Under the pieces are notes generated by a model. It ran no database searches. It saw nothing but the letters and a program-made list of their open reading frames with translations, and was not told the DNA's origin. Positions 1 through 43,355 of a stretch of 43,355 bases of DNA are shown here, in pieces. The DNA lies in the NCBI RefSeq assembly GCF_000169155.1, contig NZ_AAWL01000021.1, positions 1-43,355 of the forward strand, in the 5' to 3' direction. Each line of letters starts with the position of its first letter. Positions within the stretch are counted from its first letter, which is position 1. A program made the position numbers and the translations under genes. This DNA comes from Thermosinus carboxydivorans Nor1. Lineage in GTDB: Bacteria > Bacillota > Negativicutes > Sporomusales > Thermosinaceae.

Positions 1-286
1 TCTGTCCGGCATCCAGCGCTGGAATCAGACCGTCAAAGCCCATGCTCTGGATCTGTACTTCCATACCCATTTGCTTGGCAATGGCTTTGATCAGGTCGAT
101 ATCAAAACCTACATATTCTTTTGTTTTTTCATCCTGGAACTCAAACGGAGCAAACGCGGCATCAGTGCCGACTTTGAGGACCTTCGGCTTGGCTGGTTGG
201 GCCGCCTGTTGGCTGCCGCAGCCTGCCAGACCCAGAGACAGCAGAAAGATTCCCAACACAATGAACGCAACCAGTTTCTTGGACAT
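1..286 (-). CDS. Amino-acid ABC transporter substrate-binding lipoprotein (5' part)
   Basis: Reading the minus strand from an ATG at 286 gives 95 residues before the window ends, so only the N-terminal third of a usual family 3 solute-binding protein is seen. Residues 1-22 are a lipoprotein signal ending in the lipobox LAGC (Cys23). Then comes the family start VGTDAAFAPFEFQDE, followed by GFDIDLIKAIAKQMGM, typical of polar amino-acid (glutamine/cystine type) binding proteins. It should be anchored outside the membrane and deliver an amino acid to an ABC permease, probably encoded to the left of the window. GGGAGG lies at 296-301, well spaced for this start. The substrate cannot be told from this part. 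Confidence 0.88.
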   Translation of the reverse strand, partial: MSKKLVAFIVLGIFLLSLGLAGCGSQQAAQPAKPKVLKVGTDAAFAPFEFQDEKTKEYVGFDIDLIKAIAKQMGMEVQIQSMGFDGLIPALDAGQ

Positions 287-328
287 GTAATTTACCTCCC
301 CCGATCAACCATTTCGCTTATGTTTATA

Positions 329-358
329 ATTATACAGTTATATTGTATAATTAGTCAA
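329..358 (-). promoter_or_regulatory. Sigma-A-like promoter of the lipoprotein gene
   Basis: On the minus strand TTGACT (353-358) and TATAAT (329-334) are separated by 18 bp. The spacer and -10 contain the inverted repeat TATACA...TGTATA, which could be an operator. The start codon is about 45 bp downstream. Confidence 0.6.
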
Positions 359-410
359 GTGGTAAAAATAATAAAACCCTTCGCGTTCTTCGCGGCCTTT
401 GCGGTTAAAA

Positions 411-465
411 CCTACCCCATACCTCATACCTCATACCTCATACTTCATACCTCATACCTCATACC
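411..465. repeat. Module S: 7-bp tandem repeat (TATGAGG/TATGAAG)
   Basis: About seven units of TATGAGG or TATGAAG read on the minus strand. The same heptamer array recurs near 17.6, 20.9, 24.7, 32.5 and 33.6 kb. Here it directly adjoins a partial GCGGTT-type module B arm at about 376-406. Confidence 0.85.
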
Positions 466-513
466 AAAAAACAAAGCCCGGATCTAAATCCGGGCGCTCT
501 TTTCCGTCAGTAC

Positions 514-804
514 CTATTGTCTTCTGGCATTGAAGCAGTCACGGCAGTAAACGGGGCGGTCATTACGCGGTTTGAACGGGACTTGCGTTGTCACGCCGCA
601 CTGGGCACACACGACTTCGTGCATTTCCCGCTGCGGTGCAGCCTCGCCGCCTTCGCGCTGACGCCGTTTGGCCTCACGACAGCTGCGGCACCGGGCCGGT
701 TCGTTTTCGAACCCTTTCTCCGCATAAAATTCTTGTTCGCCTGCAGTGAAAACGAACTCAGCACCGCAGTCTTTGCACTTGAGTGTTTTGTCCTGGAAAG
801 CCAT
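514..804 (-). CDS. Zinc-ribbon (CxxC) protein
   Basis: A 96-residue protein with four CxxC pairs: CKDC near the N-terminus, CRSC (about 39-42), CAQC (about 66-69) and CRDC (about 87-90). It matches the probable zinc-binding domain family (zf-trcl type) that starts with D-K-T-L-x-C-x-D-C-G. Two zinc knuckles are expected; the middle is rich in Lys and Arg. AGGTGAGGGGA precedes the ATG. It lies directly downstream of the candidate structured RNA at 838-1100 and probably shares its transcript. The molecular function of the family is not known to me; nucleic-acid binding would be a guess. Confidence 0.8.
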   Translation of the reverse strand: MAFQDKTLKCKDCGAEFVFTAGEQEFYAEKGFENEPARCRSCREAKRRQREGGEAAPQREMHEVVCAQCGVTTQVPFKPRNDRPVYCRDCFNARRQ

Positions 805-837
805 TAAAGAAATCCCCTCACCTGATTAGAAATTTAA

Positions 838-1100
838 CCCTTGCTTAGCCGACCTGGTCTTTGCCCCCACACCCGCCTGCTGGAAGGTTCGCTACTAGAC
901 GCTTGTGTCCCCTCACTACTACTCCTCTCGGCCGGCAACCAACTGATGACAGCACCCCGTATTATCTACCGTACCATCGGCCACACGGCCGGCAGGACTT
1001 ACATCTAAGCCGCACCATGATCAGGACGCTTTAACGCCCCTTACGTGGATCGTTTCGCCTGCGACTGGCATCGATTTTCAACCACAGACCTAAGCAAAAG
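838..1100 (-). ncRNA. Candidate structured RNA, about 260 nt (possibly raiA-motif-like)
   Basis: No credible ORF covers this stretch. On the minus strand the 5' segment TTGCTTAG (1097-1090) is perfectly complementary to CTAAGCAA (848-841), closing a domain of about 257 nt; wobble pairs extend the stem by three positions. Internal hairpins include GGCC-GTGT-GGCC. A good promoter (TTGCAT, 17 bp, TATAAT) lies just upstream and a zinc-ribbon gene follows. Known: the raiA-motif RNA of Firmicutes is of similar size and is found near raiA or comFC. This RNA sits next to fliD-fliS, a place where raiA/hpf often follows. The raiA match is inference from size and context; I could not match a consensus. 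It shows no T-box, lysine, FMN, tmRNA, SRP or RNase P signatures. Confidence 0.6.
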
Positions 1101-1112
1101 TCTCTACCTTAG

Positions 1113-1141
1113 ATTATAGTTTTGGTGGCAGAAAAATGCAA
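1113..1141 (-). promoter_or_regulatory. Promoter of the candidate ncRNA/zinc-ribbon transcript
   Basis: Minus-strand TTGCAT (1136-1141) and a perfect TATAAT (1113-1118) are 17 bp apart. The predicted start near 1106 is only a few bases before the closing stem of the candidate RNA begins. Confidence 0.6.
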
Positions 1142-1164
1142 GAAAAATGTTTCAATGGCGCCCG

Positions 1165-1509
1165 CTACGTCTGACGGTCCATTTGCCTGCCGACGACCGC
1201 CGTGGCGGTGAAACGCTCGTAGGCCCTTGTGGCCGCCTGCGCGGTTTTAGCCCTGTTCAAAAAAAGCTGCAGCTGGCGGGTGATTGCTGCATTTTCCGCC
1301 TGGATAGCCGCGAACAGCTGCCTTCCGGCGGCCGAGCGAGTAAATTCCTGGTCGCCTGCCGCCTCAATTAGCTCCTGCAGCCGCTGGCGCTGTCCGAGAA
1401 GCTCGGTAAACAGGTCAAAATCGTTGCGCGCCAGGCACTTGCCCATTTCCCGGGTAAGAAACAGATAATCCTGCCACAGCTGGCGCCCGCTCCGCACTGC
1501 TTCATCCAT
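1165..1509 (-). CDS. FliT-like flagellar protein (putative export chaperone)
   Basis: A 114-residue, almost wholly helical protein rich in Gln, Arg, Ala and Leu, with no signal peptide. It starts 2 bp after the fliS stop and is the last gene of flaG-fliD-fliS. In Firmicutes this position is usually held by a FliT-type or similar small export chaperone for the filament cap FliD. The pattern of two long amphipathic helices fits, but sequence conservation in this family is weak, so the assignment rests mainly on position and size. Confidence 0.6.
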   Translation of the reverse strand: MDEAVRSGRQLWQDYLFLTREMGKCLARNDFDLFTELLGQRQRLQELIEAAGDQEFTRSAAGRQLFAAIQAENAAITRQLQLFLNRAKTAQAATRAYERFTATAVVGRQMDRQT

Positions 1510-1511
1510 AG

Positions 1512-1919
1512 CTAGCGCCCGACCGCCTGGCCGACGGCGGCCTGACCGGCCCGGGCCCGCTTCATGGCTTCCACCCAGGTGTCGCGAAATTCCTGCAGCA
1601 TGCCGCGGGCTTCCTGGAGCTGGTCTTTGTCCTTCTTGATATTGCCCTGAATCAGGCGGTAGAGAATATAGTCATACAGCTGATACCATGTCTTCGCAAT
1701 CTCATACTGCATGTCCAGCGTCACCATCAGCTCGCGGACAATGTCCTGAGCCCGCAGGTTGCTGGCATGGGCCTTGGGGAAATCACGCTGCTCGATCGCC
1801 TGAATGCTTTCATCGACGAACTTGATGGCGCCGTTGTACAGCATCAAGGTCAGCTGCTCCGGCGGCGCCGTCATGATCTGTTGCGTTTTATAGGCGTTGG
1901 CCATGTTCATTGCGTTCAT
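1512..1919 (-). CDS. fliS: Flagellar export chaperone FliS
   Basis: FliS binds the C-terminus of unpolymerised flagellin in the cytosol and delivers it to the export gate. The protein (135 residues from the preferred start) has the family opening NAYKTQQIMTAPPEQLTLMLYNGAIKF and the four-helix-bundle pattern. Three ATGs lie close together at 1937, 1925 and 1919. AGGAGG lies 9 bp before the one at 1919 but inside or too near the others, so 1919 is chosen. It follows fliD by 14 bp with this start, in one operon. Confidence 0.93.
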   Translation of the reverse strand: MNAMNMANAYKTQQIMTAPPEQLTLMLYNGAIKFVDESIQAIEQRDFPKAHASNLRAQDIVRELMVTLDMQYEIAKTWYQLYDYILYRLIQGNIKKDKDQLQEARGMLQEFRDTWVEAMKRARAGQAAVGQAVGR

Positions 1920-1933
1920 CTGCATCTTCCTCC

Positions 1934-3745
1934 TCATCGGCTGCTAAACTGCTGCAGGAGCCAGCCGGTTTGCTGGTTCATCTTGCTTAAGGCTACTTCC
2001 AAGGCGTCAAATTGCTTGTAGTACCTATCCTCGATGTCCTTAAGCCGGCGGTCCATGGCCTCCATCTGCTTTTGATAATCTTTGATGCGCTGAGCCAGCA
2101 CGCTGGTTGTATCGCCATCAACCGCGGCCGAAGTGCCGGCTTCGCCTTTGATTTTATCCAGCGCGCCCTTAAGCGTATCATACAGCCGGACGGCCACGCC
2201 GTCTTGTTCCCGGGTAGCTCCGTTGCTGCCGAAGAGTTTGTTCACAATATCCGGGTCGGCTTCCAGCGCCGCTTTGAGCTTGGTCTCGTCCAGATACAAC
2301 TTGCCGCCTTCCGAATAGTCGCCGGTCGTGATGCCGATGCTGGACAAGCTGGTATATTGGCCGGTCACCCCCTGGACAGGTGTCGCGATATCGTAGCGCA
2401 TTTTAAATAGAGTATCCTGGAGGATGGGGTCGCGGCGCAGCATGCCGCTCTTGGCCAATTTTTCCCATTCCGTGACCTGGCTCTCGCTCATCTCCTTGCG
2501 CTGCTCGTCGGTAAGCGGGAGGTAATCGGGATAGCGCTCCTCCTTCAGTTCGGCGTTGATTTTGTCCAGGACAGAGTTATACGCGTCGATGAAGGCCTTG
2601 ACATTGGCAATCGCCTTATCATTATCGGGCGATACCGCCACTGACGCCGTTCCCACCGCCTTCAGGTTGTAGGTAACGCCGGAAATGGTGAAAGTATTGC
2701 TTGCCTGCGTGAGGTTTACGCCGTCAAGGGTAAAGATGGCGTCCTGGCCATGGACGGTCGGCAGATTGGCCGGCAGCTTTAGTTTGTCAATAAAAAGTTG
2801 CAAAGCAGCGCTGTCGCTGCCGGTTAGATCAAGCGTGCCGCTGGTCGCCTGCAGCGTGAACTTGCCGGTTCCGTTATCGAAACTAGCCGCCGCGCCTACC
2901 CCGGCAGCGTTGATTTTATCGATCACCTGCTGCAGCGTATCGCTGCTATTAAGCGTGATGTTGGCGGTTTTCGCACCGTTGGTAAGCTTCAGGTTGAACG
3001 TCGCCGGCAGACCACTAATCTTACTGGACAGCACGTCGGTCGACACAAAGCCGGTACTCGCCGTACTGGTAACCCCGGCGGTCGTCACGCCGGAAACAGT
3101 GGCGATTTTCAGTTTGTTTTGCAGAAAATCAATACCGGCGGTGCTGCTGCCGGTAAAATCAATCCCCACCGTGGCGCCGGTGCCGGTGGTATACAAGAAA
3201 AACCGGTCAAGCGTGGCGTCGTAATTGGCCTTAATATTGACGCCGGCGCTGTTGATGGCACTGACGAAATCATAGATGCTCTTCGTGGGGTCGACAGTAA
3301 TCGTCTTGCTGATCGTCCCGTTGGTTATCTTAATATCAAACGACCCGCCGGTCAGACCGAACTGGGCGGCCAATGTATCCTTGCTGGCGCCGGTCGTGAT
3401 GGGCCCATTGCTGCCTAGGGTCACCCCGCCGGCCAGCTGGGTCACGGTAATAGTATGGTTGACATTGGCGGCGTCGGCGTTGGCCGTAGCCGTCACCACC
3501 GCCTCATTGCCGGACGCCACCTTCTTCGGCGCCAGAGTGCCCTGCAGCTTATAGTTAAAGACCGTCGTCTCGCGAAAACTTTTGATCGTGCTGTACATGG
3601 TCGCGTAGTCGGCCTTTTTCCACTCCAGCTGCGTCTTCTTCTGGTATAGTTTATCATACGATGCGCGGCGCGCCTTCATCAGGTCTTTGACCAGCTGGTC
3701 GACGTCCAGGCCCGACCCGCTCAGACCGTAGGTCCGCATCCCCAT
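1934..3745 (-). CDS. fliD: Flagellar filament cap protein FliD (HAP2)
   Basis: FliD forms the pentameric cap at the filament tip under which exported flagellin folds. The 603-residue product has the HAP2 N-terminal region (GLSGSGLDVDQLVKDLMKAR, residues about 7-26), a Thr/Ala/Gly-rich central part with IKITNG/LKLTNG repeats typical of the exposed domains, and a C-terminal coiled coil (about 540-603: QRIKDYQKQMEAMDRRLKDIEDRY). AGGAGG stands 8 bp before the ATG. It is the second gene of flaG-fliD-fliS-fliT-like. The length is ordinary for a clostridial or Negativicute FliD. Confidence 0.95.
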   Translation of the reverse strand: MGMRTYGLSGSGLDVDQLVKDLMKARRASYDKLYQKKTQLEWKKADYATMYSTIKSFRETTVFNYKLQGTLAPKKVASGNEAVVTATANADAANVNHTITVTQLAGGVTLGSNGPITTGASKDTLAAQFGLTGGSFDIKITNGTISKTITVDPTKSIYDFVSAINSAGVNIKANYDATLDRFFLYTTGTGATVGIDFTGSSTAGIDFLQNKLKIATVSGVTTAGVTSTASTGFVSTDVLSSKISGLPATFNLKLTNGAKTANITLNSSDTLQQVIDKINAAGVGAAASFDNGTGKFTLQATSGTLDLTGSDSAALQLFIDKLKLPANLPTVHGQDAIFTLDGVNLTQASNTFTISGVTYNLKAVGTASVAVSPDNDKAIANVKAFIDAYNSVLDKINAELKEERYPDYLPLTDEQRKEMSESQVTEWEKLAKSGMLRRDPILQDTLFKMRYDIATPVQGVTGQYTSLSSIGITTGDYSEGGKLYLDETKLKAALEADPDIVNKLFGSNGATREQDGVAVRLYDTLKGALDKIKGEAGTSAAVDGDTTSVLAQRIKDYQKQMEAMDRRLKDIEDRYYKQFDALEVALSKMNQQTGWLLQQFSSR

Positions 3746-3784
3746 CGCTATCGCCTCCTGATATTATTTAAATTTAAAGGCCGG

Positions 3785-4168
3785 TCAGGCCCGCTTATCC
3801 AGCAAAAAACCGACATAGTCCCGGATTTTGGCAATGGTGTCCAATAATTCGTGCGGGGGGAATTCCTTAAGCACCTTTTGCTCTTTCGTATCCACCACTT
3901 GAACCATCAGCCGCTGCGTCTTTTCATGCAAGGCAAATTGAATGTTGGCATTGAGCAGCTGCATGAATTTGTTCAATTCTTGGCTGATTTCACTTAATTC
4001 GTCGCGGCTAAGCTGCTTTTTCTCCTGATCGGGTTCCGCCGAACGCGCCTGGGTTCCGGCCTGGTCGGCCTTGGGCACAGCTTCGGCTTTGGGCGCGTTC
4101 TCCCCCGGCGCCACGCGCTGGGACGTAAGCGCTGCCATTTTATCTATCGGCTTGACAGTTACTTCCAT
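3785..4168 (-). CDS. flaG: FlaG family protein
   Basis: A 127-residue protein. The C-terminal half (about 65-127) is the FlaG domain, with LHEKTQRLMVQVVDTKEQKVLKEFPPHELLDTI. The N-terminal half is Ala/Lys/Glu-rich and probably disordered. FlaG proteins affect filament length and are usually encoded before fliD, as here. The frame is open further upstream, but GAGGTG six bases before the ATG at 4168 decides the start. The two small paired proteins at 16674 and 20147 appear to carry a related C-terminal motif (RIAQLPPDAVVAM). Confidence 0.88.
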   Translation of the reverse strand: MEVTVKPIDKMAALTSQRVAPGENAPKAEAVPKADQAGTQARSAEPDQEKKQLSRDELSEISQELNKFMQLLNANIQFALHEKTQRLMVQVVDTKEQKVLKEFPPHELLDTIAKIRDYVGFLLDKRA

Positions 4169-4205
4169 GGATAACACCTCGGCTTGGGGTTTGTTTTCAT
4201 ATTTA

Positions 4206-4233
4206 TTATCGAAAAGTTGGCGGCAAAACTTTA
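4206..4233 (-). promoter_or_regulatory. Sigma-28-like promoter upstream of flaG-fliD-fliS
   Basis: Minus-strand TAAAGTTT (4226-4233), 12 bp, then TTCGATAA (4206-4213). The sigma-28 consensus is TAAAGTTT-N11-GCCGATAA, so the -35 is perfect and the spacing is one base long. It lies 38 bp before the flaG start. Control by the FlgM encoded at 37.5 kb is expected. Confidence 0.6.
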
Positions 4234-4277
4234 GGGGAAAATGCGCCACTTTTTGCTTTGCGCCTTGACTTTCTACG

Positions 4278-5513
4278 TCACGCGAGCATGTCCTTAACTA
4301 GCAGCACATTGAGCGCCGTCACCACCGCGGCTACGACTAGCAGCACCAGTTTCTGCCGGGGGGAATTGGCGTATTTGCCCATCACCTTGGGCGAAGACGT
4401 AAGGTAAACTTGCAAAAATACCGTCAGCGGCAACTGCATGCTGAGTGCCACCTGCGAGTAAATCAGCCCTTCGAACGGCCGCTCGACGGCCAATAGCGCC
4501 GCCAGCGCCCCGCCGTAGGTGATCAGGATGCCGATAAGCGAATGCCGGTCACGGCTGTCATATGCCTTGCCAAACAGGCCGGCGAAAATGCTCGCCCCCG
4601 CCATGCCGGCGGTCGTGGTGGAAGATAGGCCCGAAAATAGCAGTGCCACGGCAAATACGGTCGCCGCCGCACTGCCCATGAGCGGCCTGAGCAGTTCCTG
4701 GGCCTGAACCAGGTCATCGACCGTCGCGCCGTGAACAAAAAACACGGCGGCGCTGATCAAAATCATCGCACTGTTGATCGCCCATCCGATCCCCATGGAT
4801 AGCAGCGTGTCCAAAAACTCATACCTGAGCTGGCGCCGGATGACTGCCTCGTCCTCAAGATTCCACTGGCGGCTCTGGATGACCTCGGAATGCAAAAACA
4901 AATTGTGCGGCATGACCACCGCGCCCAGCACACCCATGACAACCGTCAGCGCCCCGGCAGGCAGCGCCGGCGTCACCCAGCCGGCCGCCGCCTGCGCCCA
5001 GTCGACCTTCACCAAGCTAAGCTCGAACAAAAACGACAGGCCGATCAGCGACACAAAACCGATAATAATCTTTTCCAGCCGGCGGTACGAATTAGACCAC
5101 AGCAGCCAGCCGCACAGGCCGGCCACCAGCAGCGCCCCCGCCTTAAGCGGCAGGCCAAACAGCATGTTGAGCGCGATCGCCCCGCCCAAAATCTCGGCCA
5201 TGGCCGTGGCCACCGCCGCCAACACCGCCGTTGCCAGCGCCGCCCGCGCGACCAGCGGCCGCAGGTGGAGCGCCGCCGCCTCGGCCAGGCACAGCCCGGT
5301 CACAATCCCCAGATGCGCCGCATTGTGCTGCAAAATAATCAACATCACCGTCGCCAGCGTCACCATCCACAAAAGCTTATAGCCAAATTCCGCCCCCGCC
5401 GCCAAATTGGTCGCCCAGTTGCCCGGATCAATAAACCCCACCGTCACCAAAATCCCTGGCCCCACATACCGCAAAAAGGCGGGAATGGTTCTTTTGCCAA
5501 TGTCATTTTCCAT
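4278..5513 (-). CDS. mntH: NRAMP family divalent metal transporter (Mn2+/Fe2+)
   Basis: A proton-coupled importer of Mn2+ or Fe2+ in the cytoplasmic membrane. The 411-residue protein has about eleven hydrophobic segments. The first has the metal-binding DPGN motif (GFIDPGNWATN) and the sixth has MPHNLFLHS, whose Met and surrounding residues bind metal in the family. The frame opens at a GTG (5543), but the ATG at 5513 has GAGG six bases before it and matches the usual N-terminus. No manganese riboswitch is visible upstream. It points away from rrf2-cyd; both deal with metal or redox, but co-regulation is only a guess. Confidence 0.92.
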   Translation of the reverse strand: MENDIGKRTIPAFLRYVGPGILVTVGFIDPGNWATNLAAGAEFGYKLLWMVTLATVMLIILQHNAAHLGIVTGLCLAEAAALHLRPLVARAALATAVLAAVATAMAEILGGAIALNMLFGLPLKAGALLVAGLCGWLLWSNSYRRLEKIIIGFVSLIGLSFLFELSLVKVDWAQAAAGWVTPALPAGALTVVMGVLGAVVMPHNLFLHSEVIQSRQWNLEDEAVIRRQLRYEFLDTLLSMGIGWAINSAMILISAAVFFVHGATVDDLVQAQELLRPLMGSAAATVFAVALLFSGLSSTTTAGMAGASIFAGLFGKAYDSRDRHSLIGILITYGGALAALLAVERPFEGLIYSQVALSMQLPLTVFLQVYLTSSPKVMGKYANSPRQKLVLLVVAAVVTALNVLLVKDMLA

Positions 5514-5555
5514 ATCGCGCCTCAAAATGTTACATCCTCCCACAGGCTATAGTTT

Positions 5556-5693
5556 TTAGTGCGTGTTTGCTGTTCGATGCATAGTCTTAATATCTTTAGC
5601 CCTTACTAATGGCTCTTTATAAATATCAATTCTATTTCTCCCTGCTTTTCTTCCTGCAAGCCGCTGCGGTATTGCAGGGAGAGGTGAAGGCAT
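5556..5693 (-). CDS. Possible 45-residue ORF or gene remnant
   Basis: An ATG frame of 45 codons on the minus strand, ending 42 bp before mntH. The C-terminal part (IDIYKEPLVRAKDIKTM) looks protein-like rather than random, but no clear ribosome site is present and I do not recognise it. It could be the tail of a broken gene or chance. The rest of the 5514-5872 stretch holds only the rrf2 promoter and operator at its right end. Confidence 0.25.
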   Translation of the reverse strand: MPSPLPAIPQRLAGRKAGRNRIDIYKEPLVRAKDIKTMHRTANTH

Positions 5694-5799
5694 GAGCGGC
5701 CGGTTACGTCCCGATAATGCCCCAGGTTGGACGGCTATGCCGTGAAGCGGCGAGCGCGGGCGGAGACGAAAAATTCAAGAAAATTAATACGCTAGCTTA

Positions 5800-5829
5800 T
5801 TGACAGGATAATTTTTACAATGCTATGAT
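5800..5829 (+). promoter_or_regulatory. Promoter of rrf2-cydABDC
   Basis: A perfect TTGACA (5800-5805), 18 bp, then TATGAT (5824-5829). The palindromic operator at 5837-5856 lies over the expected transcription start, so a bound repressor would block initiation. Confidence 0.65.
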
Positions 5830-5836
5830 ATAATTA

Positions 5837-5856
5837 ATACTATACCGGTATAGTAT
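5837..5856. promoter_or_regulatory. Perfect 20-bp palindrome, probable Rrf2 operator
   Basis: ATACTATACCGGTATAGTAT is perfectly self-complementary. It sits between the -10 and the ribosome site (AAGGAGG) of the Rrf2 gene. Rrf2 regulators bind dyads as dimers and often control their own operon. Confidence 0.7.
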
Positions 5857-5872
5857 ATATTAAGGAGGCCCT

Positions 5873-6313
5873 ATGCAGCTTAACCAAGCAACCGATTACG
5901 CTTTCCGCATCGTACTCCATCTTGCATGCCTGCCATCCGGTCAGGTAGTAAACGGACAAACGCTGGCAGAACAAGAAAATATTCCGCAGCGGTTTTTGCT
6001 CAAAATTATGCGGTCCCTTACCCAGGCCGGTCTGATTAAGTCTTACCGCGGCACAGACGGCGGATTTGCCCTGGCTAGACGGCCGGAGGAAATCACGATC
6101 TGGGACATCATTTGCGCCATAGAGGGCGAGGTCACCATTCACCGCTGCCTCGCCGACCGGACGGCGTGCAGCAAGCACTGCACCCACGAATGTCCCGTCC
6201 ATGCCGTGCTAGGGCAAATTCAGGCTGAGCTTGTCGCCGCGCTGCGGCAGGCAGATTTTGCTACCCTGGCCTCCCAACGCAGAACTCAGGAGGAAATGGA
6301 GGGAAAAAGATGA
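5873..6313 (+). CDS. Rrf2 family transcriptional regulator
   Basis: A 146-residue DNA-binding regulator with an N-terminal winged helix (LNQATDYAFRIVLHLA; GGFALARRPEEITIWDII). It has a cysteine cluster C92-x6-C99-x3-C103-x3-C107, placed as in IscR and NsrR, whose cysteines hold an Fe-S cluster. It probably senses oxygen, NO or Fe-S status. Its stop overlaps the cydA start (ATGA at 6310-6313), so it is translationally coupled to the oxidase genes. The 20-bp palindrome in front suggests autoregulation of the whole operon. It cannot be assigned to IscR, NsrR or CymR on sequence alone. Confidence 0.88.
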   Translation: MQLNQATDYAFRIVLHLACLPSGQVVNGQTLAEQENIPQRFLLKIMRSLTQAGLIKSYRGTDGGFALARRPEEITIWDIICAIEGEVTIHRCLADRTACSKHCTHECPVHAVLGQIQAELVAALRQADFATLASQRRTQEEMEGKR

Positions 6314-7695
6314 GCGAACTTTTTTTGGCCCGCTGGCAGTTCGGCGTTACTGCGACCTACCATTTTCTGTTCGTGCCTTTGACGCTGGGGCTGTCTATTC
6401 TCGTTGCGATCATGGAAATAATTTATGTGCGTACCGGCAATGAACTGTACAAAAAGCTGACGCAGTTCTGGGGCAAGCTGTTTGTTATCAATTTCGCCAT
6501 GGGGGTTGTCACCGGTATTGTCCAGGAATTTCACTTTGGCATGAACTGGTCGGAATATTCCCGGTTTATGGGGGATATTTTCGGTGCTCCCCTGGCGCTG
6601 GAAGCCCTGACGGCGTTCTTTCTGGAGTCTACTTTTTTAGGGCTATGGATTTTCGGCTGGGATAAGTTGCCGAAAGCCGTACATGCCGCGTGTATTGCCA
6701 TTGTCGCTTTTTCCAGCAACTTATCAGCCTTCTGGATCCTGGTAGCCAACTCGTTCATGCAGTCGCCCGTAGGCTATACCATCCAAAACGGTCGCGCGGA
6801 AATGACCGATTTTCTTGCCCTCATTACCAACCCGTACGTTGCTCACCAGTATCCTCATACTTTTCTGGCCGGACTGGTCACGGCAGGGGTGTTCGTAATG
6901 GCGATCAGCGCCTGGCACTTCTTACGCCAGACCAATCGCGAGTTTTTTCGCGCATCGTTCTCCATGGGGCTGATTTGCACCCTTATCGGCGTCCTGCTGC
7001 TTATCGGCAGTGGGCATATGCAGGCCCAGTACCTGGCGAAGGCGCAGCCCATGAAGCTGGCAGCCGCCGAGGCGCTTTGGGAAACGGCGGATCCCGCGCC
7101 GTTCGCCCTATTTGCCGCCATTGACGAAGGCAATAAGGCCAATACGGCCGAACTGCAAATTCCCGGCTTGCTGAGCTTTTTAGTCCATAATTCGACCGGC
7201 GGTGAGGTAAAGGGCCTAAAGGAGCTGCAGGTTGAGTATGTCCAAAAGTATGGTCCCGGTGATTACATACCTCCCGTTACCCCCGTATTCTGGAGTTTCC
7301 GCATCATGGTCGCCGCCGGCGGCTGGCTGGCGCTGCTGGCCGTGGTGAGCGCTTATTTATGGCGGACCAACCAGCTGGAAAGCAGCACCAGGGTTCTCAA
7401 AGCCATTGTATGGAGTCTGCCCATTCCCTACATTGCTAATTCCGCCGGATGGTTTGTCGCCGAGGCCGGTCGTCAGCCATGGATCGTGTACGGTCTCCAG
7501 CGGGTTGACCAGGCGGTATCCCCAACCGTTACGGCCGGGGAAATATGGACTACCCTGATAGGGTTTACGGCAGTTTACGGCGTGTTGGCCGCCGCTGCAG
7601 GTTATCTCATGCGCAAGGTTGTCGTGCAGGGCCCGGCGGACCAGGCGCCGGCGGCAGCGCCAAATGCGACAAAGGGGGCGACGTTATGGAACTGA
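6310..7695 (+). CDS. cydA: Cytochrome bd quinol oxidase subunit I
   Basis: CydA carries the haems of the bd oxidase, which reduces O2 to water with quinol electrons at the membrane. The product is 461 residues, the short Q-loop type found in Firmicutes. Visible ligands and motifs: His18 (TYHFLFVPLT, high-spin haem), His183 (YPHTFLAG, haem b558), the proton-path glutamates Glu98 and Glu106 (LALEALTAFFLE), and the conserved GRQPW. AGGAGG and GGAGGG precede the ATG, which overlaps the Rrf2 stop. In an otherwise anaerobe-like genome it most likely serves oxygen removal and microaerobic respiration. Confidence 0.96.
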   Translation: MSELFLARWQFGVTATYHFLFVPLTLGLSILVAIMEIIYVRTGNELYKKLTQFWGKLFVINFAMGVVTGIVQEFHFGMNWSEYSRFMGDIFGAPLALEALTAFFLESTFLGLWIFGWDKLPKAVHAACIAIVAFSSNLSAFWILVANSFMQSPVGYTIQNGRAEMTDFLALITNPYVAHQYPHTFLAGLVTAGVFVMAISAWHFLRQTNREFFRASFSMGLICTLIGVLLLIGSGHMQAQYLAKAQPMKLAAAEALWETADPAPFALFAAIDEGNKANTAELQIPGLLSFLVHNSTGGEVKGLKELQVEYVQKYGPGDYIPPVTPVFWSFRIMVAAGGWLALLAVVSAYLWRTNQLESSTRVLKAIVWSLPIPYIANSAGWFVAEAGRQPWIVYGLQRVDQAVSPTVTAGEIWTTLIGFTAVYGVLAAAAGYLMRKVVVQGPADQAPAAAPNATKGATLWN

Positions 7696-8690
7696 GCATC
7701 CTGTGGTTTATTTTGGTTGCCGTATTGTTTGCCGGCTTTTTCCTTCTCGAAGGGTTTGACTATGGGGTAGGTATTCTGCTGCCGTTTCTTGGCAAAAGCG
7801 ACCTGGAGCGCCGATTGGTTATCAATACCATTGCTCCCGTGTGGGACGGCAATGAGGTGTGGATGATCACCGCCGGCGGGGCGCTGTTTGCTGCCTTTCC
7901 CCACGTTTACGCCACCCTGTTCAGCGGCTTTTACATGGCCCTCTTCCTCATGCTGCTGGCGTTAATCGTACGGGGGGTGGCGTTTGAATTCCGCAGCAAG
8001 GACGACAGCCTCATGTGGCGCCGCGTCTGGGACTTTTGCATAACTTGCGGCAGTGCCGTGCCCGCTTTGCTTTGGGGTGTGGCCGTCGCCAACCTGATCA
8101 AAGGCGTTCCCATTAATGCCAAAATGCTCTACGCAGGTACATTTTTTGACCTCCTCAGCCTTTATACACTGGTAGCCGGCGTAGCGTTTTTGCTGGTGTT
8201 TACCTTCCACGGCGCCCTCTTCCTCACGCTTAAGCTGGAGGGCGAGCTTATGATGCGGGCGCGTCAGGCAGCTCTCGTCTTAGGCGTGCCTACCGCCGCT
8301 GCTTGCCTTGCTTTGGCATGGCTATCTTATACTAATACCGACCTGTTTAACAGCACCCTTGCCAGTATAGCCTTCGGCGGGGCTGTCGGCGCATTCGTCC
8401 TGGCATATCTGTTTGTCCGAAACCAAAAATGCGGTTGGGCGTTTGGAATGAGCAGCCTGACCATCCTGCTGATAACGGCGGCCTTCTTTGCCGGTCTGTT
8501 TCCCCGGCTCATCGTCTCAAGTCTCAATCCTGCCTGGAGTCTGACTATTTACAACGCCGCGTCCACTCCGTATACGCTGAAAATTATGACCATCGCCGCC
8601 CTGACGCTCGTCCCCGTTGTCCTGGCGTACCAGGCCTGGACGTACTGGGTATTCCGTAAGCGGGTGTCGCCACAGAACCTTGAATATTAG
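7686..8690 (+). CDS. cydB: Cytochrome bd quinol oxidase subunit II
   Basis: CydB is the structural partner of CydA. The 334-residue protein is hydrophobic (about eight or nine membrane segments) with family motifs FLLEGFDYGVGILLPF near the N-terminus and NTIAPVWDGNEVW at about 43-55. The frame is open far upstream, but the ATG at 7686, ten bases inside the end of cydA and preceded by AAGGGGG, gives the standard N-terminus MELSILWF. The overlap implies coupled translation with cydA and stoichiometric production. Confidence 0.96.
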   Translation: MELSILWFILVAVLFAGFFLLEGFDYGVGILLPFLGKSDLERRLVINTIAPVWDGNEVWMITAGGALFAAFPHVYATLFSGFYMALFLMLLALIVRGVAFEFRSKDDSLMWRRVWDFCITCGSAVPALLWGVAVANLIKGVPINAKMLYAGTFFDLLSLYTLVAGVAFLLVFTFHGALFLTLKLEGELMMRARQAALVLGVPTAAACLALAWLSYTNTDLFNSTLASIAFGGAVGAFVLAYLFVRNQKCGWAFGMSSLTILLITAAFFAGLFPRLIVSSLNPAWSLTIYNAASTPYTLKIMTIAALTLVPVVLAYQAWTYWVFRKRVSPQNLEY

Positions 8691-8703
8691 CGAGGTAGGA
8701 ACT

Positions 8704-10431
8704 ATGGTCAGCAGGCCGCTGCTGGGCGAGGCGAAAAAACAGAAATGGTTGTTGGCCGCCGTTATCGGCCTGGGACTGGGCGGCGGCCTGCTGGCAGTCT
8801 GGCAGGCCGCTCTGTTGGCCCAGGTCGTTCATGCCGTTTTTTTGGCGGAGCATGGGCTGGCGGACGTAGAAGGTAGTCTCGCCGTCCTGCTCGCCATCAT
8901 AGTAGCGCGGGCTGTCCTGCTGGGGCTGGGCGAGACGGCCGCCCACCGGCTGGCCGCGCGGATCAAAGCCGATTTGCGCCGGCGCCTGCTCGGCCATATT
9001 CTGGCGCTGGGACCAGTCCGAACGGCGAGGAAAAGTACGGGAGAACTACTTACATTATTCACTACGGGGATAGAAGACCTTGAGCCTTATTTTGCCCGGT
9101 ACCTGCCCCAACTGGCAACGGCGGTGCTTGTGCCCCTCGCCGTCCTGCTAGCCGTTGCTGCGGAAGATGCCGCGGCAGGGCTGCTCCTTTTCGTCACCGC
9201 TCCCCTTATTCCCCTTTTTATGATCCTCATCGGCCGGCAGGCCGAGGGGCTAAGTAGGCGCCAGTGGGCCAGGCTTGCCGTGCTCGGCGCTCATTTTTTC
9301 GACGTCCTCCAAGGCCTGACCACCCTGAAAATTTTCGGCCGCAGCAAAGAGCAGTGCGCCGTTATCGCCAGGATGAGCGACGAATTGCGCCTAGCGACAA
9401 TGGCGGTACTGCGTGTAGCCCTTTTGTCCGCCCTTGTTCTGGAACTTGTTTCCACGCTGAGTACGGCTGTCGTTGCCGTCACTGTCGGCCTGAAGCTGCT
9501 CTACGGGCAGCTTTCCTTTGTTCAGGCCTTCTTTGTCCTGCTGCTCGCTCCTGAATTCTATTTGCCGCTCCGGCTGCTGGGCGGCCATTTTCACGCCAGT
9601 ATGGCCGGCAGCGCTGCCGCCGCATCCCTTTTTCAGGAGCTGGCGGCGCCGCTTCCCCGGGAGCAGGCCGGCGGTGAGCCTTTATCCCGGCAAAAAGAGG
9701 TGGCCGTGACATTTGATAATGTGTACTATTCTTTTGACGGCGGTGCCCGTCCGGCCTTATGCGGCGTAAGTTTCACCCTGGAGCCGGGAAAAAAGACAGC
9801 CCTGGTCGGGCCAAGCGGCGCCGGCAAGACGACGGTGGCCAACCTCCTAATGAAGCTTATTGAACCTGACCGCGGCGAAATCCGAGTGAACGGCCTATCC
9901 CTCAGCCGCATCCGGCGGGCAGACTGGTTAAACCACGTGGCGTATGTTCCCCAGCAGCCCCATATCTTTTCCGGTACAGTGGCCGATAACATCCGCCTGG
10001 GCTGTCCGGACGCATCTGGCGCAGCGGTGGAGGAGGCGGCCAGGCGGGCCGGAGCGCACCAGTTTATTAGCAAGCTACCCCAGGGTTATGCCACAATGGT
10101 AGGAGAAGGCGGCCGCCCTTTGAGCGGCGGAGAGGCACAACGGCTGGCCATTGCCCGCGCGCTCTTAAAAGACGCGCCGGTGGTCATTCTCGATGAACCG
10201 ACGGCCAACCTTGACCCATACAGCGAGGCGGTCATCCAAGCGGCGCTAGAAAAGCTGACGCGTGACCGGACGGTGCTGGTTATTGCGCACCGTTTGACGA
10301 CGGTGCGCAACGCCAGCCGCATCATTGTCCTGGACCAGGGAACAATCAGCGAGACAGGCACTCACGCCGAATTAATGGCCAGGGGTGGGCTGTACTACCG
10401 GCTGGTGTCGGCTTGGCGAGAGGAGGGTTAA
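8704..10431 (+). CDS. cydD: ABC exporter CydD (thiol/haem transporter for bd oxidase assembly)
   Basis: CydD and CydC form a heterodimeric ABC exporter needed for cytochrome bd assembly; export of glutathione or cysteine and haem involvement are reported for the family. The 575 residues comprise an N-terminal six-helix membrane domain (about 15-330) and a nucleotide-binding domain with Walker A GPSGAGKTT (about 369), signature LSGGEAQ (about 472) and Walker B VVILDEP (about 493). The ATG at 8704 has GAGGTAGGA before it and lies 13 bp after cydB. Its stop directly abuts cydC. Confidence 0.93.
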   Translation: MVSRPLLGEAKKQKWLLAAVIGLGLGGGLLAVWQAALLAQVVHAVFLAEHGLADVEGSLAVLLAIIVARAVLLGLGETAAHRLAARIKADLRRRLLGHILALGPVRTARKSTGELLTLFTTGIEDLEPYFARYLPQLATAVLVPLAVLLAVAAEDAAAGLLLFVTAPLIPLFMILIGRQAEGLSRRQWARLAVLGAHFFDVLQGLTTLKIFGRSKEQCAVIARMSDELRLATMAVLRVALLSALVLELVSTLSTAVVAVTVGLKLLYGQLSFVQAFFVLLLAPEFYLPLRLLGGHFHASMAGSAAAASLFQELAAPLPREQAGGEPLSRQKEVAVTFDNVYYSFDGGARPALCGVSFTLEPGKKTALVGPSGAGKTTVANLLMKLIEPDRGEIRVNGLSLSRIRRADWLNHVAYVPQQPHIFSGTVADNIRLGCPDASGAAVEEAARRAGAHQFISKLPQGYATMVGEGGRPLSGGEAQRLAIARALLKDAPVVILDEPTANLDPYSEAVIQAALEKLTRDRTVLVIAHRLTTVRNASRIIVLDQGTISETGTHAELMARGGLYYRLVSAWREEG

Positions 10432-12168
10432 ATGATGGGTACGGCAGTCAGACTGTTAAAAATTGTCATTAGACCGGCGGCAGCCACCATGACGCTGGCC
10501 CTTGTCTTTGCCGTCCTGACGGTCGCCAGCGGCACAGGCTTACTGGCTGCCGCCGCTTTTCTTATTGCCAGCGCCGCCCTTCACCCGCCTTTGTCAGCAT
10601 TGTCGCTGGCCATTGTCGGAGTACGCTTTTTTGGCCTCTCCCGGGCGGTATTTCGTTATGCAGAACGGTATTTCGCCCATGATGCCACCCTGCGGTGCCT
10701 GAGCCGGATCCGAGTGTGGTTTTTTGCGGCACTTGAGCCGTTGGCTCCCGCCCGGCTGGCAGGAGAAAAGAGCGGCGACCTCGTGGGCCGGATGGTAGCC
10801 GATGTGGATGTGCTGCAGCATTTTTATATCCGCGTCGTATTGCCGCCTTTAGCGGCGGTGCTGGTGTTGGCCGGCATGTGGCTGTTTTTGGCACCCTTTA
10901 ACGTCCAGTTTGCTTATATCCTTACCGCCGCCTTTTTAGCCGCCGGGCTGTTGCTGCCGTTAATCATCAGCCGGATCAGTCGCTTTCGCTCCGGTCAGCT
11001 GCTTGAGAGCAGCGCCAGTTTGAAGGCGGCGCTGGTTGACATTCTGGAGGGAATGACGGAACTGGCCGCTTTTAACCAGGTTGAAGCTTATGTGCGGCAG
11101 ACAGAAAACAAAGCCGCCGCTCTGGCTGAAAAGCAGAAAGCGGCCGCCCGCCTCGCGGCGCTGGCCAATGCCGCCGCCAGTCTGATCATGCACAGCGCCG
11201 TATGGGCTACCACCGTCTTGGCGGTTGTTTTGGCGGAAAAGGGGGATTTGGCAAAAGTGTACATCGCTGTGCTGGCCTTGGCGGTCCAGGGCAGTTTCGA
11301 GGCGGTCATGCCGCTGCCGCTGGCTGCCCATTATCTCGAACACAGCCTGGCCGCCGCCCGCCGCCTGTTCGCCGTCATTGACCAAGGGGCGCCGGCGGTT
11401 GACGCCGGCGCGGTTTGCGCCCGCCCGGCAAACTGCGATATCGTTGTGACAAACCTGTCTTTCCGCTACAGTCCCCAGGCCACTGACGTTTTGCGCGACA
11501 TATCCTTTACCGTACCGGCCGGCGGGCGCATCGCCATTGTCGGTCCGAGCGGCGCCGGCAAAAGCACCGTTGTTTCCCTGCTGCTACGCTTTTGGGATTA
11601 TGACCGAGGGTCCATCCGCCTGGGCGGCCGGGAACTTAAGACCTATCCGCCGGCGGTGCTTAGGGACATGATCGGTGTCGTGCCCCAACGCCCCTATCTG
11701 TTTAATACCAGTATTGAGGACAACATCCGGCTGGCGAAACCGGACGCTGCTAGGGAGGAAATTGCCGCAGCCGTACGACAGGCTGCCTTTGACGGACTGG
11801 TAGACGTTCTTCCCGACGGGTTGGCCACTATGGTGGGACAAAACGGGCGGACATTGTCAGGCGGCCAGCGCCAGCGCGTGGCTATTGCCCGCGTTTTCCT
11901 GAAAGCCGCGCCGATTCTCCTCCTGGATGAACCTACTGCCGGCTTGGACGCCGCTACCGAGCGGGAGGTCCTGGCCGCTCTTGACAAGTTCATGGCCGGA
12001 CGCACCACTATCCTGATTACTCACCGCTTAATCGGTCTAGAAAATATGGACGAAATACTTGTCCTGTACAGGGGGCGGATTGTGGAGCGCGGCCGCCAGG
12101 CAGAGCTGCTTGCCCGCCAGGGGCTGTTCTATCAGATGTGGCGGCTGCAGAACGACCGGCTGATGTAA
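10432..12168 (+). CDS. cydC: ABC exporter CydC (thiol/haem transporter for bd oxidase assembly)
   Basis: The second half of the CydDC exporter: a 578-residue fused membrane and ATPase protein with Walker A GPSGAGKST (about 371), signature LSGGQRQR (about 475) and Walker B ILLLDEPTAGLD. It begins right at the cydD stop. Two ATGs stand in tandem (10432 and 10435), both behind GAGGAGGG. It is the last gene of rrf2-cydABDC; no strong terminator is visible before pfk, so read-through is possible. Confidence 0.92.
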   Translation: MMGTAVRLLKIVIRPAAATMTLALVFAVLTVASGTGLLAAAAFLIASAALHPPLSALSLAIVGVRFFGLSRAVFRYAERYFAHDATLRCLSRIRVWFFAALEPLAPARLAGEKSGDLVGRMVADVDVLQHFYIRVVLPPLAAVLVLAGMWLFLAPFNVQFAYILTAAFLAAGLLLPLIISRISRFRSGQLLESSASLKAALVDILEGMTELAAFNQVEAYVRQTENKAAALAEKQKAAARLAALANAAASLIMHSAVWATTVLAVVLAEKGDLAKVYIAVLALAVQGSFEAVMPLPLAAHYLEHSLAAARRLFAVIDQGAPAVDAGAVCARPANCDIVVTNLSFRYSPQATDVLRDISFTVPAGGRIAIVGPSGAGKSTVVSLLLRFWDYDRGSIRLGGRELKTYPPAVLRDMIGVVPQRPYLFNTSIEDNIRLAKPDAAREEIAAAVRQAAFDGLVDVLPDGLATMVGQNGRTLSGGQRQRVAIARVFLKAAPILLLDEPTAGLDAATEREVLAALDKFMAGRTTILITHRLIGLENMDEILVLYRGRIVERGRQAELLARQGLFYQMWRLQNDRLM

Positions 12169-12210
12169 AAAGCAGGCAGCGGCACCAAAAAGTTGCCAGT
12201 GCGACGGTTA

Positions 12211-12227
12211 TTGTGACAATATGACAA
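12211..12227. promoter_or_regulatory. Rex-like dyad in the cydC-pfk gap
   Basis: TTGTGACAATATGACAA resembles the Rex (NADH sensor) operator TTGTGA-N6-TCACAA but is one base short and imperfect. It lies 81 bp before the pfk start. Weak evidence; the rest of this 140-bp gap shows no clear promoter. Confidence 0.25.
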
Positions 12228-12308
12228 CATTTACCATACGCAGGAATTAATTGCTGGCAGCGCGAATTAGTTGTATGAGTAATCTTAAAATTTTAAAGGG
12301 GGCTTGTC

Positions 12309-13388
12309 ATGAAACATATCGCTGTTCTCACCGGCGGCGGCGATTGTCCAGGCCTCAACGCCGTCATCCGCGCCGTAGTGCGCACAGCTTCCGGCTACGG
12401 GCTTAAAGTCACCGGCGTTCGCGACGGCTTCAAAGGCCTGATCCACGGCCACCTGACGCCGCTTGACCTGGCCAGCGCCAGCGGCCTGCTGCACCGCGGC
12501 GGCACCATTTTGGGCACTACCAACCGCGACAACCCCTTCCGCTATGCGGTAAAGGAAGGCGACGAGCTGCGCTACATTGACATGTCCGGCCAAGTGATGG
12601 CTAACCTAAAACACTGGGAAATCGACGGCCTGATCGTCATCGGCGGCGACGGCAGCCTGAGTATCGCCCGCGACTTTCACCGCCTGGGTCTGCCGGTCGT
12701 CGGCGTACCCAAAACAATCGACAATGACCTGTCGGCTACCGATGTTACCTTCGGCTTTGACTCGGCCGTCACCACCGCCGTCGAAGCACTGGACAAGCTG
12801 CACACCACCGCCGAATCCCACCATCGCGTCATGCTGCTCGAAGTCATGGGCCGCTATGCCGGCTGGATCGCCTTGCACGCCGGCATAGCCGGCGGCGCCG
12901 ATGTTATCGTCATACCCGAAATTCCCTATACCACCGCAAAAATCATTGAAGCCATTAACCGCCGCCTCGCGAGCGGCAAACGTTTCAGCATCATCGTCGT
13001 CGCCGAAGGCGCCAAGCCGGTCGGCGGCGACTACACCGTCCAGCGCATTGTGCCTGGCAGCCACGAACAGCTCCGCCTAGGCGGCGTCAGCCACCGCATA
13101 GCGGCAGAAATCGAAGAACAGACCGGCCTGGAAACGCGCGTCACCATCCTGGGTCACCTCCAGCGCGGCGGCTCGCCCACCCCGCGCGACCGGCTGCTCG
13201 CCTCCCGTTTCGGCGTCCATGCCGTAAAAATGCTGATTAGCGGCGAATTCGGCCGCATGGCCGCCCTCCATGGCGGCGACATCGTTTCCGTTCCCCTTGA
13301 AGAAGCCACCGGCAAACTCAAAACCGTCCCACCCGACTGCCGCCTCGTCGCCGAAGCCCGCTGCCTGGACATCTCGTTTGGCGACTAG
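12309..13388 (+). CDS. pfkA: 6-phosphofructokinase (mixed-substrate PFK clade)
   Basis: Phosphorylates fructose 6-phosphate to fructose 1,6-bisphosphate in glycolysis. The 359-residue protein shows GGGDCPGLNAVIR (about 9-21), GGDGS (112-116), the catalytic TIDND (136-140) and MGRYAGWIA. At the two positions that separate ATP- from PPi-dependent enzymes (E. coli 104 and 124), it has Gly115 and Lys135. Gly fits ATP use, Lys is typical of the PPi/mixed clade; some actinobacterial ATP-dependent members have this pair. The phosphoryl donor is therefore uncertain, with ATP slightly favoured. AAAGGGGG precedes the ATG. Confidence 0.94.
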   Translation: MKHIAVLTGGGDCPGLNAVIRAVVRTASGYGLKVTGVRDGFKGLIHGHLTPLDLASASGLLHRGGTILGTTNRDNPFRYAVKEGDELRYIDMSGQVMANLKHWEIDGLIVIGGDGSLSIARDFHRLGLPVVGVPKTIDNDLSATDVTFGFDSAVTTAVEALDKLHTTAESHHRVMLLEVMGRYAGWIALHAGIAGGADVIVIPEIPYTTAKIIEAINRRLASGKRFSIIVVAEGAKPVGGDYTVQRIVPGSHEQLRLGGVSHRIAAEIEEQTGLETRVTILGHLQRGGSPTPRDRLLASRFGVHAVKMLISGEFGRMAALHGGDIVSVPLEEATGKLKTVPPDCRLVAEARCLDISFGD

Positions 13389-13559
13389 CCTTTTGCCGCC
13401 ATGCTTGGGCGATACTCTAGTCAACGACAGCGCAAGCATATCCTTGATATACACGCTCTACTTGCCAACTGCCACGCTAAATGTACGACCTGCCCAGCGG
13501 CTGTACAACCATGCCTGGGGCGGCCTTTACGGCCGTACTTGGCACCGCTTGCATAACGC

Positions 13560-13601
13560 AAAAAACCGTGTGGCGCGCTTTCCAGCGCCACACGGTTTTT
13601 T
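13560..13601. terminator. Bidirectional intrinsic terminator between pfk and the DUF2225 gene
   Basis: A perfect 17-bp inverted repeat (AAAAAACCGTGTGGCGC with its complement, 8-nt loop) ends in T6 on both strands. It serves pfk (plus) and the converging DUF2225 gene (minus). The 13389-13559 stretch before it shows nothing else. Confidence 0.92.
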
Positions 13602-13662
13602 GCTGTCCGGCCACCGCTTGGCATGGCAACCCTTTAACATATGTAAAAATTTACCATAATCA

Positions 13663-14385
13663 CTATAACTGTTCCCGTGACAACTCTTCCACTTGACTGG
13701 TTGCCTCAGCCTGCCCCTTCTTGGCCTCCCGGGCCTCATGCCAGGCTTCGCGCGCCAGCTCCAGCACGCGCTTTTCGAGTTTAGCCCGCGGGTCGCTGAC
13801 CAGCCGGCCAAAATAGCTAAGCGCTTTGTCATAATCTCCGGTGCGCCGGGCCAGTTCCCCCACCAGGTACATCAGGGTTATTTCCGACATATTGCCGATC
13901 GGCAGGCGCTCCCTAAACAAAGCCTGCTCATAGTGCTCCAAGGCTTTCTTAAGCGCTGCCTGCTCACTTGCCGCCTCCCCGGCTTCCCGGTACAGCCAGG
14001 CCAGCTTGAGATACAGCCCGCCCTGACGGGAATGGTCAGCCTCAACCAGGCCGGCATAAAAGATCGCCAGTTTGAAGGCGGCTATTGCCTGCTCGCGCGT
14101 ACGTTCCCCGGCAAAGTTCACATTGACCTGACGGCCGCCCAAAAAAGCGCGCACCTTTTCCCGTCCGGTCGGCGGCAGGCTGGCGAACCAGTTTTCCGGC
14201 GCGGCATAGCCGCAGTGCGGGCACACCCAGATGTCATAGTAATAAGGGTTGATATCCTTATAATAAGTGCAAAAATCGCTGTCCTGCCGGAGCGTCACCA
14301 ACCGGCTGCGCACTTTGGTGACCGTGAAAGTCTTTTCACACACCGGGCAGGGCTTTTCCGTATCATACAATAGCGACGCCGCCAT
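13663..14385 (-). CDS. DUF2225 family protein
   Basis: A 240-residue protein with an N-terminal zinc site made of CPVC (about 13-16) and CPHCGYAA (about 55-62), and a C-terminal half of helical repeats (LKLAWLYREAGE, MYLVGELARRTGDYDKALSYFGRL) that resemble TPRs. This is the DUF2225 arrangement widespread in Firmicutes. The function is unknown; metal binding and protein interaction are inferred from the motifs. It is a single gene with a terminator just beyond its stop. Confidence 0.85.
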   Translation of the reverse strand: MAASLLYDTEKPCPVCEKTFTVTKVRSRLVTLRQDSDFCTYYKDINPYYYDIWVCPHCGYAAPENWFASLPPTGREKVRAFLGGRQVNVNFAGERTREQAIAAFKLAIFYAGLVEADHSRQGGLYLKLAWLYREAGEAASEQAALKKALEHYEQALFRERLPIGNMSEITLMYLVGELARRTGDYDKALSYFGRLVSDPRAKLEKRVLELAREAWHEAREAKKGQAEATSQVEELSREQL

Positions 14386-14439
14386 GCACCATCCTCCTCT
14401 TCCGACGCACCGCCCAAATAAGTCAATTTTTAAAACAAG

Positions 14440-15030
14440 TCAAGCCTGACCACCGAATACTTTGCCGACATCCACCGTCAGGCCGGCCAAAACTTGCGAA
14501 GCAACTTCGCCTGCGACCTCAGCTCGCGAAGCAAGAACAAACTTGCCGCCGTCAAGCGCGTATACCTCGATGCTTTTTTCCTCCGGATCGGCAATCCAAT
14601 ACTCCCGCACGCCATAGCGCTCATATGCGCGGAACTTTTTGCGCAGGTCGTAGTACGCCGTCGCCGGCGACAGCACTTCCACCACTAAGTCAGGCGCACC
14701 CGCCACTTTATCTTCGGTGGAAATGGCCAGTCTTTCCCGGGAAATAAACAGGATGTCGGGCTGATACACCTCATGCGGGGCAAGTTCGACGTCCCGCGGG
14801 GCAAAATGCACTTCGCCGCCCTTTTGCTGTTCCACATAATCGTCTAGCAGGCGGAACAGTTTTTTTACCACCTGCTGATGCGTTTTTCCCGGCGCCGGCG
14901 TCATAACAAGCTTCCCCCCGATCAGCTGCAGCGGCGCCCCCTCCGGCAGCCGCGCGTAGTCTTCATATGTGTAACGTTCTTTCACCGGCAGCCCGTACCT
15001 GACAGCCGTCTCCCGGAAACACTCCTGCAT
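14440..15030 (-). CDS. Uma2 family protein (PD-(D/E)XK nuclease fold)
   Basis: A 196-residue Uma2 (DUF820) protein with the opening YTYEDYARLPEG..LQLIGGKLVMTPAPGKTHQQV and the nuclease-like core PDLVVEVLSPATAYYDLRKKFRAYERYGVREYWI. Family members have a restriction-endonuclease-like fold, often in many copies per genome, with no settled role. The start at 15030 is chosen because GGGAGG stands eight bases before it; the frame is open 11 codons further. Two more Uma2 genes lie at 26642 and 29197 but resemble each other more than this one. Confidence 0.85.
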   Translation of the reverse strand: MQECFRETAVRYGLPVKERYTYEDYARLPEGAPLQLIGGKLVMTPAPGKTHQQVVKKLFRLLDDYVEQQKGGEVHFAPRDVELAPHEVYQPDILFISRERLAISTEDKVAGAPDLVVEVLSPATAYYDLRKKFRAYERYGVREYWIADPEEKSIEVYALDGGKFVLASRAEVAGEVASQVLAGLTVDVGKVFGGQA

Positions 15031-15165
15031 AAGCGCACCTCCCGCCGCACCCAAACAAACCATACTTCAACTTACCTCTATTCTAAGCCAACCGCCAGCC
15101 GCCGCCAAGGCCGTTTTCTCCAAAACAAGTCAATTTTTAAAACAAGTCCAGCCTGCCCCCGCGGA

Positions 15166-15354
15166 TCAAACCTTAATATCGACATTACCACCCAAATGCG
15201 GCTGCACCGACTGCTGCATCAGTTGCACCATGTCCGCCGTCAGCGCCTTGCTCTGGCTGGCGACAGTGTCCATCGCCAGCTTCATCACCTGCACGCCAGC
15301 TTGGTCTGCTATTTTGCTATTATTCAGCACCACCGATACTGCGGCGATATCCAT
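15166..15354 (-). CDS. YjfB-type putative motility protein, copy A
   Basis: A 62-residue protein (MDIAAVSVVLNNSKIADQ...) of the YjfB putative motility family; the exact role is unknown. GGAGATGAG precedes the ATG. It differs from copy B at 20633 by 5 of 62 residues. Both copies have a FlaG-like gene as partner in the neighbourhood. Here a 27-bp-repeat gene on the other strand lies between yjfB and its FlaG-like partner. Confidence 0.8.
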   Translation of the reverse strand: MDIAAVSVVLNNSKIADQAGVQVMKLAMDTVASQSKALTADMVQLMQQSVQPHLGGNVDIKV

Positions 15355-15554
15355 AACGGCTCATCTCCTAACTAATCTTTGACTTCACCTTTTATTTTAA
15401 GCTAAGCGGCGTCATTTTGGGTAGTAGTTGTTTATTCTTGCTAAGCTCAGTTGTATAATTTAATTAAAGTTAATTATTAAGACTAGGCATCCCGCTTAAA
15501 GCGGAAAACCGTGGTTAAAGTTGCTAAACCGTGGCCACAAAACGGGAGGTTAGT
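15355..15554. other. Divergent intergenic region with possible leader structure
   Basis: The 200-bp gap between yjfB-A (minus) and the repeat-protein gene (plus). It has an AT-rich centre with TATAAT at 15454-15459 (plus) but no good -35, then a hairpin CCGCT-TAA-AGCGG and two direct AACCGTGG repeats just before the ribosome site GGGAGG. It could be a regulatory leader. I could not match it to a riboswitch class; c-di-GMP and preQ1 motifs were looked for and not seen. Confidence 0.35.
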
Positions 15555-16463
15555 ATGGAAGCGTTATTAAAACAGCTGCTTGAAGGGCAAAGGCAACTCG
15601 TCGACCGTTTTAACCAGTCGGAAGCAAACATGGCAACCATGCAGCAAAACATGGTGACTTTGCAGCAAAATATGGTAACCATGCAGCAGAACATGGTGAT
15701 CTTACAGCAAAACATGGCAAATATGCAGCAAACAATAGCGACAATACAAGAAACAATAACTTTAATGCAAGCCAACATGGCCACTAAAGACGACCTGGCC
15801 CGCATGGCCACTAAAGACGATATCGCCAACATGGCCACAAAGGACGATATCGCTAACATGGCTACCAAAGATGATATCGCCAACATGGCCACCAAAGACG
15901 ATATCGCCAACATGGCCACCAAAGACGACATCGCTAACATGGCCACAAAGGACGATATCGCCAACATGGCTACCAAAGACGACCTGGCCCGCATGGCCAC
16001 TAAAGACGATATCGCTAACATGGCCACAAAGGACGATATCGCCAACATGGCTACCAAAGACGATATCGCCAACATGGCTACCAAAGATGACCTGGCCCGC
16101 ATGGCCACCAAAGATGATATCGCTAACATGGCCACTAAAGACGACATCGCGAAGCTTGATGTCAAAATCGAAAACCTTAATACCAAGGTAGAAAACCTAG
16201 ATGTCAGGGTCAATAACCTTGATGCACGGGTCGAAAAACTTGATACAAAAATCGATGCCGTCAAGGACGAACTCAAGGCAGATATCGCCCAATTAGACGC
16301 CAAAGTCGAACATTATGCCAATATCCAGCAACAAGACGTCTACCACTTGCTACGGCTGATGAACAACAAACTTGACGATTTGTACGAAAATATAAAATCG
16401 GTCGCCGAAATTACCGGCGACCACGAAATGCGTATCCGTACCCTTTCCCGCCGGCCAGTATAA
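15555..16463 (+). CDS. Tandem-repeat coiled-coil protein (14 x MATKDDIAN)
   Basis: A 302-residue hydrophilic, signal-less protein in four parts: an N-terminal helix (MEALLKQLLEGQRQLVDRF); heptad repeats of the type MQQNMVT (about 25-74); fourteen copies of a 9-residue unit MATKDDIAN or MATKDDLAR (about 75-200); and more heptads (LDVKIENLNTKVENLDVRV) leading to a non-repetitive tail. A long rod-like or trimeric coiled coil is expected. GGGAGG before the ATG at 15555 sets the start, eight codons inside the open frame. I do not know a function. Its position between motility genes hints at the cell surface or the flagellum, but nothing shows export. Confidence 0.75.
   Translation: MEALLKQLLEGQRQLVDRFNQSEANMATMQQNMVTLQQNMVTMQQNMVILQQNMANMQQTIATIQETITLMQANMATKDDLARMATKDDIANMATKDDIANMATKDDIANMATKDDIANMATKDDIANMATKDDIANMATKDDLARMATKDDIANMATKDDIANMATKDDIANMATKDDLARMATKDDIANMATKDDIAKLDVKIENLNTKVENLDVRVNNLDARVEKLDTKIDAVKDELKADIAQLDAKVEHYANIQQQDVYHLLRLMNNKLDDLYENIKSVAEITGDHEMRIRTLSRRPV
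15777..16154 (+). repeat. 27-bp coding minisatellite, 14 units
   Basis: Fourteen head-to-tail 27-bp units, all in frame, encoding MATKDD(I/L)A(N/R/K). LAR-type units occur at positions 1, 8 and 12, the rest are IAN, and the last ends in IAK. Third-position differences between units show that the array is not freshly expanded throughout. The unit keeps a second reading frame open on the opposite strand, which is an artefact of periodicity. Confidence 0.95.
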
Positions 16464-16534
16464 CGCAAAGCTGCCAGCCCCAACAAGGATAAAGTTTCAC
16501 CCCTTATCGTAAGCCCATTAATTACACGCCAAAT

Positions 16535-16570
16535 AAGCCCATTGCGTCAGTATCGTGACGCCATGGGCTA
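16535..16570. terminator. Hairpin terminator between the repeat gene and FlaG-like A
   Basis: AGCCCATTGCGTCA pairs with TGACGCCATGGGCT (one mismatch, six-base loop). It lies between converging genes. A related AAGCCC...GGGCT hairpin follows hicB, and others lie at 19953 and 20071. The remainder of 16464-16673 shows nothing further. Confidence 0.65.
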
Positions 16571-16673
16571 CATTATTATTATAAATGCACAATTTGCAGA
16601 TCGGTAGCCGTTTTCATAACCTTTACTGTGCAAAATCCAGCCACATGCCTAATTTTAGCTGCCAATACCCGAC

Positions 16674-17033
16674 TTATAAAACAACGTCGACCAGCCAACC
16701 GACGTGTTGCTGCCGGGCGCGCTCGGCCATTGCCACCACCGCGTCGGGCGGCAGCTGGGCAATGCGTTTGCCGCTGTCGCCGTCGGTAAGCGTAACCTGA
16801 GTCAGGCCCTGATTGTCAATGTTGGTCGTCACCTGCACGTTTTTCTTGTCAAACAGCTTGGCCATATACTGTAAGGCGGCCTGAAACGATTGTTGGCCAA
16901 CGCTTTTCCGCCCCGCCGCGTTTAATTTGCTGTCAATCGCCTGCATTACCGGCGATGTTTCCTTGGCCCGCACCGAAAAATCCAGTTGCTGATAAAACGG
17001 TCTGCTCGAAACAGGACCAATGCTTGCCGCCAT
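16674..17033 (-). CDS. FlaG-like small protein, copy A
   Basis: A 119-residue protein whose C-terminal half (NIDNQGLTQVTLTDGDSGKRIAQLPPDAVVAM) follows the same pattern as the FlaG domain of the gene at 3785 (TKEQKVLKEFPPHELLDTI). The N-terminal half is Ser/Ala/Lys-rich and helical. AGGAGG six bases before the ATG at 17033 sets the start. About 92% identical to copy B at 20147. A role near the filament is inferred from the domain and from the yjfB neighbours; no experimental family is known to me. Confidence 0.7.
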   Translation of the reverse strand: MAASIGPVSSRPFYQQLDFSVRAKETSPVMQAIDSKLNAAGRKSVGQQSFQAALQYMAKLFDKKNVQVTTNIDNQGLTQVTLTDGDSGKRIAQLPPDAVVAMAERARQQHVGWLVDVVL

Positions 17034-17057
17034 ACACACCCTCCTGCCGCGAATATA

Positions 17058-17312
17058 TTAGTCAAACCAGCCGTGAAACGTCCCTTGCGCCGTTTCTGCC
17101 ACTTCGACAATGCCAAAGGCGCGCAGCCGCTCGCTCAGCTGCCCCGGATCAAAGTCAGACGGACAAAACCAATCGAAGTCTTCTGACATCCGGTGCCCCA
17201 AGAGCAACGCGAGCGCCGTACCGCCCGCGAGATAACTGCCTGGCAGCGGCAAGCTCACGGCTATTCGCTCTAATAAATCCCGTCGAGCTGCGTCGAGTAC
17301 CTGCCAATACAT
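17058..17312 (-). pseudogene. AbiEii-type nucleotidyltransferase, truncated
   Basis: The 84 codons encode only the N-terminus of an AbiEii/AbiGii toxin-family nucleotidyltransferase: LPGSYLAGGTALALLLGHRMSEDFDWF contains the GG...D-x-D-like core. Full members have about 200 residues or more; this one stops after QGTFHGWFD. Just 24 bp later the FlaG-like A gene begins, so the 3' part was probably lost when that gene arrived or by deletion. GGAGGAGG before the ATG at 17312 fits translation. It probably has no activity. Confidence 0.65.
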
Positions 17313-17593
17313 GCCATCTCCTCCTCCGCCAGACCGAAAAACGCCTGCCAGCAGCGTGCCGTCTTTTTCGTCAGCCGACGGCTGGTTCGCACCACCTGAC
17401 AAATTTCTGTCGCCGTAAACGTACGCCAAAGCCACAGCAGATCATCCATATCGCCCATATTGAGCACCCGTTCAATAATGAAATCCCGGTGCAAACAGCA
17501 GTCGACACTGGCAAAGTCAACGTCCCAAAACAGCCGTTTCAACCTTTCCGGCAGCCTTGCCCCGTCCACCGCCATATCTCTTCCAGCCCGCAT
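17270..17593 (-). CDS. DUF6922-type protein, partner of the AbiEii gene
   Basis: A 107-residue protein with the pattern LPERLKRLFWDVDFASVDCCLHRDFIIERVLNMGDM..LLWLWRTF, which is that of small proteins encoded directly before AbiEii-type nucleotidyltransferases and thought to be antitoxins. It overlaps the truncated AbiEii gene by 43 bp. GGAAAGGTG precedes the ATG at 17593; earlier in-frame ATGs lie in or next to the 7-bp repeat. With the toxin cut short it may be a relic. Confidence 0.6.
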   Translation of the reverse strand: MRAGRDMAVDGARLPERLKRLFWDVDFASVDCCLHRDFIIERVLNMGDMDDLLWLWRTFTATEICQVVRTSRRLTKKTARCWQAFFGLAEEEMACIGRYSTQLDGIY

Positions 17594-17611
17594 AACTAGC
17601 ACCTTTCCTTC

Positions 17612-17659
17612 CATCTCATACCAATACTTCATACCTCATACTTCATACCTCATACCTAT
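17612..17659. repeat. Module S: 7-bp tandem repeat
   Basis: TATGAGG/TATGAAG units on the minus strand just upstream of the DUF6922 gene; they add spurious in-frame ATGs to it. Confidence 0.75.
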
Positions 17660-17763
17660 ATTATACCATAATCTAGCTGTATTAACCGGCAAAGCCACAC
17701 CAAGCGTTTCAGGCAGTTACCCCGTATTGCCGCAGTCCTCCCGTTATCTCGTCCTCCGTTGTC

Positions 17764-17791
17764 TTGACTTTTTACTTTTTTCGACTAAAAT
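17764..17791 (+). promoter_or_regulatory. Promoter of the DUF4143 ATPase gene
   Basis: TTGACT (17764-17769), 16 bp, TAAAAT (17786-17791); the ATG is about 35 bp on. Confidence 0.5.
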
Positions 17792-17827
17792 AAAATTAGA
17801 TTTTAAAAAAGTCGGAGATGGTAAGTG

Positions 17828-19045
17828 ATGTATATAACCCGGGCTATGGAAGAAACGGTACTTGCCATACAAAACAGCTTCCCCATCCTATTGATCACAG
17901 GCCCAAGGCAAGTCGGCAAAACCACCATGTTGAAAAAATTAAGTGATAGCAATAGAAAATATGTAACCCTCGACGACCCGCTAATCAGGGAACTGGCGAT
18001 AACGGATCCTGCTTTATTTTTGCAAAGGTTTGAGCCGCCGGTAATTATTGACGAAATTCAATATGCCCCTGAGCTTCTAACGTATATAAAAATGCACGTT
18101 GACCAAAACGGCAGAAATGGTGATTTTTGGCTCACAGGATCGCAAATATTCCATTTAATGAAAAACGTAAGCGAATCCCTTGCCGGACGTGTTGGAATTT
18201 TAAATATGCTTGGGCTTTCCAACAGCGAAATAACCAACCGACCGTCTTCGCCCTTTAAAACCCAACCAAATGAACTAATAAAAAAAGCAAAATTGGCCAA
18301 ACCCCAAAAGCTTGGCCAAATTTTCGAAAGGATTTTCAAAGGAGGCATGCCGGCCCTTTACGCCAACAAAACCGCCGGCGTCGAAATATTTTTTTCTTCA
18401 TATGTACAGACCTATCTGCAGCGGGATATAAGAGACTTGACGCAAGTAGGAGATGATCAGGCTTTTTTTAGGTTTTTGTCTTGCGTTGCCGCCAGAACAA
18501 GTCAAATCGTAAATTATGCCGACATGGCAAAAGATGTCGGCATCAGTCCGCCCACGGCCAAACACTGGCTATCCATTCTCGTAACCTCGGGCGTAGTTTT
18601 TTTATTGGAGCCATATTTCAATAACGCCCTTAAACGACTAATCAAGTCGCCAAAAATGTATTTTCTGGATACTGGGCTATGTGCCTATTTGACCAGGTGG
18701 ACTTCGCCCGAGGCCCTAGAAGCCGGGGCAATGTCCGGTGCGTTTTTTGAAACCTGGGTTGTCGGCGAAATCGTAAAAAGTTATTTAAATGCCGGAAGAA
18801 GACCGCCGTTATACTACTATCGGGATAAAGATCAACGGGAAATTGATCTTATAATCAACGAAAACGATACTCTCTACCCCATAGAAATAAAAAAGAGCGC
18901 CGGGCCGAGCAAAAACGCGGTTAAAAACTTTGAAATCCTGCACAAGTATGGGCTCAAAGTCGGCCCCGGCAGCGTCATATGCCTGGCAAACGATCTGCTG
19001 CCCATTGATGAAAATAACTGGTATGTGCCGGCTTGGCTAATATGA
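17828..19045 (+). CDS. AAA ATPase with DUF4143 domain
   Basis: A 405-residue ATPase with Walker A GPRQVGKTTM (about 25-34), Walker B PPVIIDEIQYAPELL (about 69-83), sensor LTGSQ, a helix-turn-helix-like middle (DMAKDVGISPPTAKHWLSIL) and the C-terminal DUF4143 nuclease-like part (FFETWVVGEIVK..YYRDKDQREIDLII, a PD-(D/E)XK-type E-x-D..K pattern). Such proteins are common mobile accessory genes in anaerobes with no settled function. A GTG three bases earlier is nearer the GGAG, so the start may be 17825. Lower GC than its neighbours suggests acquisition. Confidence 0.85.
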   Translation: MYITRAMEETVLAIQNSFPILLITGPRQVGKTTMLKKLSDSNRKYVTLDDPLIRELAITDPALFLQRFEPPVIIDEIQYAPELLTYIKMHVDQNGRNGDFWLTGSQIFHLMKNVSESLAGRVGILNMLGLSNSEITNRPSSPFKTQPNELIKKAKLAKPQKLGQIFERIFKGGMPALYANKTAGVEIFFSSYVQTYLQRDIRDLTQVGDDQAFFRFLSCVAARTSQIVNYADMAKDVGISPPTAKHWLSILVTSGVVFLLEPYFNNALKRLIKSPKMYFLDTGLCAYLTRWTSPEALEAGAMSGAFFETWVVGEIVKSYLNAGRRPPLYYYRDKDQREIDLIINENDTLYPIEIKKSAGPSKNAVKNFEILHKYGLKVGPGSVICLANDLLPIDENNWYVPAWLI

Positions 19046-19093
19046 AACTGTGTACTTTTTGACAATTTAGGACCGTCTCCATTTCAAACAATT

Positions 19094-19130
19094 AAGCCCA
19101 TGACAGCGTTTAATCGGCAGCCATGGGCTA
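19094..19130. terminator. Hairpin terminator after the DUF4143 gene and hicB
   Basis: AAGCCCATG...CATGGGCT hairpin between converging genes; the minus-strand side is followed by TTAATTGTTT. Confidence 0.55.
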
Positions 19131-19135
19131 TTTCC

Positions 19136-19177
19136 ATGGAAATATTTAACATTGTCACCGGAACCGTCCCTCTGGCA
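19136..19177. repeat. Dispersed repeat, copy 1 (partner at 19998-20039)
   Basis: ATGGAAATATTTAACATTGT followed by CAC and GAACCGTCCCTCTGGCA; the same 42-bp text with two changes recurs at 19998-20039. Both copies adjoin an AAGCCC-type hairpin. GAACCGTCCC is a word often seen in dispersed Firmicute repeats. CGTCCCTCTGGCAAC is itself doubled here. Confidence 0.7.
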
Positions 19178-19225
19178 ACTCGTCCCTCTGGCAACTCTGA
19201 CAACAAGAACCAGCCTTCGCTGGTC

Positions 19226-19600
19226 TTATTTTTTAACCGCATTAGGCCGTCCGATACCGGCTGCCAACAAGTACATCGCAAGCTGATTCAAACTTACGTT
19301 TTCTTCCTTCGCCTTTCGTACCAACTCTCGGTGCAAAGACTTCGGCACTCTGACAACAAACTTACCGCTATAATCTTCATCGTGACCGACCGGCTCCGGT
19401 ATGTCTATGCCTTCTTCAATGGCTGTTTCAAGCCAAACCCGTTTGGCGTCCTCAATCATTGCGATGACCTCAGTCAATGTCTCCCCTTGGGTAATACACC
19501 CTGGCAAATCAGGTACTGTACCAACATAGCCACCTTCCTCTGCCGGAATTACTTCAAAACGATAAGGAAGCGCCAAGTAATATTCAAGTTTCTTTTTCAT
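19226..19600 (-). CDS. hicB: HicB family antitoxin
   Basis: Antitoxin of the HicAB type II toxin-antitoxin system. The 124 residues hold the degenerate RNase-H-like HicB domain (EVIPAEEGGYVGTVPDLPGCITQGETLTEVIAMIEDA) and a C-terminal ribbon-helix-helix/HicB DNA-binding part (KFVVRVPKSLHRELVRKAKEENVSLNQL). It would neutralise HicA and repress the operon. Its ATG overlaps the hicA stop by one base (TAATG), the usual coupled order toxin first, antitoxin second. Confidence 0.92.
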   Translation of the reverse strand: MKKKLEYYLALPYRFEVIPAEEGGYVGTVPDLPGCITQGETLTEVIAMIEDAKRVWLETAIEEGIDIPEPVGHDEDYSGKFVVRVPKSLHRELVRKAKEENVSLNQLAMYLLAAGIGRPNAVKK

Positions 19601-19851
19601 TATTTGTCATCCTCCTCGTAAAAATCACCTAATAGGACAATCGCTTGTTCGACGTAAACCCGCTTTATATACGGTCGATCATAAGGTATAGTAATGATCT
19701 TGCCGTCTTTAGTATATGTATAGTGACTGGAGCCGCCCCTGGGCTGGCGCTCTTTATAGCCTGCCCGTCTTAGCAGTTTTTGCAGTTCTTCGAATCTAAC
19801 TGTTTTCGGATTATTCTTAACCCGCTCATATAGCTTCTGCAAACCACCCAT
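19600..19851 (-). CDS. hicA: HicA family toxin (mRNA interferase)
   Basis: An 83-residue dsRBD-fold toxin that cleaves mRNA, with the family pattern FEELQKLLRRAGYKERQPRGGSSHYTYTK; His in SSHYTY is the expected catalytic residue. Slightly longer at the N-terminus than the shortest HicA proteins. AGAGGTG before the ATG sets the start. An AT-rich promoter with an inverted repeat lies directly upstream. Confidence 0.9.
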   Translation of the reverse strand: MGGLQKLYERVKNNPKTVRFEELQKLLRRAGYKERQPRGGSSHYTYTKDGKIITIPYDRPYIKRVYVEQAIVLLGDFYEEDDK

Positions 19852-19876
19852 TCTGTATCACCTCTTTATTATAATT

Positions 19877-19905
19877 ATAGTATTAAATATAGTACTAATC
19901 GTCAA
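19877..19905 (-). promoter_or_regulatory. hicAB promoter with inverted-repeat operator
   Basis: Minus-strand TTGACG (19900-19905), 17 bp, TACTAT (19877-19882). The inverted repeat TAGTA-N10-TACTA (19878-19897) lies inside the promoter, as expected for HicB autorepression. Confidence 0.55.
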
Positions 19906-19952
19906 TGAAACTCTTTAATTTTGACAAAAGTACTAGCATCAACTAAGAAATC

Positions 19953-19988
19953 AAGCCCATGACTGCGCTAATCTGCAGCCATGAGCTT
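19953..19988. terminator. Hairpin of the AAGCCC family
   Basis: AAGCCCATG...CATGAGCTT, one mismatch, followed on the plus strand by TTTTAATTTTT. No plus-strand gene ends nearby, so it may be part of the duplicated repeat at 19998 rather than a working terminator. Confidence 0.4.
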
Positions 19989-19997
19989 TTAATTTTT

Positions 19998-20039
19998 ATG
20001 GAAATATTTAACATTGTCACGAGAACCGTCCCTCTGGCA
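19998..20039. repeat. Dispersed repeat, copy 2 (partner at 19136-19177)
   Basis: Near-identical to 19136-19177 and likewise directly beside an AAGCCC hairpin. The rest of 19906-20070 holds nothing I recognise. Confidence 0.7.
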
Positions 20040-20070
20040 TTAGTTATTAGCATTAGTTCCACCAAAAAAT

Positions 20071-20108
20071 TAAGCCCCTGACCGCATTAAAAACGCAGTC
20101 AAGGGCTA
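20071..20108 (-). terminator. Intrinsic terminator after FlaG-like B
   Basis: Minus strand: AGCCCTTGACTGC...GCGGTCAGGGGCT hairpin followed by TAATTTTTT, 38 bp after the FlaG-like B stop. Confidence 0.75.
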
Positions 20109-20146
20109 TTATTTTTTGCATCTCATTCAAGTCCCACAGCCACTTC

Positions 20147-20506
20147 TTATAGCACTACGTCCACCAGCCAACCGACATGCTGCTGCCGGGCGCGATTGGC
20201 CATTGCCACCACCGCGTCAGGCGGAAGCTGGGCAATACGCTTTCCGCTGTCGCCATCGGTCAGCGTCACCTGCGTCAACCCCTGATTGTCAATGCTGGTA
20301 GCCACCTGCACGTTTTTCTTGTCAAAAAGACGTGCCAAATACTGCAGCGATGCCTGAAACGACTGCTGGCCGACACTTTTTCTTCCTGCCGCATTCAATT
20401 TGCTGTCAATTGCCTGCATTGTCGGCGAAGTATCCTTAGCACGCACGGAAAAATCCAGCTGGGTATAAAACGGTTTGCTCGAAACAGGCCCAATGCTTGC
20501 CGCCAT
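20147..20506 (-). CDS. FlaG-like small protein, copy B
   Basis: A 119-residue paralogue of the gene at 16674, with 10 amino-acid differences, most of them conservative. The C-terminal FlaG-like stretch from IDNQGLTQ to the end is nearly unchanged. AGGAGG is six bases before the ATG at 20506. It follows yjfB copy B by 126 bp on the same strand, then ends in a good terminator. The pair probably forms a small motility-associated operon downstream of fliB. Confidence 0.72.
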   Translation of the reverse strand: MAASIGPVSSKPFYTQLDFSVRAKDTSPTMQAIDSKLNAAGRKSVGQQSFQASLQYLARLFDKKNVQVATSIDNQGLTQVTLTDGDSGKRIAQLPPDAVVAMANRARQQHVGWLVDVVL

Positions 20507-20632
20507 ACGCAACCTCCTACAGGTAAAGTGCGCTATTTTTTCCTATTTTAAACTGAAATACCCTTTAACGCCAAGCATTTTTGTGGCAAATGATAATATC
20601 AAGACTTCAGATTTTAAAAAAGTCGAAACCCA

Positions 20633-20821
20633 CTAAACCTTAATATCAACATTACCTCCCAAATGCGGCTGCACCGCCTGCTGCATCAGTTTCAACATGT
20701 CCGCCGTCAGTGCCTTACTCTGGCTGGCAGCAGTATCCATCGCCAGTTTCATCACCTGCAGGCCGGCTTGGTCTGCTATTTTGCTATTATTCAGCACCAC
20801 CGATACCGCGGCAATATCCAT
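20633..20821 (-). CDS. YjfB-type putative motility protein, copy B
   Basis: A 62-residue YjfB family protein, 57 of 62 positions identical to copy A at 15166. AAGGGAGATGG precedes the ATG. It lies upstream of FlaG-like copy B and downstream of fliB and its small partner, all on the minus strand, so co-transcription with the flagellin-modification genes is possible. Function unknown. Confidence 0.8.
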   Translation of the reverse strand: MDIAAVSVVLNNSKIADQAGLQVMKLAMDTAASQSKALTADMLKLMQQAVQPHLGGNVDIKV

Positions 20822-20903
20822 AACAACCCATCTCCCTTAATAATCCAGACTTATTCCTTCCCTCATGTTTAACAACGTAGCAACGCAATGCCCCACCCCC
20901 GTC

Positions 20904-20940
20904 TCACTTCATACTTCATACCTCATACTTCATACATACT
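20904..20940. repeat. Module S: 7-bp tandem repeat overlapping a gene end
   Basis: TATGAAG/TATGAGG units on the minus strand; the first units code for the last residues (MYEV) and the TGA stop of the gene at 20923-21300. Confidence 0.85.
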
Positions 20941-21300
20941 CCCACCAACCAACGCCGCCTTCCAGGCCTGATAAGCTGGCACTAGCCGGTCATTGAGCGC
21001 TGCCTGAATAGCTGGCGCCTGGCCGCTCGTGGCGATTTTGTCAAATTCATCATACGCCGCCGCGAAGGCGCGGGTCGCCTCGACTATGCGCTGGCGGTCG
21101 CTATCGGCCGTGACATAATACTCCCAGTTATCCGCCAGCGTCGCTACTGCCAGCAAAAAGTCACGAAACAACGGCCAAAAATCTTCCAGGCGCAACTCAG
21201 TCAGCTGCTTGTCCATGTGCACCAGCGCCTCGTCGACAGTGGCGATGAGTTCGAGCGCTTTTTGTGTGACTTCGCCGCGCTTTATGTCGGCATCGTGCAT
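20923..21300 (-). CDS. Hypothetical helical protein downstream of fliB
   Basis: A 125-residue, soluble, helix-rich protein without recognisable motifs (ALELIATVDEALVHMDKQLTELRLEDFWPLFRDF). It starts 13 bp after the fliB stop behind AAGGAG, so it is co-transcribed with the flagellin methylase. The size and helical bundle look resemble small flagellar chaperones or regulators, but that is a guess. Its last five codons and stop are supplied by the 7-bp repeat, so the original C-terminus may have been altered. Confidence 0.7.
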   Translation of the reverse strand: MHDADIKRGEVTQKALELIATVDEALVHMDKQLTELRLEDFWPLFRDFLLAVATLADNWEYYVTADSDRQRIVEATRAFAAAYDEFDKIATSGQAPAIQAALNDRLVPAYQAWKAALVGGSMYEV

Positions 21301-21313
21301 AAAACTCACTCCT

Positions 21314-22549
21314 TTAATCGCGGACAAGGATGACCATATGGGCAAGGGTGTCGAATTTATTGTCCTTTAGTAACCGAATAACATTTTTTAGGTATGCATT
21401 GTTATGTTCCACCACTTTGGCAAACGACTGGATTAGTTTAAGCGCATGTTCAGCGCCGAGTTTGTCTTTGTGATGCGCGGCCATACCGGTCAGCAGCACT
21501 TTCAGCATGGCGTAGTGAACGGCCATTAGTACATAATTGTCAAAGACGTGTTTTTCCCCACTGAAGGGGAACAGGGTCTTAAATACATAGTTTACCAGGT
21601 AATGCTCAAGCATATGGCCGTGCTTGGCGATAAACGGCAGGTACCAGTCGCGGCCAGCCTCGGCGTAGCGCGCGCCGATCTCGTCTTTGGCCGCGTCGGC
21701 CGTGTAATTTAGCCCTAACAAAAACTCGGCAAAGCACTCGAGGAACCGCCGGTTGGTGATCCCGGCAAAAATCCGCTCGTCCGCCAGCTCTTTGACTAAA
21801 AGCATCTGGATAACCGGTTGCCCGGGAACATTGGCCAGTTCTTCCGCCAGCACTCCGCTGTCCAGGCGATTGAGGTAGGTGCCGATCAGAACGGGAATTT
21901 CCTTGCTTTGACCCGTCCGCGCCAGCTCGTCGAGTTTTTGGCAGAACAGGCCGAGCACGGCCAAGCGAACCCATAAGGGAAAGCGCCGGTCTTGAAGCAG
22001 GGAAATGATAAAAACGCGCAGTTCCCAGAAATACCGCTCGGGCTTAAACGCCGCGCGGACGGCGCTGGCGTCAATCTTTTTATTTATTACCAGCCGCTCT
22101 GCCGGGACATCGGCGGCGATTTCGTCAAATTCCATTGGTTTTTCGTCCATAAGTGCCAGCCGCGCCGCTTCCGGGCATGACATGGTGAGCGAGCGTTCCA
22201 GAGCGTCGTTGACCTGATTGATGGTGCGAGGATAGTTGGCGCAGGTGTTGGATAGATATTGTTCGCCTAGCTTTTGCTGGATGAGGCACAGCTTCTCCTC
22301 GGACAGGAACGGGCAGCTGCCGTCGGCCCTAAGCCTCACCTTGGCATAGCTGTCGGCACCTTTATTATCGCGCGTGCGCGTCACCTGCTCGTCCATCAGC
22401 GCGCGCAACTGATCGTCCGGACAGGCGCGGTATTTATGATAAGTGTCTTTGTCTATCGTCACCCGCCAACCGATGCAGCACGAGTCTGCGCAGGCGCCGC
22501 CGATGCACGCGAATTTGCCGACATACTGGGGCTGAAGCAGTTTTTTCAT
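21314..22549 (-). CDS. fliB: Flagellin lysine-N-methylase FliB
   Basis: FliB methylates surface lysines of flagellin. The 411-residue protein has the family cysteine cluster at the N-terminus (C15, C20, C24, C25 in FACIGGACADSCCIGW), then CPFLSEEKLCLIQQKLGEQYLSNTCANYPR and MSCPEAARL, cysteines thought to hold an Fe-S cluster. The start at 22549 has AGGTGG eight bases before it. It sits about 660 bp downstream of the flagellin gene, its presumed substrate, with a small unknown gene and two hairpins between them. Confidence 0.9.
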   Translation of the reverse strand: MKKLLQPQYVGKFACIGGACADSCCIGWRVTIDKDTYHKYRACPDDQLRALMDEQVTRTRDNKGADSYAKVRLRADGSCPFLSEEKLCLIQQKLGEQYLSNTCANYPRTINQVNDALERSLTMSCPEAARLALMDEKPMEFDEIAADVPAERLVINKKIDASAVRAAFKPERYFWELRVFIISLLQDRRFPLWVRLAVLGLFCQKLDELARTGQSKEIPVLIGTYLNRLDSGVLAEELANVPGQPVIQMLLVKELADERIFAGITNRRFLECFAEFLLGLNYTADAAKDEIGARYAEAGRDWYLPFIAKHGHMLEHYLVNYVFKTLFPFSGEKHVFDNYVLMAVHYAMLKVLLTGMAAHHKDKLGAEHALKLIQSFAKVVEHNNAYLKNVIRLLKDNKFDTLAHMVILVRD

Positions 22550-22628
22550 TGATAGTACCACCTTTTGCTGATAAGCTACTTGTTTGCGGGAAAAATGGTT
22601 TATATAAGTATTATCGTATAAACAGTGC

Positions 22629-22662
22629 CAAAAATTAAGACCCTGCTGTAAATTAGCAGGGT
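22629..22662 (-). terminator. Intrinsic terminator after the 79-residue gene
   Basis: Minus strand ACCCTGCT-N7-AGCAGGGT followed by CTTAATTTTT. It is 200 bp beyond the stop of the gene at 22867; the bases between (22663-22866) show nothing recognisable. Confidence 0.7.
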
Positions 22663-22866
22663 GAAGTTAGGCTTTTGGCAATTCCTTGCCTGGAAATAAG
22701 CCGAGTTTTAAAGCAAGCCAAACCCGCCTGTTCCCCTGATGCCCACTTACGCATAGATTTGACGGCTCTATGGTAATTTTTTTAAGTCATGAACCATATT
22801 CCGACTTCCATTGACCTCTTAAATTGAGGAAGATTTTACACATAATATAGGACTTAGTTTATTCCT

Positions 22867-23106
22867 TTATTGTCCATGTTTTCTAATATGGAATTCAGAT
22901 ATAAACTTCTTAAGTCGAGATATCATTGCCATTCTAATTTGAGCATCTTGTAGCTGTTCCTTTATATAGTTCAGATTCAAAAGAACCATTCCATCGTAAA
23001 CAACATCTAACACATCATTCCAAACAACTTTATTTTCTTTTTCAATTGTTATTTTAACCTTATAATGATTATCCGTTGAGTTAATTATAGTAAATTTAAA
23101 TTCCAT
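22867..23106 (-). CDS. Hypothetical 79-residue protein
   Basis: A small AT-rich ORF between flagellin and fliB: MEFKFTIINSTDNHYKVKITIE, then a helical Lys-rich tail. The beta-rich N-terminus and helical C-terminus suggest a folded protein. Codon use is lower in GC than the neighbours, hinting at recent arrival. The ribosome site is poor (GGGAAG, ten bases before 23106). Not recognised. Confidence 0.55.
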   Translation of the reverse strand: MEFKFTIINSTDNHYKVKITIEKENKVVWNDVLDVVYDGMVLLNLNYIKEQLQDAQIRMAMISRLKKFISEFHIRKHGQ

Positions 23107-23150
23107 AACTATAACACTTCCCATATATTAATTGTTAAGATAAATGTTAG

Positions 23151-23174
23151 AGCCAGGAGCAAACGCCCCTGGCT
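23151..23174 (-). terminator. Flagellin gene terminator
   Basis: Minus strand GCCAGGGGC-GTTT-GCTCCTGGC, nine pairs with one G-U, 36 bp after the flagellin stop; the following T-tract is weak. Confidence 0.6.
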
Positions 23175-23209
23175 TGTTGAAACTCGTATTAACTTCCTGT
23201 TTACTCCAT

Positions 23210-24457
23210 TTACCGCAGCAGCTGCAGCACGCCTTGAGGCTGTTGGTTGGCTTGGGCGAGCATGGCTTGCGCTGCTTGAGCGAGGATGCTGTTCTTCTGG
23301 AAGTTCATCATTTCCTTCGCCATGTCTACGTCGCGGATGCGGGACTCGGCGGCGGTGAGGTTTTCGCTGGAGGTGCTGAGGTTGTTAATTGTGTGCTCGA
23401 GTCGATTCTGATAGGCTCCCATTTTTGCCCGCTCGTCTGACACTATTTCTAGGGCTTTTTCAATAGTAGTAATGGCTTTGTTAGCCGCATCCCTACTGGT
23501 TATATCAACTCCATGAATAACTACAGTGTCTCCATCTGCAAGAGCGTTACTACCCAAATCTAATACATTGGTACCACCCACTGTAAATTTTGTACCATCC
23601 GATGACACAGCAACAACGTTTCCACCAGCGTCTTTTAAAACTTTATTAGTAGCATCATACGTATATGTCCCAGCTTCTAAACCACTATTTGCTGTTGCAA
23701 CAGTTGCCTCTGCATCTGCATTAGTACCACTAACTATTACTTTACCTGATGTAACTGTATTAGTAAAAGTAATCGTTTTTGTAGTATCCAAAACATTTTT
23801 ATATGTCTTTGCATCTGTACTGGTTGCTACTATGTTACCAGTTACGTCTAATAATTGATACGTACCATCATTGGCCTTTGCAACCGTGTAGGTACCATCA
23901 GCAAAGTCTCCTGCTGCAAGAGTACCAGTTTCTTTAATTGTTACATCTCCAGTAACTCCTAAATTATATGACCGCATGTCATTAATACTCAATGTTAGCG
24001 TTTGATTTTCATTAGCACCAATATGGAACGTACCATTAAATTTGCCATCTAGCAACTTTTGTGTATTGAATTGTGTGGTGTTACCAATTCGTCCAATTTC
24101 CTGAGCTAACTGATCCACTTCTTTTTGAAGTTCAGAGCGATCAGAAGCTGTATTAGTATCACTTGCTGCCTGAACAGCTAATTCCCTCATACGCTGCAAA
24201 ATTGAATGAGTCTCATTCAGAGCACCCTCAGCGGTTTGAATTAGTGAAATACCGTCTTGAGCATTTCTTGCCGCCTGATCCAAGCCCCGAATCTGACCTC
24301 TCATTTTTTCACTGATGGCCAGACCTGCCGCATCGTCACCGGCGCGGTTGATGCGCAGACCGGAAGACAATTTCTCCAAAGACTTGCTGGTGTTAGCGTT
24401 GTTGATGCTCAACTGGCGATAGGTGTTGAGCGCTGACATGTTGTGGTTGATAATCAT
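23210..24457 (-). CDS. hag: Flagellin
   Basis: The filament subunit, 415 residues. The conserved N-terminal D0/D1 (MIINHNMSALNTYRQLSINNANTSKSLEKLSSGLRINRAGDDAAGLAISEKM) and C-terminal D1/D0 (SRIRDVDMAKEMMNFQKNSILAQAAQAMLAQANQQPQGVLQLLR) flank a Thr/Ala/Gly-rich variable region of about 190 residues. The variable part is visibly richer in A+T than the ends, a usual sign of exchange in exposed flagellin domains. Lysines there are likely FliB targets. AAGGAGGAG precedes the ATG. Sigma-28 promoter and a CsrA-type hairpin lie in the leader. Confidence 0.97.
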   Translation of the reverse strand: MIINHNMSALNTYRQLSINNANTSKSLEKLSSGLRINRAGDDAAGLAISEKMRGQIRGLDQAARNAQDGISLIQTAEGALNETHSILQRMRELAVQAASDTNTASDRSELQKEVDQLAQEIGRIGNTTQFNTQKLLDGKFNGTFHIGANENQTLTLSINDMRSYNLGVTGDVTIKETGTLAAGDFADGTYTVAKANDGTYQLLDVTGNIVATSTDAKTYKNVLDTTKTITFTNTVTSGKVIVSGTNADAEATVATANSGLEAGTYTYDATNKVLKDAGGNVVAVSSDGTKFTVGGTNVLDLGSNALADGDTVVIHGVDITSRDAANKAITTIEKALEIVSDERAKMGAYQNRLEHTINNLSTSSENLTAAESRIRDVDMAKEMMNFQKNSILAQAAQAMLAQANQQPQGVLQLLR

Positions 24458-24466
24458 ACCGTATTT

Positions 24467-24505
24467 CTCCTCCTTGATTTTTTATTCGCGGGCGTCCGTG
24501 CCCGC
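24467..24505 (-). promoter_or_regulatory. CsrA-type binding hairpin and SD in the flagellin leader
   Basis: Minus strand GCGGGC-ACGGAC-GCCCGC (24488-24505) is a six-pair hairpin presenting ACGGA in its loop, the classic CsrA recognition form (A-N-GGA in a hairpin loop). A second GGA lies in the ribosome site AAGGAGGAG (24467-24475), 12 bases on. This two-site layout is that known for CsrA repression of B. subtilis hag. csrA and its antagonist fliW are encoded at 31.7-32.4 kb. Confidence 0.65.
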
Positions 24506-24583
24506 ATATATTTAGCGCTGCCCCTTTGTCCGGCCGTCGGCCGCCCAGCCGGCGCTTGGGGGAATTGTGCGCTTCCATTTTAT

Positions 24584-24610
24584 ATATCGTAACTAGGCGG
24601 AGTGGGTTTA
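24584..24610 (-). promoter_or_regulatory. Sigma-28 promoter of the flagellin gene
   Basis: Minus strand TAAA (24607-24610), 15 bp, TACGATAT (24584-24591), against the consensus TAAA-N15-GCCGATAA. The start would be near 24577, giving a leader of about 120 nt. Confidence 0.75.
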
Positions 24611-24699
24611 ATGAGCATTTTGGACGATAGAGCGGGATTATATAGTTTTTTTGCTGGTTTTCTTTGTTTTGCGGTTGTTTTGGGCTGGGTTTTGTTAAA

Positions 24700-24730
24700 G
24701 TATGAGGTATGAAGTATGAGGTATGAGGTA
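24700..24730. repeat. Module S: 7-bp tandem repeat (opposite orientation)
   Basis: TATGAGG/TATGAAG units here read on the plus strand, unlike the other five arrays. Confidence 0.8.
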
Positions 24731-24781
24731 GAGAGAAAGTGGAAATCGGAAAGGGGTAAGTGGTAGAACGCTTTTTGTTAA

Positions 24782-24831
24782 AACCGCAAAGATAATCATG
24801 CCAATAAATTGGCACCACAAAGCATGAAAAC
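24782..24831 (-). repeat. Module A hairpin repeat at the left edge of IS110 copy 1
   Basis: AACCGCAAAGATAATCATGC, then the hairpin CCAAT-AA-ATTGG, then CACCACAAAGCATGAAAAC. The same block occurs without an IS at 33.5, 34.3, 37.9, 38.7 and 39.6 kb. The IS begins directly after the final GAAAAC. Confidence 0.85.
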
Positions 24832-25035
24832 GGATAGTCTGCGGCGAATATTTAGCTTGCGGCTGGGCGACAAAAGGACGTTGCGCACTAGCGCTTCGAG
24901 CCTGACGCAAAGATTGTCCTCAATCATTTGGTGCATCACTAACTGTCACCTCCTGTTGGAGAGTACGCAGGGTAGAATACATCCCTAGAGATGATTGCAC
25001 CAGTCGCAAAATAAGGCCGCAGAAGGAGAATTAGA
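24832..25035 (+). ncRNA. Candidate IS110 bridge RNA region, copy 1
   Basis: 204 bp without an ORF between the IS edge and the transposase ATG. Foldable parts: GCGC-ACTA-GCGC (24883-24894; copy 2 changes one C to T, keeping a G-U pair); a closing stem TGGTGCA (24929-24935) with TGCACCA (24996-25002); inside it CTCC-TGTT-GGAG (24950-24961, loop change in copy 2) and AGGG...CCCT (24969-24986). A domain holding two inner stem-loops is the kind of layout described for bridge RNAs, which guide IS110 recombinases to donor and target DNA. The guide positions were not established. Confidence 0.55.
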
Positions 25036-26337
25036 ATGAGTAATAATGTCCAGGTCGTTTATGAACGGTGTTGCGGGTTAGACATTCACAAACGCAAAAT
25101 CGAAGCCTGTGCCCTGATAGGTGAAAAAATGCGACGCAACAGTTTCGGCACTACGTCAGAACAGCTGCATAAACTTGCCGATTGGCTTAAAAAACATGAA
25201 GTGGAAATTGTAGCAATGGAAAGCACCGGTGTCTACTGGAAACCGGTTATCAATGTTCTGGAAGCCGAAGGAATAAAAGCGATAATAGTCAATGCCCAAC
25301 ACATTAAAAATGTACCTGGACGAAAAACCGATGTTAAGGATGCCGAGTGGATAGCTTCGCTTCTTCGCCATGGACTACTAAAACCAAGCTTCATTCCCGA
25401 GCGTAGGCAACGGGAAATGCGCGAAATCACGAGGTTACGCACAGCAAAAATTCAGGAACGTGCCCGTGAAATTCAGAGGCTGCAAAAATTCTTGGAAGGC
25501 TGCAACATAAAATTATCATCAGTGGTAAGCGATATAAACGGCGTAACGGCTAAAGAAATCATCAAAGCAATTGCTGCCGGTGTAAACGACCCGAAAAAAC
25601 TGGCTGAATTATCCCGTGGCCGGTTGAGTGCTTCCCAGGAAGAACTTGAAACTGCCCTAGACGGAATAGTAAGCCCTGATATTCGCACTCTAATCCAGAT
25701 CCAACTTGAAGCTATTGAAGCCTTAGATAAACAAATAGCATCACTAGACTTAATGATGGAGCGAATAGAACAAGAAGACGAAAATTTTAAGGAAGCCCTG
25801 GAGCTAATAGATACAATCCCTGGAATAGGGAAACGGATTGCCCAAGTAATATTGGCAGAAATAGGACTTGACATGAGCCGGTTTCCAAGCGACAAACATA
25901 TAGCAGCATGGTCCGGACTAGCTCCAGGGAATAACGAAAGTGCCGGAAAGCGAAGATCTGGGAAAGCTAAACCGGGCAATCCGCAACTTAGGTCGCAACT
26001 AGTTCAGGCAGCACATACTATAGCGCGAATGAAAAACTGTTATTTATCGTCCTTATACCACCGAATAGCAGCCAGAAGGGGTAAGAAACGAGCCGCGGTC
26101 GCGGTAGCACATGCGATTATTGTAATCATATACCACATGCTGATTCGCAAGGAACCATATAAGGACCTTGGGGAAAACTATTTGTCGGAACAAATGCGCC
26201 GCAGCAAAATTAAAAATTTAGTAAACCTCGTCAAAAACATAAAGAAGTTGGACGATGATGTTCAATTCATTATTAGCGACCAAAGTATTCGGATAGTAAT
26301 TGGCGAAGAAGTTAAAGAGTTCTCAATGACAGGTTGA
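25036..26337 (+). CDS. IS110 family transposase (DEDD recombinase)
   Basis: A 433-residue RNA-guided recombinase. The RuvC-like DEDD residues are visible: Asp16 (CGLDIHK), Glu62 (MESTGVYW), Asp99 and Asp102 ([11 protein letters not shown]). The C-terminal Tnp domain has [16 protein letters not shown], a helix-hairpin-helix, and [24 protein letters not shown], which holds the catalytic serine region. Full length and apparently intact. GGAG eight bases before the ATG. The closely related copy 2 implies recent activity in this genome. Confidence 0.95.
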
Positions 26338-26469
26338 TACAATAGAAAATCAGTTTTCTTTTGTACACCAGGCCTGTCAAAAAATAGATTTGTACAGGCT
26401 TAGTTTACTATTGCCTAAAATTGGGGTATGACTAAGAAGTTGTTGCACCCCGTTTTCAGGGTAGACCCC

Positions 26470-26619
26470 CATGTCGTTAGCACGACACCAACAAAGAATG
26501 AAAACAGGTGTAGAGTTTTCGGAGTAGTGCGCGAAGTTACGCAAAGGAAAGATAAGCTAATTTCAGGCGCGACAACGTCGCGCCCGTATCCCTTTGCGTC
26601 CTTGGCGTCCTTAGCGGTT
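26470..26619 (-). repeat. Diverged module A and B to the right of IS110 copy 1
   Basis: 26470-26505 follows the module A plan (CATG, hairpin TCGT-TAGC-ACGA, then CACCAACAAAGAATGAAAAC) but with a different, still paired stem. 26531-26619 is a B-type hairpin with the inner stem GGCGCGAC-AAC-GTCGCGCC and outer arms ending in TTAGCGGTT. The 26338-26469 part is the IS right end or its flank, with no gene. Confidence 0.6.
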
Positions 26620-26641
26620 CAACTTCCCTCTTCCCAGGGAA

Positions 26642-27259
26642 CTATTCCTCACCCTCGCCGTCGGCGTCCGGCTCAAGATCGGCGAAGACGGCGGCGAGGT
26701 CGATGATGCAATCGGGGAAGATGCCAACCGGGATCTGGTCGGGTTCGGCGTAAACGTCGGGCCGGCCGTAGCGGCCGCCCGCCAGCGTAAAGACCGTGAC
26801 CAGTTTGGGCTGCGGCTCGACGATCCAGTACTCCCGGACGCCAGAGCGCTCGTACAGCAGGAATTTGTCCCGCTTGTCTTTGCTGGCCGTAGCGGGTGAC
26901 ACCACTTCAACGATGAGGTCCGGCGCGCCACGTAAACCACGCGGGTCGAGTTTTTTCCGGTCGCACACCACGACAATGTCCGGCTGGACGACGGTGTCAA
27001 TGTCCTCGTCTTTCTCGCCGCCCTTCGGCAGGCGGACGTCAAAGGGAGCCACATACACTTGACAGGGCCCGCCGTTTGTTTTTATATAGTTGGCGATTTG
27101 GCGGTAGATTTCCCCGGTTACCGCCTGATGTCGCCGTGACGGCGCTGGCGTCATGCTATACGGTACGCCGTTGATCAGCTCCCACCGCTCATCGTCCGGC
27201 CAGGCAAGGTAGTCGCCATAGGTATACTTTTGGTCGGGTTTACGGGCTGGAACAGTCAT
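26642..27259 (-). CDS. Uma2 family protein, next to the DUF4276 gene
   Basis: A 205-residue Uma2 protein: KYTYGDYLAWPDDERWELINGVPYSMTPAPSRRHQ at the N-terminus, then the PD-(D/E)XK-like core PDLIVEVVSPATASKDKRDKFLLYERSGVREYWIV. It overlaps the end of the DUF4276 gene by 20 bp and has GGAGGTG before its ATG, so the three genes ATPase, DUF4276 and Uma2 read as one operon. Close paralogue of the Uma2 gene at 29197 (same N-terminal 35 residues with few changes). The acidic tail (EPDADGEGEE) is unusual. Confidence 0.85.
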   Translation of the reverse strand: MTVPARKPDQKYTYGDYLAWPDDERWELINGVPYSMTPAPSRRHQAVTGEIYRQIANYIKTNGGPCQVYVAPFDVRLPKGGEKDEDIDTVVQPDIVVVCDRKKLDPRGLRGAPDLIVEVVSPATASKDKRDKFLLYERSGVREYWIVEPQPKLVTVFTLAGGRYGRPDVYAEPDQIPVGIFPDCIIDLAAVFADLEPDADGEGEE

Positions 27260-27887
27260 TCATCCACACCTCCAGCTGCGGCCTCTTTATTATTGCTAGC
27301 AAACCCTGGCAAAAAATTTTAAAACTATACGAGTTGTTCCGTTCCGGAACCATATGAGCGGATATTTCCCCGGCAACCTTGACTTTGGGAAGACCCCCTT
27401 TGTGATAACCGGCTTTTTGCAGGATTCGCTCAAGCTCTTCCCAGGCATGAGAGATCTCATCCGGATTGCGATACTTAGCCTTTAAATGCAGGTCAGGATT
27501 TACTTTTGGATAAACGGCGTTTATTGCCGCCATATCACCCAAAAACCATGCTTCCAGCTCAGTTATTGCCAGTCTGGTCAAAACCTGAAAATTTCCATCA
27601 GGCGCCTTTGTCTTAGTAACAAAACCTGCCTGTTCAGCAATCTGTTCAAGTCTAATCTTCAGCGCCTTACAATCATCATTATCTTTGTCAACAATGATGA
27701 TTATCGCAGCGTCAGCAGGCAAAAAGCTATGGAATGCCCGGAGCCGCTGCGGCAGCTTGCGCAAAAGGTCTGGTTTTCCATTGTGTGAATAAATATCATA
27801 TTGCAGGCAGTCTGGCAAAATTTTTGGTATTAGGTTGCGCAACGCTTCAACCATCGACTGTTCTTCGACAAGAAACGCAAGGTACAT
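27240..27887 (-). CDS. DUF4276 family protein (TOPRIM-like)
   Basis: A 215-residue protein with the features of a TOPRIM nuclease-type fold: an N-terminal strand ending in Glu (AFLVEEQSMVEALRNLIPKIL, Glu8/9) and a second strand with acidic residues IIIIVDKDNDDC (Asp67, Asp69, Asp71/72). DUF4276 genes commonly follow an AAA/SMC-like ATPase, as here (7-bp gap). The pair resembles ATPase-TOPRIM defence modules such as OLD, PARIS or AbiL, but it is not any of those by sequence as far as I can tell. Confidence 0.8.
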   Translation of the reverse strand: MYLAFLVEEQSMVEALRNLIPKILPDCLQYDIYSHNGKPDLLRKLPQRLRAFHSFLPADAAIIIIVDKDNDDCKALKIRLEQIAEQAGFVTKTKAPDGNFQVLTRLAITELEAWFLGDMAAINAVYPKVNPDLHLKAKYRNPDEISHAWEELERILQKAGYHKGGLPKVKVAGEISAHMVPERNNSYSFKIFCQGLLAIIKRPQLEVWMNDCSSP

Positions 27888-27894
27888 GGCAAAC

Positions 27895-29085
27895 TTACCT
27901 TCCTGTAAACAGGTTGTCTTTCGTTAAGTAGCCCTCCATCCACAGGTCGCCCAGCAGGGCCCCATTGTCTATCATTGCGGTAACATTTGCTATATCCGCG
28001 GCGCGCCTTGCCTGCGTATAACCGTGGTCATCCCGGTATAGCACCCATACTTCTTGGGGCCGGAGTCCATTGACAAAAAAAGGTGAATGAGTGGTAATCA
28101 TTATCTGTGTACTGACTGAAGCTTCCCGACATTCTTCCGCCAACCCCCGTAAGAGATGCGGATAAAGGTGGTTTTCGGGTTCCTCGATGCCAACTAGCTG
28201 GGGAAGATCGGTCCCGTATAATATTGTAAGATAAGCCAGCATTTTTAGCGTGCCATCAGATGCAAATCTGGCTAAGATCGGCCGTTCAAACGGTGCATCT
28301 TTTATTTGCAAGAGCAATCGACCATCGGCCATGATTTCCGAATCGACTTTTTCAAGACGCGGCACGCGTTTGACAAGTATATCAAGGATGGTCTGCAAGC
28401 GGTCAGGACACTGTTCCTTAAGATATTGGATGACATTGGGCAGGTTGTCCCCGGTTACGGAAAGCCGCTCCTGCGGTCCGGCCTCAGGCTGAGTGCGGGT
28501 GTTGTCAGCCGTAAGATATGATAGATACCATCCGGTAATAAACCGACGCAAGTTAGCAACGCGGGGGTGTTTCGCAAACTGTCCAAGAGTATTGACCGCA
28601 AGCATGTCTGCTGATTCTAGTTTTTCGTCTGTCCGATGATCAAATTCATCGGGCATGTCGCCGCTTACTACCATTCCTTCCCCATTTTTAAAGTCCAAAA
28701 ATTTAAAGGGTTTGCCTTTACTTTTTCGCCGCCACTGCAGCCATTCCTCAGCCACAAAGGGGCCTCTTGGGCCTTCATCTATGGCCAGGTGATATGTAAT
28801 ACGAGGCGACTGGCTATTTTCGCGATATTTCAGTTCAATAACAATGGGGCCGCTCGCTCCGCGGGTGCGCAGCTCTTTGAACCGGCCGCGCCTGTCCCAG
28901 GCTTTTCTAAGCCCTGACGAAAAACATTCGGCTAAAAACGCAAATACATCCAACACTGTTGATTTACCGCTACCATTTGGCCCTAAAAATGCTGTAAGCG
29001 GAGTTATTCCATTTAATCTGAGGTCCTTAAGCGCCCGGTAATTTTTTACCGACAGTTCTTCTATTCGCGGCACTCCCTGATCCAC
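27895..29085 (-). CDS. AAA family ATPase (SMC/OLD-like)
   Basis: A 396-residue ATPase: Walker [12 protein letters not shown] (about 34-43), an insertion with charged helices, and C-terminal Walker [17 protein letters not shown] followed by the H-loop [12 protein letters not shown]. This is the AAA_21/RecF-like layout used by many defence and repair ATPases. The start is a GTG behind GAGGACGGTG. It forms an operon with the DUF4276 gene; together they are a likely anti-phage or abortive-infection unit, which is inference from the pairing. Confidence 0.85.
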
Positions 29086-29122
29086 CGCAAATCACCGTCC
29101 TCACGCGAAGCTCGTTATAACT

Positions 29123-29128
29123 ATTATA
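29123..29128 (-). promoter_or_regulatory. Possible -10 of the ATPase-DUF4276-Uma2 operon
   Basis: Minus strand TATAAT inside two direct GTTATAA repeats, about 38 bp before the GTG. The -35 (TTCTGT, 18 bp before) is weak. Confidence 0.35.
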
Positions 29129-29196
29129 ACACTATAAACAGAATCTACAGAAGATTTTGCCGCCCTGTTATGTACACCACCAATCGAACTTTCCGC

Positions 29197-29787
29197 CTAT
29201 TCTGCGGCAAATACGTCGCCCAACTGGACGGTGAGGCCACCGAGCGCCTCGATCGGCGCTTCGTCATCAGCGGTATACACGTCCGGCTTGCCGTAGCGGC
29301 CGTCTGCGCCCAGCCGATAGACAGTGACTACTTTATCGCCGGGCAGTACCAGCCAGTATTCTTTTACCCCATGGCGTTCATACAGGCTGAGCTTCTCCAC
29401 CATGTCCCGGCGAATAGTATGGGGAGACACTATTTCCACGACCAAATCCGGCGCGCCCCGCAAGCCCTTGTCGTCCAGTTTGGTCGGGTCGCACACCACC
29501 ACGATGTCCGGCTGGACGACAGTGTCGATATCCTCGTCCGCTTCCTCGCCCTTGGGCAGACGCACGTCGAAGGGAGCGGTGTATACTTTGCAGGGACCGC
29601 CGCTTTCCTTGAGAAAGTTGGCAATTTGACGGGACAGTTCGATAATCATCGCCTGGTGTCGCCGCGACGGGGCCGGCGTCATATTATACGGCACGCCGTC
29701 GATCAGCTCCCACCGCTCGTCGTCCGGCCACTTACAATAGTCGCCATAAGTATATTTCACGTTAGCTTTGCGGGGCAGACCGGTCAT
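29197..29787 (-). CDS. Uma2 family protein
   Basis: A 196-residue Uma2 protein (KYTYGDYCKWPDDERWELIDGVPYNMTPAPSRRHQ; core PDLVVEIVSPHTIRRDMVEKLSLYERHGVKEYWLV). GGAGGTGGG before the ATG. It is paralogous to the gene at 26642 and flanks the ATPase-DUF4276 pair on the other side, same strand, suggesting that the pair was inserted between, or duplicated along with, the two Uma2 genes. Stop and ATPase start are about 110 bp apart. Confidence 0.86.
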   Translation of the reverse strand: MTGLPRKANVKYTYGDYCKWPDDERWELIDGVPYNMTPAPSRRHQAMIIELSRQIANFLKESGGPCKVYTAPFDVRLPKGEEADEDIDTVVQPDIVVVCDPTKLDDKGLRGAPDLVVEIVSPHTIRRDMVEKLSLYERHGVKEYWLVLPGDKVVTVYRLGADGRYGKPDVYTADDEAPIEALGGLTVQLGDVFAAE

Positions 29788-29864
29788 TATCCCACCTCCG
29801 GCTGGATTTATTTATATTATAAAATTCTATAAACATCAAATACACAAAATATTAAAGCCAAATA

Positions 29865-30233
29865 TTAAAAGAACTTAACCATTTGAACCAGTTTATCTGT
29901 TTTCTGCAAAAACTGAAAGCCATTGGTTTCATAAAAACTTAATAGTTTAGGCTTATCGGCGCACTCAACCAAGACAAACCGGCCACCAACAGCCGAAAAT
30001 GCTCTCGCAATTATCGCAAAAGCATAATCCAATATTTCTTTACCACCAATTCGGTCGGCAGCCGCATCGTTTTTGGCAAGCTGTCCGATTAAATAGCCGG
30101 GGGTCTGCTCTATATTACTATAAAGGCCGTCCAATTTCTTAGCCTTCGATCTGGTAATTCCGGGAGCAATTTTTACTACCTTCAAAGCAACAGAAAAATA
30201 AGCGAGGATCTCTAGCGCCCCCGCTTCCAGCAT
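29865..30233 (-). pseudogene. GNAT-type acetyltransferase lacking a normal start
   Basis: From the first ATG (30233) 122 codons encode the central and C-terminal part of a GNAT-like protein (GYLIGQLAKND; KEILDYAFAIIARAFSAVGGRFVLVECADKPKLLSFYETNGFQFL). The same frame continues upstream without ATG, GTG or TTG to about 30409 and encodes what looks like the real N-terminus (SLINEIGEENTKILLQNFYC; DLDVQTFLRERALLYELKYKARTYLIVNAD). It overlaps the gene at 30371 in the -1 frame. So either the start was lost, a rare start is used, or a -1 shift at an A5 run joins the two. Confidence 0.6.
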
Positions 30234-30370
30234 GTCAGCATTTACTATTAAATATGTTCGTGCTTTATACTTTAGTTCGTATAGTAGCGCCCGCTCTCGT
30301 AAAAACGTCTGAACATCAAGATCCTTATCACAATAAAAATTTTGCAGAAGAATCTTGGTATTTTCCTCGC

Positions 30371-30562
30371 CTATTTCGTTAATGAGGCTTTCAAGCGAGA
30401 TGATGCTTTTTCTAATAGGGCTCTCCCCCTTTGGAGTTCAGCATCTATCGTGTGCGATGTTTCCATTTGGCGGAATTTAGTTCGGGCAAACCCTTTTGCC
30501 ATAATTGCCAGCGCCCGCCTATCCTTAATAACAAGCGGCCTTTCAAATGAACTTGTTGCCAT
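30371..30562 (-). CDS. Small helical protein preceding the GNAT frame
   Basis: A 63-residue protein (MATSSFERPLVIKDRRALAIMAKGFA...) behind AGGTG, six bases before the ATG. Its end overlaps the open GNAT frame. Short N-terminal partner ORFs of this type precede GNAT genes in other Firmicutes and could act as antitoxin-like partners; that is inference. A frameshift product joined to the GNAT part is the alternative. Confidence 0.55.
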   Translation of the reverse strand: MATSSFERPLVIKDRRALAIMAKGFARTKFRQMETSHTIDAELQRGRALLEKASSRLKASLTK

Positions 30563-30684
30563 GGAATTCACCTGCTTTCTATAATTGCTTACTATGTTTA
30601 ATATTATTATATCTTCTAACACGCCTAACAACAATGTAACATACGGTAATTTTTTGCGACCTTCGCGGTTCTATCCGTTCTCCC

Positions 30685-30706
30685 CGCCTCCGCGTCCTCC
30701 GCGGTT
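30685..30706. repeat. Partial module B arm
   Basis: One arm only (CCTCCGCGTCCTCCGCGGTT), directly before the csrA-fliW fragment. The region 30563-30684 has no other feature. Confidence 0.7.
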
Positions 30707-30714
30707 AAAAGCAA

Positions 30715-30846
30715 AATCCAGCGCCGCCGGGACGGCGGCGGCTTTGTTTTCGGCGGCGATGGCGAGACGCACAGAGCCGCCTTGTCGGCAAACAGCCGGT
30801 GGCGGGTGGTGTAGCCGACCTTCTCGAGCACGACCTGGGCGCCTAA
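30715..30846 (-). pseudogene. Fragmentary duplicate of csrA-fliW 3' ends
   Basis: On the plus strand CGGGACGGCGGCGGCTTTGT and the bases after it match the 3' part of csrA (31736-31767). After a jump the sequence matches the 3' part of fliW (CCGCCTTGTCGGCAAACAGC and on; 31940-32011). Inside csrA the break coincides with two CGATGGCG direct repeats. It is about 1 kb from the intact genes, separated from them by the toxin-antitoxin pair, and cannot make a protein of either family. Confidence 0.8.
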
Positions 30847-30849
30847 AGA

Positions 30850-31215
30850 TTAACGTTTCTTGCTTTTATCCGCATTAAGTTGTTGTTTAACCGCCGTTAG
30901 TCGTTTGGCTGCCGTTTTAAAGACAATGCCATCCTCGCGTTTTCCGATACTAAGAACATATACAATACGTAGAACCTGTACAGTATTGTCAGCAATAAAA
31001 AAAATTATACGTATACCGGCATCCCGGAGCTTGAATTCTTTGCATCCGGCAAGTTTACTAGCGTATTTGTTACCAAGTGGTTTACCTATTTCATCAGCCC
31101 GTTGCTCAAGTTTAGCCAGCGCCCTGTCAACAATAGCAACGACCGAATTATCTAACTGTTCATATTCTCTGGCAGCATCTTTATGCAAGCGAACCTCAAA
31201 CCTTGGTTGGCTCAT
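30850..31215 (-). CDS. RelE/ParE-type toxin
   Basis: A 121-residue protein of the RelE/ParE fold: FEVRLHKDAAREYEQLDNSVVAIVDRALAKLEQRADEIGKPLGN..LAGCKEFKLRDAGIRIIFFI, then IVYVLSIGKREDGIVFKTAAKRL. The ATG at 31215 overlaps the antitoxin stop (ATGA), the usual antitoxin-toxin order. Whether it cuts mRNA (RelE) or targets gyrase (ParE) is open. The stop lies directly against the csrA-fliW fragment, so this pair marks the insertion edge. Confidence 0.82.
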   Translation of the reverse strand: MSQPRFEVRLHKDAAREYEQLDNSVVAIVDRALAKLEQRADEIGKPLGNKYASKLAGCKEFKLRDAGIRIIFFIADNTVQVLRIVYVLSIGKREDGIVFKTAAKRLTAVKQQLNADKSKKR

Positions 31216-31514
31216 AGCTGTGTCCGTTTGATCGTACGCCAAGAAATGCTATTGGCGTCCGGATCACGTTCAATATCAGCCATTCTTTCGCCAAGCAGTC
31301 GTGCTTCTTCTTGTGCTTCAAGTTCGGCAAGACGCTTGTACATTTTTTCATATTGATCATAGCTCATAACAACTGTGTCAAGTTTATTTTTATCAACGAT
31401 AACCATCGGGAAAAGTTTTGCTTTTTGACGCAGCTGGCCAAATCTTTTAGCCGCCTCGGTTGATGAAACAATTTGGTCCAGGCAGAAAGCAGGTTTTTCC
31501 GTCACAGATACCAT
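31212..31514 (-). CDS. PHD/YefM-type antitoxin
   Basis: A 100-residue antitoxin: N-terminal IVSSTEAAKRFGQLRQKAKLFPMVIVDKNKLDTVVMSYDQYEKM is the PHD/YefM DNA-binding and dimer domain; the C-terminal tail would wrap the toxin. AAGGAGG seven bases before the ATG. Operator-like repeats lie directly upstream, fitting autorepression together with the toxin encoded downstream. Confidence 0.85.
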   Translation of the reverse strand: MVSVTEKPAFCLDQIVSSTEAAKRFGQLRQKAKLFPMVIVDKNKLDTVVMSYDQYEKMYKRLAELEAQEEARLLGERMADIERDPDANSISWRTIKRTQL

Positions 31515-31528
31515 AATACCGCCTCCTT

Positions 31529-31572
31529 CCGTAATATTTTACGGATCTTTTTACTATATATTTTACTATATA
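31529..31572 (-). promoter_or_regulatory. Operator region of the PHD/RelE pair
   Basis: An inverted repeat CCGTAA-N4-TTACGG (31529-31544) and two exact tandem copies of TTTTACTATATA (31549-31572, plus strand). The latter contain the likely -10 region. The gap to csrA (31573-31704) holds nothing else clear. Confidence 0.6.
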
Positions 31573-31704
31573 TTTTAATAACTTTCGCACAGAAAGCAAT
31601 GATCAAATTTGATTTCCTCCGCGTGTTCCACTGTTGAAAACATCGTTTCTCCTTGCCCCTCGTCACTATCAGCGTTAAAACCAGCGAATCCGATGGCGAG
31701 GTAA

Positions 31705-31917
31705 TTATCGGTTAAACTCAACTTTCAAATCCACCGGGACGGCGGCGGCTTTGTTTTCGGCGGCGATGGCGTCGTAAAGTTCGCCGCGCCACACTTTCAC
31801 GTCGCGCGGGGCGTCGATGGCGAGGCGCACGCTGTCGCCCTTGACGTCAACGACGGTGACGGTGATGTTATCGCCGATAACGATGCGCTCGCCGCACTTT
31901 CTAGTTAGGGCCAGCAT
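31705..31917 (-). CDS. csrA: Carbon storage/flagellin translation regulator CsrA
   Basis: A 70-residue dimeric RNA-binding protein (MLALTRKCGERIVIGDNITV...VRLAIDAPRDVKVWRGELYDAI) that binds GGA-loop hairpins and blocks ribosome access. Its likely target in the window is the flagellin leader at 24467-24505. It starts 2 bp after the fliW stop behind AAGGGGG. FliW binds CsrA when flagellin is low and so couples translation to export. In B. subtilis the flagellin gene follows next; here 7 kb of accessory genes lie between. Confidence 0.96.
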   Translation of the reverse strand: MLALTRKCGERIVIGDNITVTVVDVKGDSVRLAIDAPRDVKVWRGELYDAIAAENKAAAVPVDLKVEFNR

Positions 31918-31919
31918 GG

Positions 31920-32375
31920 CTATTTACCCCCTTGGGCGGCCGCCTTGTCGGCAAACAGCCGGTGGCGGGTGGTATAGCCGACCTTCTCGAGGACCACCTG
32001 GGCACCCAGCCGGTCGCGGCGGTTGATGACCACCGGCGCGAGCAGATTGGCCGTGGCGTCGTTTAAGGTAGTACGCACGGTGACAATGCTGAGCACCAGC
32101 GGCGGGTTGTCAGCCGCCAGCTTGAGCGCCGCGGCCGCATTATCATCGAGCTCAAACTGATAGTCGGGGAAAAACGCGAACGGCTCGACCACCAGAAAAG
32201 TCAAATCCGGGTCGGCCGCCGACTGCAGAAAAGCAAACGGACTGTCCGGCTGATGCGGCAGCAGGGCGAAAACCTTTTCGCCGGGAAAGCCGGGCAGCCC
32301 CTGGGGAAAGGCAATGATCTGTTCGTCCGGGACGTTTAGTTCGCCGAAGCGGGTACTTTTAATCAGCACGCGCAC
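31920..32375 (-). CDS. fliW: Flagellar assembly factor FliW
   Basis: FliW binds flagellin and, when free, CsrA, relieving repression of flagellin synthesis. The 151-residue protein has TRFGELNVPDEQIIAFPQGLPGFPGEKVFALL and FLVVEPFAFFPDY..ELDD, both typical. The start is a GTG behind AAAGGAG (32375), or a second GTG two codons on. Directly upstream stand repeat modules and hepT/mntA, where the yviE-like gene would be expected to adjoin. Confidence 0.95.
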   Translation of the reverse strand: MRVLIKSTRFGELNVPDEQIIAFPQGLPGFPGEKVFALLPHQPDSPFAFLQSAADPDLTFLVVEPFAFFPDYQFELDDNAAAALKLAADNPPLVLSIVTVRTTLNDATANLLAPVVINRRDRLGAQVVLEKVGYTTRHRLFADKAAAQGGK

Positions 32376-32408
32376 GCGCTCCTTTCATTGTTTTGGTTAA
32401 CAGTAGAG

Positions 32409-32506
32409 AACCATGAAAGCATTGAAGTTTAACCACGGAGGACACAGAGGCGCGATATTCATCGCGCTAAAGTTTAAAAAATATCCCCTCCGCGTCCTCC
32501 GCGGTT
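32409..32506 (-). repeat. Composite repeat: complete module B hairpin
   Basis: The clearest B copy. Read on the minus strand, arm AACCGCGGAGGACGCGGAG (32488-32506) pairs with CTCTGTGTCCTCCGTGGTT (32431-32449) over all 19 positions, three of them G-U. Inside is the stem-loop GCGCGA-TGAATA-TCGCGC (32450-32467). A tail AAACTTCAATGCTTTCATGGTT (32409-32430) follows. Module S abuts the other end. Confidence 0.85.
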
Positions 32507-32529
32507 CCATACCTCATACCTCATACTTT
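32507..32529. repeat. Module S: 7-bp tandem repeat overlapping the hepT stop
   Basis: TATGAGG units on the minus strand abutting module B; the first unit gives hepT its TGA stop (32521-32523). Confidence 0.8.
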
Positions 32530-32955
32530 ATCAACATACCTAGCCTTAACAGCTGTAATAATATATTCAATGTCCGCTAAATTCTTATGGACAATAGTGT
32601 ATAAAATCGCCGGGTCGAGCCGGGCATAGTCATGCACCAATACATTGCGGAACTGGGCCATTTTTTGCAGGGTGGGCAGCTTTTCCGGCGTCACTACTCC
32701 GTTTTCCGCCAGCACGGCAAAAATGTCTTTGTTGTCGGCCGGTTCCCGCCAGTGCTCGCTACTAATAATATGGCTGCCAATATCGAGCGCGCACTCGACC
32801 GCCAGCTGCAGCGTCCGCTCGACCGACCGCCTAAGCCATTTGTCACTTTTCAGTTTATCCAGTGTATTATCCGGATTGTCCCGTATTTCCGTTAAATCAC
32901 GGTAATATTCCTCAAGCAGCAGTAACTTAGCCGTAATTACGTTTGCATCAACCAC
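32521..32955 (-). CDS. hepT: HepT-like toxin (HEPN RNase)
   Basis: A 144-residue all-helical HEPN protein with the RNase motif R103-x4-H108-x-Y110 (RNVLVHDY). Paired with MntA it forms a type VII toxin-antitoxin system in which the antitoxin adds AMP groups next to the HEPN motif, here on the tyrosine. The start is a GTG behind AGGAGAG. It lies 15 bp after mntA. The last codons and stop run into a 7-bp repeat array, so the C-terminus may differ from relatives. Confidence 0.9.
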   Translation of the reverse strand: MVDANVITAKLLLLEEYYRDLTEIRDNPDNTLDKLKSDKWLRRSVERTLQLAVECALDIGSHIISSEHWREPADNKDIFAVLAENGVVTPEKLPTLQKMAQFRNVLVHDYARLDPAILYTIVHKNLADIEYIITAVKARYVDKV

Positions 32956-32970
32956 AGCTTTATCACTCTC

Positions 32971-33393
32971 CTAGTACCTGGCCAAGATGGCCTTGGCTCG
33001 GGCATCTAACCGCGGTTTAAGGTCAAAATACTCGCGCCGTGATTTTACTTCAAATGCCACGCGGTAGGCGTCGTCCTTGTTGACAACCAGGATGTTGTTT
33101 TGGCGCACGGCGTATTTAAGGAGCGGCGGCGCGCTATTTAGATCCACAACGTCAAATTCCAGGTGCGTTAACCGGCTTAAGTCGACGGCAAACGTCAATT
33201 TGGCGTCAAACCGTTCCAGCTCCGGCAAGCCGGGCACAAACAGCACGGCGATGTCGACGTCGCTACCCACCCGCGCCCGGCCGCTGGCACGCGAGCCAAA
33301 CAAATAGACGGTCGTCACTTGCGGCACCGCGGCAAAATACCGGGCGATCGTTTCAACCAGCTCGCCGGTTGTGGCGGTTATATCTTTTTCCAT
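32971..33393 (-). CDS. mntA: MntA-type nucleotidyltransferase antitoxin
   Basis: A 140-residue minimal nucleotidyltransferase with G33-S34-x10-D45-x-D47 (FGSRASGRARVGSDVDIAV), the metal-binding site that transfers AMP to HepT. GGGAGG before the ATG at 33393 sets the start; the frame is open 23 codons further. The hepT/mntA pair separates the yviE-like gene from fliW, which are normally adjacent, so it was probably inserted into the flagellar operon. Confidence 0.9.
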   Translation of the reverse strand: MEKDITATTGELVETIARYFAAVPQVTTVYLFGSRASGRARVGSDVDIAVLFVPGLPELERFDAKLTFAVDLSRLTHLEFDVVDLNSAPPLLKYAVRQNNILVVNKDDAYRVAFEVKSRREYFDLKPRLDARAKAILARY

Positions 33394-33446
33394 ACCCACC
33401 CTCCCATCAAATTCGCCGTTTCCTACCAAGACATAAGTGTGACTAC

Positions 33447-33602
33447 AAAACCATGAAAGCATTGAAGTCTAACCACGGAGATATCATGCCAATAAATTGG
33501 CACCACAAAAGCATAAAAACCGTTATTAAACCGCAGAGAGCACGGAGAGTGCGATATACATCGCACTTGGGGCTTTATTTTATCTGCGCGTCCTCCGTGG
33601 TT
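33447..33602 (-). repeat. Composite repeat: modules B and A nested
   Basis: Minus-strand order: B arm AACCACGGAGGACGCGCAGA, inner stem GTGCGAT-GTAT-ATCGCAC, second arm ending CTCTGCGGTT, then module A with CCAAT-TT-ATTGG, ending CTCCGTGGTT. The inner stem differs from other copies by a paired change (GTGCGAT/ATCGCAC for GCGCGAT/ATCGCGC). The tail ACTTCAATGCTTTCATGGTT follows. Confidence 0.8.
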
Positions 33603-33632
33603 CCAATCCTCATACCTCATACCTCATACCCA
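33603..33632. repeat. Module S: 7-bp tandem repeat
   Basis: TATGAGG units on the minus strand, directly abutting the composite at 33447-33602, as at 32.5 kb. Confidence 0.8.
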
Positions 33633-33690
33633 TTATACCACATTGCAAACCCTGGCAAAAACGGCATTCGGGAAACCAGCCCAAATGCCG

Positions 33691-34251
33691 CTAGACATAC
33701 ACATCATATTTATTTTCCGTGACCCACATCTTAATGCTCGGGTAGCGAGCGATGCGGACGTCAACCTTGCCCGGGGTGTACTCGCCTTCCACCTTGCCGG
33801 GCACAAACTCAGCGTTCACCCGGCCGCGCTGTACGTCGATCTCGGCCGGGCGGGCGGTATAGCGGATAATTGGCGGGTCGACCCAAGCCCAGGTGATGTC
33901 GGGCGGCGGGGGGTAATTACTCTCGATGGCCATGTTGACGATGGCGTCTTCGCCGCTCTCGATGGCCGCCATCCGGTCACCTTCTTCCGCGATGCGGCCG
34001 ACCGTTTCCAAGGCGGTACGGCGCCCCTGTTCGGCATTGACGCGCGCAAACTCGCTCGGGCCATAGATCCCCCGCGAGGCGCGGCACGGCGACTGGTCGA
34101 TATACAGCTCGCCCTTAGGCTGGCGAATTTCGACCCGGGCCGGCTCGGTCGCCAACTCCAAGCTGGCCGGCGTGGTCTTAAGATTAAGCGCGGCCGCATA
34201 GCTGGCAAACTCCAGCCGCGCCGTTTGAGTGCGAATATTTAAGTAAAGCAA
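33691..34251 (-). CDS. DUF6470 (YviE-like) flagellar-operon protein
   Basis: A 186-residue protein (LNIRTQTARLEFASYAAALNLKTTPASLELATEPARVEIRQPKGELYIDQS...) with the beta-rich pattern of YviE, the protein encoded between flgL and fliW in B. subtilis. Function unknown. The position after flgL is conserved here, though repeat modules separate it from flgL, and hepT/mntA plus repeats from fliW. The start is a TTG behind GGTGGTAGG; no better start is in frame. Confidence 0.8.
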   Translation of the reverse strand: MLYLNIRTQTARLEFASYAAALNLKTTPASLELATEPARVEIRQPKGELYIDQSPCRASRGIYGPSEFARVNAEQGRRTALETVGRIAEEGDRMAAIESGEDAIVNMAIESNYPPPPDITWAWVDPPIIRYTARPAEIDVQRGRVNAEFVPGKVEGEYTPGKVDVRIARYPSIKMWVTENKYDVYV

Positions 34252-34295
34252 AGCCTACCACCACCAAGGCATAATATATGCCTCCATTAGCGTTT

Positions 34296-34428
34296 AACCA
34301 TAGAGATAATCATGCCAATAAATTGGCATCACAAAGCATGAAAACTATTTTTCAACCACGGAGGACACAGAGGCGCGATATACATCGCGCTAAAGTTAAA
34401 AAATATCCCCTCCGCGTCCTCCGCGGTT
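34296..34428 (-). repeat. Composite repeat: modules B and A
   Basis: Minus-strand order B (arms AACCGCGGAGGACGCGGAG and CTCTGTGTCCTCCGTGGTT, inner stem GCGCGAT-GTAT-ATCGCGC) then A (hairpin with CCAAT-TT-ATTGG), ending TCTATGGTT. It fills nearly the whole gap between the yviE-like gene and flgL. Confidence 0.85.
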
Positions 34429-34466
34429 AACATAATATAACCATAATCGTTATAATAGCACTTTCC

Positions 34467-35438
34467 CTACTTCAAAAAATCCACCAGCGACGCGGGCATG
34501 ATGCGGGCGCCGACGGCTAACGCCGAGCGGTAGACGTTCTCGCTGGTCTTAAAGTCAATAATCGCCTTGGGCATATCGAGGTCCTCGTTGGCCGAGATGT
34601 CGCCGGTAATAGTTGTGTTATCCTGCTCCAGCATATTCTGGGCCATTTCGTACATCGACATGCGGGTACCGATTTTCGTCTGGGCATTGAGGATACGAGT
34701 GTGGATCTCGTCAATCCAGGCCATACCCTGGTTCGACAGCCACTGAACGTCCGGGTTAGGCTTTTCCAGTTCAGCCTTAATCTTTAAGAGCTGGTCGAAA
34801 GCCTTGGCGATATAAATCGTCTGGCCATTTTCCTTTACCGACGTAAGGCCGAACACGTCCGCGCCTGTCACATTGACCGAATCCTGCTGCGGATTGATAG
34901 CGCCGGGATAAATGCGCATCGAAATCGCGTTAATATCGCCGCTGTACACCACCGCTTCAAACTCGTCGCCAGTCACGCTCGGGTCAGGGTCGACCATCCG
35001 CCGCTCAAACGGCGTGGTCTTGTCTTTTTGCCCGGCGAAAATATAGCGGTCGCCGATCTTAGTGTTGGCGACTTGCACGGCATGGTCGATCAGGCCGTTT
35101 ATTTCCTGGGCAATAGCGGCAAACGCCTCGGTCGGATTGGGCCCCACCGCCTCGATTGTCAGTTCCTTGGCCCGGATGACGATCGAGCTTAAGTCGGACA
35201 AAGCGCCGTCGGTCGTCTCCAACCAGGACAAGGCGTCTTTGACATTCTGCGTGAACTGTTCGTTCATGGCCAGATTGGTATTAAACCGCAGGCTGCGGAT
35301 GGTCTTGATAGGGTCGTCGGACGGCCGGTGGATAGCCTTGCCGTCAGCCAGCTGTTCCTGGATCTCGTTCTGCCGCTCCAAGGCCTTGTTAAGGCTATTG
35401 AGAAAATTATAGCTAATAATGTTATTAGTTATCCGCAT
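34467..35438 (-). CDS. flgL: Flagellar hook-associated protein 3
   Basis: FlgL forms the junction between FlgK and the flagellin filament outside the cell. The 323-residue protein starts MRITNNIISYNFLNSLNKALERQNEIQEQLADGKAIHRPSDDP, flagellin-like, and ends with the coiled region ANEDLDMPKAIIDFKTSENVYRSALAVGARIMPASLVDFLK. GGAGGTG before the ATG. It follows flgK by 13 bp in one operon. Confidence 0.95.
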   Translation of the reverse strand: MRITNNIISYNFLNSLNKALERQNEIQEQLADGKAIHRPSDDPIKTIRSLRFNTNLAMNEQFTQNVKDALSWLETTDGALSDLSSIVIRAKELTIEAVGPNPTEAFAAIAQEINGLIDHAVQVANTKIGDRYIFAGQKDKTTPFERRMVDPDPSVTGDEFEAVVYSGDINAISMRIYPGAINPQQDSVNVTGADVFGLTSVKENGQTIYIAKAFDQLLKIKAELEKPNPDVQWLSNQGMAWIDEIHTRILNAQTKIGTRMSMYEMAQNMLEQDNTTITGDISANEDLDMPKAIIDFKTSENVYRSALAVGARIMPASLVDFLK

Positions 35439-35451
35439 AGGCTGTCACCTC

Positions 35452-36936
35452 CTACCGGCCGACTACACCGGTGCCGTTGATCAATTTATCCAACATCTCG
35501 TCAATGGCGGTAACTACCCGGGCGGCCGCGTTGTAGCCTTGCTGGTAGCGAATCATATTGGTCATTTCCTCGTCCATGTTGACCCCGGCCACCGACTCGC
35601 GCCAGTTGCGGATCTGGCTTACCAGCGTCTTCTGATTTTCCGCCAGCCGCTTCGCGTCCTGGGACTGAACGCCCAGTTTGCCGATGAACGCGTTGTAGTA
35701 GCTATCCAGCGTGGCGTTGTCCAGGGTCGGACTTGTTACGGTCTTGAGTAGGTTGCTCAAGGCAACGGCATGGTCGCCGCTGGCCACTCCCATGGCAACG
35801 TCCGAGCGGGCGGCGATCAGGGCGGTATCGACGATAGTCGAAGAAGTAAAGGCCTGCAAATACTCGGCCTTGGTCGCAGGGCTCGCGCCGCCGGTGACGA
35901 AAAAGTCATTGCCGGTAGCAGTGTCGGCTAGCCCATAGCCGTCCCGGTGCAGACTGTTAAAATCCGTCAGAAAGAACTGGCTCATGGTCGCCAGCTTGTC
36001 AAGGTAGCCTTTCACGCCGGTTGCATCGCGCATCGCCAGGAGGCCCTTGATCTCTCCCTTATTGCCTTCAGGGAAAACAACGGCCGTGCCGCCCTGCATA
36101 AAGCGGCTGCCGGATGGCACCGTCCCGCCGTAAACGACATTATAGACCTCATAGCCATAGTCGCTATCTTTTTGGGAAACAACGCCGAGCTCATTGCGGG
36201 TATTGCCGTCCACCAAGAGCACATTGCCAGTGCGTACGATATAGTTGCCGTACTTGTCCTCGGTCACCGTCACGCCCACCAGCGTCGACAGCTGGTCGAC
36301 CAAAAGGTCGCGCCGGTCGCGCAGGTCATTGGCATGGTCACGGCCGCCGGTTTCAATCAGGGCGATCTGCTTGTTGAGCGATAAAATTTCCGACGTAATC
36401 TGGTTGACCTTGTTGACCTTAATCTCAACAACCGAGTTGATATCGGCCACCATGTCCTTAAGCTGTTGGGCAGCATGGCCAATGGCGTTCACCAGCTCCA
36501 CCCCGCGCTGCTGCAAGGCGGCGCGGGCGCCATCGTCTGAGGCGTTGGTGGACAGCGTCTGCCAGGCCTGCCAAAAATTATTCAGCACCGTCTGCAGGCC
36601 GTATTCCGACGGTTCGCGAAAAACGCCCTCGATTTTGCTTAGAATTTCCGTCGCCGTTTCCCCATAGCCAAGCGACGAGTTTTCTTGCCAGAACTGGCGG
36701 TCGATAAAGCTGTCCCTGGCCCGGGTGACGGCCTCGACGGCCGCGCCGGTGCCCAGCTGCATAGGGCCGTACTCGCCGTACAGCGTCTCCGGCCGCGTGG
36801 AAACAATCGACGCCAGCTGGCGGGAATAGCCCTCGGTATTGGCGTTGCTGATATTGTGGCCAACCGTATCAAGAGCGATTTGGTTGGCGTAAATGCCGCG
36901 GGTTAACGCGTTTAAGCCGCTGAAAGTAGAACGCAT
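35452..36936 (-). CDS. flgK: Flagellar hook-associated protein 1
   Basis: FlgK joins the hook to FlgL. The 494-residue protein shows the rod/hook N-terminus STFSGLNALTRGIYANQIALDTVGHNISNANTEGYSRQ, FLTDFNSLHRDGYGL in the middle, and the C-terminal SVAGVNMDEEMTNMIRYQQGYNAAARVVTAIDEMLDKLING. It follows flgN by 18 bp. Its length is usual for Firmicutes with a small variable domain. Confidence 0.96.
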   Translation of the reverse strand: MRSTFSGLNALTRGIYANQIALDTVGHNISNANTEGYSRQLASIVSTRPETLYGEYGPMQLGTGAAVEAVTRARDSFIDRQFWQENSSLGYGETATEILSKIEGVFREPSEYGLQTVLNNFWQAWQTLSTNASDDGARAALQQRGVELVNAIGHAAQQLKDMVADINSVVEIKVNKVNQITSEILSLNKQIALIETGGRDHANDLRDRRDLLVDQLSTLVGVTVTEDKYGNYIVRTGNVLLVDGNTRNELGVVSQKDSDYGYEVYNVVYGGTVPSGSRFMQGGTAVVFPEGNKGEIKGLLAMRDATGVKGYLDKLATMSQFFLTDFNSLHRDGYGLADTATGNDFFVTGGASPATKAEYLQAFTSSTIVDTALIAARSDVAMGVASGDHAVALSNLLKTVTSPTLDNATLDSYYNAFIGKLGVQSQDAKRLAENQKTLVSQIRNWRESVAGVNMDEEMTNMIRYQQGYNAAARVVTAIDEMLDKLINGTGVVGR

Positions 36937-36954
36937 GTGTCGTCGACTCTCCCA

Positions 36955-37443
36955 TTATACTTTAGTGTCCAAAAGCGTCCTACGCGCCGCCGGCTGCCCA
37001 GCGCCCTGGGGCGGTCCGTAAGTGGGCCCGGCCGAGGCCTGCGTCAGGACGTTGATGTTATATTGGATAATTTTTAGAGCCTGCTCAATAAGCTGCGTAT
37101 TGAGCTCATTGAGCGGCGCCAGTTTCTCCAGAGCAGCGCGCAGTTCGCCGCCGAGCGCGGCAATCCGGTCGGCGGCCTGGCCGTCGGCCAGTTCGCCGAC
37201 CTTGGCCAGCGTGATGTCCTGTGGTGACAGGCCATGAGCGGCGGCAATGCGGCCAATCAGCTTCTCGCGCTGCGCGTCCAGTTTGCCGGCCTGAATTATG
37301 AGCAACTCTTCCTGCCGGGTGATGGCCTCCAACGCCGGCGCATTACCGGCCACCAGCACGGCGCGCTTCTCTTCCGCCAAGCGCACCAGGGCCTGGTACA
37401 GCGCCACCATCTCACCCAATACGGCAATAAGCTCGTCCCACAT
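36955..37443 (-). CDS. flgN: FlgN family flagellar export chaperone
   Basis: FlgN keeps FlgK and FlgL unpolymerised before export. A 162-residue, mostly helical protein (ELIAVLGEMVALYQALVRLAEEKRAVLVAGNAPALEAITRQEELLI) with the flexible C-terminus NINVLTQASAGPTYGPPQGAG. Encoded directly before flgK, which is the conserved order. AAAGGGGA before the ATG. Confidence 0.9.
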   Translation of the reverse strand: MWDELIAVLGEMVALYQALVRLAEEKRAVLVAGNAPALEAITRQEELLIIQAGKLDAQREKLIGRIAAAHGLSPQDITLAKVGELADGQAADRIAALGGELRAALEKLAPLNELNTQLIEQALKIIQYNINVLTQASAGPTYGPPQGAGQPAARRTLLDTKV

Positions 37444-37457
37444 CGTCCCATTCCCCT

Positions 37458-37757
37458 TTAGCGCAAGCGGTCAGCTACAATCCGGCCGAGCATCTTGTCC
37501 GCAATCTCCTTCGCGTCCACATGATAATTGCCGGTAGCGATGCGGTCGGCCAGTTCCTTAACCTTATCCTCGCGCACCTCGGGCATATTCTTGAGCGCCT
37601 GCAAGATTTGGCTGAACTCCTGGGCCTGGGCCGACAAAACCACTTCGTCCGTCCGCTGGACAGGGCCGGCGCTCGGCGGTTTGGCATTCTTGCCCACTTT
37701 GGTCTGCTCGCCGTAAACCTTGAGAATATTTTGCACTTGCGTATTGGAGATTATCAT
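37458..37757 (-). CDS. flgM: Anti-sigma-28 factor FlgM
   Basis: FlgM holds sigma-28 inactive until the hook is complete and FlgM is exported. The 99-residue protein starts MIISNTQVQNILKVYGEQ and has the C-terminal sigma-binding helices (VREDKVKELADRIATGNYHVDAKEIADKMLGRI). It probably regulates the sigma-28-like promoters found at flaG and flagellin in this window. First gene of flgM-flgN-flgK-flgL; a composite repeat lies upstream, between it and yvyF. Confidence 0.94.
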   Translation of the reverse strand: MIISNTQVQNILKVYGEQTKVGKNAKPPSAGPVQRTDEVVLSAQAQEFSQILQALKNMPEVREDKVKELADRIATGNYHVDAKEIADKMLGRIVADRLR

Positions 37758-37795
37758 TTATTTCACCCCGCTCGGTTTGAGCATTACCTTTATTT

Positions 37796-37928
37796 AACCG
37801 CAGAGGACGCGGAGAAAAAATTTTATTTAAAAACCTTAGCGCGATGAATATCCGCCTCTGTGTCCTCCGTGGTTAAACATGGTTTTCGTGGTTTGTGATG
37901 CCAATGTATTGACACGCACATCTTGGTT
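37796..37928 (+). repeat. Composite repeat: modules B and A (plus orientation)
   Basis: AACCGCAGAGGACGCGGAG pairs with the arm ending CTGTGTCCTCCGTGGTT; then module A with a changed hairpin (CAAT-GT-ATTG) and the end TCTTGGTT. It separates yvyF from flgM. The remainder of 37758-38049 holds nothing clear. Confidence 0.8.
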
Positions 37929-38049
37929 CCTATTAGTCCTATAATTAGTATCGATAAAAACGGCGAGGACATTAATCCCCGCCATTCAACGATTATTGCG
38001 CTTTTTCTGTGTTTAGCAGTTTCTGACGGCTTTTTTCGCCTGATTGCTA

Positions 38050-38442
38050 CTACTCGCGTTTGAAGATATCCTTGGTATACATGCGCGACCGGTCCTGACC
38101 CGCTGCGGGCTCTTCCTTCTTTTCCGGCGGCAATTGTTCCAGAATATTTCGGCTGCACTTGGCACACACCCGCCCCCTGGTGATGGGCTCGCCGCACACC
38201 TCGCACGGGTATGACACCTCGGCCCCGATAATAATCCGCCCGGCTTTGATCATTCGCATGATAATTTTATGTTTCACGCCAGTCGCCTGATGGATCTCCT
38301 CCAGCGACGCCCGCTTGACTTCGCGCAAATAATCGGCCACTTTTAGCTCGTCTTCTTCTTGCTTCCGGTAACACTCCGGACAAATCCCCGCCGGATTATC
38401 GACAAACAACTTGCCGCAATCGGGACAATGCTTCAGCGCCAT
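38050..38442 (-). CDS. yvyF: Flagellar operon protein YvyF (TIGR03826 type)
   Basis: A 130-residue protein with two zinc knuckles, CPDC..CPEC at the N-terminus and CEVC..CAKC near residues 80-100, and a helix-turn-helix-like middle (VADYLREVKRASLEEIHQATGVKHKIIMRMIKAGRI). It matches the family encoded between comFC and flgM in Bacillus; the function is unclear. The ATG at 38442 lies behind GGGTGGGG and is preferred over a GTG two codons upstream. Stop near the charged tail TKDIFKRE. Confidence 0.88.
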   Translation of the reverse strand: MALKHCPDCGKLFVDNPAGICPECYRKQEEDELKVADYLREVKRASLEEIHQATGVKHKIIMRMIKAGRIIIGAEVSYPCEVCGEPITRGRVCAKCSRNILEQLPPEKKEEPAAGQDRSRMYTKDIFKRE

Positions 38443-38474
38443 CTCCACCCCACCCGATTTATATAAATTTATAT

Positions 38475-38575
38475 AACCACAAAGTACGCAAAGAACACAA
38501 AGGGTTACGGGCGCGACATCCGTCGCGCCAAACTAAAGTCTTCGCGTTACTTCGCGTTCTTTGCGTCCTACCATG
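38475..38575. repeat. Module B variant (AACCACAAAG type)
   Basis: Arms AACCACAAAGTACGCAAAGA and TTCGCGTTCTTTGCGTCC around an inner stem GGCGCGAC-ATCC-GTCGCGCC. Same plan as B but with different arm sequence. Confidence 0.7.
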
Positions 38576-38608
38576 AAAGCCAGTAATTACAAAATAGGGA
38601 ATATAAGG

Positions 38609-38750
38609 AACCGCAGAGGACGCGGAGGAATTTAAATTATATTATATTCTTCGCGTGATGGATATCACGCGCTCTGTGTCCTCCGTGGTTAAACTTCAAT
38701 GTTTTCATATTTTGTGGTGCCAATTTATTGGCATGAATATCTTCGCGGTT
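38609..38750 (+). repeat. Composite repeat: modules B and A (plus orientation)
   Basis: Arm AACCGCAGAGGACGCGGAG pairs with CTCTGTGTCCTCCGTGGTT at 18 of 19 positions (three G-U). Inner stem GCGTGAT-GG-ATATCACGC. Then TTAAACTTCAATGTTTTCAT and module A (CCAAT-TT-ATTGG), ending CTTCGCGGTT. The remaining 38751-38917 holds only TCCTTGCAGGA at 38847 and an AAAGG ribosome site. Confidence 0.85.
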
Positions 38751-38917
38751 TATAGTTTTATATACTTTATTATACCCCAAAAGACGCCCGTCCGGCCACT
38801 AGGACGTTCGACTTATTTCCCGGGAAACGGCCAATTTTTTTTGTTGTCCTTGCAGGATTATGCCGAACCATAGGTGAATAAACTATTGCTTAACTCTAAG
38901 ACGAAAGGCAGTCTACT

Positions 38918-39520
38918 TTGTATATGCTTACATTGATGCAAGCTCCTGACGTCTATACAAGCGATGGGGAAACAGTCCATAGCGTGATCGCCAATCTGCT
39001 CCATCTTATCGAACTGAAGAACGCCAAACTGTTTCTCCACAGTCACCAAGTGGCCAATTACGCTGTCAGCGTGGCCGCGAAAATGCGCCTGCCCCGCGAG
39101 GAAATTGAGCGTATCCGCCTGGCGGCCCTGCTGCACGATATTGGGCACCTTACCGTGCCTAACGCCATTTTGGCGAAAATGCCGTATGTGACGACGCGGG
39201 AAATGAGTGTATATAAAAATCACTGCAACGCCGGCAGCTATATGCTGGAAAACATTGCTGCCTGTCAGGAGCTGATCCCCTATATCCGCTATCACCATGA
39301 GCGGTGGGACGGCAAAGGCTACCCGAAGCGGCTCAAAGGCGTAAACATCCCGCTCGGGGCGCGCATCATCGCCGTCGTCAACCACTATGACCGCTATATC
39401 AATCCGTGCACGCAGAACTGGGTAAAAACCAAGGACGAAGCGGTCCGGGAGCTCTTAAGCCATTCTGGCATGGCCTTCGACCCCGAGGTGGTCAAAGCCT
39501 TTATCGACGCGTTGGGATAA
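38918..39520 (+). CDS. HD-GYP domain protein (putative c-di-GMP phosphodiesterase)
   Basis: A 200-residue HD-GYP protein with the metal-binding HD (LLHDIGH, His73-Asp74), NHCNAGSYMLE, and the signature YHHERWDGKGYPKRLKG (about 125-141). Full catalytic set, so hydrolysis of cyclic di-GMP is plausible, and this would link second-messenger level with the adjacent flagellar genes. There is no receiver or membrane domain. The start is a TTG nine bases after AAAGG; an ATG two codons on is the alternative. It is the only plus-strand gene in this part and is flanked by composite repeats on both sides. Confidence 0.9.
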   Translation: MYMLTLMQAPDVYTSDGETVHSVIANLLHLIELKNAKLFLHSHQVANYAVSVAAKMRLPREEIERIRLAALLHDIGHLTVPNAILAKMPYVTTREMSVYKNHCNAGSYMLENIAACQELIPYIRYHHERWDGKGYPKRLKGVNIPLGARIIAVVNHYDRYINPCTQNWVKTKDEAVRELLSHSGMAFDPEVVKAFIDALG

Positions 39521-39528
39521 CATTTATT

Positions 39529-39669
39529 AACCACAGCGGACGCGGAGGAATTTGATTTATATATATTCTACGCGTGATGGATATCACGCGCTCTGTGTCC
39601 TCCGTGGTTAGACTTCAATGTTTTCATTGTTTGTGGTGCCAATTTATTGGCATGATTATCTTTGTGGTT
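39529..39669 (+). repeat. Composite repeat: modules B and A (plus orientation)
   Basis: Runs from 8 bp after the HD-GYP stop to 17 bp before the comFC stop. Arms AACCACAGCGGACGCGGAG and CTCTGTGTCCTCCGTGGTT (17 of 19 paired, two G-U), inner stem GCGTGAT-GG-ATATCACGC, then module A, ending CTTTGTGGTT. Near-identical in plan to 38609-38750, so the HD-GYP gene stands between two like-oriented copies. Confidence 0.88.
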
Positions 39670-39686
39670 ACAACCGGTTAAAATAA

Positions 39687-40346
39687 TCAAACGGCGCCGC
39701 TGGCGACGGCCAGGCCGGCCACACGCTTGGCGCCGGCGGCTTTCAGCACCCGAGCGCACTCCTCCATCGTCACGCCGGTGGTAAAAATATCGTCAACCAA
39801 TAACAGAGTTTTTCCCGCTACCAATTCCGGGCGCGTAACATAAAACGCGCCTTTTATATTTTGCCGCCGCTCGGACACAGTTAGCCGCCACTGGGGCGCC
39901 GTGGGACGGCAGCGCACCAGCACGTCGAGCCACACCAGGCCTTGATTGGCCGCCCACTCGCGGAAAATCAGCTCGGTCTGGTTAAACCCCCGCTCTTTCT
40001 GCCGCGCCGCATCAAGCGGCACCGGCACTACCGCCTGACTGCCCCGGCTGTACTCGCCCGCGCCGCTTCTCGCCACCAACCAGGCGAGGTGCCGGGCGTA
40101 GCGTTCGGCCCGCTGAAACTTGAGGCGGCGGATAATTTTCTGCACCCCCGCCGCATAGTCGCAGGCGGCATAACACGCGTCGAGATATTTTAAGCGGTGC
40201 TCGGCCACATTGATCAGCCGCGCCCCGGCCACCGCCGCCAGGCAGGGCTGACACCACGCGCCATGCTCGGTTACTCCGGCGCGGCAGGCCGGGCACTTGG
40301 GCGGGTAGATAAGATCAAGCAGCGCCCGCCGCCAAGCGTTCAGCAT
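39687..40346 (-). CDS. comFC: ComFC phosphoribosyltransferase-like competence protein
   Basis: ComFC works with the ComFA helicase in DNA uptake; the domain is a phosphoribosyltransferase fold. The 219-residue protein has the N-terminal zinc site CPACRAGV..WCQPC, KERGFNQTELI, and the PRPP loop LLLVDDIFTTGVTM. It overlaps the end of recD2 by 7 bp, so the two are translated together. No comFA is found in the window. Confidence 0.93.
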   Translation of the reverse strand: MLNAWRRALLDLIYPPKCPACRAGVTEHGAWCQPCLAAVAGARLINVAEHRLKYLDACYAACDYAAGVQKIIRRLKFQRAERYARHLAWLVARSGAGEYSRGSQAVVPVPLDAARQKERGFNQTELIFREWAANQGLVWLDVLVRCRPTAPQWRLTVSERRQNIKGAFYVTRPELVAGKTLLLVDDIFTTGVTMEECARVLKAAGAKRVAGLAVASGAV

Positions 40347-42499
40347 AGGCTTTCCCCCCGCAGCCGCTCGGCCAGCAGCGAATAGCGCCGCCGGGTGCGG
40401 TCATTGGCCAGGGCCGTGTTGAGGGCTGCTTTCGAGCCCAGGAGAATCACCCGCTCCTTAGCTCGCGTGACGGCCGTATACAGGAGGTTGCGTTGAAGCA
40501 TGATGCGGTGACCGGGCACTAAAGGCAGAATCACGACCGGGTACTCGCTGCCCTGGCTTTTGTGCACGCTCATGGCGTAGGCCAGCTGCAGTTCGTCCAA
40601 CTCTCCCCGCTCATACATCACCGGGCCGTCGGGATAGCGGACGATGACCACGCCGTCGTCGATGGCGGCAATAAAGCCGATGTCGCCGTTGAAGACACCT
40701 TTGGTATAGTTATTGCGGATCTGCATGACTTTGTCGCCTTCACGCAGCGTCTGGTTGACGGCCTGGATCCAGCCCTTGGCCGGATCCGGCGGGTTGAGCG
40801 CCCCCTGCAGCAGCCGGTTGAGGTTTTCCACGCCGCACACCAGACGGTGCATGGGCGACAGCACCTGCACGTCGCGCAGCACGTCATAGCCCGCGGCCGG
40901 CAGTTCCTCGCGGCACAGGCGGACAATCGCCTCGGCCACGGCTTCGTCGCCGGCGATTTCGCGAAACTGAAAATTCGCATCTTTACGACAGTCGGGCACC
41001 AGGCCGCGGTTGATGCGGTGGGCGTTATGGACGATGATGCTCTCGCCCGCCTGCCGGAAGACCTCGGTCAGCCGCACTACCGGCAGCCGGCCGCAGCGGA
41101 TGACGTCCTTGAGAACCGACCCGGGACCGACCGCGGGCAGCTGATCCACGTCGCCAACCAGCACCAGCCGGCAGCCGTCCGGAATAGCCCGCAGCAAGTG
41201 GTTCATGAGTACAATATCCATCATCGACACCTCGTCGACAATGACGACATCGGCGTCGAGCGGATTATCCTCGTTGCGGGCGAAATACGGCGCGCCGTCC
41301 TCCCCACCGCCCGCCTCCAGCAGGCGGTGCACGGTCTGGGCTTCCCGCCCCGTCGTCTCGCTCAGGCGCTTGGCCGCCCGGCCGGTGGGCGCCGCCAGCA
41401 CGATCTTGAGTCCCGCATCCTCTAGCACGGCCAAAATACCGCGCACCGTCGTCGTTTTGCCGGTACCCGGTCCGCCGGTCAGCACCAGCACCCCGTACGC
41501 CAAAGCGGACACCAGTGCTTCCTTCTGCGCCGCTGCCAGCTCAAGGCCCGCCCCCTGTTCCCAGGCGGCAGCCGCCGCCGCGTAATCGGCCGTCCGCACC
41601 GGCTTGGCCTTGGCCTTCAGCCTGAGTAGCCGCTCAGCCACCCGTTTTTCGGCGTAATACAGATACTCGGGATAAATCAGCCGCAGGCCATGGTAATCTT
41701 CGACGCAAAGGCGGTTTTCTTTCAGCAGCCGGTCAAGGGTCATGGCCGCCTCATACTGGTCGACCTGCAGTAGTTTGGCCGTCTCCTGCACCAACAACTC
41801 CTCGGGCACACAGCAGTGGCCCGCCTGGGCCGTCTGCAGCAGGGCAAAATGAATGCCGGCCGTCAACCGCCCGGGGTGATTGGTAGCAATGCCCAGCGCC
41901 ATAGCAATATGGTCGGCGGTGCGGAAGCCGATGCCGTCCACTTCCAGCGCCAGGCGGTAGGGGTTGTCCCGCAGCACGTCCAGCGCCGCCGCACCGTAAT
42001 GGGCGTAAATGCGGGCCGCGTAGACGCCTGATACGCCGTGCGTTTCCAGAAACAGCATGATTTCCCGCAGCTCCGCCTGAGAAACATAGGAGTTATGGAT
42101 CATCTCCGCCTTCTTGGTGCCGATGCCCTCCACTTCCACCAGCCGGTGCGGGTAGTGCTCGATGATTTCCAGCGTCCGTTCGCCAAAATGCTTGACCAGC
42201 CGCGCCGCCATGGCCGGGCCGACCCCTTTGACCGCGCCGGAGCCAAGGAACCGTTCAATCCCCTGCAGCGTCGACGGGGCAATCCGCCGGCAGCCGTCAA
42301 CTTTGAACTGCCGCCCGAATTTGGCATGCTCCACCCACTGGCCGGTAAGCTCGACCTGTTCGCCGAGTAGCGGGGCAAACAGCGTGCCGACCGCCGTTAT
42401 CGCGGCATTTGCGCCGTCGGGGCGCAGCTTAAACACGACAAACCCGGTGTCGGCGCTATGAAAAGTTATATTCTCGACAATTCCGGTCAGCTTTTCCAC
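40340..42499 (-). CDS. recD2: ATP-dependent helicase RecD2
   Basis: A 719-residue SF1B helicase (RecD2/YrrC) for 5'-3' unwinding in repair. It has the OB-like N-terminus (GIVENITFHSADTGFVVFKLRP), helix-hairpin-helix repeats (about 90-200), Walker A LTGGPGTGKTTTV, Walker B VIVDEVSMMD, LVGDVDQLPAVG, and the C-terminal SVHKSQGSEYPVVI. The start is a GTG at 42499 with AAGGAG six bases before it; a TTG nine codons upstream lacks a site. It is coupled to comFC by overlap. Confidence 0.94.
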   Translation of the reverse strand: MEKLTGIVENITFHSADTGFVVFKLRPDGANAAITAVGTLFAPLLGEQVELTGQWVEHAKFGRQFKVDGCRRIAPSTLQGIERFLGSGAVKGVGPAMAARLVKHFGERTLEIIEHYPHRLVEVEGIGTKKAEMIHNSYVSQAELREIMLFLETHGVSGVYAARIYAHYGAAALDVLRDNPYRLALEVDGIGFRTADHIAMALGIATNHPGRLTAGIHFALLQTAQAGHCCVPEELLVQETAKLLQVDQYEAAMTLDRLLKENRLCVEDYHGLRLIYPEYLYYAEKRVAERLLRLKAKAKPVRTADYAAAAAAWEQGAGLELAAAQKEALVSALAYGVLVLTGGPGTGKTTTVRGILAVLEDAGLKIVLAAPTGRAAKRLSETTGREAQTVHRLLEAGGGEDGAPYFARNEDNPLDADVVIVDEVSMMDIVLMNHLLRAIPDGCRLVLVGDVDQLPAVGPGSVLKDVIRCGRLPVVRLTEVFRQAGESIIVHNAHRINRGLVPDCRKDANFQFREIAGDEAVAEAIVRLCREELPAAGYDVLRDVQVLSPMHRLVCGVENLNRLLQGALNPPDPAKGWIQAVNQTLREGDKVMQIRNNYTKGVFNGDIGFIAAIDDGVVIVRYPDGPVMYERGELDELQLAYAMSVHKSQGSEYPVVILPLVPGHRIMLQRNLLYTAVTRAKERVILLGSKAALNTALANDRTRRRYSLLAERLRGESLC

Positions 42500-42585
42500 C
42501 TGCGTCTCCTTACTTTCGTCCTGCAAATACGTGTTTGGTTAATTATTTCGCATTTAGGCGGAAAAAATCCTTTAAACAAATTTAA

Positions 42586-42634
42586 AACCGCAAAGATATT
42601 CATGCCAATAATTGGCACCACAAAGCATGAAAAC
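42586..42634 (-). repeat. Module A hairpin repeat at the left edge of IS110 copy 2
   Basis: Same block as 24782-24831 with two differences (ATATTC for ATAATC and one A fewer in the hairpin loop). IS110 copy 2 begins right after the final GAAAAC. Confidence 0.85.
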
Positions 42635-42838
42635 GGATAGTCTGCGGCGAATATTTAGCTTGCGGCTGGGCGACCAAAGGACGTCGCGTACTAGCGCTTC
42701 GAGCCTGACGCAAAGATTGTCCTCAATCATTCGGTGCATCACTAACTGTCACCTCCTATTGGAGAGTACGCAGGGTAGAATACATCCCTAGAGATGATTG
42801 CACCAGTCGCAAAATAAGGCCGCAGAAGGAGAATTAGA
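42635..42838 (+). ncRNA. Candidate IS110 bridge RNA region, copy 2
   Basis: Homologue of 24832-25035. Differences fall where pairing is kept (GCGT-ACTA-GCGC) or in a loop (CTCC-TATT-GGAG); one change weakens the outermost pair of the closing stem. Confidence 0.55.
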
Positions 42839-43355
42839 ATGAGTAACAATGTCCAGGTAGTTTATGAGCGGTGTTGCGGGTTAGACATTCACAAACGCAA
42901 AATTGAAGCCTGTGCCCTGGTAGGCGAAAAAATGCGGCGCAACAGTTTCGGCACTACGTCAGAACAGTTGCACAAACTTGCCGATTGGTTAAAAAAACAT
43001 GAGGTTGAAATCGTAGCAATGGAAAGCACCGGTGTTTACTGGAAGCCGGTTATCAACGTTCTGGAAGCCGAAGGAATAAAAGCGATAATAGTCAATGCTC
43101 AGCACATTAAAAACGTACCTGGACGAAAAACCGATGTTAAAGATGCCGAGTGGATAGCTTCGCTTCTTCGCCATGGACTACTAAAACCAAGCTTCATTCC
43201 CGAGCGCAGGCAACGGGAAATGCGGGAAATCACAAGATTACGCACCTCTAAAATTCAAGAACGCGCCCGTGAAATCCAACGGCTGCAAAAATTCTTGGAA
43301 GGCTGCAACATAAAATTGTCATCAGTGGTAAGCGATATAAACGGCGAACGGCGAA
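42839..43355 (+). CDS. IS110 family transposase, 5' part
   Basis: The first 172 codons match copy 1 with two substitutions (Val for Ile28, Ser for Ala137), including Asp16, Glu62, Asp99 and Asp102. In the last 15 bases it departs: one T is missing relative to copy 1 (GGCGAACGG against GGCGTAACGG), which would shift the frame. As this is the very edge of the sequence, an assembly or read error is as likely as a real mutation. Confidence 0.88.

What the first reader, a model, noticed from the sequence alone, without database searches (positions are those of the whole stretch)
24832..25035. IS110 copies begin at the same base of module A: repeat-targeting, probably RNA-guided
Two IS110 copies 17.8 kb apart both start directly after CACCACAAAGCATGAAAAC of module A, a block that also occurs without an IS at five other places. 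IS110 recombinases use a bridge RNA encoded in the long non-coding end; IS621 likewise targets a REP repeat in E. coli. Here the 204-bp left end folds into a domain with two inner stem-loops, and differences between the copies mostly keep the pairing. It shares the 9-mer CGCAAAGAT (24906-24914) with the start of module A, a possible guide or chance. A programmable recombinase matched to a structured repeat would be a new target type.
Basis: partly seen in the sequence, partly recalled or inferred. Interest (0 to 1): 0.75.

Follow-up and report, generated by a model that had tools for sequence, protein, structure and literature searches.

The report
RNA-guided jumping gene with miniature copies

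Summary
The two IS110 copies and their common left neighbour "module A" are real, but the boundary is wrong. Module A is the IS110's own left terminus. In a same-genus genome the site of window copy 2 is uninterrupted at AACCGCAAAG^, and a gene-less module-A element (173 bp, window 38568-38740) has a base-exact empty site (AACCGCGAAG^GACGCAAAG, core AG). Of 76 related IS110s, 67 show the same left-end pattern (0 in shuffles). The target is the arm of a palindromic repeat, AACCRCNNAG^NRCRC. Each tracks the flanks or ends of its own element in relatives (permutations 0/5000 and 0/10000; donor guide 56/75 exact against 1/75 in shuffles). Two points look new: (1) elements of 63-246 bp with only the IS ends, 25 of 28 module-A ones with a target half-site inside, and a second IS110 whose guide and 14 of 20 insertions hit the first one's right end; (2) target guides in the order reported for IS1111, although the RNA is upstream as in IS110. 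Repeat targeting itself is known. Mobilisation in trans is inferred.

The parts
24782..24791 (+). Left half of the target (AACCGCAAAG), arm of a palindromic repeat; core AG at 24790-24791
   Evidence: 5/5 left ends of this IS found in the genome follow AACCRCARAG; uninterrupted in G001 at the site of copy 2
24792..26464 (+). IS110 family I, copy 1 (1,673 bp), left end ATAATCATGCC, right end TTTTCAGGGTAG
   Evidence: Left end by the G001 comparison and relatives; right end in 4/4 right ends found in the genome and by donor-guide match in relatives; letters checked
24792..24831 (+). Module A = left-terminal hairpin of the IS, ending TGAAAAC (inverted match of GTTTTCA in the right end)
   Evidence: 56 copies in own genome, 0 for the reversed control; left-end pattern in 67 of 76 relatives, 0 in 20 rounds of shuffles
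24855..25010 (+). Predicted bridge RNA (transcript ends not determined)
   Evidence: Consensus fold of 31 sequences, 19 of 28 pairs with two-sided changes; z -2.93; no Rfam match
24883..24889 (+). Right target guide GCGCACT = reverse complement of AGTGCGC (right flank 26526-26532)
   Evidence: relatives
24904..24912 (+).
   Evidence: relatives
24968..24975 (+). Left donor guide CAGGGTAG, identical to the right end 26457-26464
   Evidence: relatives
25036..26337 (+). IS110 transposase, 433 aa
   Evidence: PF01548 and PF02371 above cut-off; NF033542 285.6 bits, cut-off 140; IS621 and ISCro4 chains
26465..26527 (+). 63-bp mini-element with family II ends (ACCCCCATGTCG...GTTTTCGGAGTAG), at the right end of the IS
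   Evidence: 11 such copies of 63-64 bp in the genome; letters checked
26528..26619 (+). Right part of the interrupted palindromic target repeat (ends ...CTTAGCGGTT)
42586..42595 (+). Left half of the target (AACCGCAAAG) of IS copy 2
   Evidence: G001 has AACCGCAAAG^AACACAAAGAACGC uninterrupted
42596..43355 (+). IS110 family I, copy 2, cut by the contig end
38568..38740 (-). 173-bp non-autonomous element with both IS-type ends
   Evidence: Base-exact empty site in G001
33481..33519 (+). Module-A left end, no right end recognised
34306..34345 (+). Module-A left end, no right end recognised
37882..37921 (-). Degenerate module-A left end
39620..39659 (-). Module-A left end; G001 has a different module-A element with both ends at the orthologous place

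Best explanation
This is an RNA-guided IS110 element whose left terminus is module A. It recombines as a circle at a core AG into the arm of a palindromic repeat, AACCRCNNAG^NRCRC, chosen by its upstream bridge RNA: the left target guide GACGCAAAG pairs with the left half-site, the right target guide GCGYACU with the right half-site, and the donor guide CAGGGUAG with the right end of the IS. The many copies of module A without a gene are non-autonomous relatives (or remnants of them) that keep the IS ends. They are most probably moved in trans by the same recombinase and RNA, and most of those with both ends carry a target half-site inside. A second IS110 (family II, 53% identical) has a guide matched to family I's right end and inserts there, also as 63-bp mini-elements. 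Shown by sequence: boundaries, empty sites, guide matches and their covariation. Inferred: transcription of the RNA, the circle, mobilisation in trans.
For: Empty sites: 173-bp element absent base-exactly in G001, and copy 2's target uninterrupted in G001. 5/5 left ends after AACCRCARAG. Right flanks continue the repeat in the three right ends without the mini-element and in the G001 copy. Module A-type left end in relatives: 67 of 76 with a strict pattern, 72 with a loose one; shuffles mean 0 and 0.5 of 76. Left guide against flank: 38 unique pairs, mean 4.5 of 6 against 2.05 for other elements' flanks; 33 distinct guides, 0 of 5000 permutations reach it. Left donor guide: 56 of 75 exact at the right end, 1 of 75 in shuffles. 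Right guide: 26 distinct guides, 2.69 of 4 against 1.31, 0 of 10000. In the 3 full copies the right guide's variable base matches the flank (C with G in L001 and L191, U with A in L002). Structure: 19 of 28 pairs with two-sided changes; 80 G.U against 8 A.C cells supports this strand. Short elements with both ends: 28 in G000, 16 in G001. Family II: guide AAGGGTAG, 14 of 20 insertions at family I right ends (13 printed, plus L292, whose context repeats a printed one).
Against: No RNA, protein or transposition data. Only one exact two-sided empty site was found, and for a short element; for the IS itself only the left side was seen in an orthologous place, because copy 2 runs off the contig. 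At copy 1 G001 lacks the palindrome and IS together, so it is no clean empty site. Other occupied places compared with G001 (33481, 34306 and 39620; L002; sites a-e) gave no clean empty site. The right donor guide was not resolved. The left guide misses the first two of its nine bases (GA against AC), and the target's AACC is more conserved than the guide explains. The base just after the core often mismatches the right guide. The parsing rules for the guide and left-end tests were written after looking at the sequences. 42 of 70 non-IS module-A contexts counted in G000 have no recognised right end within 260 bp and may be old remnants. For family II the right target guide does not match its right flanks well.
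Confidence: 0.86

Rival explanations
1. One reading: module A is the target repeat and the IS inserts right after its last base (left end 24832).
For: The 5 left ends found in the genome follow module A, and module A also occurs without an IS.
Against: Right flanks of the IS do not continue a module-A element. G001 has the site of copy 2 without module A, and lacks a module-A element with the break at AACCGCGAAG^. 67 of 76 relatives of the IS, from other genera, show the same left-end pattern.
Confidence: 0.03
2. Module A and the IS spread together by duplication or homologous recombination between repeats rather than by transposition.
For: The flanking palindromes are themselves repeats, and orthologous places often hold different repeats in the two genomes.
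Against: DNA just outside AACC differs at each of the five IS places; the 173-bp element is precisely absent in G001; guide and flank covary across genera.
Confidence: 0.05
3. The short elements are dead or moved by something else; the IS110 only shares ends with them because it once captured them.
For: 42 of 70 copies counted lack a recognised right end; no movement was observed.
Against: Several size classes share the ends (88-246 bp in G000, 13 of 16 of 131-134 bp in G001); 21 of 28 and 15 of 16 end exactly in the donor-guide sequence CAGGGTAG; insertion is at the IS's own target and core; an engineered ISEc21 mini-IS with 29-bp and 16-bp ends moves with recombinase and RNA supplied from outside it (PMC11187229, section 12).
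Confidence: 0.15

Closest known systems
IS621 (IS110 group) and its bridge RNA, E. coli
   Same: Recombinase of the same family, upstream RNA, short core, insertion into structured repeats (REP), guides for both half-sites and the donor (PMC11208160: abstract, sections 6 and 12, passages read)
   Different: In IS621 the 5' side of the target loop pairs with the bottom strand and the 3' side with the top strand; here the order is reversed, the core is AG, the transposase is about 100 aa longer (433 against a 328-residue chain), and the fold leaves the donor guide unpaired in a multiloop
IS1111 group and its seekRNAs (ISEc11, ISKpn4, ISPa11)
   Same: Top-strand match 5' of the bottom-strand match; subterminal inverted repeat (here 7 bp, TGAAAAC/GTTTTCA); donor guide in a multiloop in many members (PMC11187229 abstract and sections 6, 9, 12, 13; PMC11208160 section 12)
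   Different: Here the RNA is upstream of the gene and the transposase is long (433 and 410 aa), not 330-350 aa
IS1111 in QMITE2 of Coxiella burnetii
   Same: An IS110-superfamily element that inserts into a repeat carried by short elements (PMC5896051: abstract and passages)
   Different: Nothing in the passages read says that QMITE2 carries IS1111 ends; here the short elements carry the ends of the IS itself
IS4321/IS5075 in Tn21 terminal repeats
   Same: An IS1111 element that targets the end of another transposon (title seen in the reference list of PMC11208160; details recalled)
   Different: Here the targeted end belongs to another IS110, and the target guide of one resembles the donor guide of the other (7 of 8 bases, AAGGGTAG and CAGGGTAG)
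MITEs of other IS families (MITECca01 of IS982; MITEPye1 linked to IS1182)
   Same: Short elements with the ends of a resident IS (PMC9769881, PMC11578231: passages)
   Different: Different transposase families; no guide RNA is mentioned in the passages read

Membership tests
IS110 family | DEDD/RuvC domain PF01548 and C-terminal PF02371 | tested here: met
   Both above cut-off in families I and II (family II given as a 399-residue part of its 410-aa ORF); NF033542 above cut-off. C-terminal motif is [10 protein letters not shown] / GMAPGHNESA, with SA where SG is described
IS110 family | Upstream structured non-coding RNA with two guide-bearing domains | tested here: met
   Consensus fold of 31 sequences; z -2.93. 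Expression not tested
IS110 family | Target guides complementary to both half-sites | tested here: met
   Left: 0 of 5000 permutations. Right: 0 of 10000. Family II's right guide does not fit its flanks well
IS110 family | Left donor guide matches the right end of the element | tested here: met
   56 of 75 exact; families I and II in this genome
IS110 family | Right donor guide matches the left end | tested here: inconclusive
   GGGU..CU against AG^ACCC in family II by eye; unclear in family I; no statistical test made
IS110 family | Insertion at a short core without other target duplication | tested here: met
   AG at both ends of the 173-bp element, with exact empty site; AG at both ends of the IS
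IS110 family | Circular intermediate | not testable with these tools
   Needs PCR or reads
IS110 group, IS621/ISEc21 type | Bottom-strand match 5' of top-strand match | tested here: not met
   Top-strand match (right guide) is 5' (structure)
IS1111 group | RNA downstream of tnp | tested here: not met
   RNA lies upstream
IS1111 group | Top-strand match 5' of bottom-strand match | tested here: met
IS1111 group | Subterminal inverted repeats of 7-17 bp | tested here: inconclusive
   TGAAAAC (24825-24831) and GTTTTCA (26452-26458), 7 bp, seen directly; significance not tested
IS1111 group | Transposase of 330-350 aa | tested here: not met
   433 and 410 aa
MITE-like non-autonomous element | Short, no transposase gene, ends shared with a resident IS, many copies, insertion shown by empty site | tested here: met
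   (one exact empty site)
MITE-like non-autonomous element | Moved in trans by the resident transposase | not testable with these tools
   Needs an assay

The most novel reading that the evidence does not exclude
A self-feeding, layered RNA-guided mobile system: family I IS110 and dozens of natural mini-IS110s (63-246 bp) are moved by guide RNAs in trans; most minis with module-A ends carry fresh target half-sites, so each insertion makes new landing sites; and family II has a target guide matched to the donor end of family I, so one IS110 rides on another's end. The subgroup also combines an upstream RNA and a long transposase with the target-guide order of IS1111, a geometry between the two known groups.
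Probability: 0.6. Interest if true: 0.75.

Novelty: new variant of a known kind. Interest (0 to 1): 0.62.

Why it matters
If the short elements are moved in trans, they are natural minimal substrates for bridge-RNA recombinases, down to 63 bp with about 40 bp of left end and about 13 bp of right end, with dozens of genomic insertions to read the rules from. The set suggests how reprogramming happens in nature: a single guide base changed together with the flank, and one IS110's guide aimed at another's end. If the guide order holds, the clean split between IS110 and IS1111 geometry no longer stands. It also offers an origin for some interspersed bacterial repeats that look like plain repeats.

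Tried and rejected
Module A as target: rejected by the G001 comparison and relatives. Rfam: one family in the window at gathering scores (raiA) and none for 24700-25100 at E up to 1. First boundary idea (core inside AAAAC^GGATAG) failed because left and right flanks shared no core; AG at AACCRCARAG^ did. Empty sites for the 63-bp mini-element: the orthologs of the places looked at in G001 carry other repeats or none, so only paralogous evidence is left (module-A elements with and without it). L191 place: G001 has the IS and G000 a module-A element near the same base, but the flanks differ by an extra stretch, so it is not counted as the same site. Right donor guide: no rule found by eye that fits families I and II and the relatives. 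IS110-derived MITEs in print: searches IS110+MITE (20 hits), IS110+MITEs (24), IS110+non-autonomous (12), IS1111+MITE (12), IS110+miniature+bridge RNA (6); listings read, four papers opened for passages; none of the passages described an IS110-derived MITE. The other papers in the listings were not opened, and this library lacks most subscription papers, so it is not proof of absence. The search IS110+bridge recombinase gave 0. Six other published bridge RNAs (ISPpu10, ISAar29, ISHne5, ISCARN28, ISAzs32, ISPa11) are drawn in a figure that is not held, so I cannot say that the guide order was never seen before.

Rows dropped: of 80 relatives kept (503 encode a relative; the best 80 are held), L139, L143, L179 and L181 were left out before the tests; 76 were taken up. 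Left-guide test: 76 relatives plus 5 own-genus copies; 67 parsed, 14 not (10 relatives, the 3 family-I copies and 1 family-II copy; the parser missed the left end, its AG or the guide), and the family-I guides were read by eye. Donor-guide test: 75 of 76. Right-guide test: 59 of those 75 (donor match of at least 7 of 8 and a parsed loop). Fold: 31 of the 32 non-redundant sequences (L127 left out). Left-end pattern: 72 of 76 loosely, 67 strictly; the four loose misses are L111 and L131 (pattern variants by eye), L158 (cut by the contig) and L187 (damaged hairpin). Module-A census: pattern hits 56 in G000 and 38 in G001; the script counts 75 and 33 distinct contexts because it allows one insertion or deletion and sees only fetched stretches. 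Family II census: module A looked for with up to 6 edits within about 280 bp upstream.

Full report
What was claimed. Two IS110 copies start after the same base of "module A", a block that also occurs alone, so module A would be an RNA-guided target.

Observation. Both copies and the common neighbour are there, and module A occurs five more times in the window. In the whole genome (2.89 Mb, 49 contigs) the transposase search gives 29 matches: 7 places of this IS at 96-100% identity (2 full, 5 cut by contig ends), a second IS110 at about 53% ("family II", 2 full matches and many pieces, mostly at contig ends), and 4 weak matches. Module A occurs 56 times (at most 3 mismatches; the reversed pattern 0 times) and 38 times in the only other genome held for the genus, G001, which has one copy of this IS; its other matches are at most 31% identical.

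Boundary. The 5 left ends found read AACCRCARAG-ATAWTCATGCC...CATGAAAAC-GGATAG. Right ends read TTTTCAGGGTAG followed by KACGC... of a repeat in L002, L005 and L006; in the window copy a 63-bp piece comes between. The deciding comparison is with G001. At window 38568-38740 (minus strand) the window has AACCGCGAAG, then 173 bp that begin with module A and end in TTTCATGGTAG, then GACGCAAAGAACGCG; G001 has AACCGCGAAGGACGCAAAGAACGCG (window letters rechecked). At copy 2 the window has AACCGCAAAG, then module A and the IS; G001 has AACCGCAAAGAACACAAAGAACGC and the rest of a palindrome. So the mobile unit begins with module A, and the target is the palindrome arm. At copy 1 G001 lacks palindrome and IS together, which decides nothing. 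Nine other places compared (three in the window, L002, five) gave no clean empty site. Of 76 relatives taken up (nearly all Bacillota by their titles), 67 have AG, 3-7 bases, YATG, a short stretch, CAC and ATGAAAA in this order upstream of the gene, and 72 with a looser last motif; shuffled sequences gave a mean of 0 and 0.5 of 76 in 20 rounds.

Guides. In the region upstream of the gene, family I has GCGYACU, a hairpin, then GACGCAAAG, and further on CAGGGUAG; family II has AAGGGUAG and CGGAGUAG at the last two places. These equal or nearly equal the left flank (ACCGCAAAG and variants for I, CAGGGTAG and similar for II) and the right end (CAGGGTAG, CGGAGTAG) of their own element. Tests in relatives: left guide against left flank, 38 unique pairs, 26 with at least 5 of 6 matches (3.5% in mismatched pairs), 0 of 5000 permutations over 33 distinct guides; donor guide against right end, 56 of 75 exact, 7 of 75 with one mismatch, 12 worse, against 1 and 6 of 75 in shuffled ends; right guide against right flank, 37 of 52 pairs with at least 3 of 4 (16.5% in mismatched pairs), 0 of 10000 permutations over 26 distinct guides. 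Within this genus the three full copies differ at one guide base in step with the flank: GCGCACT with AGTGCGC in the window copy (beyond the 63-bp piece) and with AGGGCGC in G001, GCGTACT with AGGACGC in L002. The base just after the core mismatches in two of these three.

Structure and order. A consensus fold of 31 sequences has the right guide on the 5' side and the left guide on the 3' side of the target hairpin, and the donor guide unpaired in a multiloop; 19 of 28 pairs show two-sided changes. Wobble counts (80 G.U, 8 A.C) support the + strand. The order top-strand match then bottom-strand match is what PMC11187229 (sections 9 and 12) reports for IS1111, and the opposite of ISEc21 there and of IS621 (PMC11208160 section 6). 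Yet this RNA is upstream, and the transposases (433 aa; family II 410 aa) fall in the length range that section 6 of PMC11187229 gives for the IS110 subgroup (395-455 aa). The order does not depend on which strand is transcribed, because reverse complementing keeps it (inference).

Short elements. In the fetched stretches 28 module-A elements of G000 and 16 of G001 without the gene have both ends within 260 bp (88-246 and 74-134 bp); 42 of 70 non-IS contexts in G000 have no recognised right end. 21 of 28 and 15 of 16 end exactly in CAGGGTAG. 25 of 28 and 14 of 16 contain a target half-site AAYCRCNNAG inside, against 7% of random 170-bp stretches of the window. Left flanks match the left guide at 3.8 of 7 bases against 1.9 at AG sites of the window. 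The window holds 14 target-like arms where 0.06 are expected. Both arms of one palindrome can be occupied, in opposite orientation (L002).

Family II on family I. Pattern hits for its left end: 21 in G000, 1 in G001. One of the 21 (L298) and the G001 hit are relics in another context; of the other 20, 9 are IS left ends and 11 are 63-64-bp mini-elements (L292 repeats a context and L291 lies in L290). 14 of 20 sit at the right end of a family I element (13 short ones, and the IS of the window), 2 at a family II right end, 4 elsewhere. No family II gene appeared in G001. So the 63-bp piece at 26465-26527 is most simply an insertion into the IS's right end.

What is known. IS621 in REP and IS1111 in QMITE2 already show structured repeats as targets (PMC11208160, PMC5896051). 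A mini-IS with 29- and 16-bp ends moves in the laboratory with recombinase and RNA supplied from outside it (PMC11187229 section 12). I found no printed IS110-derived MITE in the searches named under Tried and rejected. What looks new is the natural mini-IS110s with target half-sites inside, the second IS110 aimed at the first one's end, and the mixed guide geometry.

Verdict. The finding is real and RNA guidance is well supported by sequence, but the key inference (module A as target) is wrong. All mobility is inferred from sequence.

Noticed in passing
L002 (G000:C1:222276-224271): One palindromic repeat has both arms occupied: a module-A element plus 63-bp mini-element in the left arm and the full IS110 in the right arm, in opposite orientation.
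   Followed up: partly
L299/L309/L310, L300/L311: At orthologous intergenic places the two genomes of the genus often carry different palindromic repeats, as if the palindromes themselves turn over quickly; what moves them is unknown.
   Followed up: no
window 407-467, 17619-17665, 20892-20952, 24698-24731, 33607-33653: Short tandem runs of ATACCTC/GAGGTAT recur in the window, some next to these repeats.
   Followed up: no
window 15531-16463: ORF with about 14 copies of a 27-nt unit (ATKDDIANM-like peptide repeats).
   Followed up: no
window 840-1098 (-): raiA RNA (RF03072), 191.5 bits.
   Followed up: no
window 26642-27259 and 29197-29787 (-): Two related ORFs (repeat family D4, 69% identical over 300 nt) near the IS.
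   Followed up: no
L123: In Aneurinibacillus tyrosinisolvens an IS110 right end is followed directly by what looks like another IS110-type left end (ACCTCCATGCCGCC), so insertion at an IS110 end may not be confined to this genus.
   Followed up: no
L298 and L278 (G001): Degenerate relatives of the family II left end in another context (followed by TATTATTTAACCTCATACC) are shared by both genomes, perhaps remnants of an older element.
   Followed up: no
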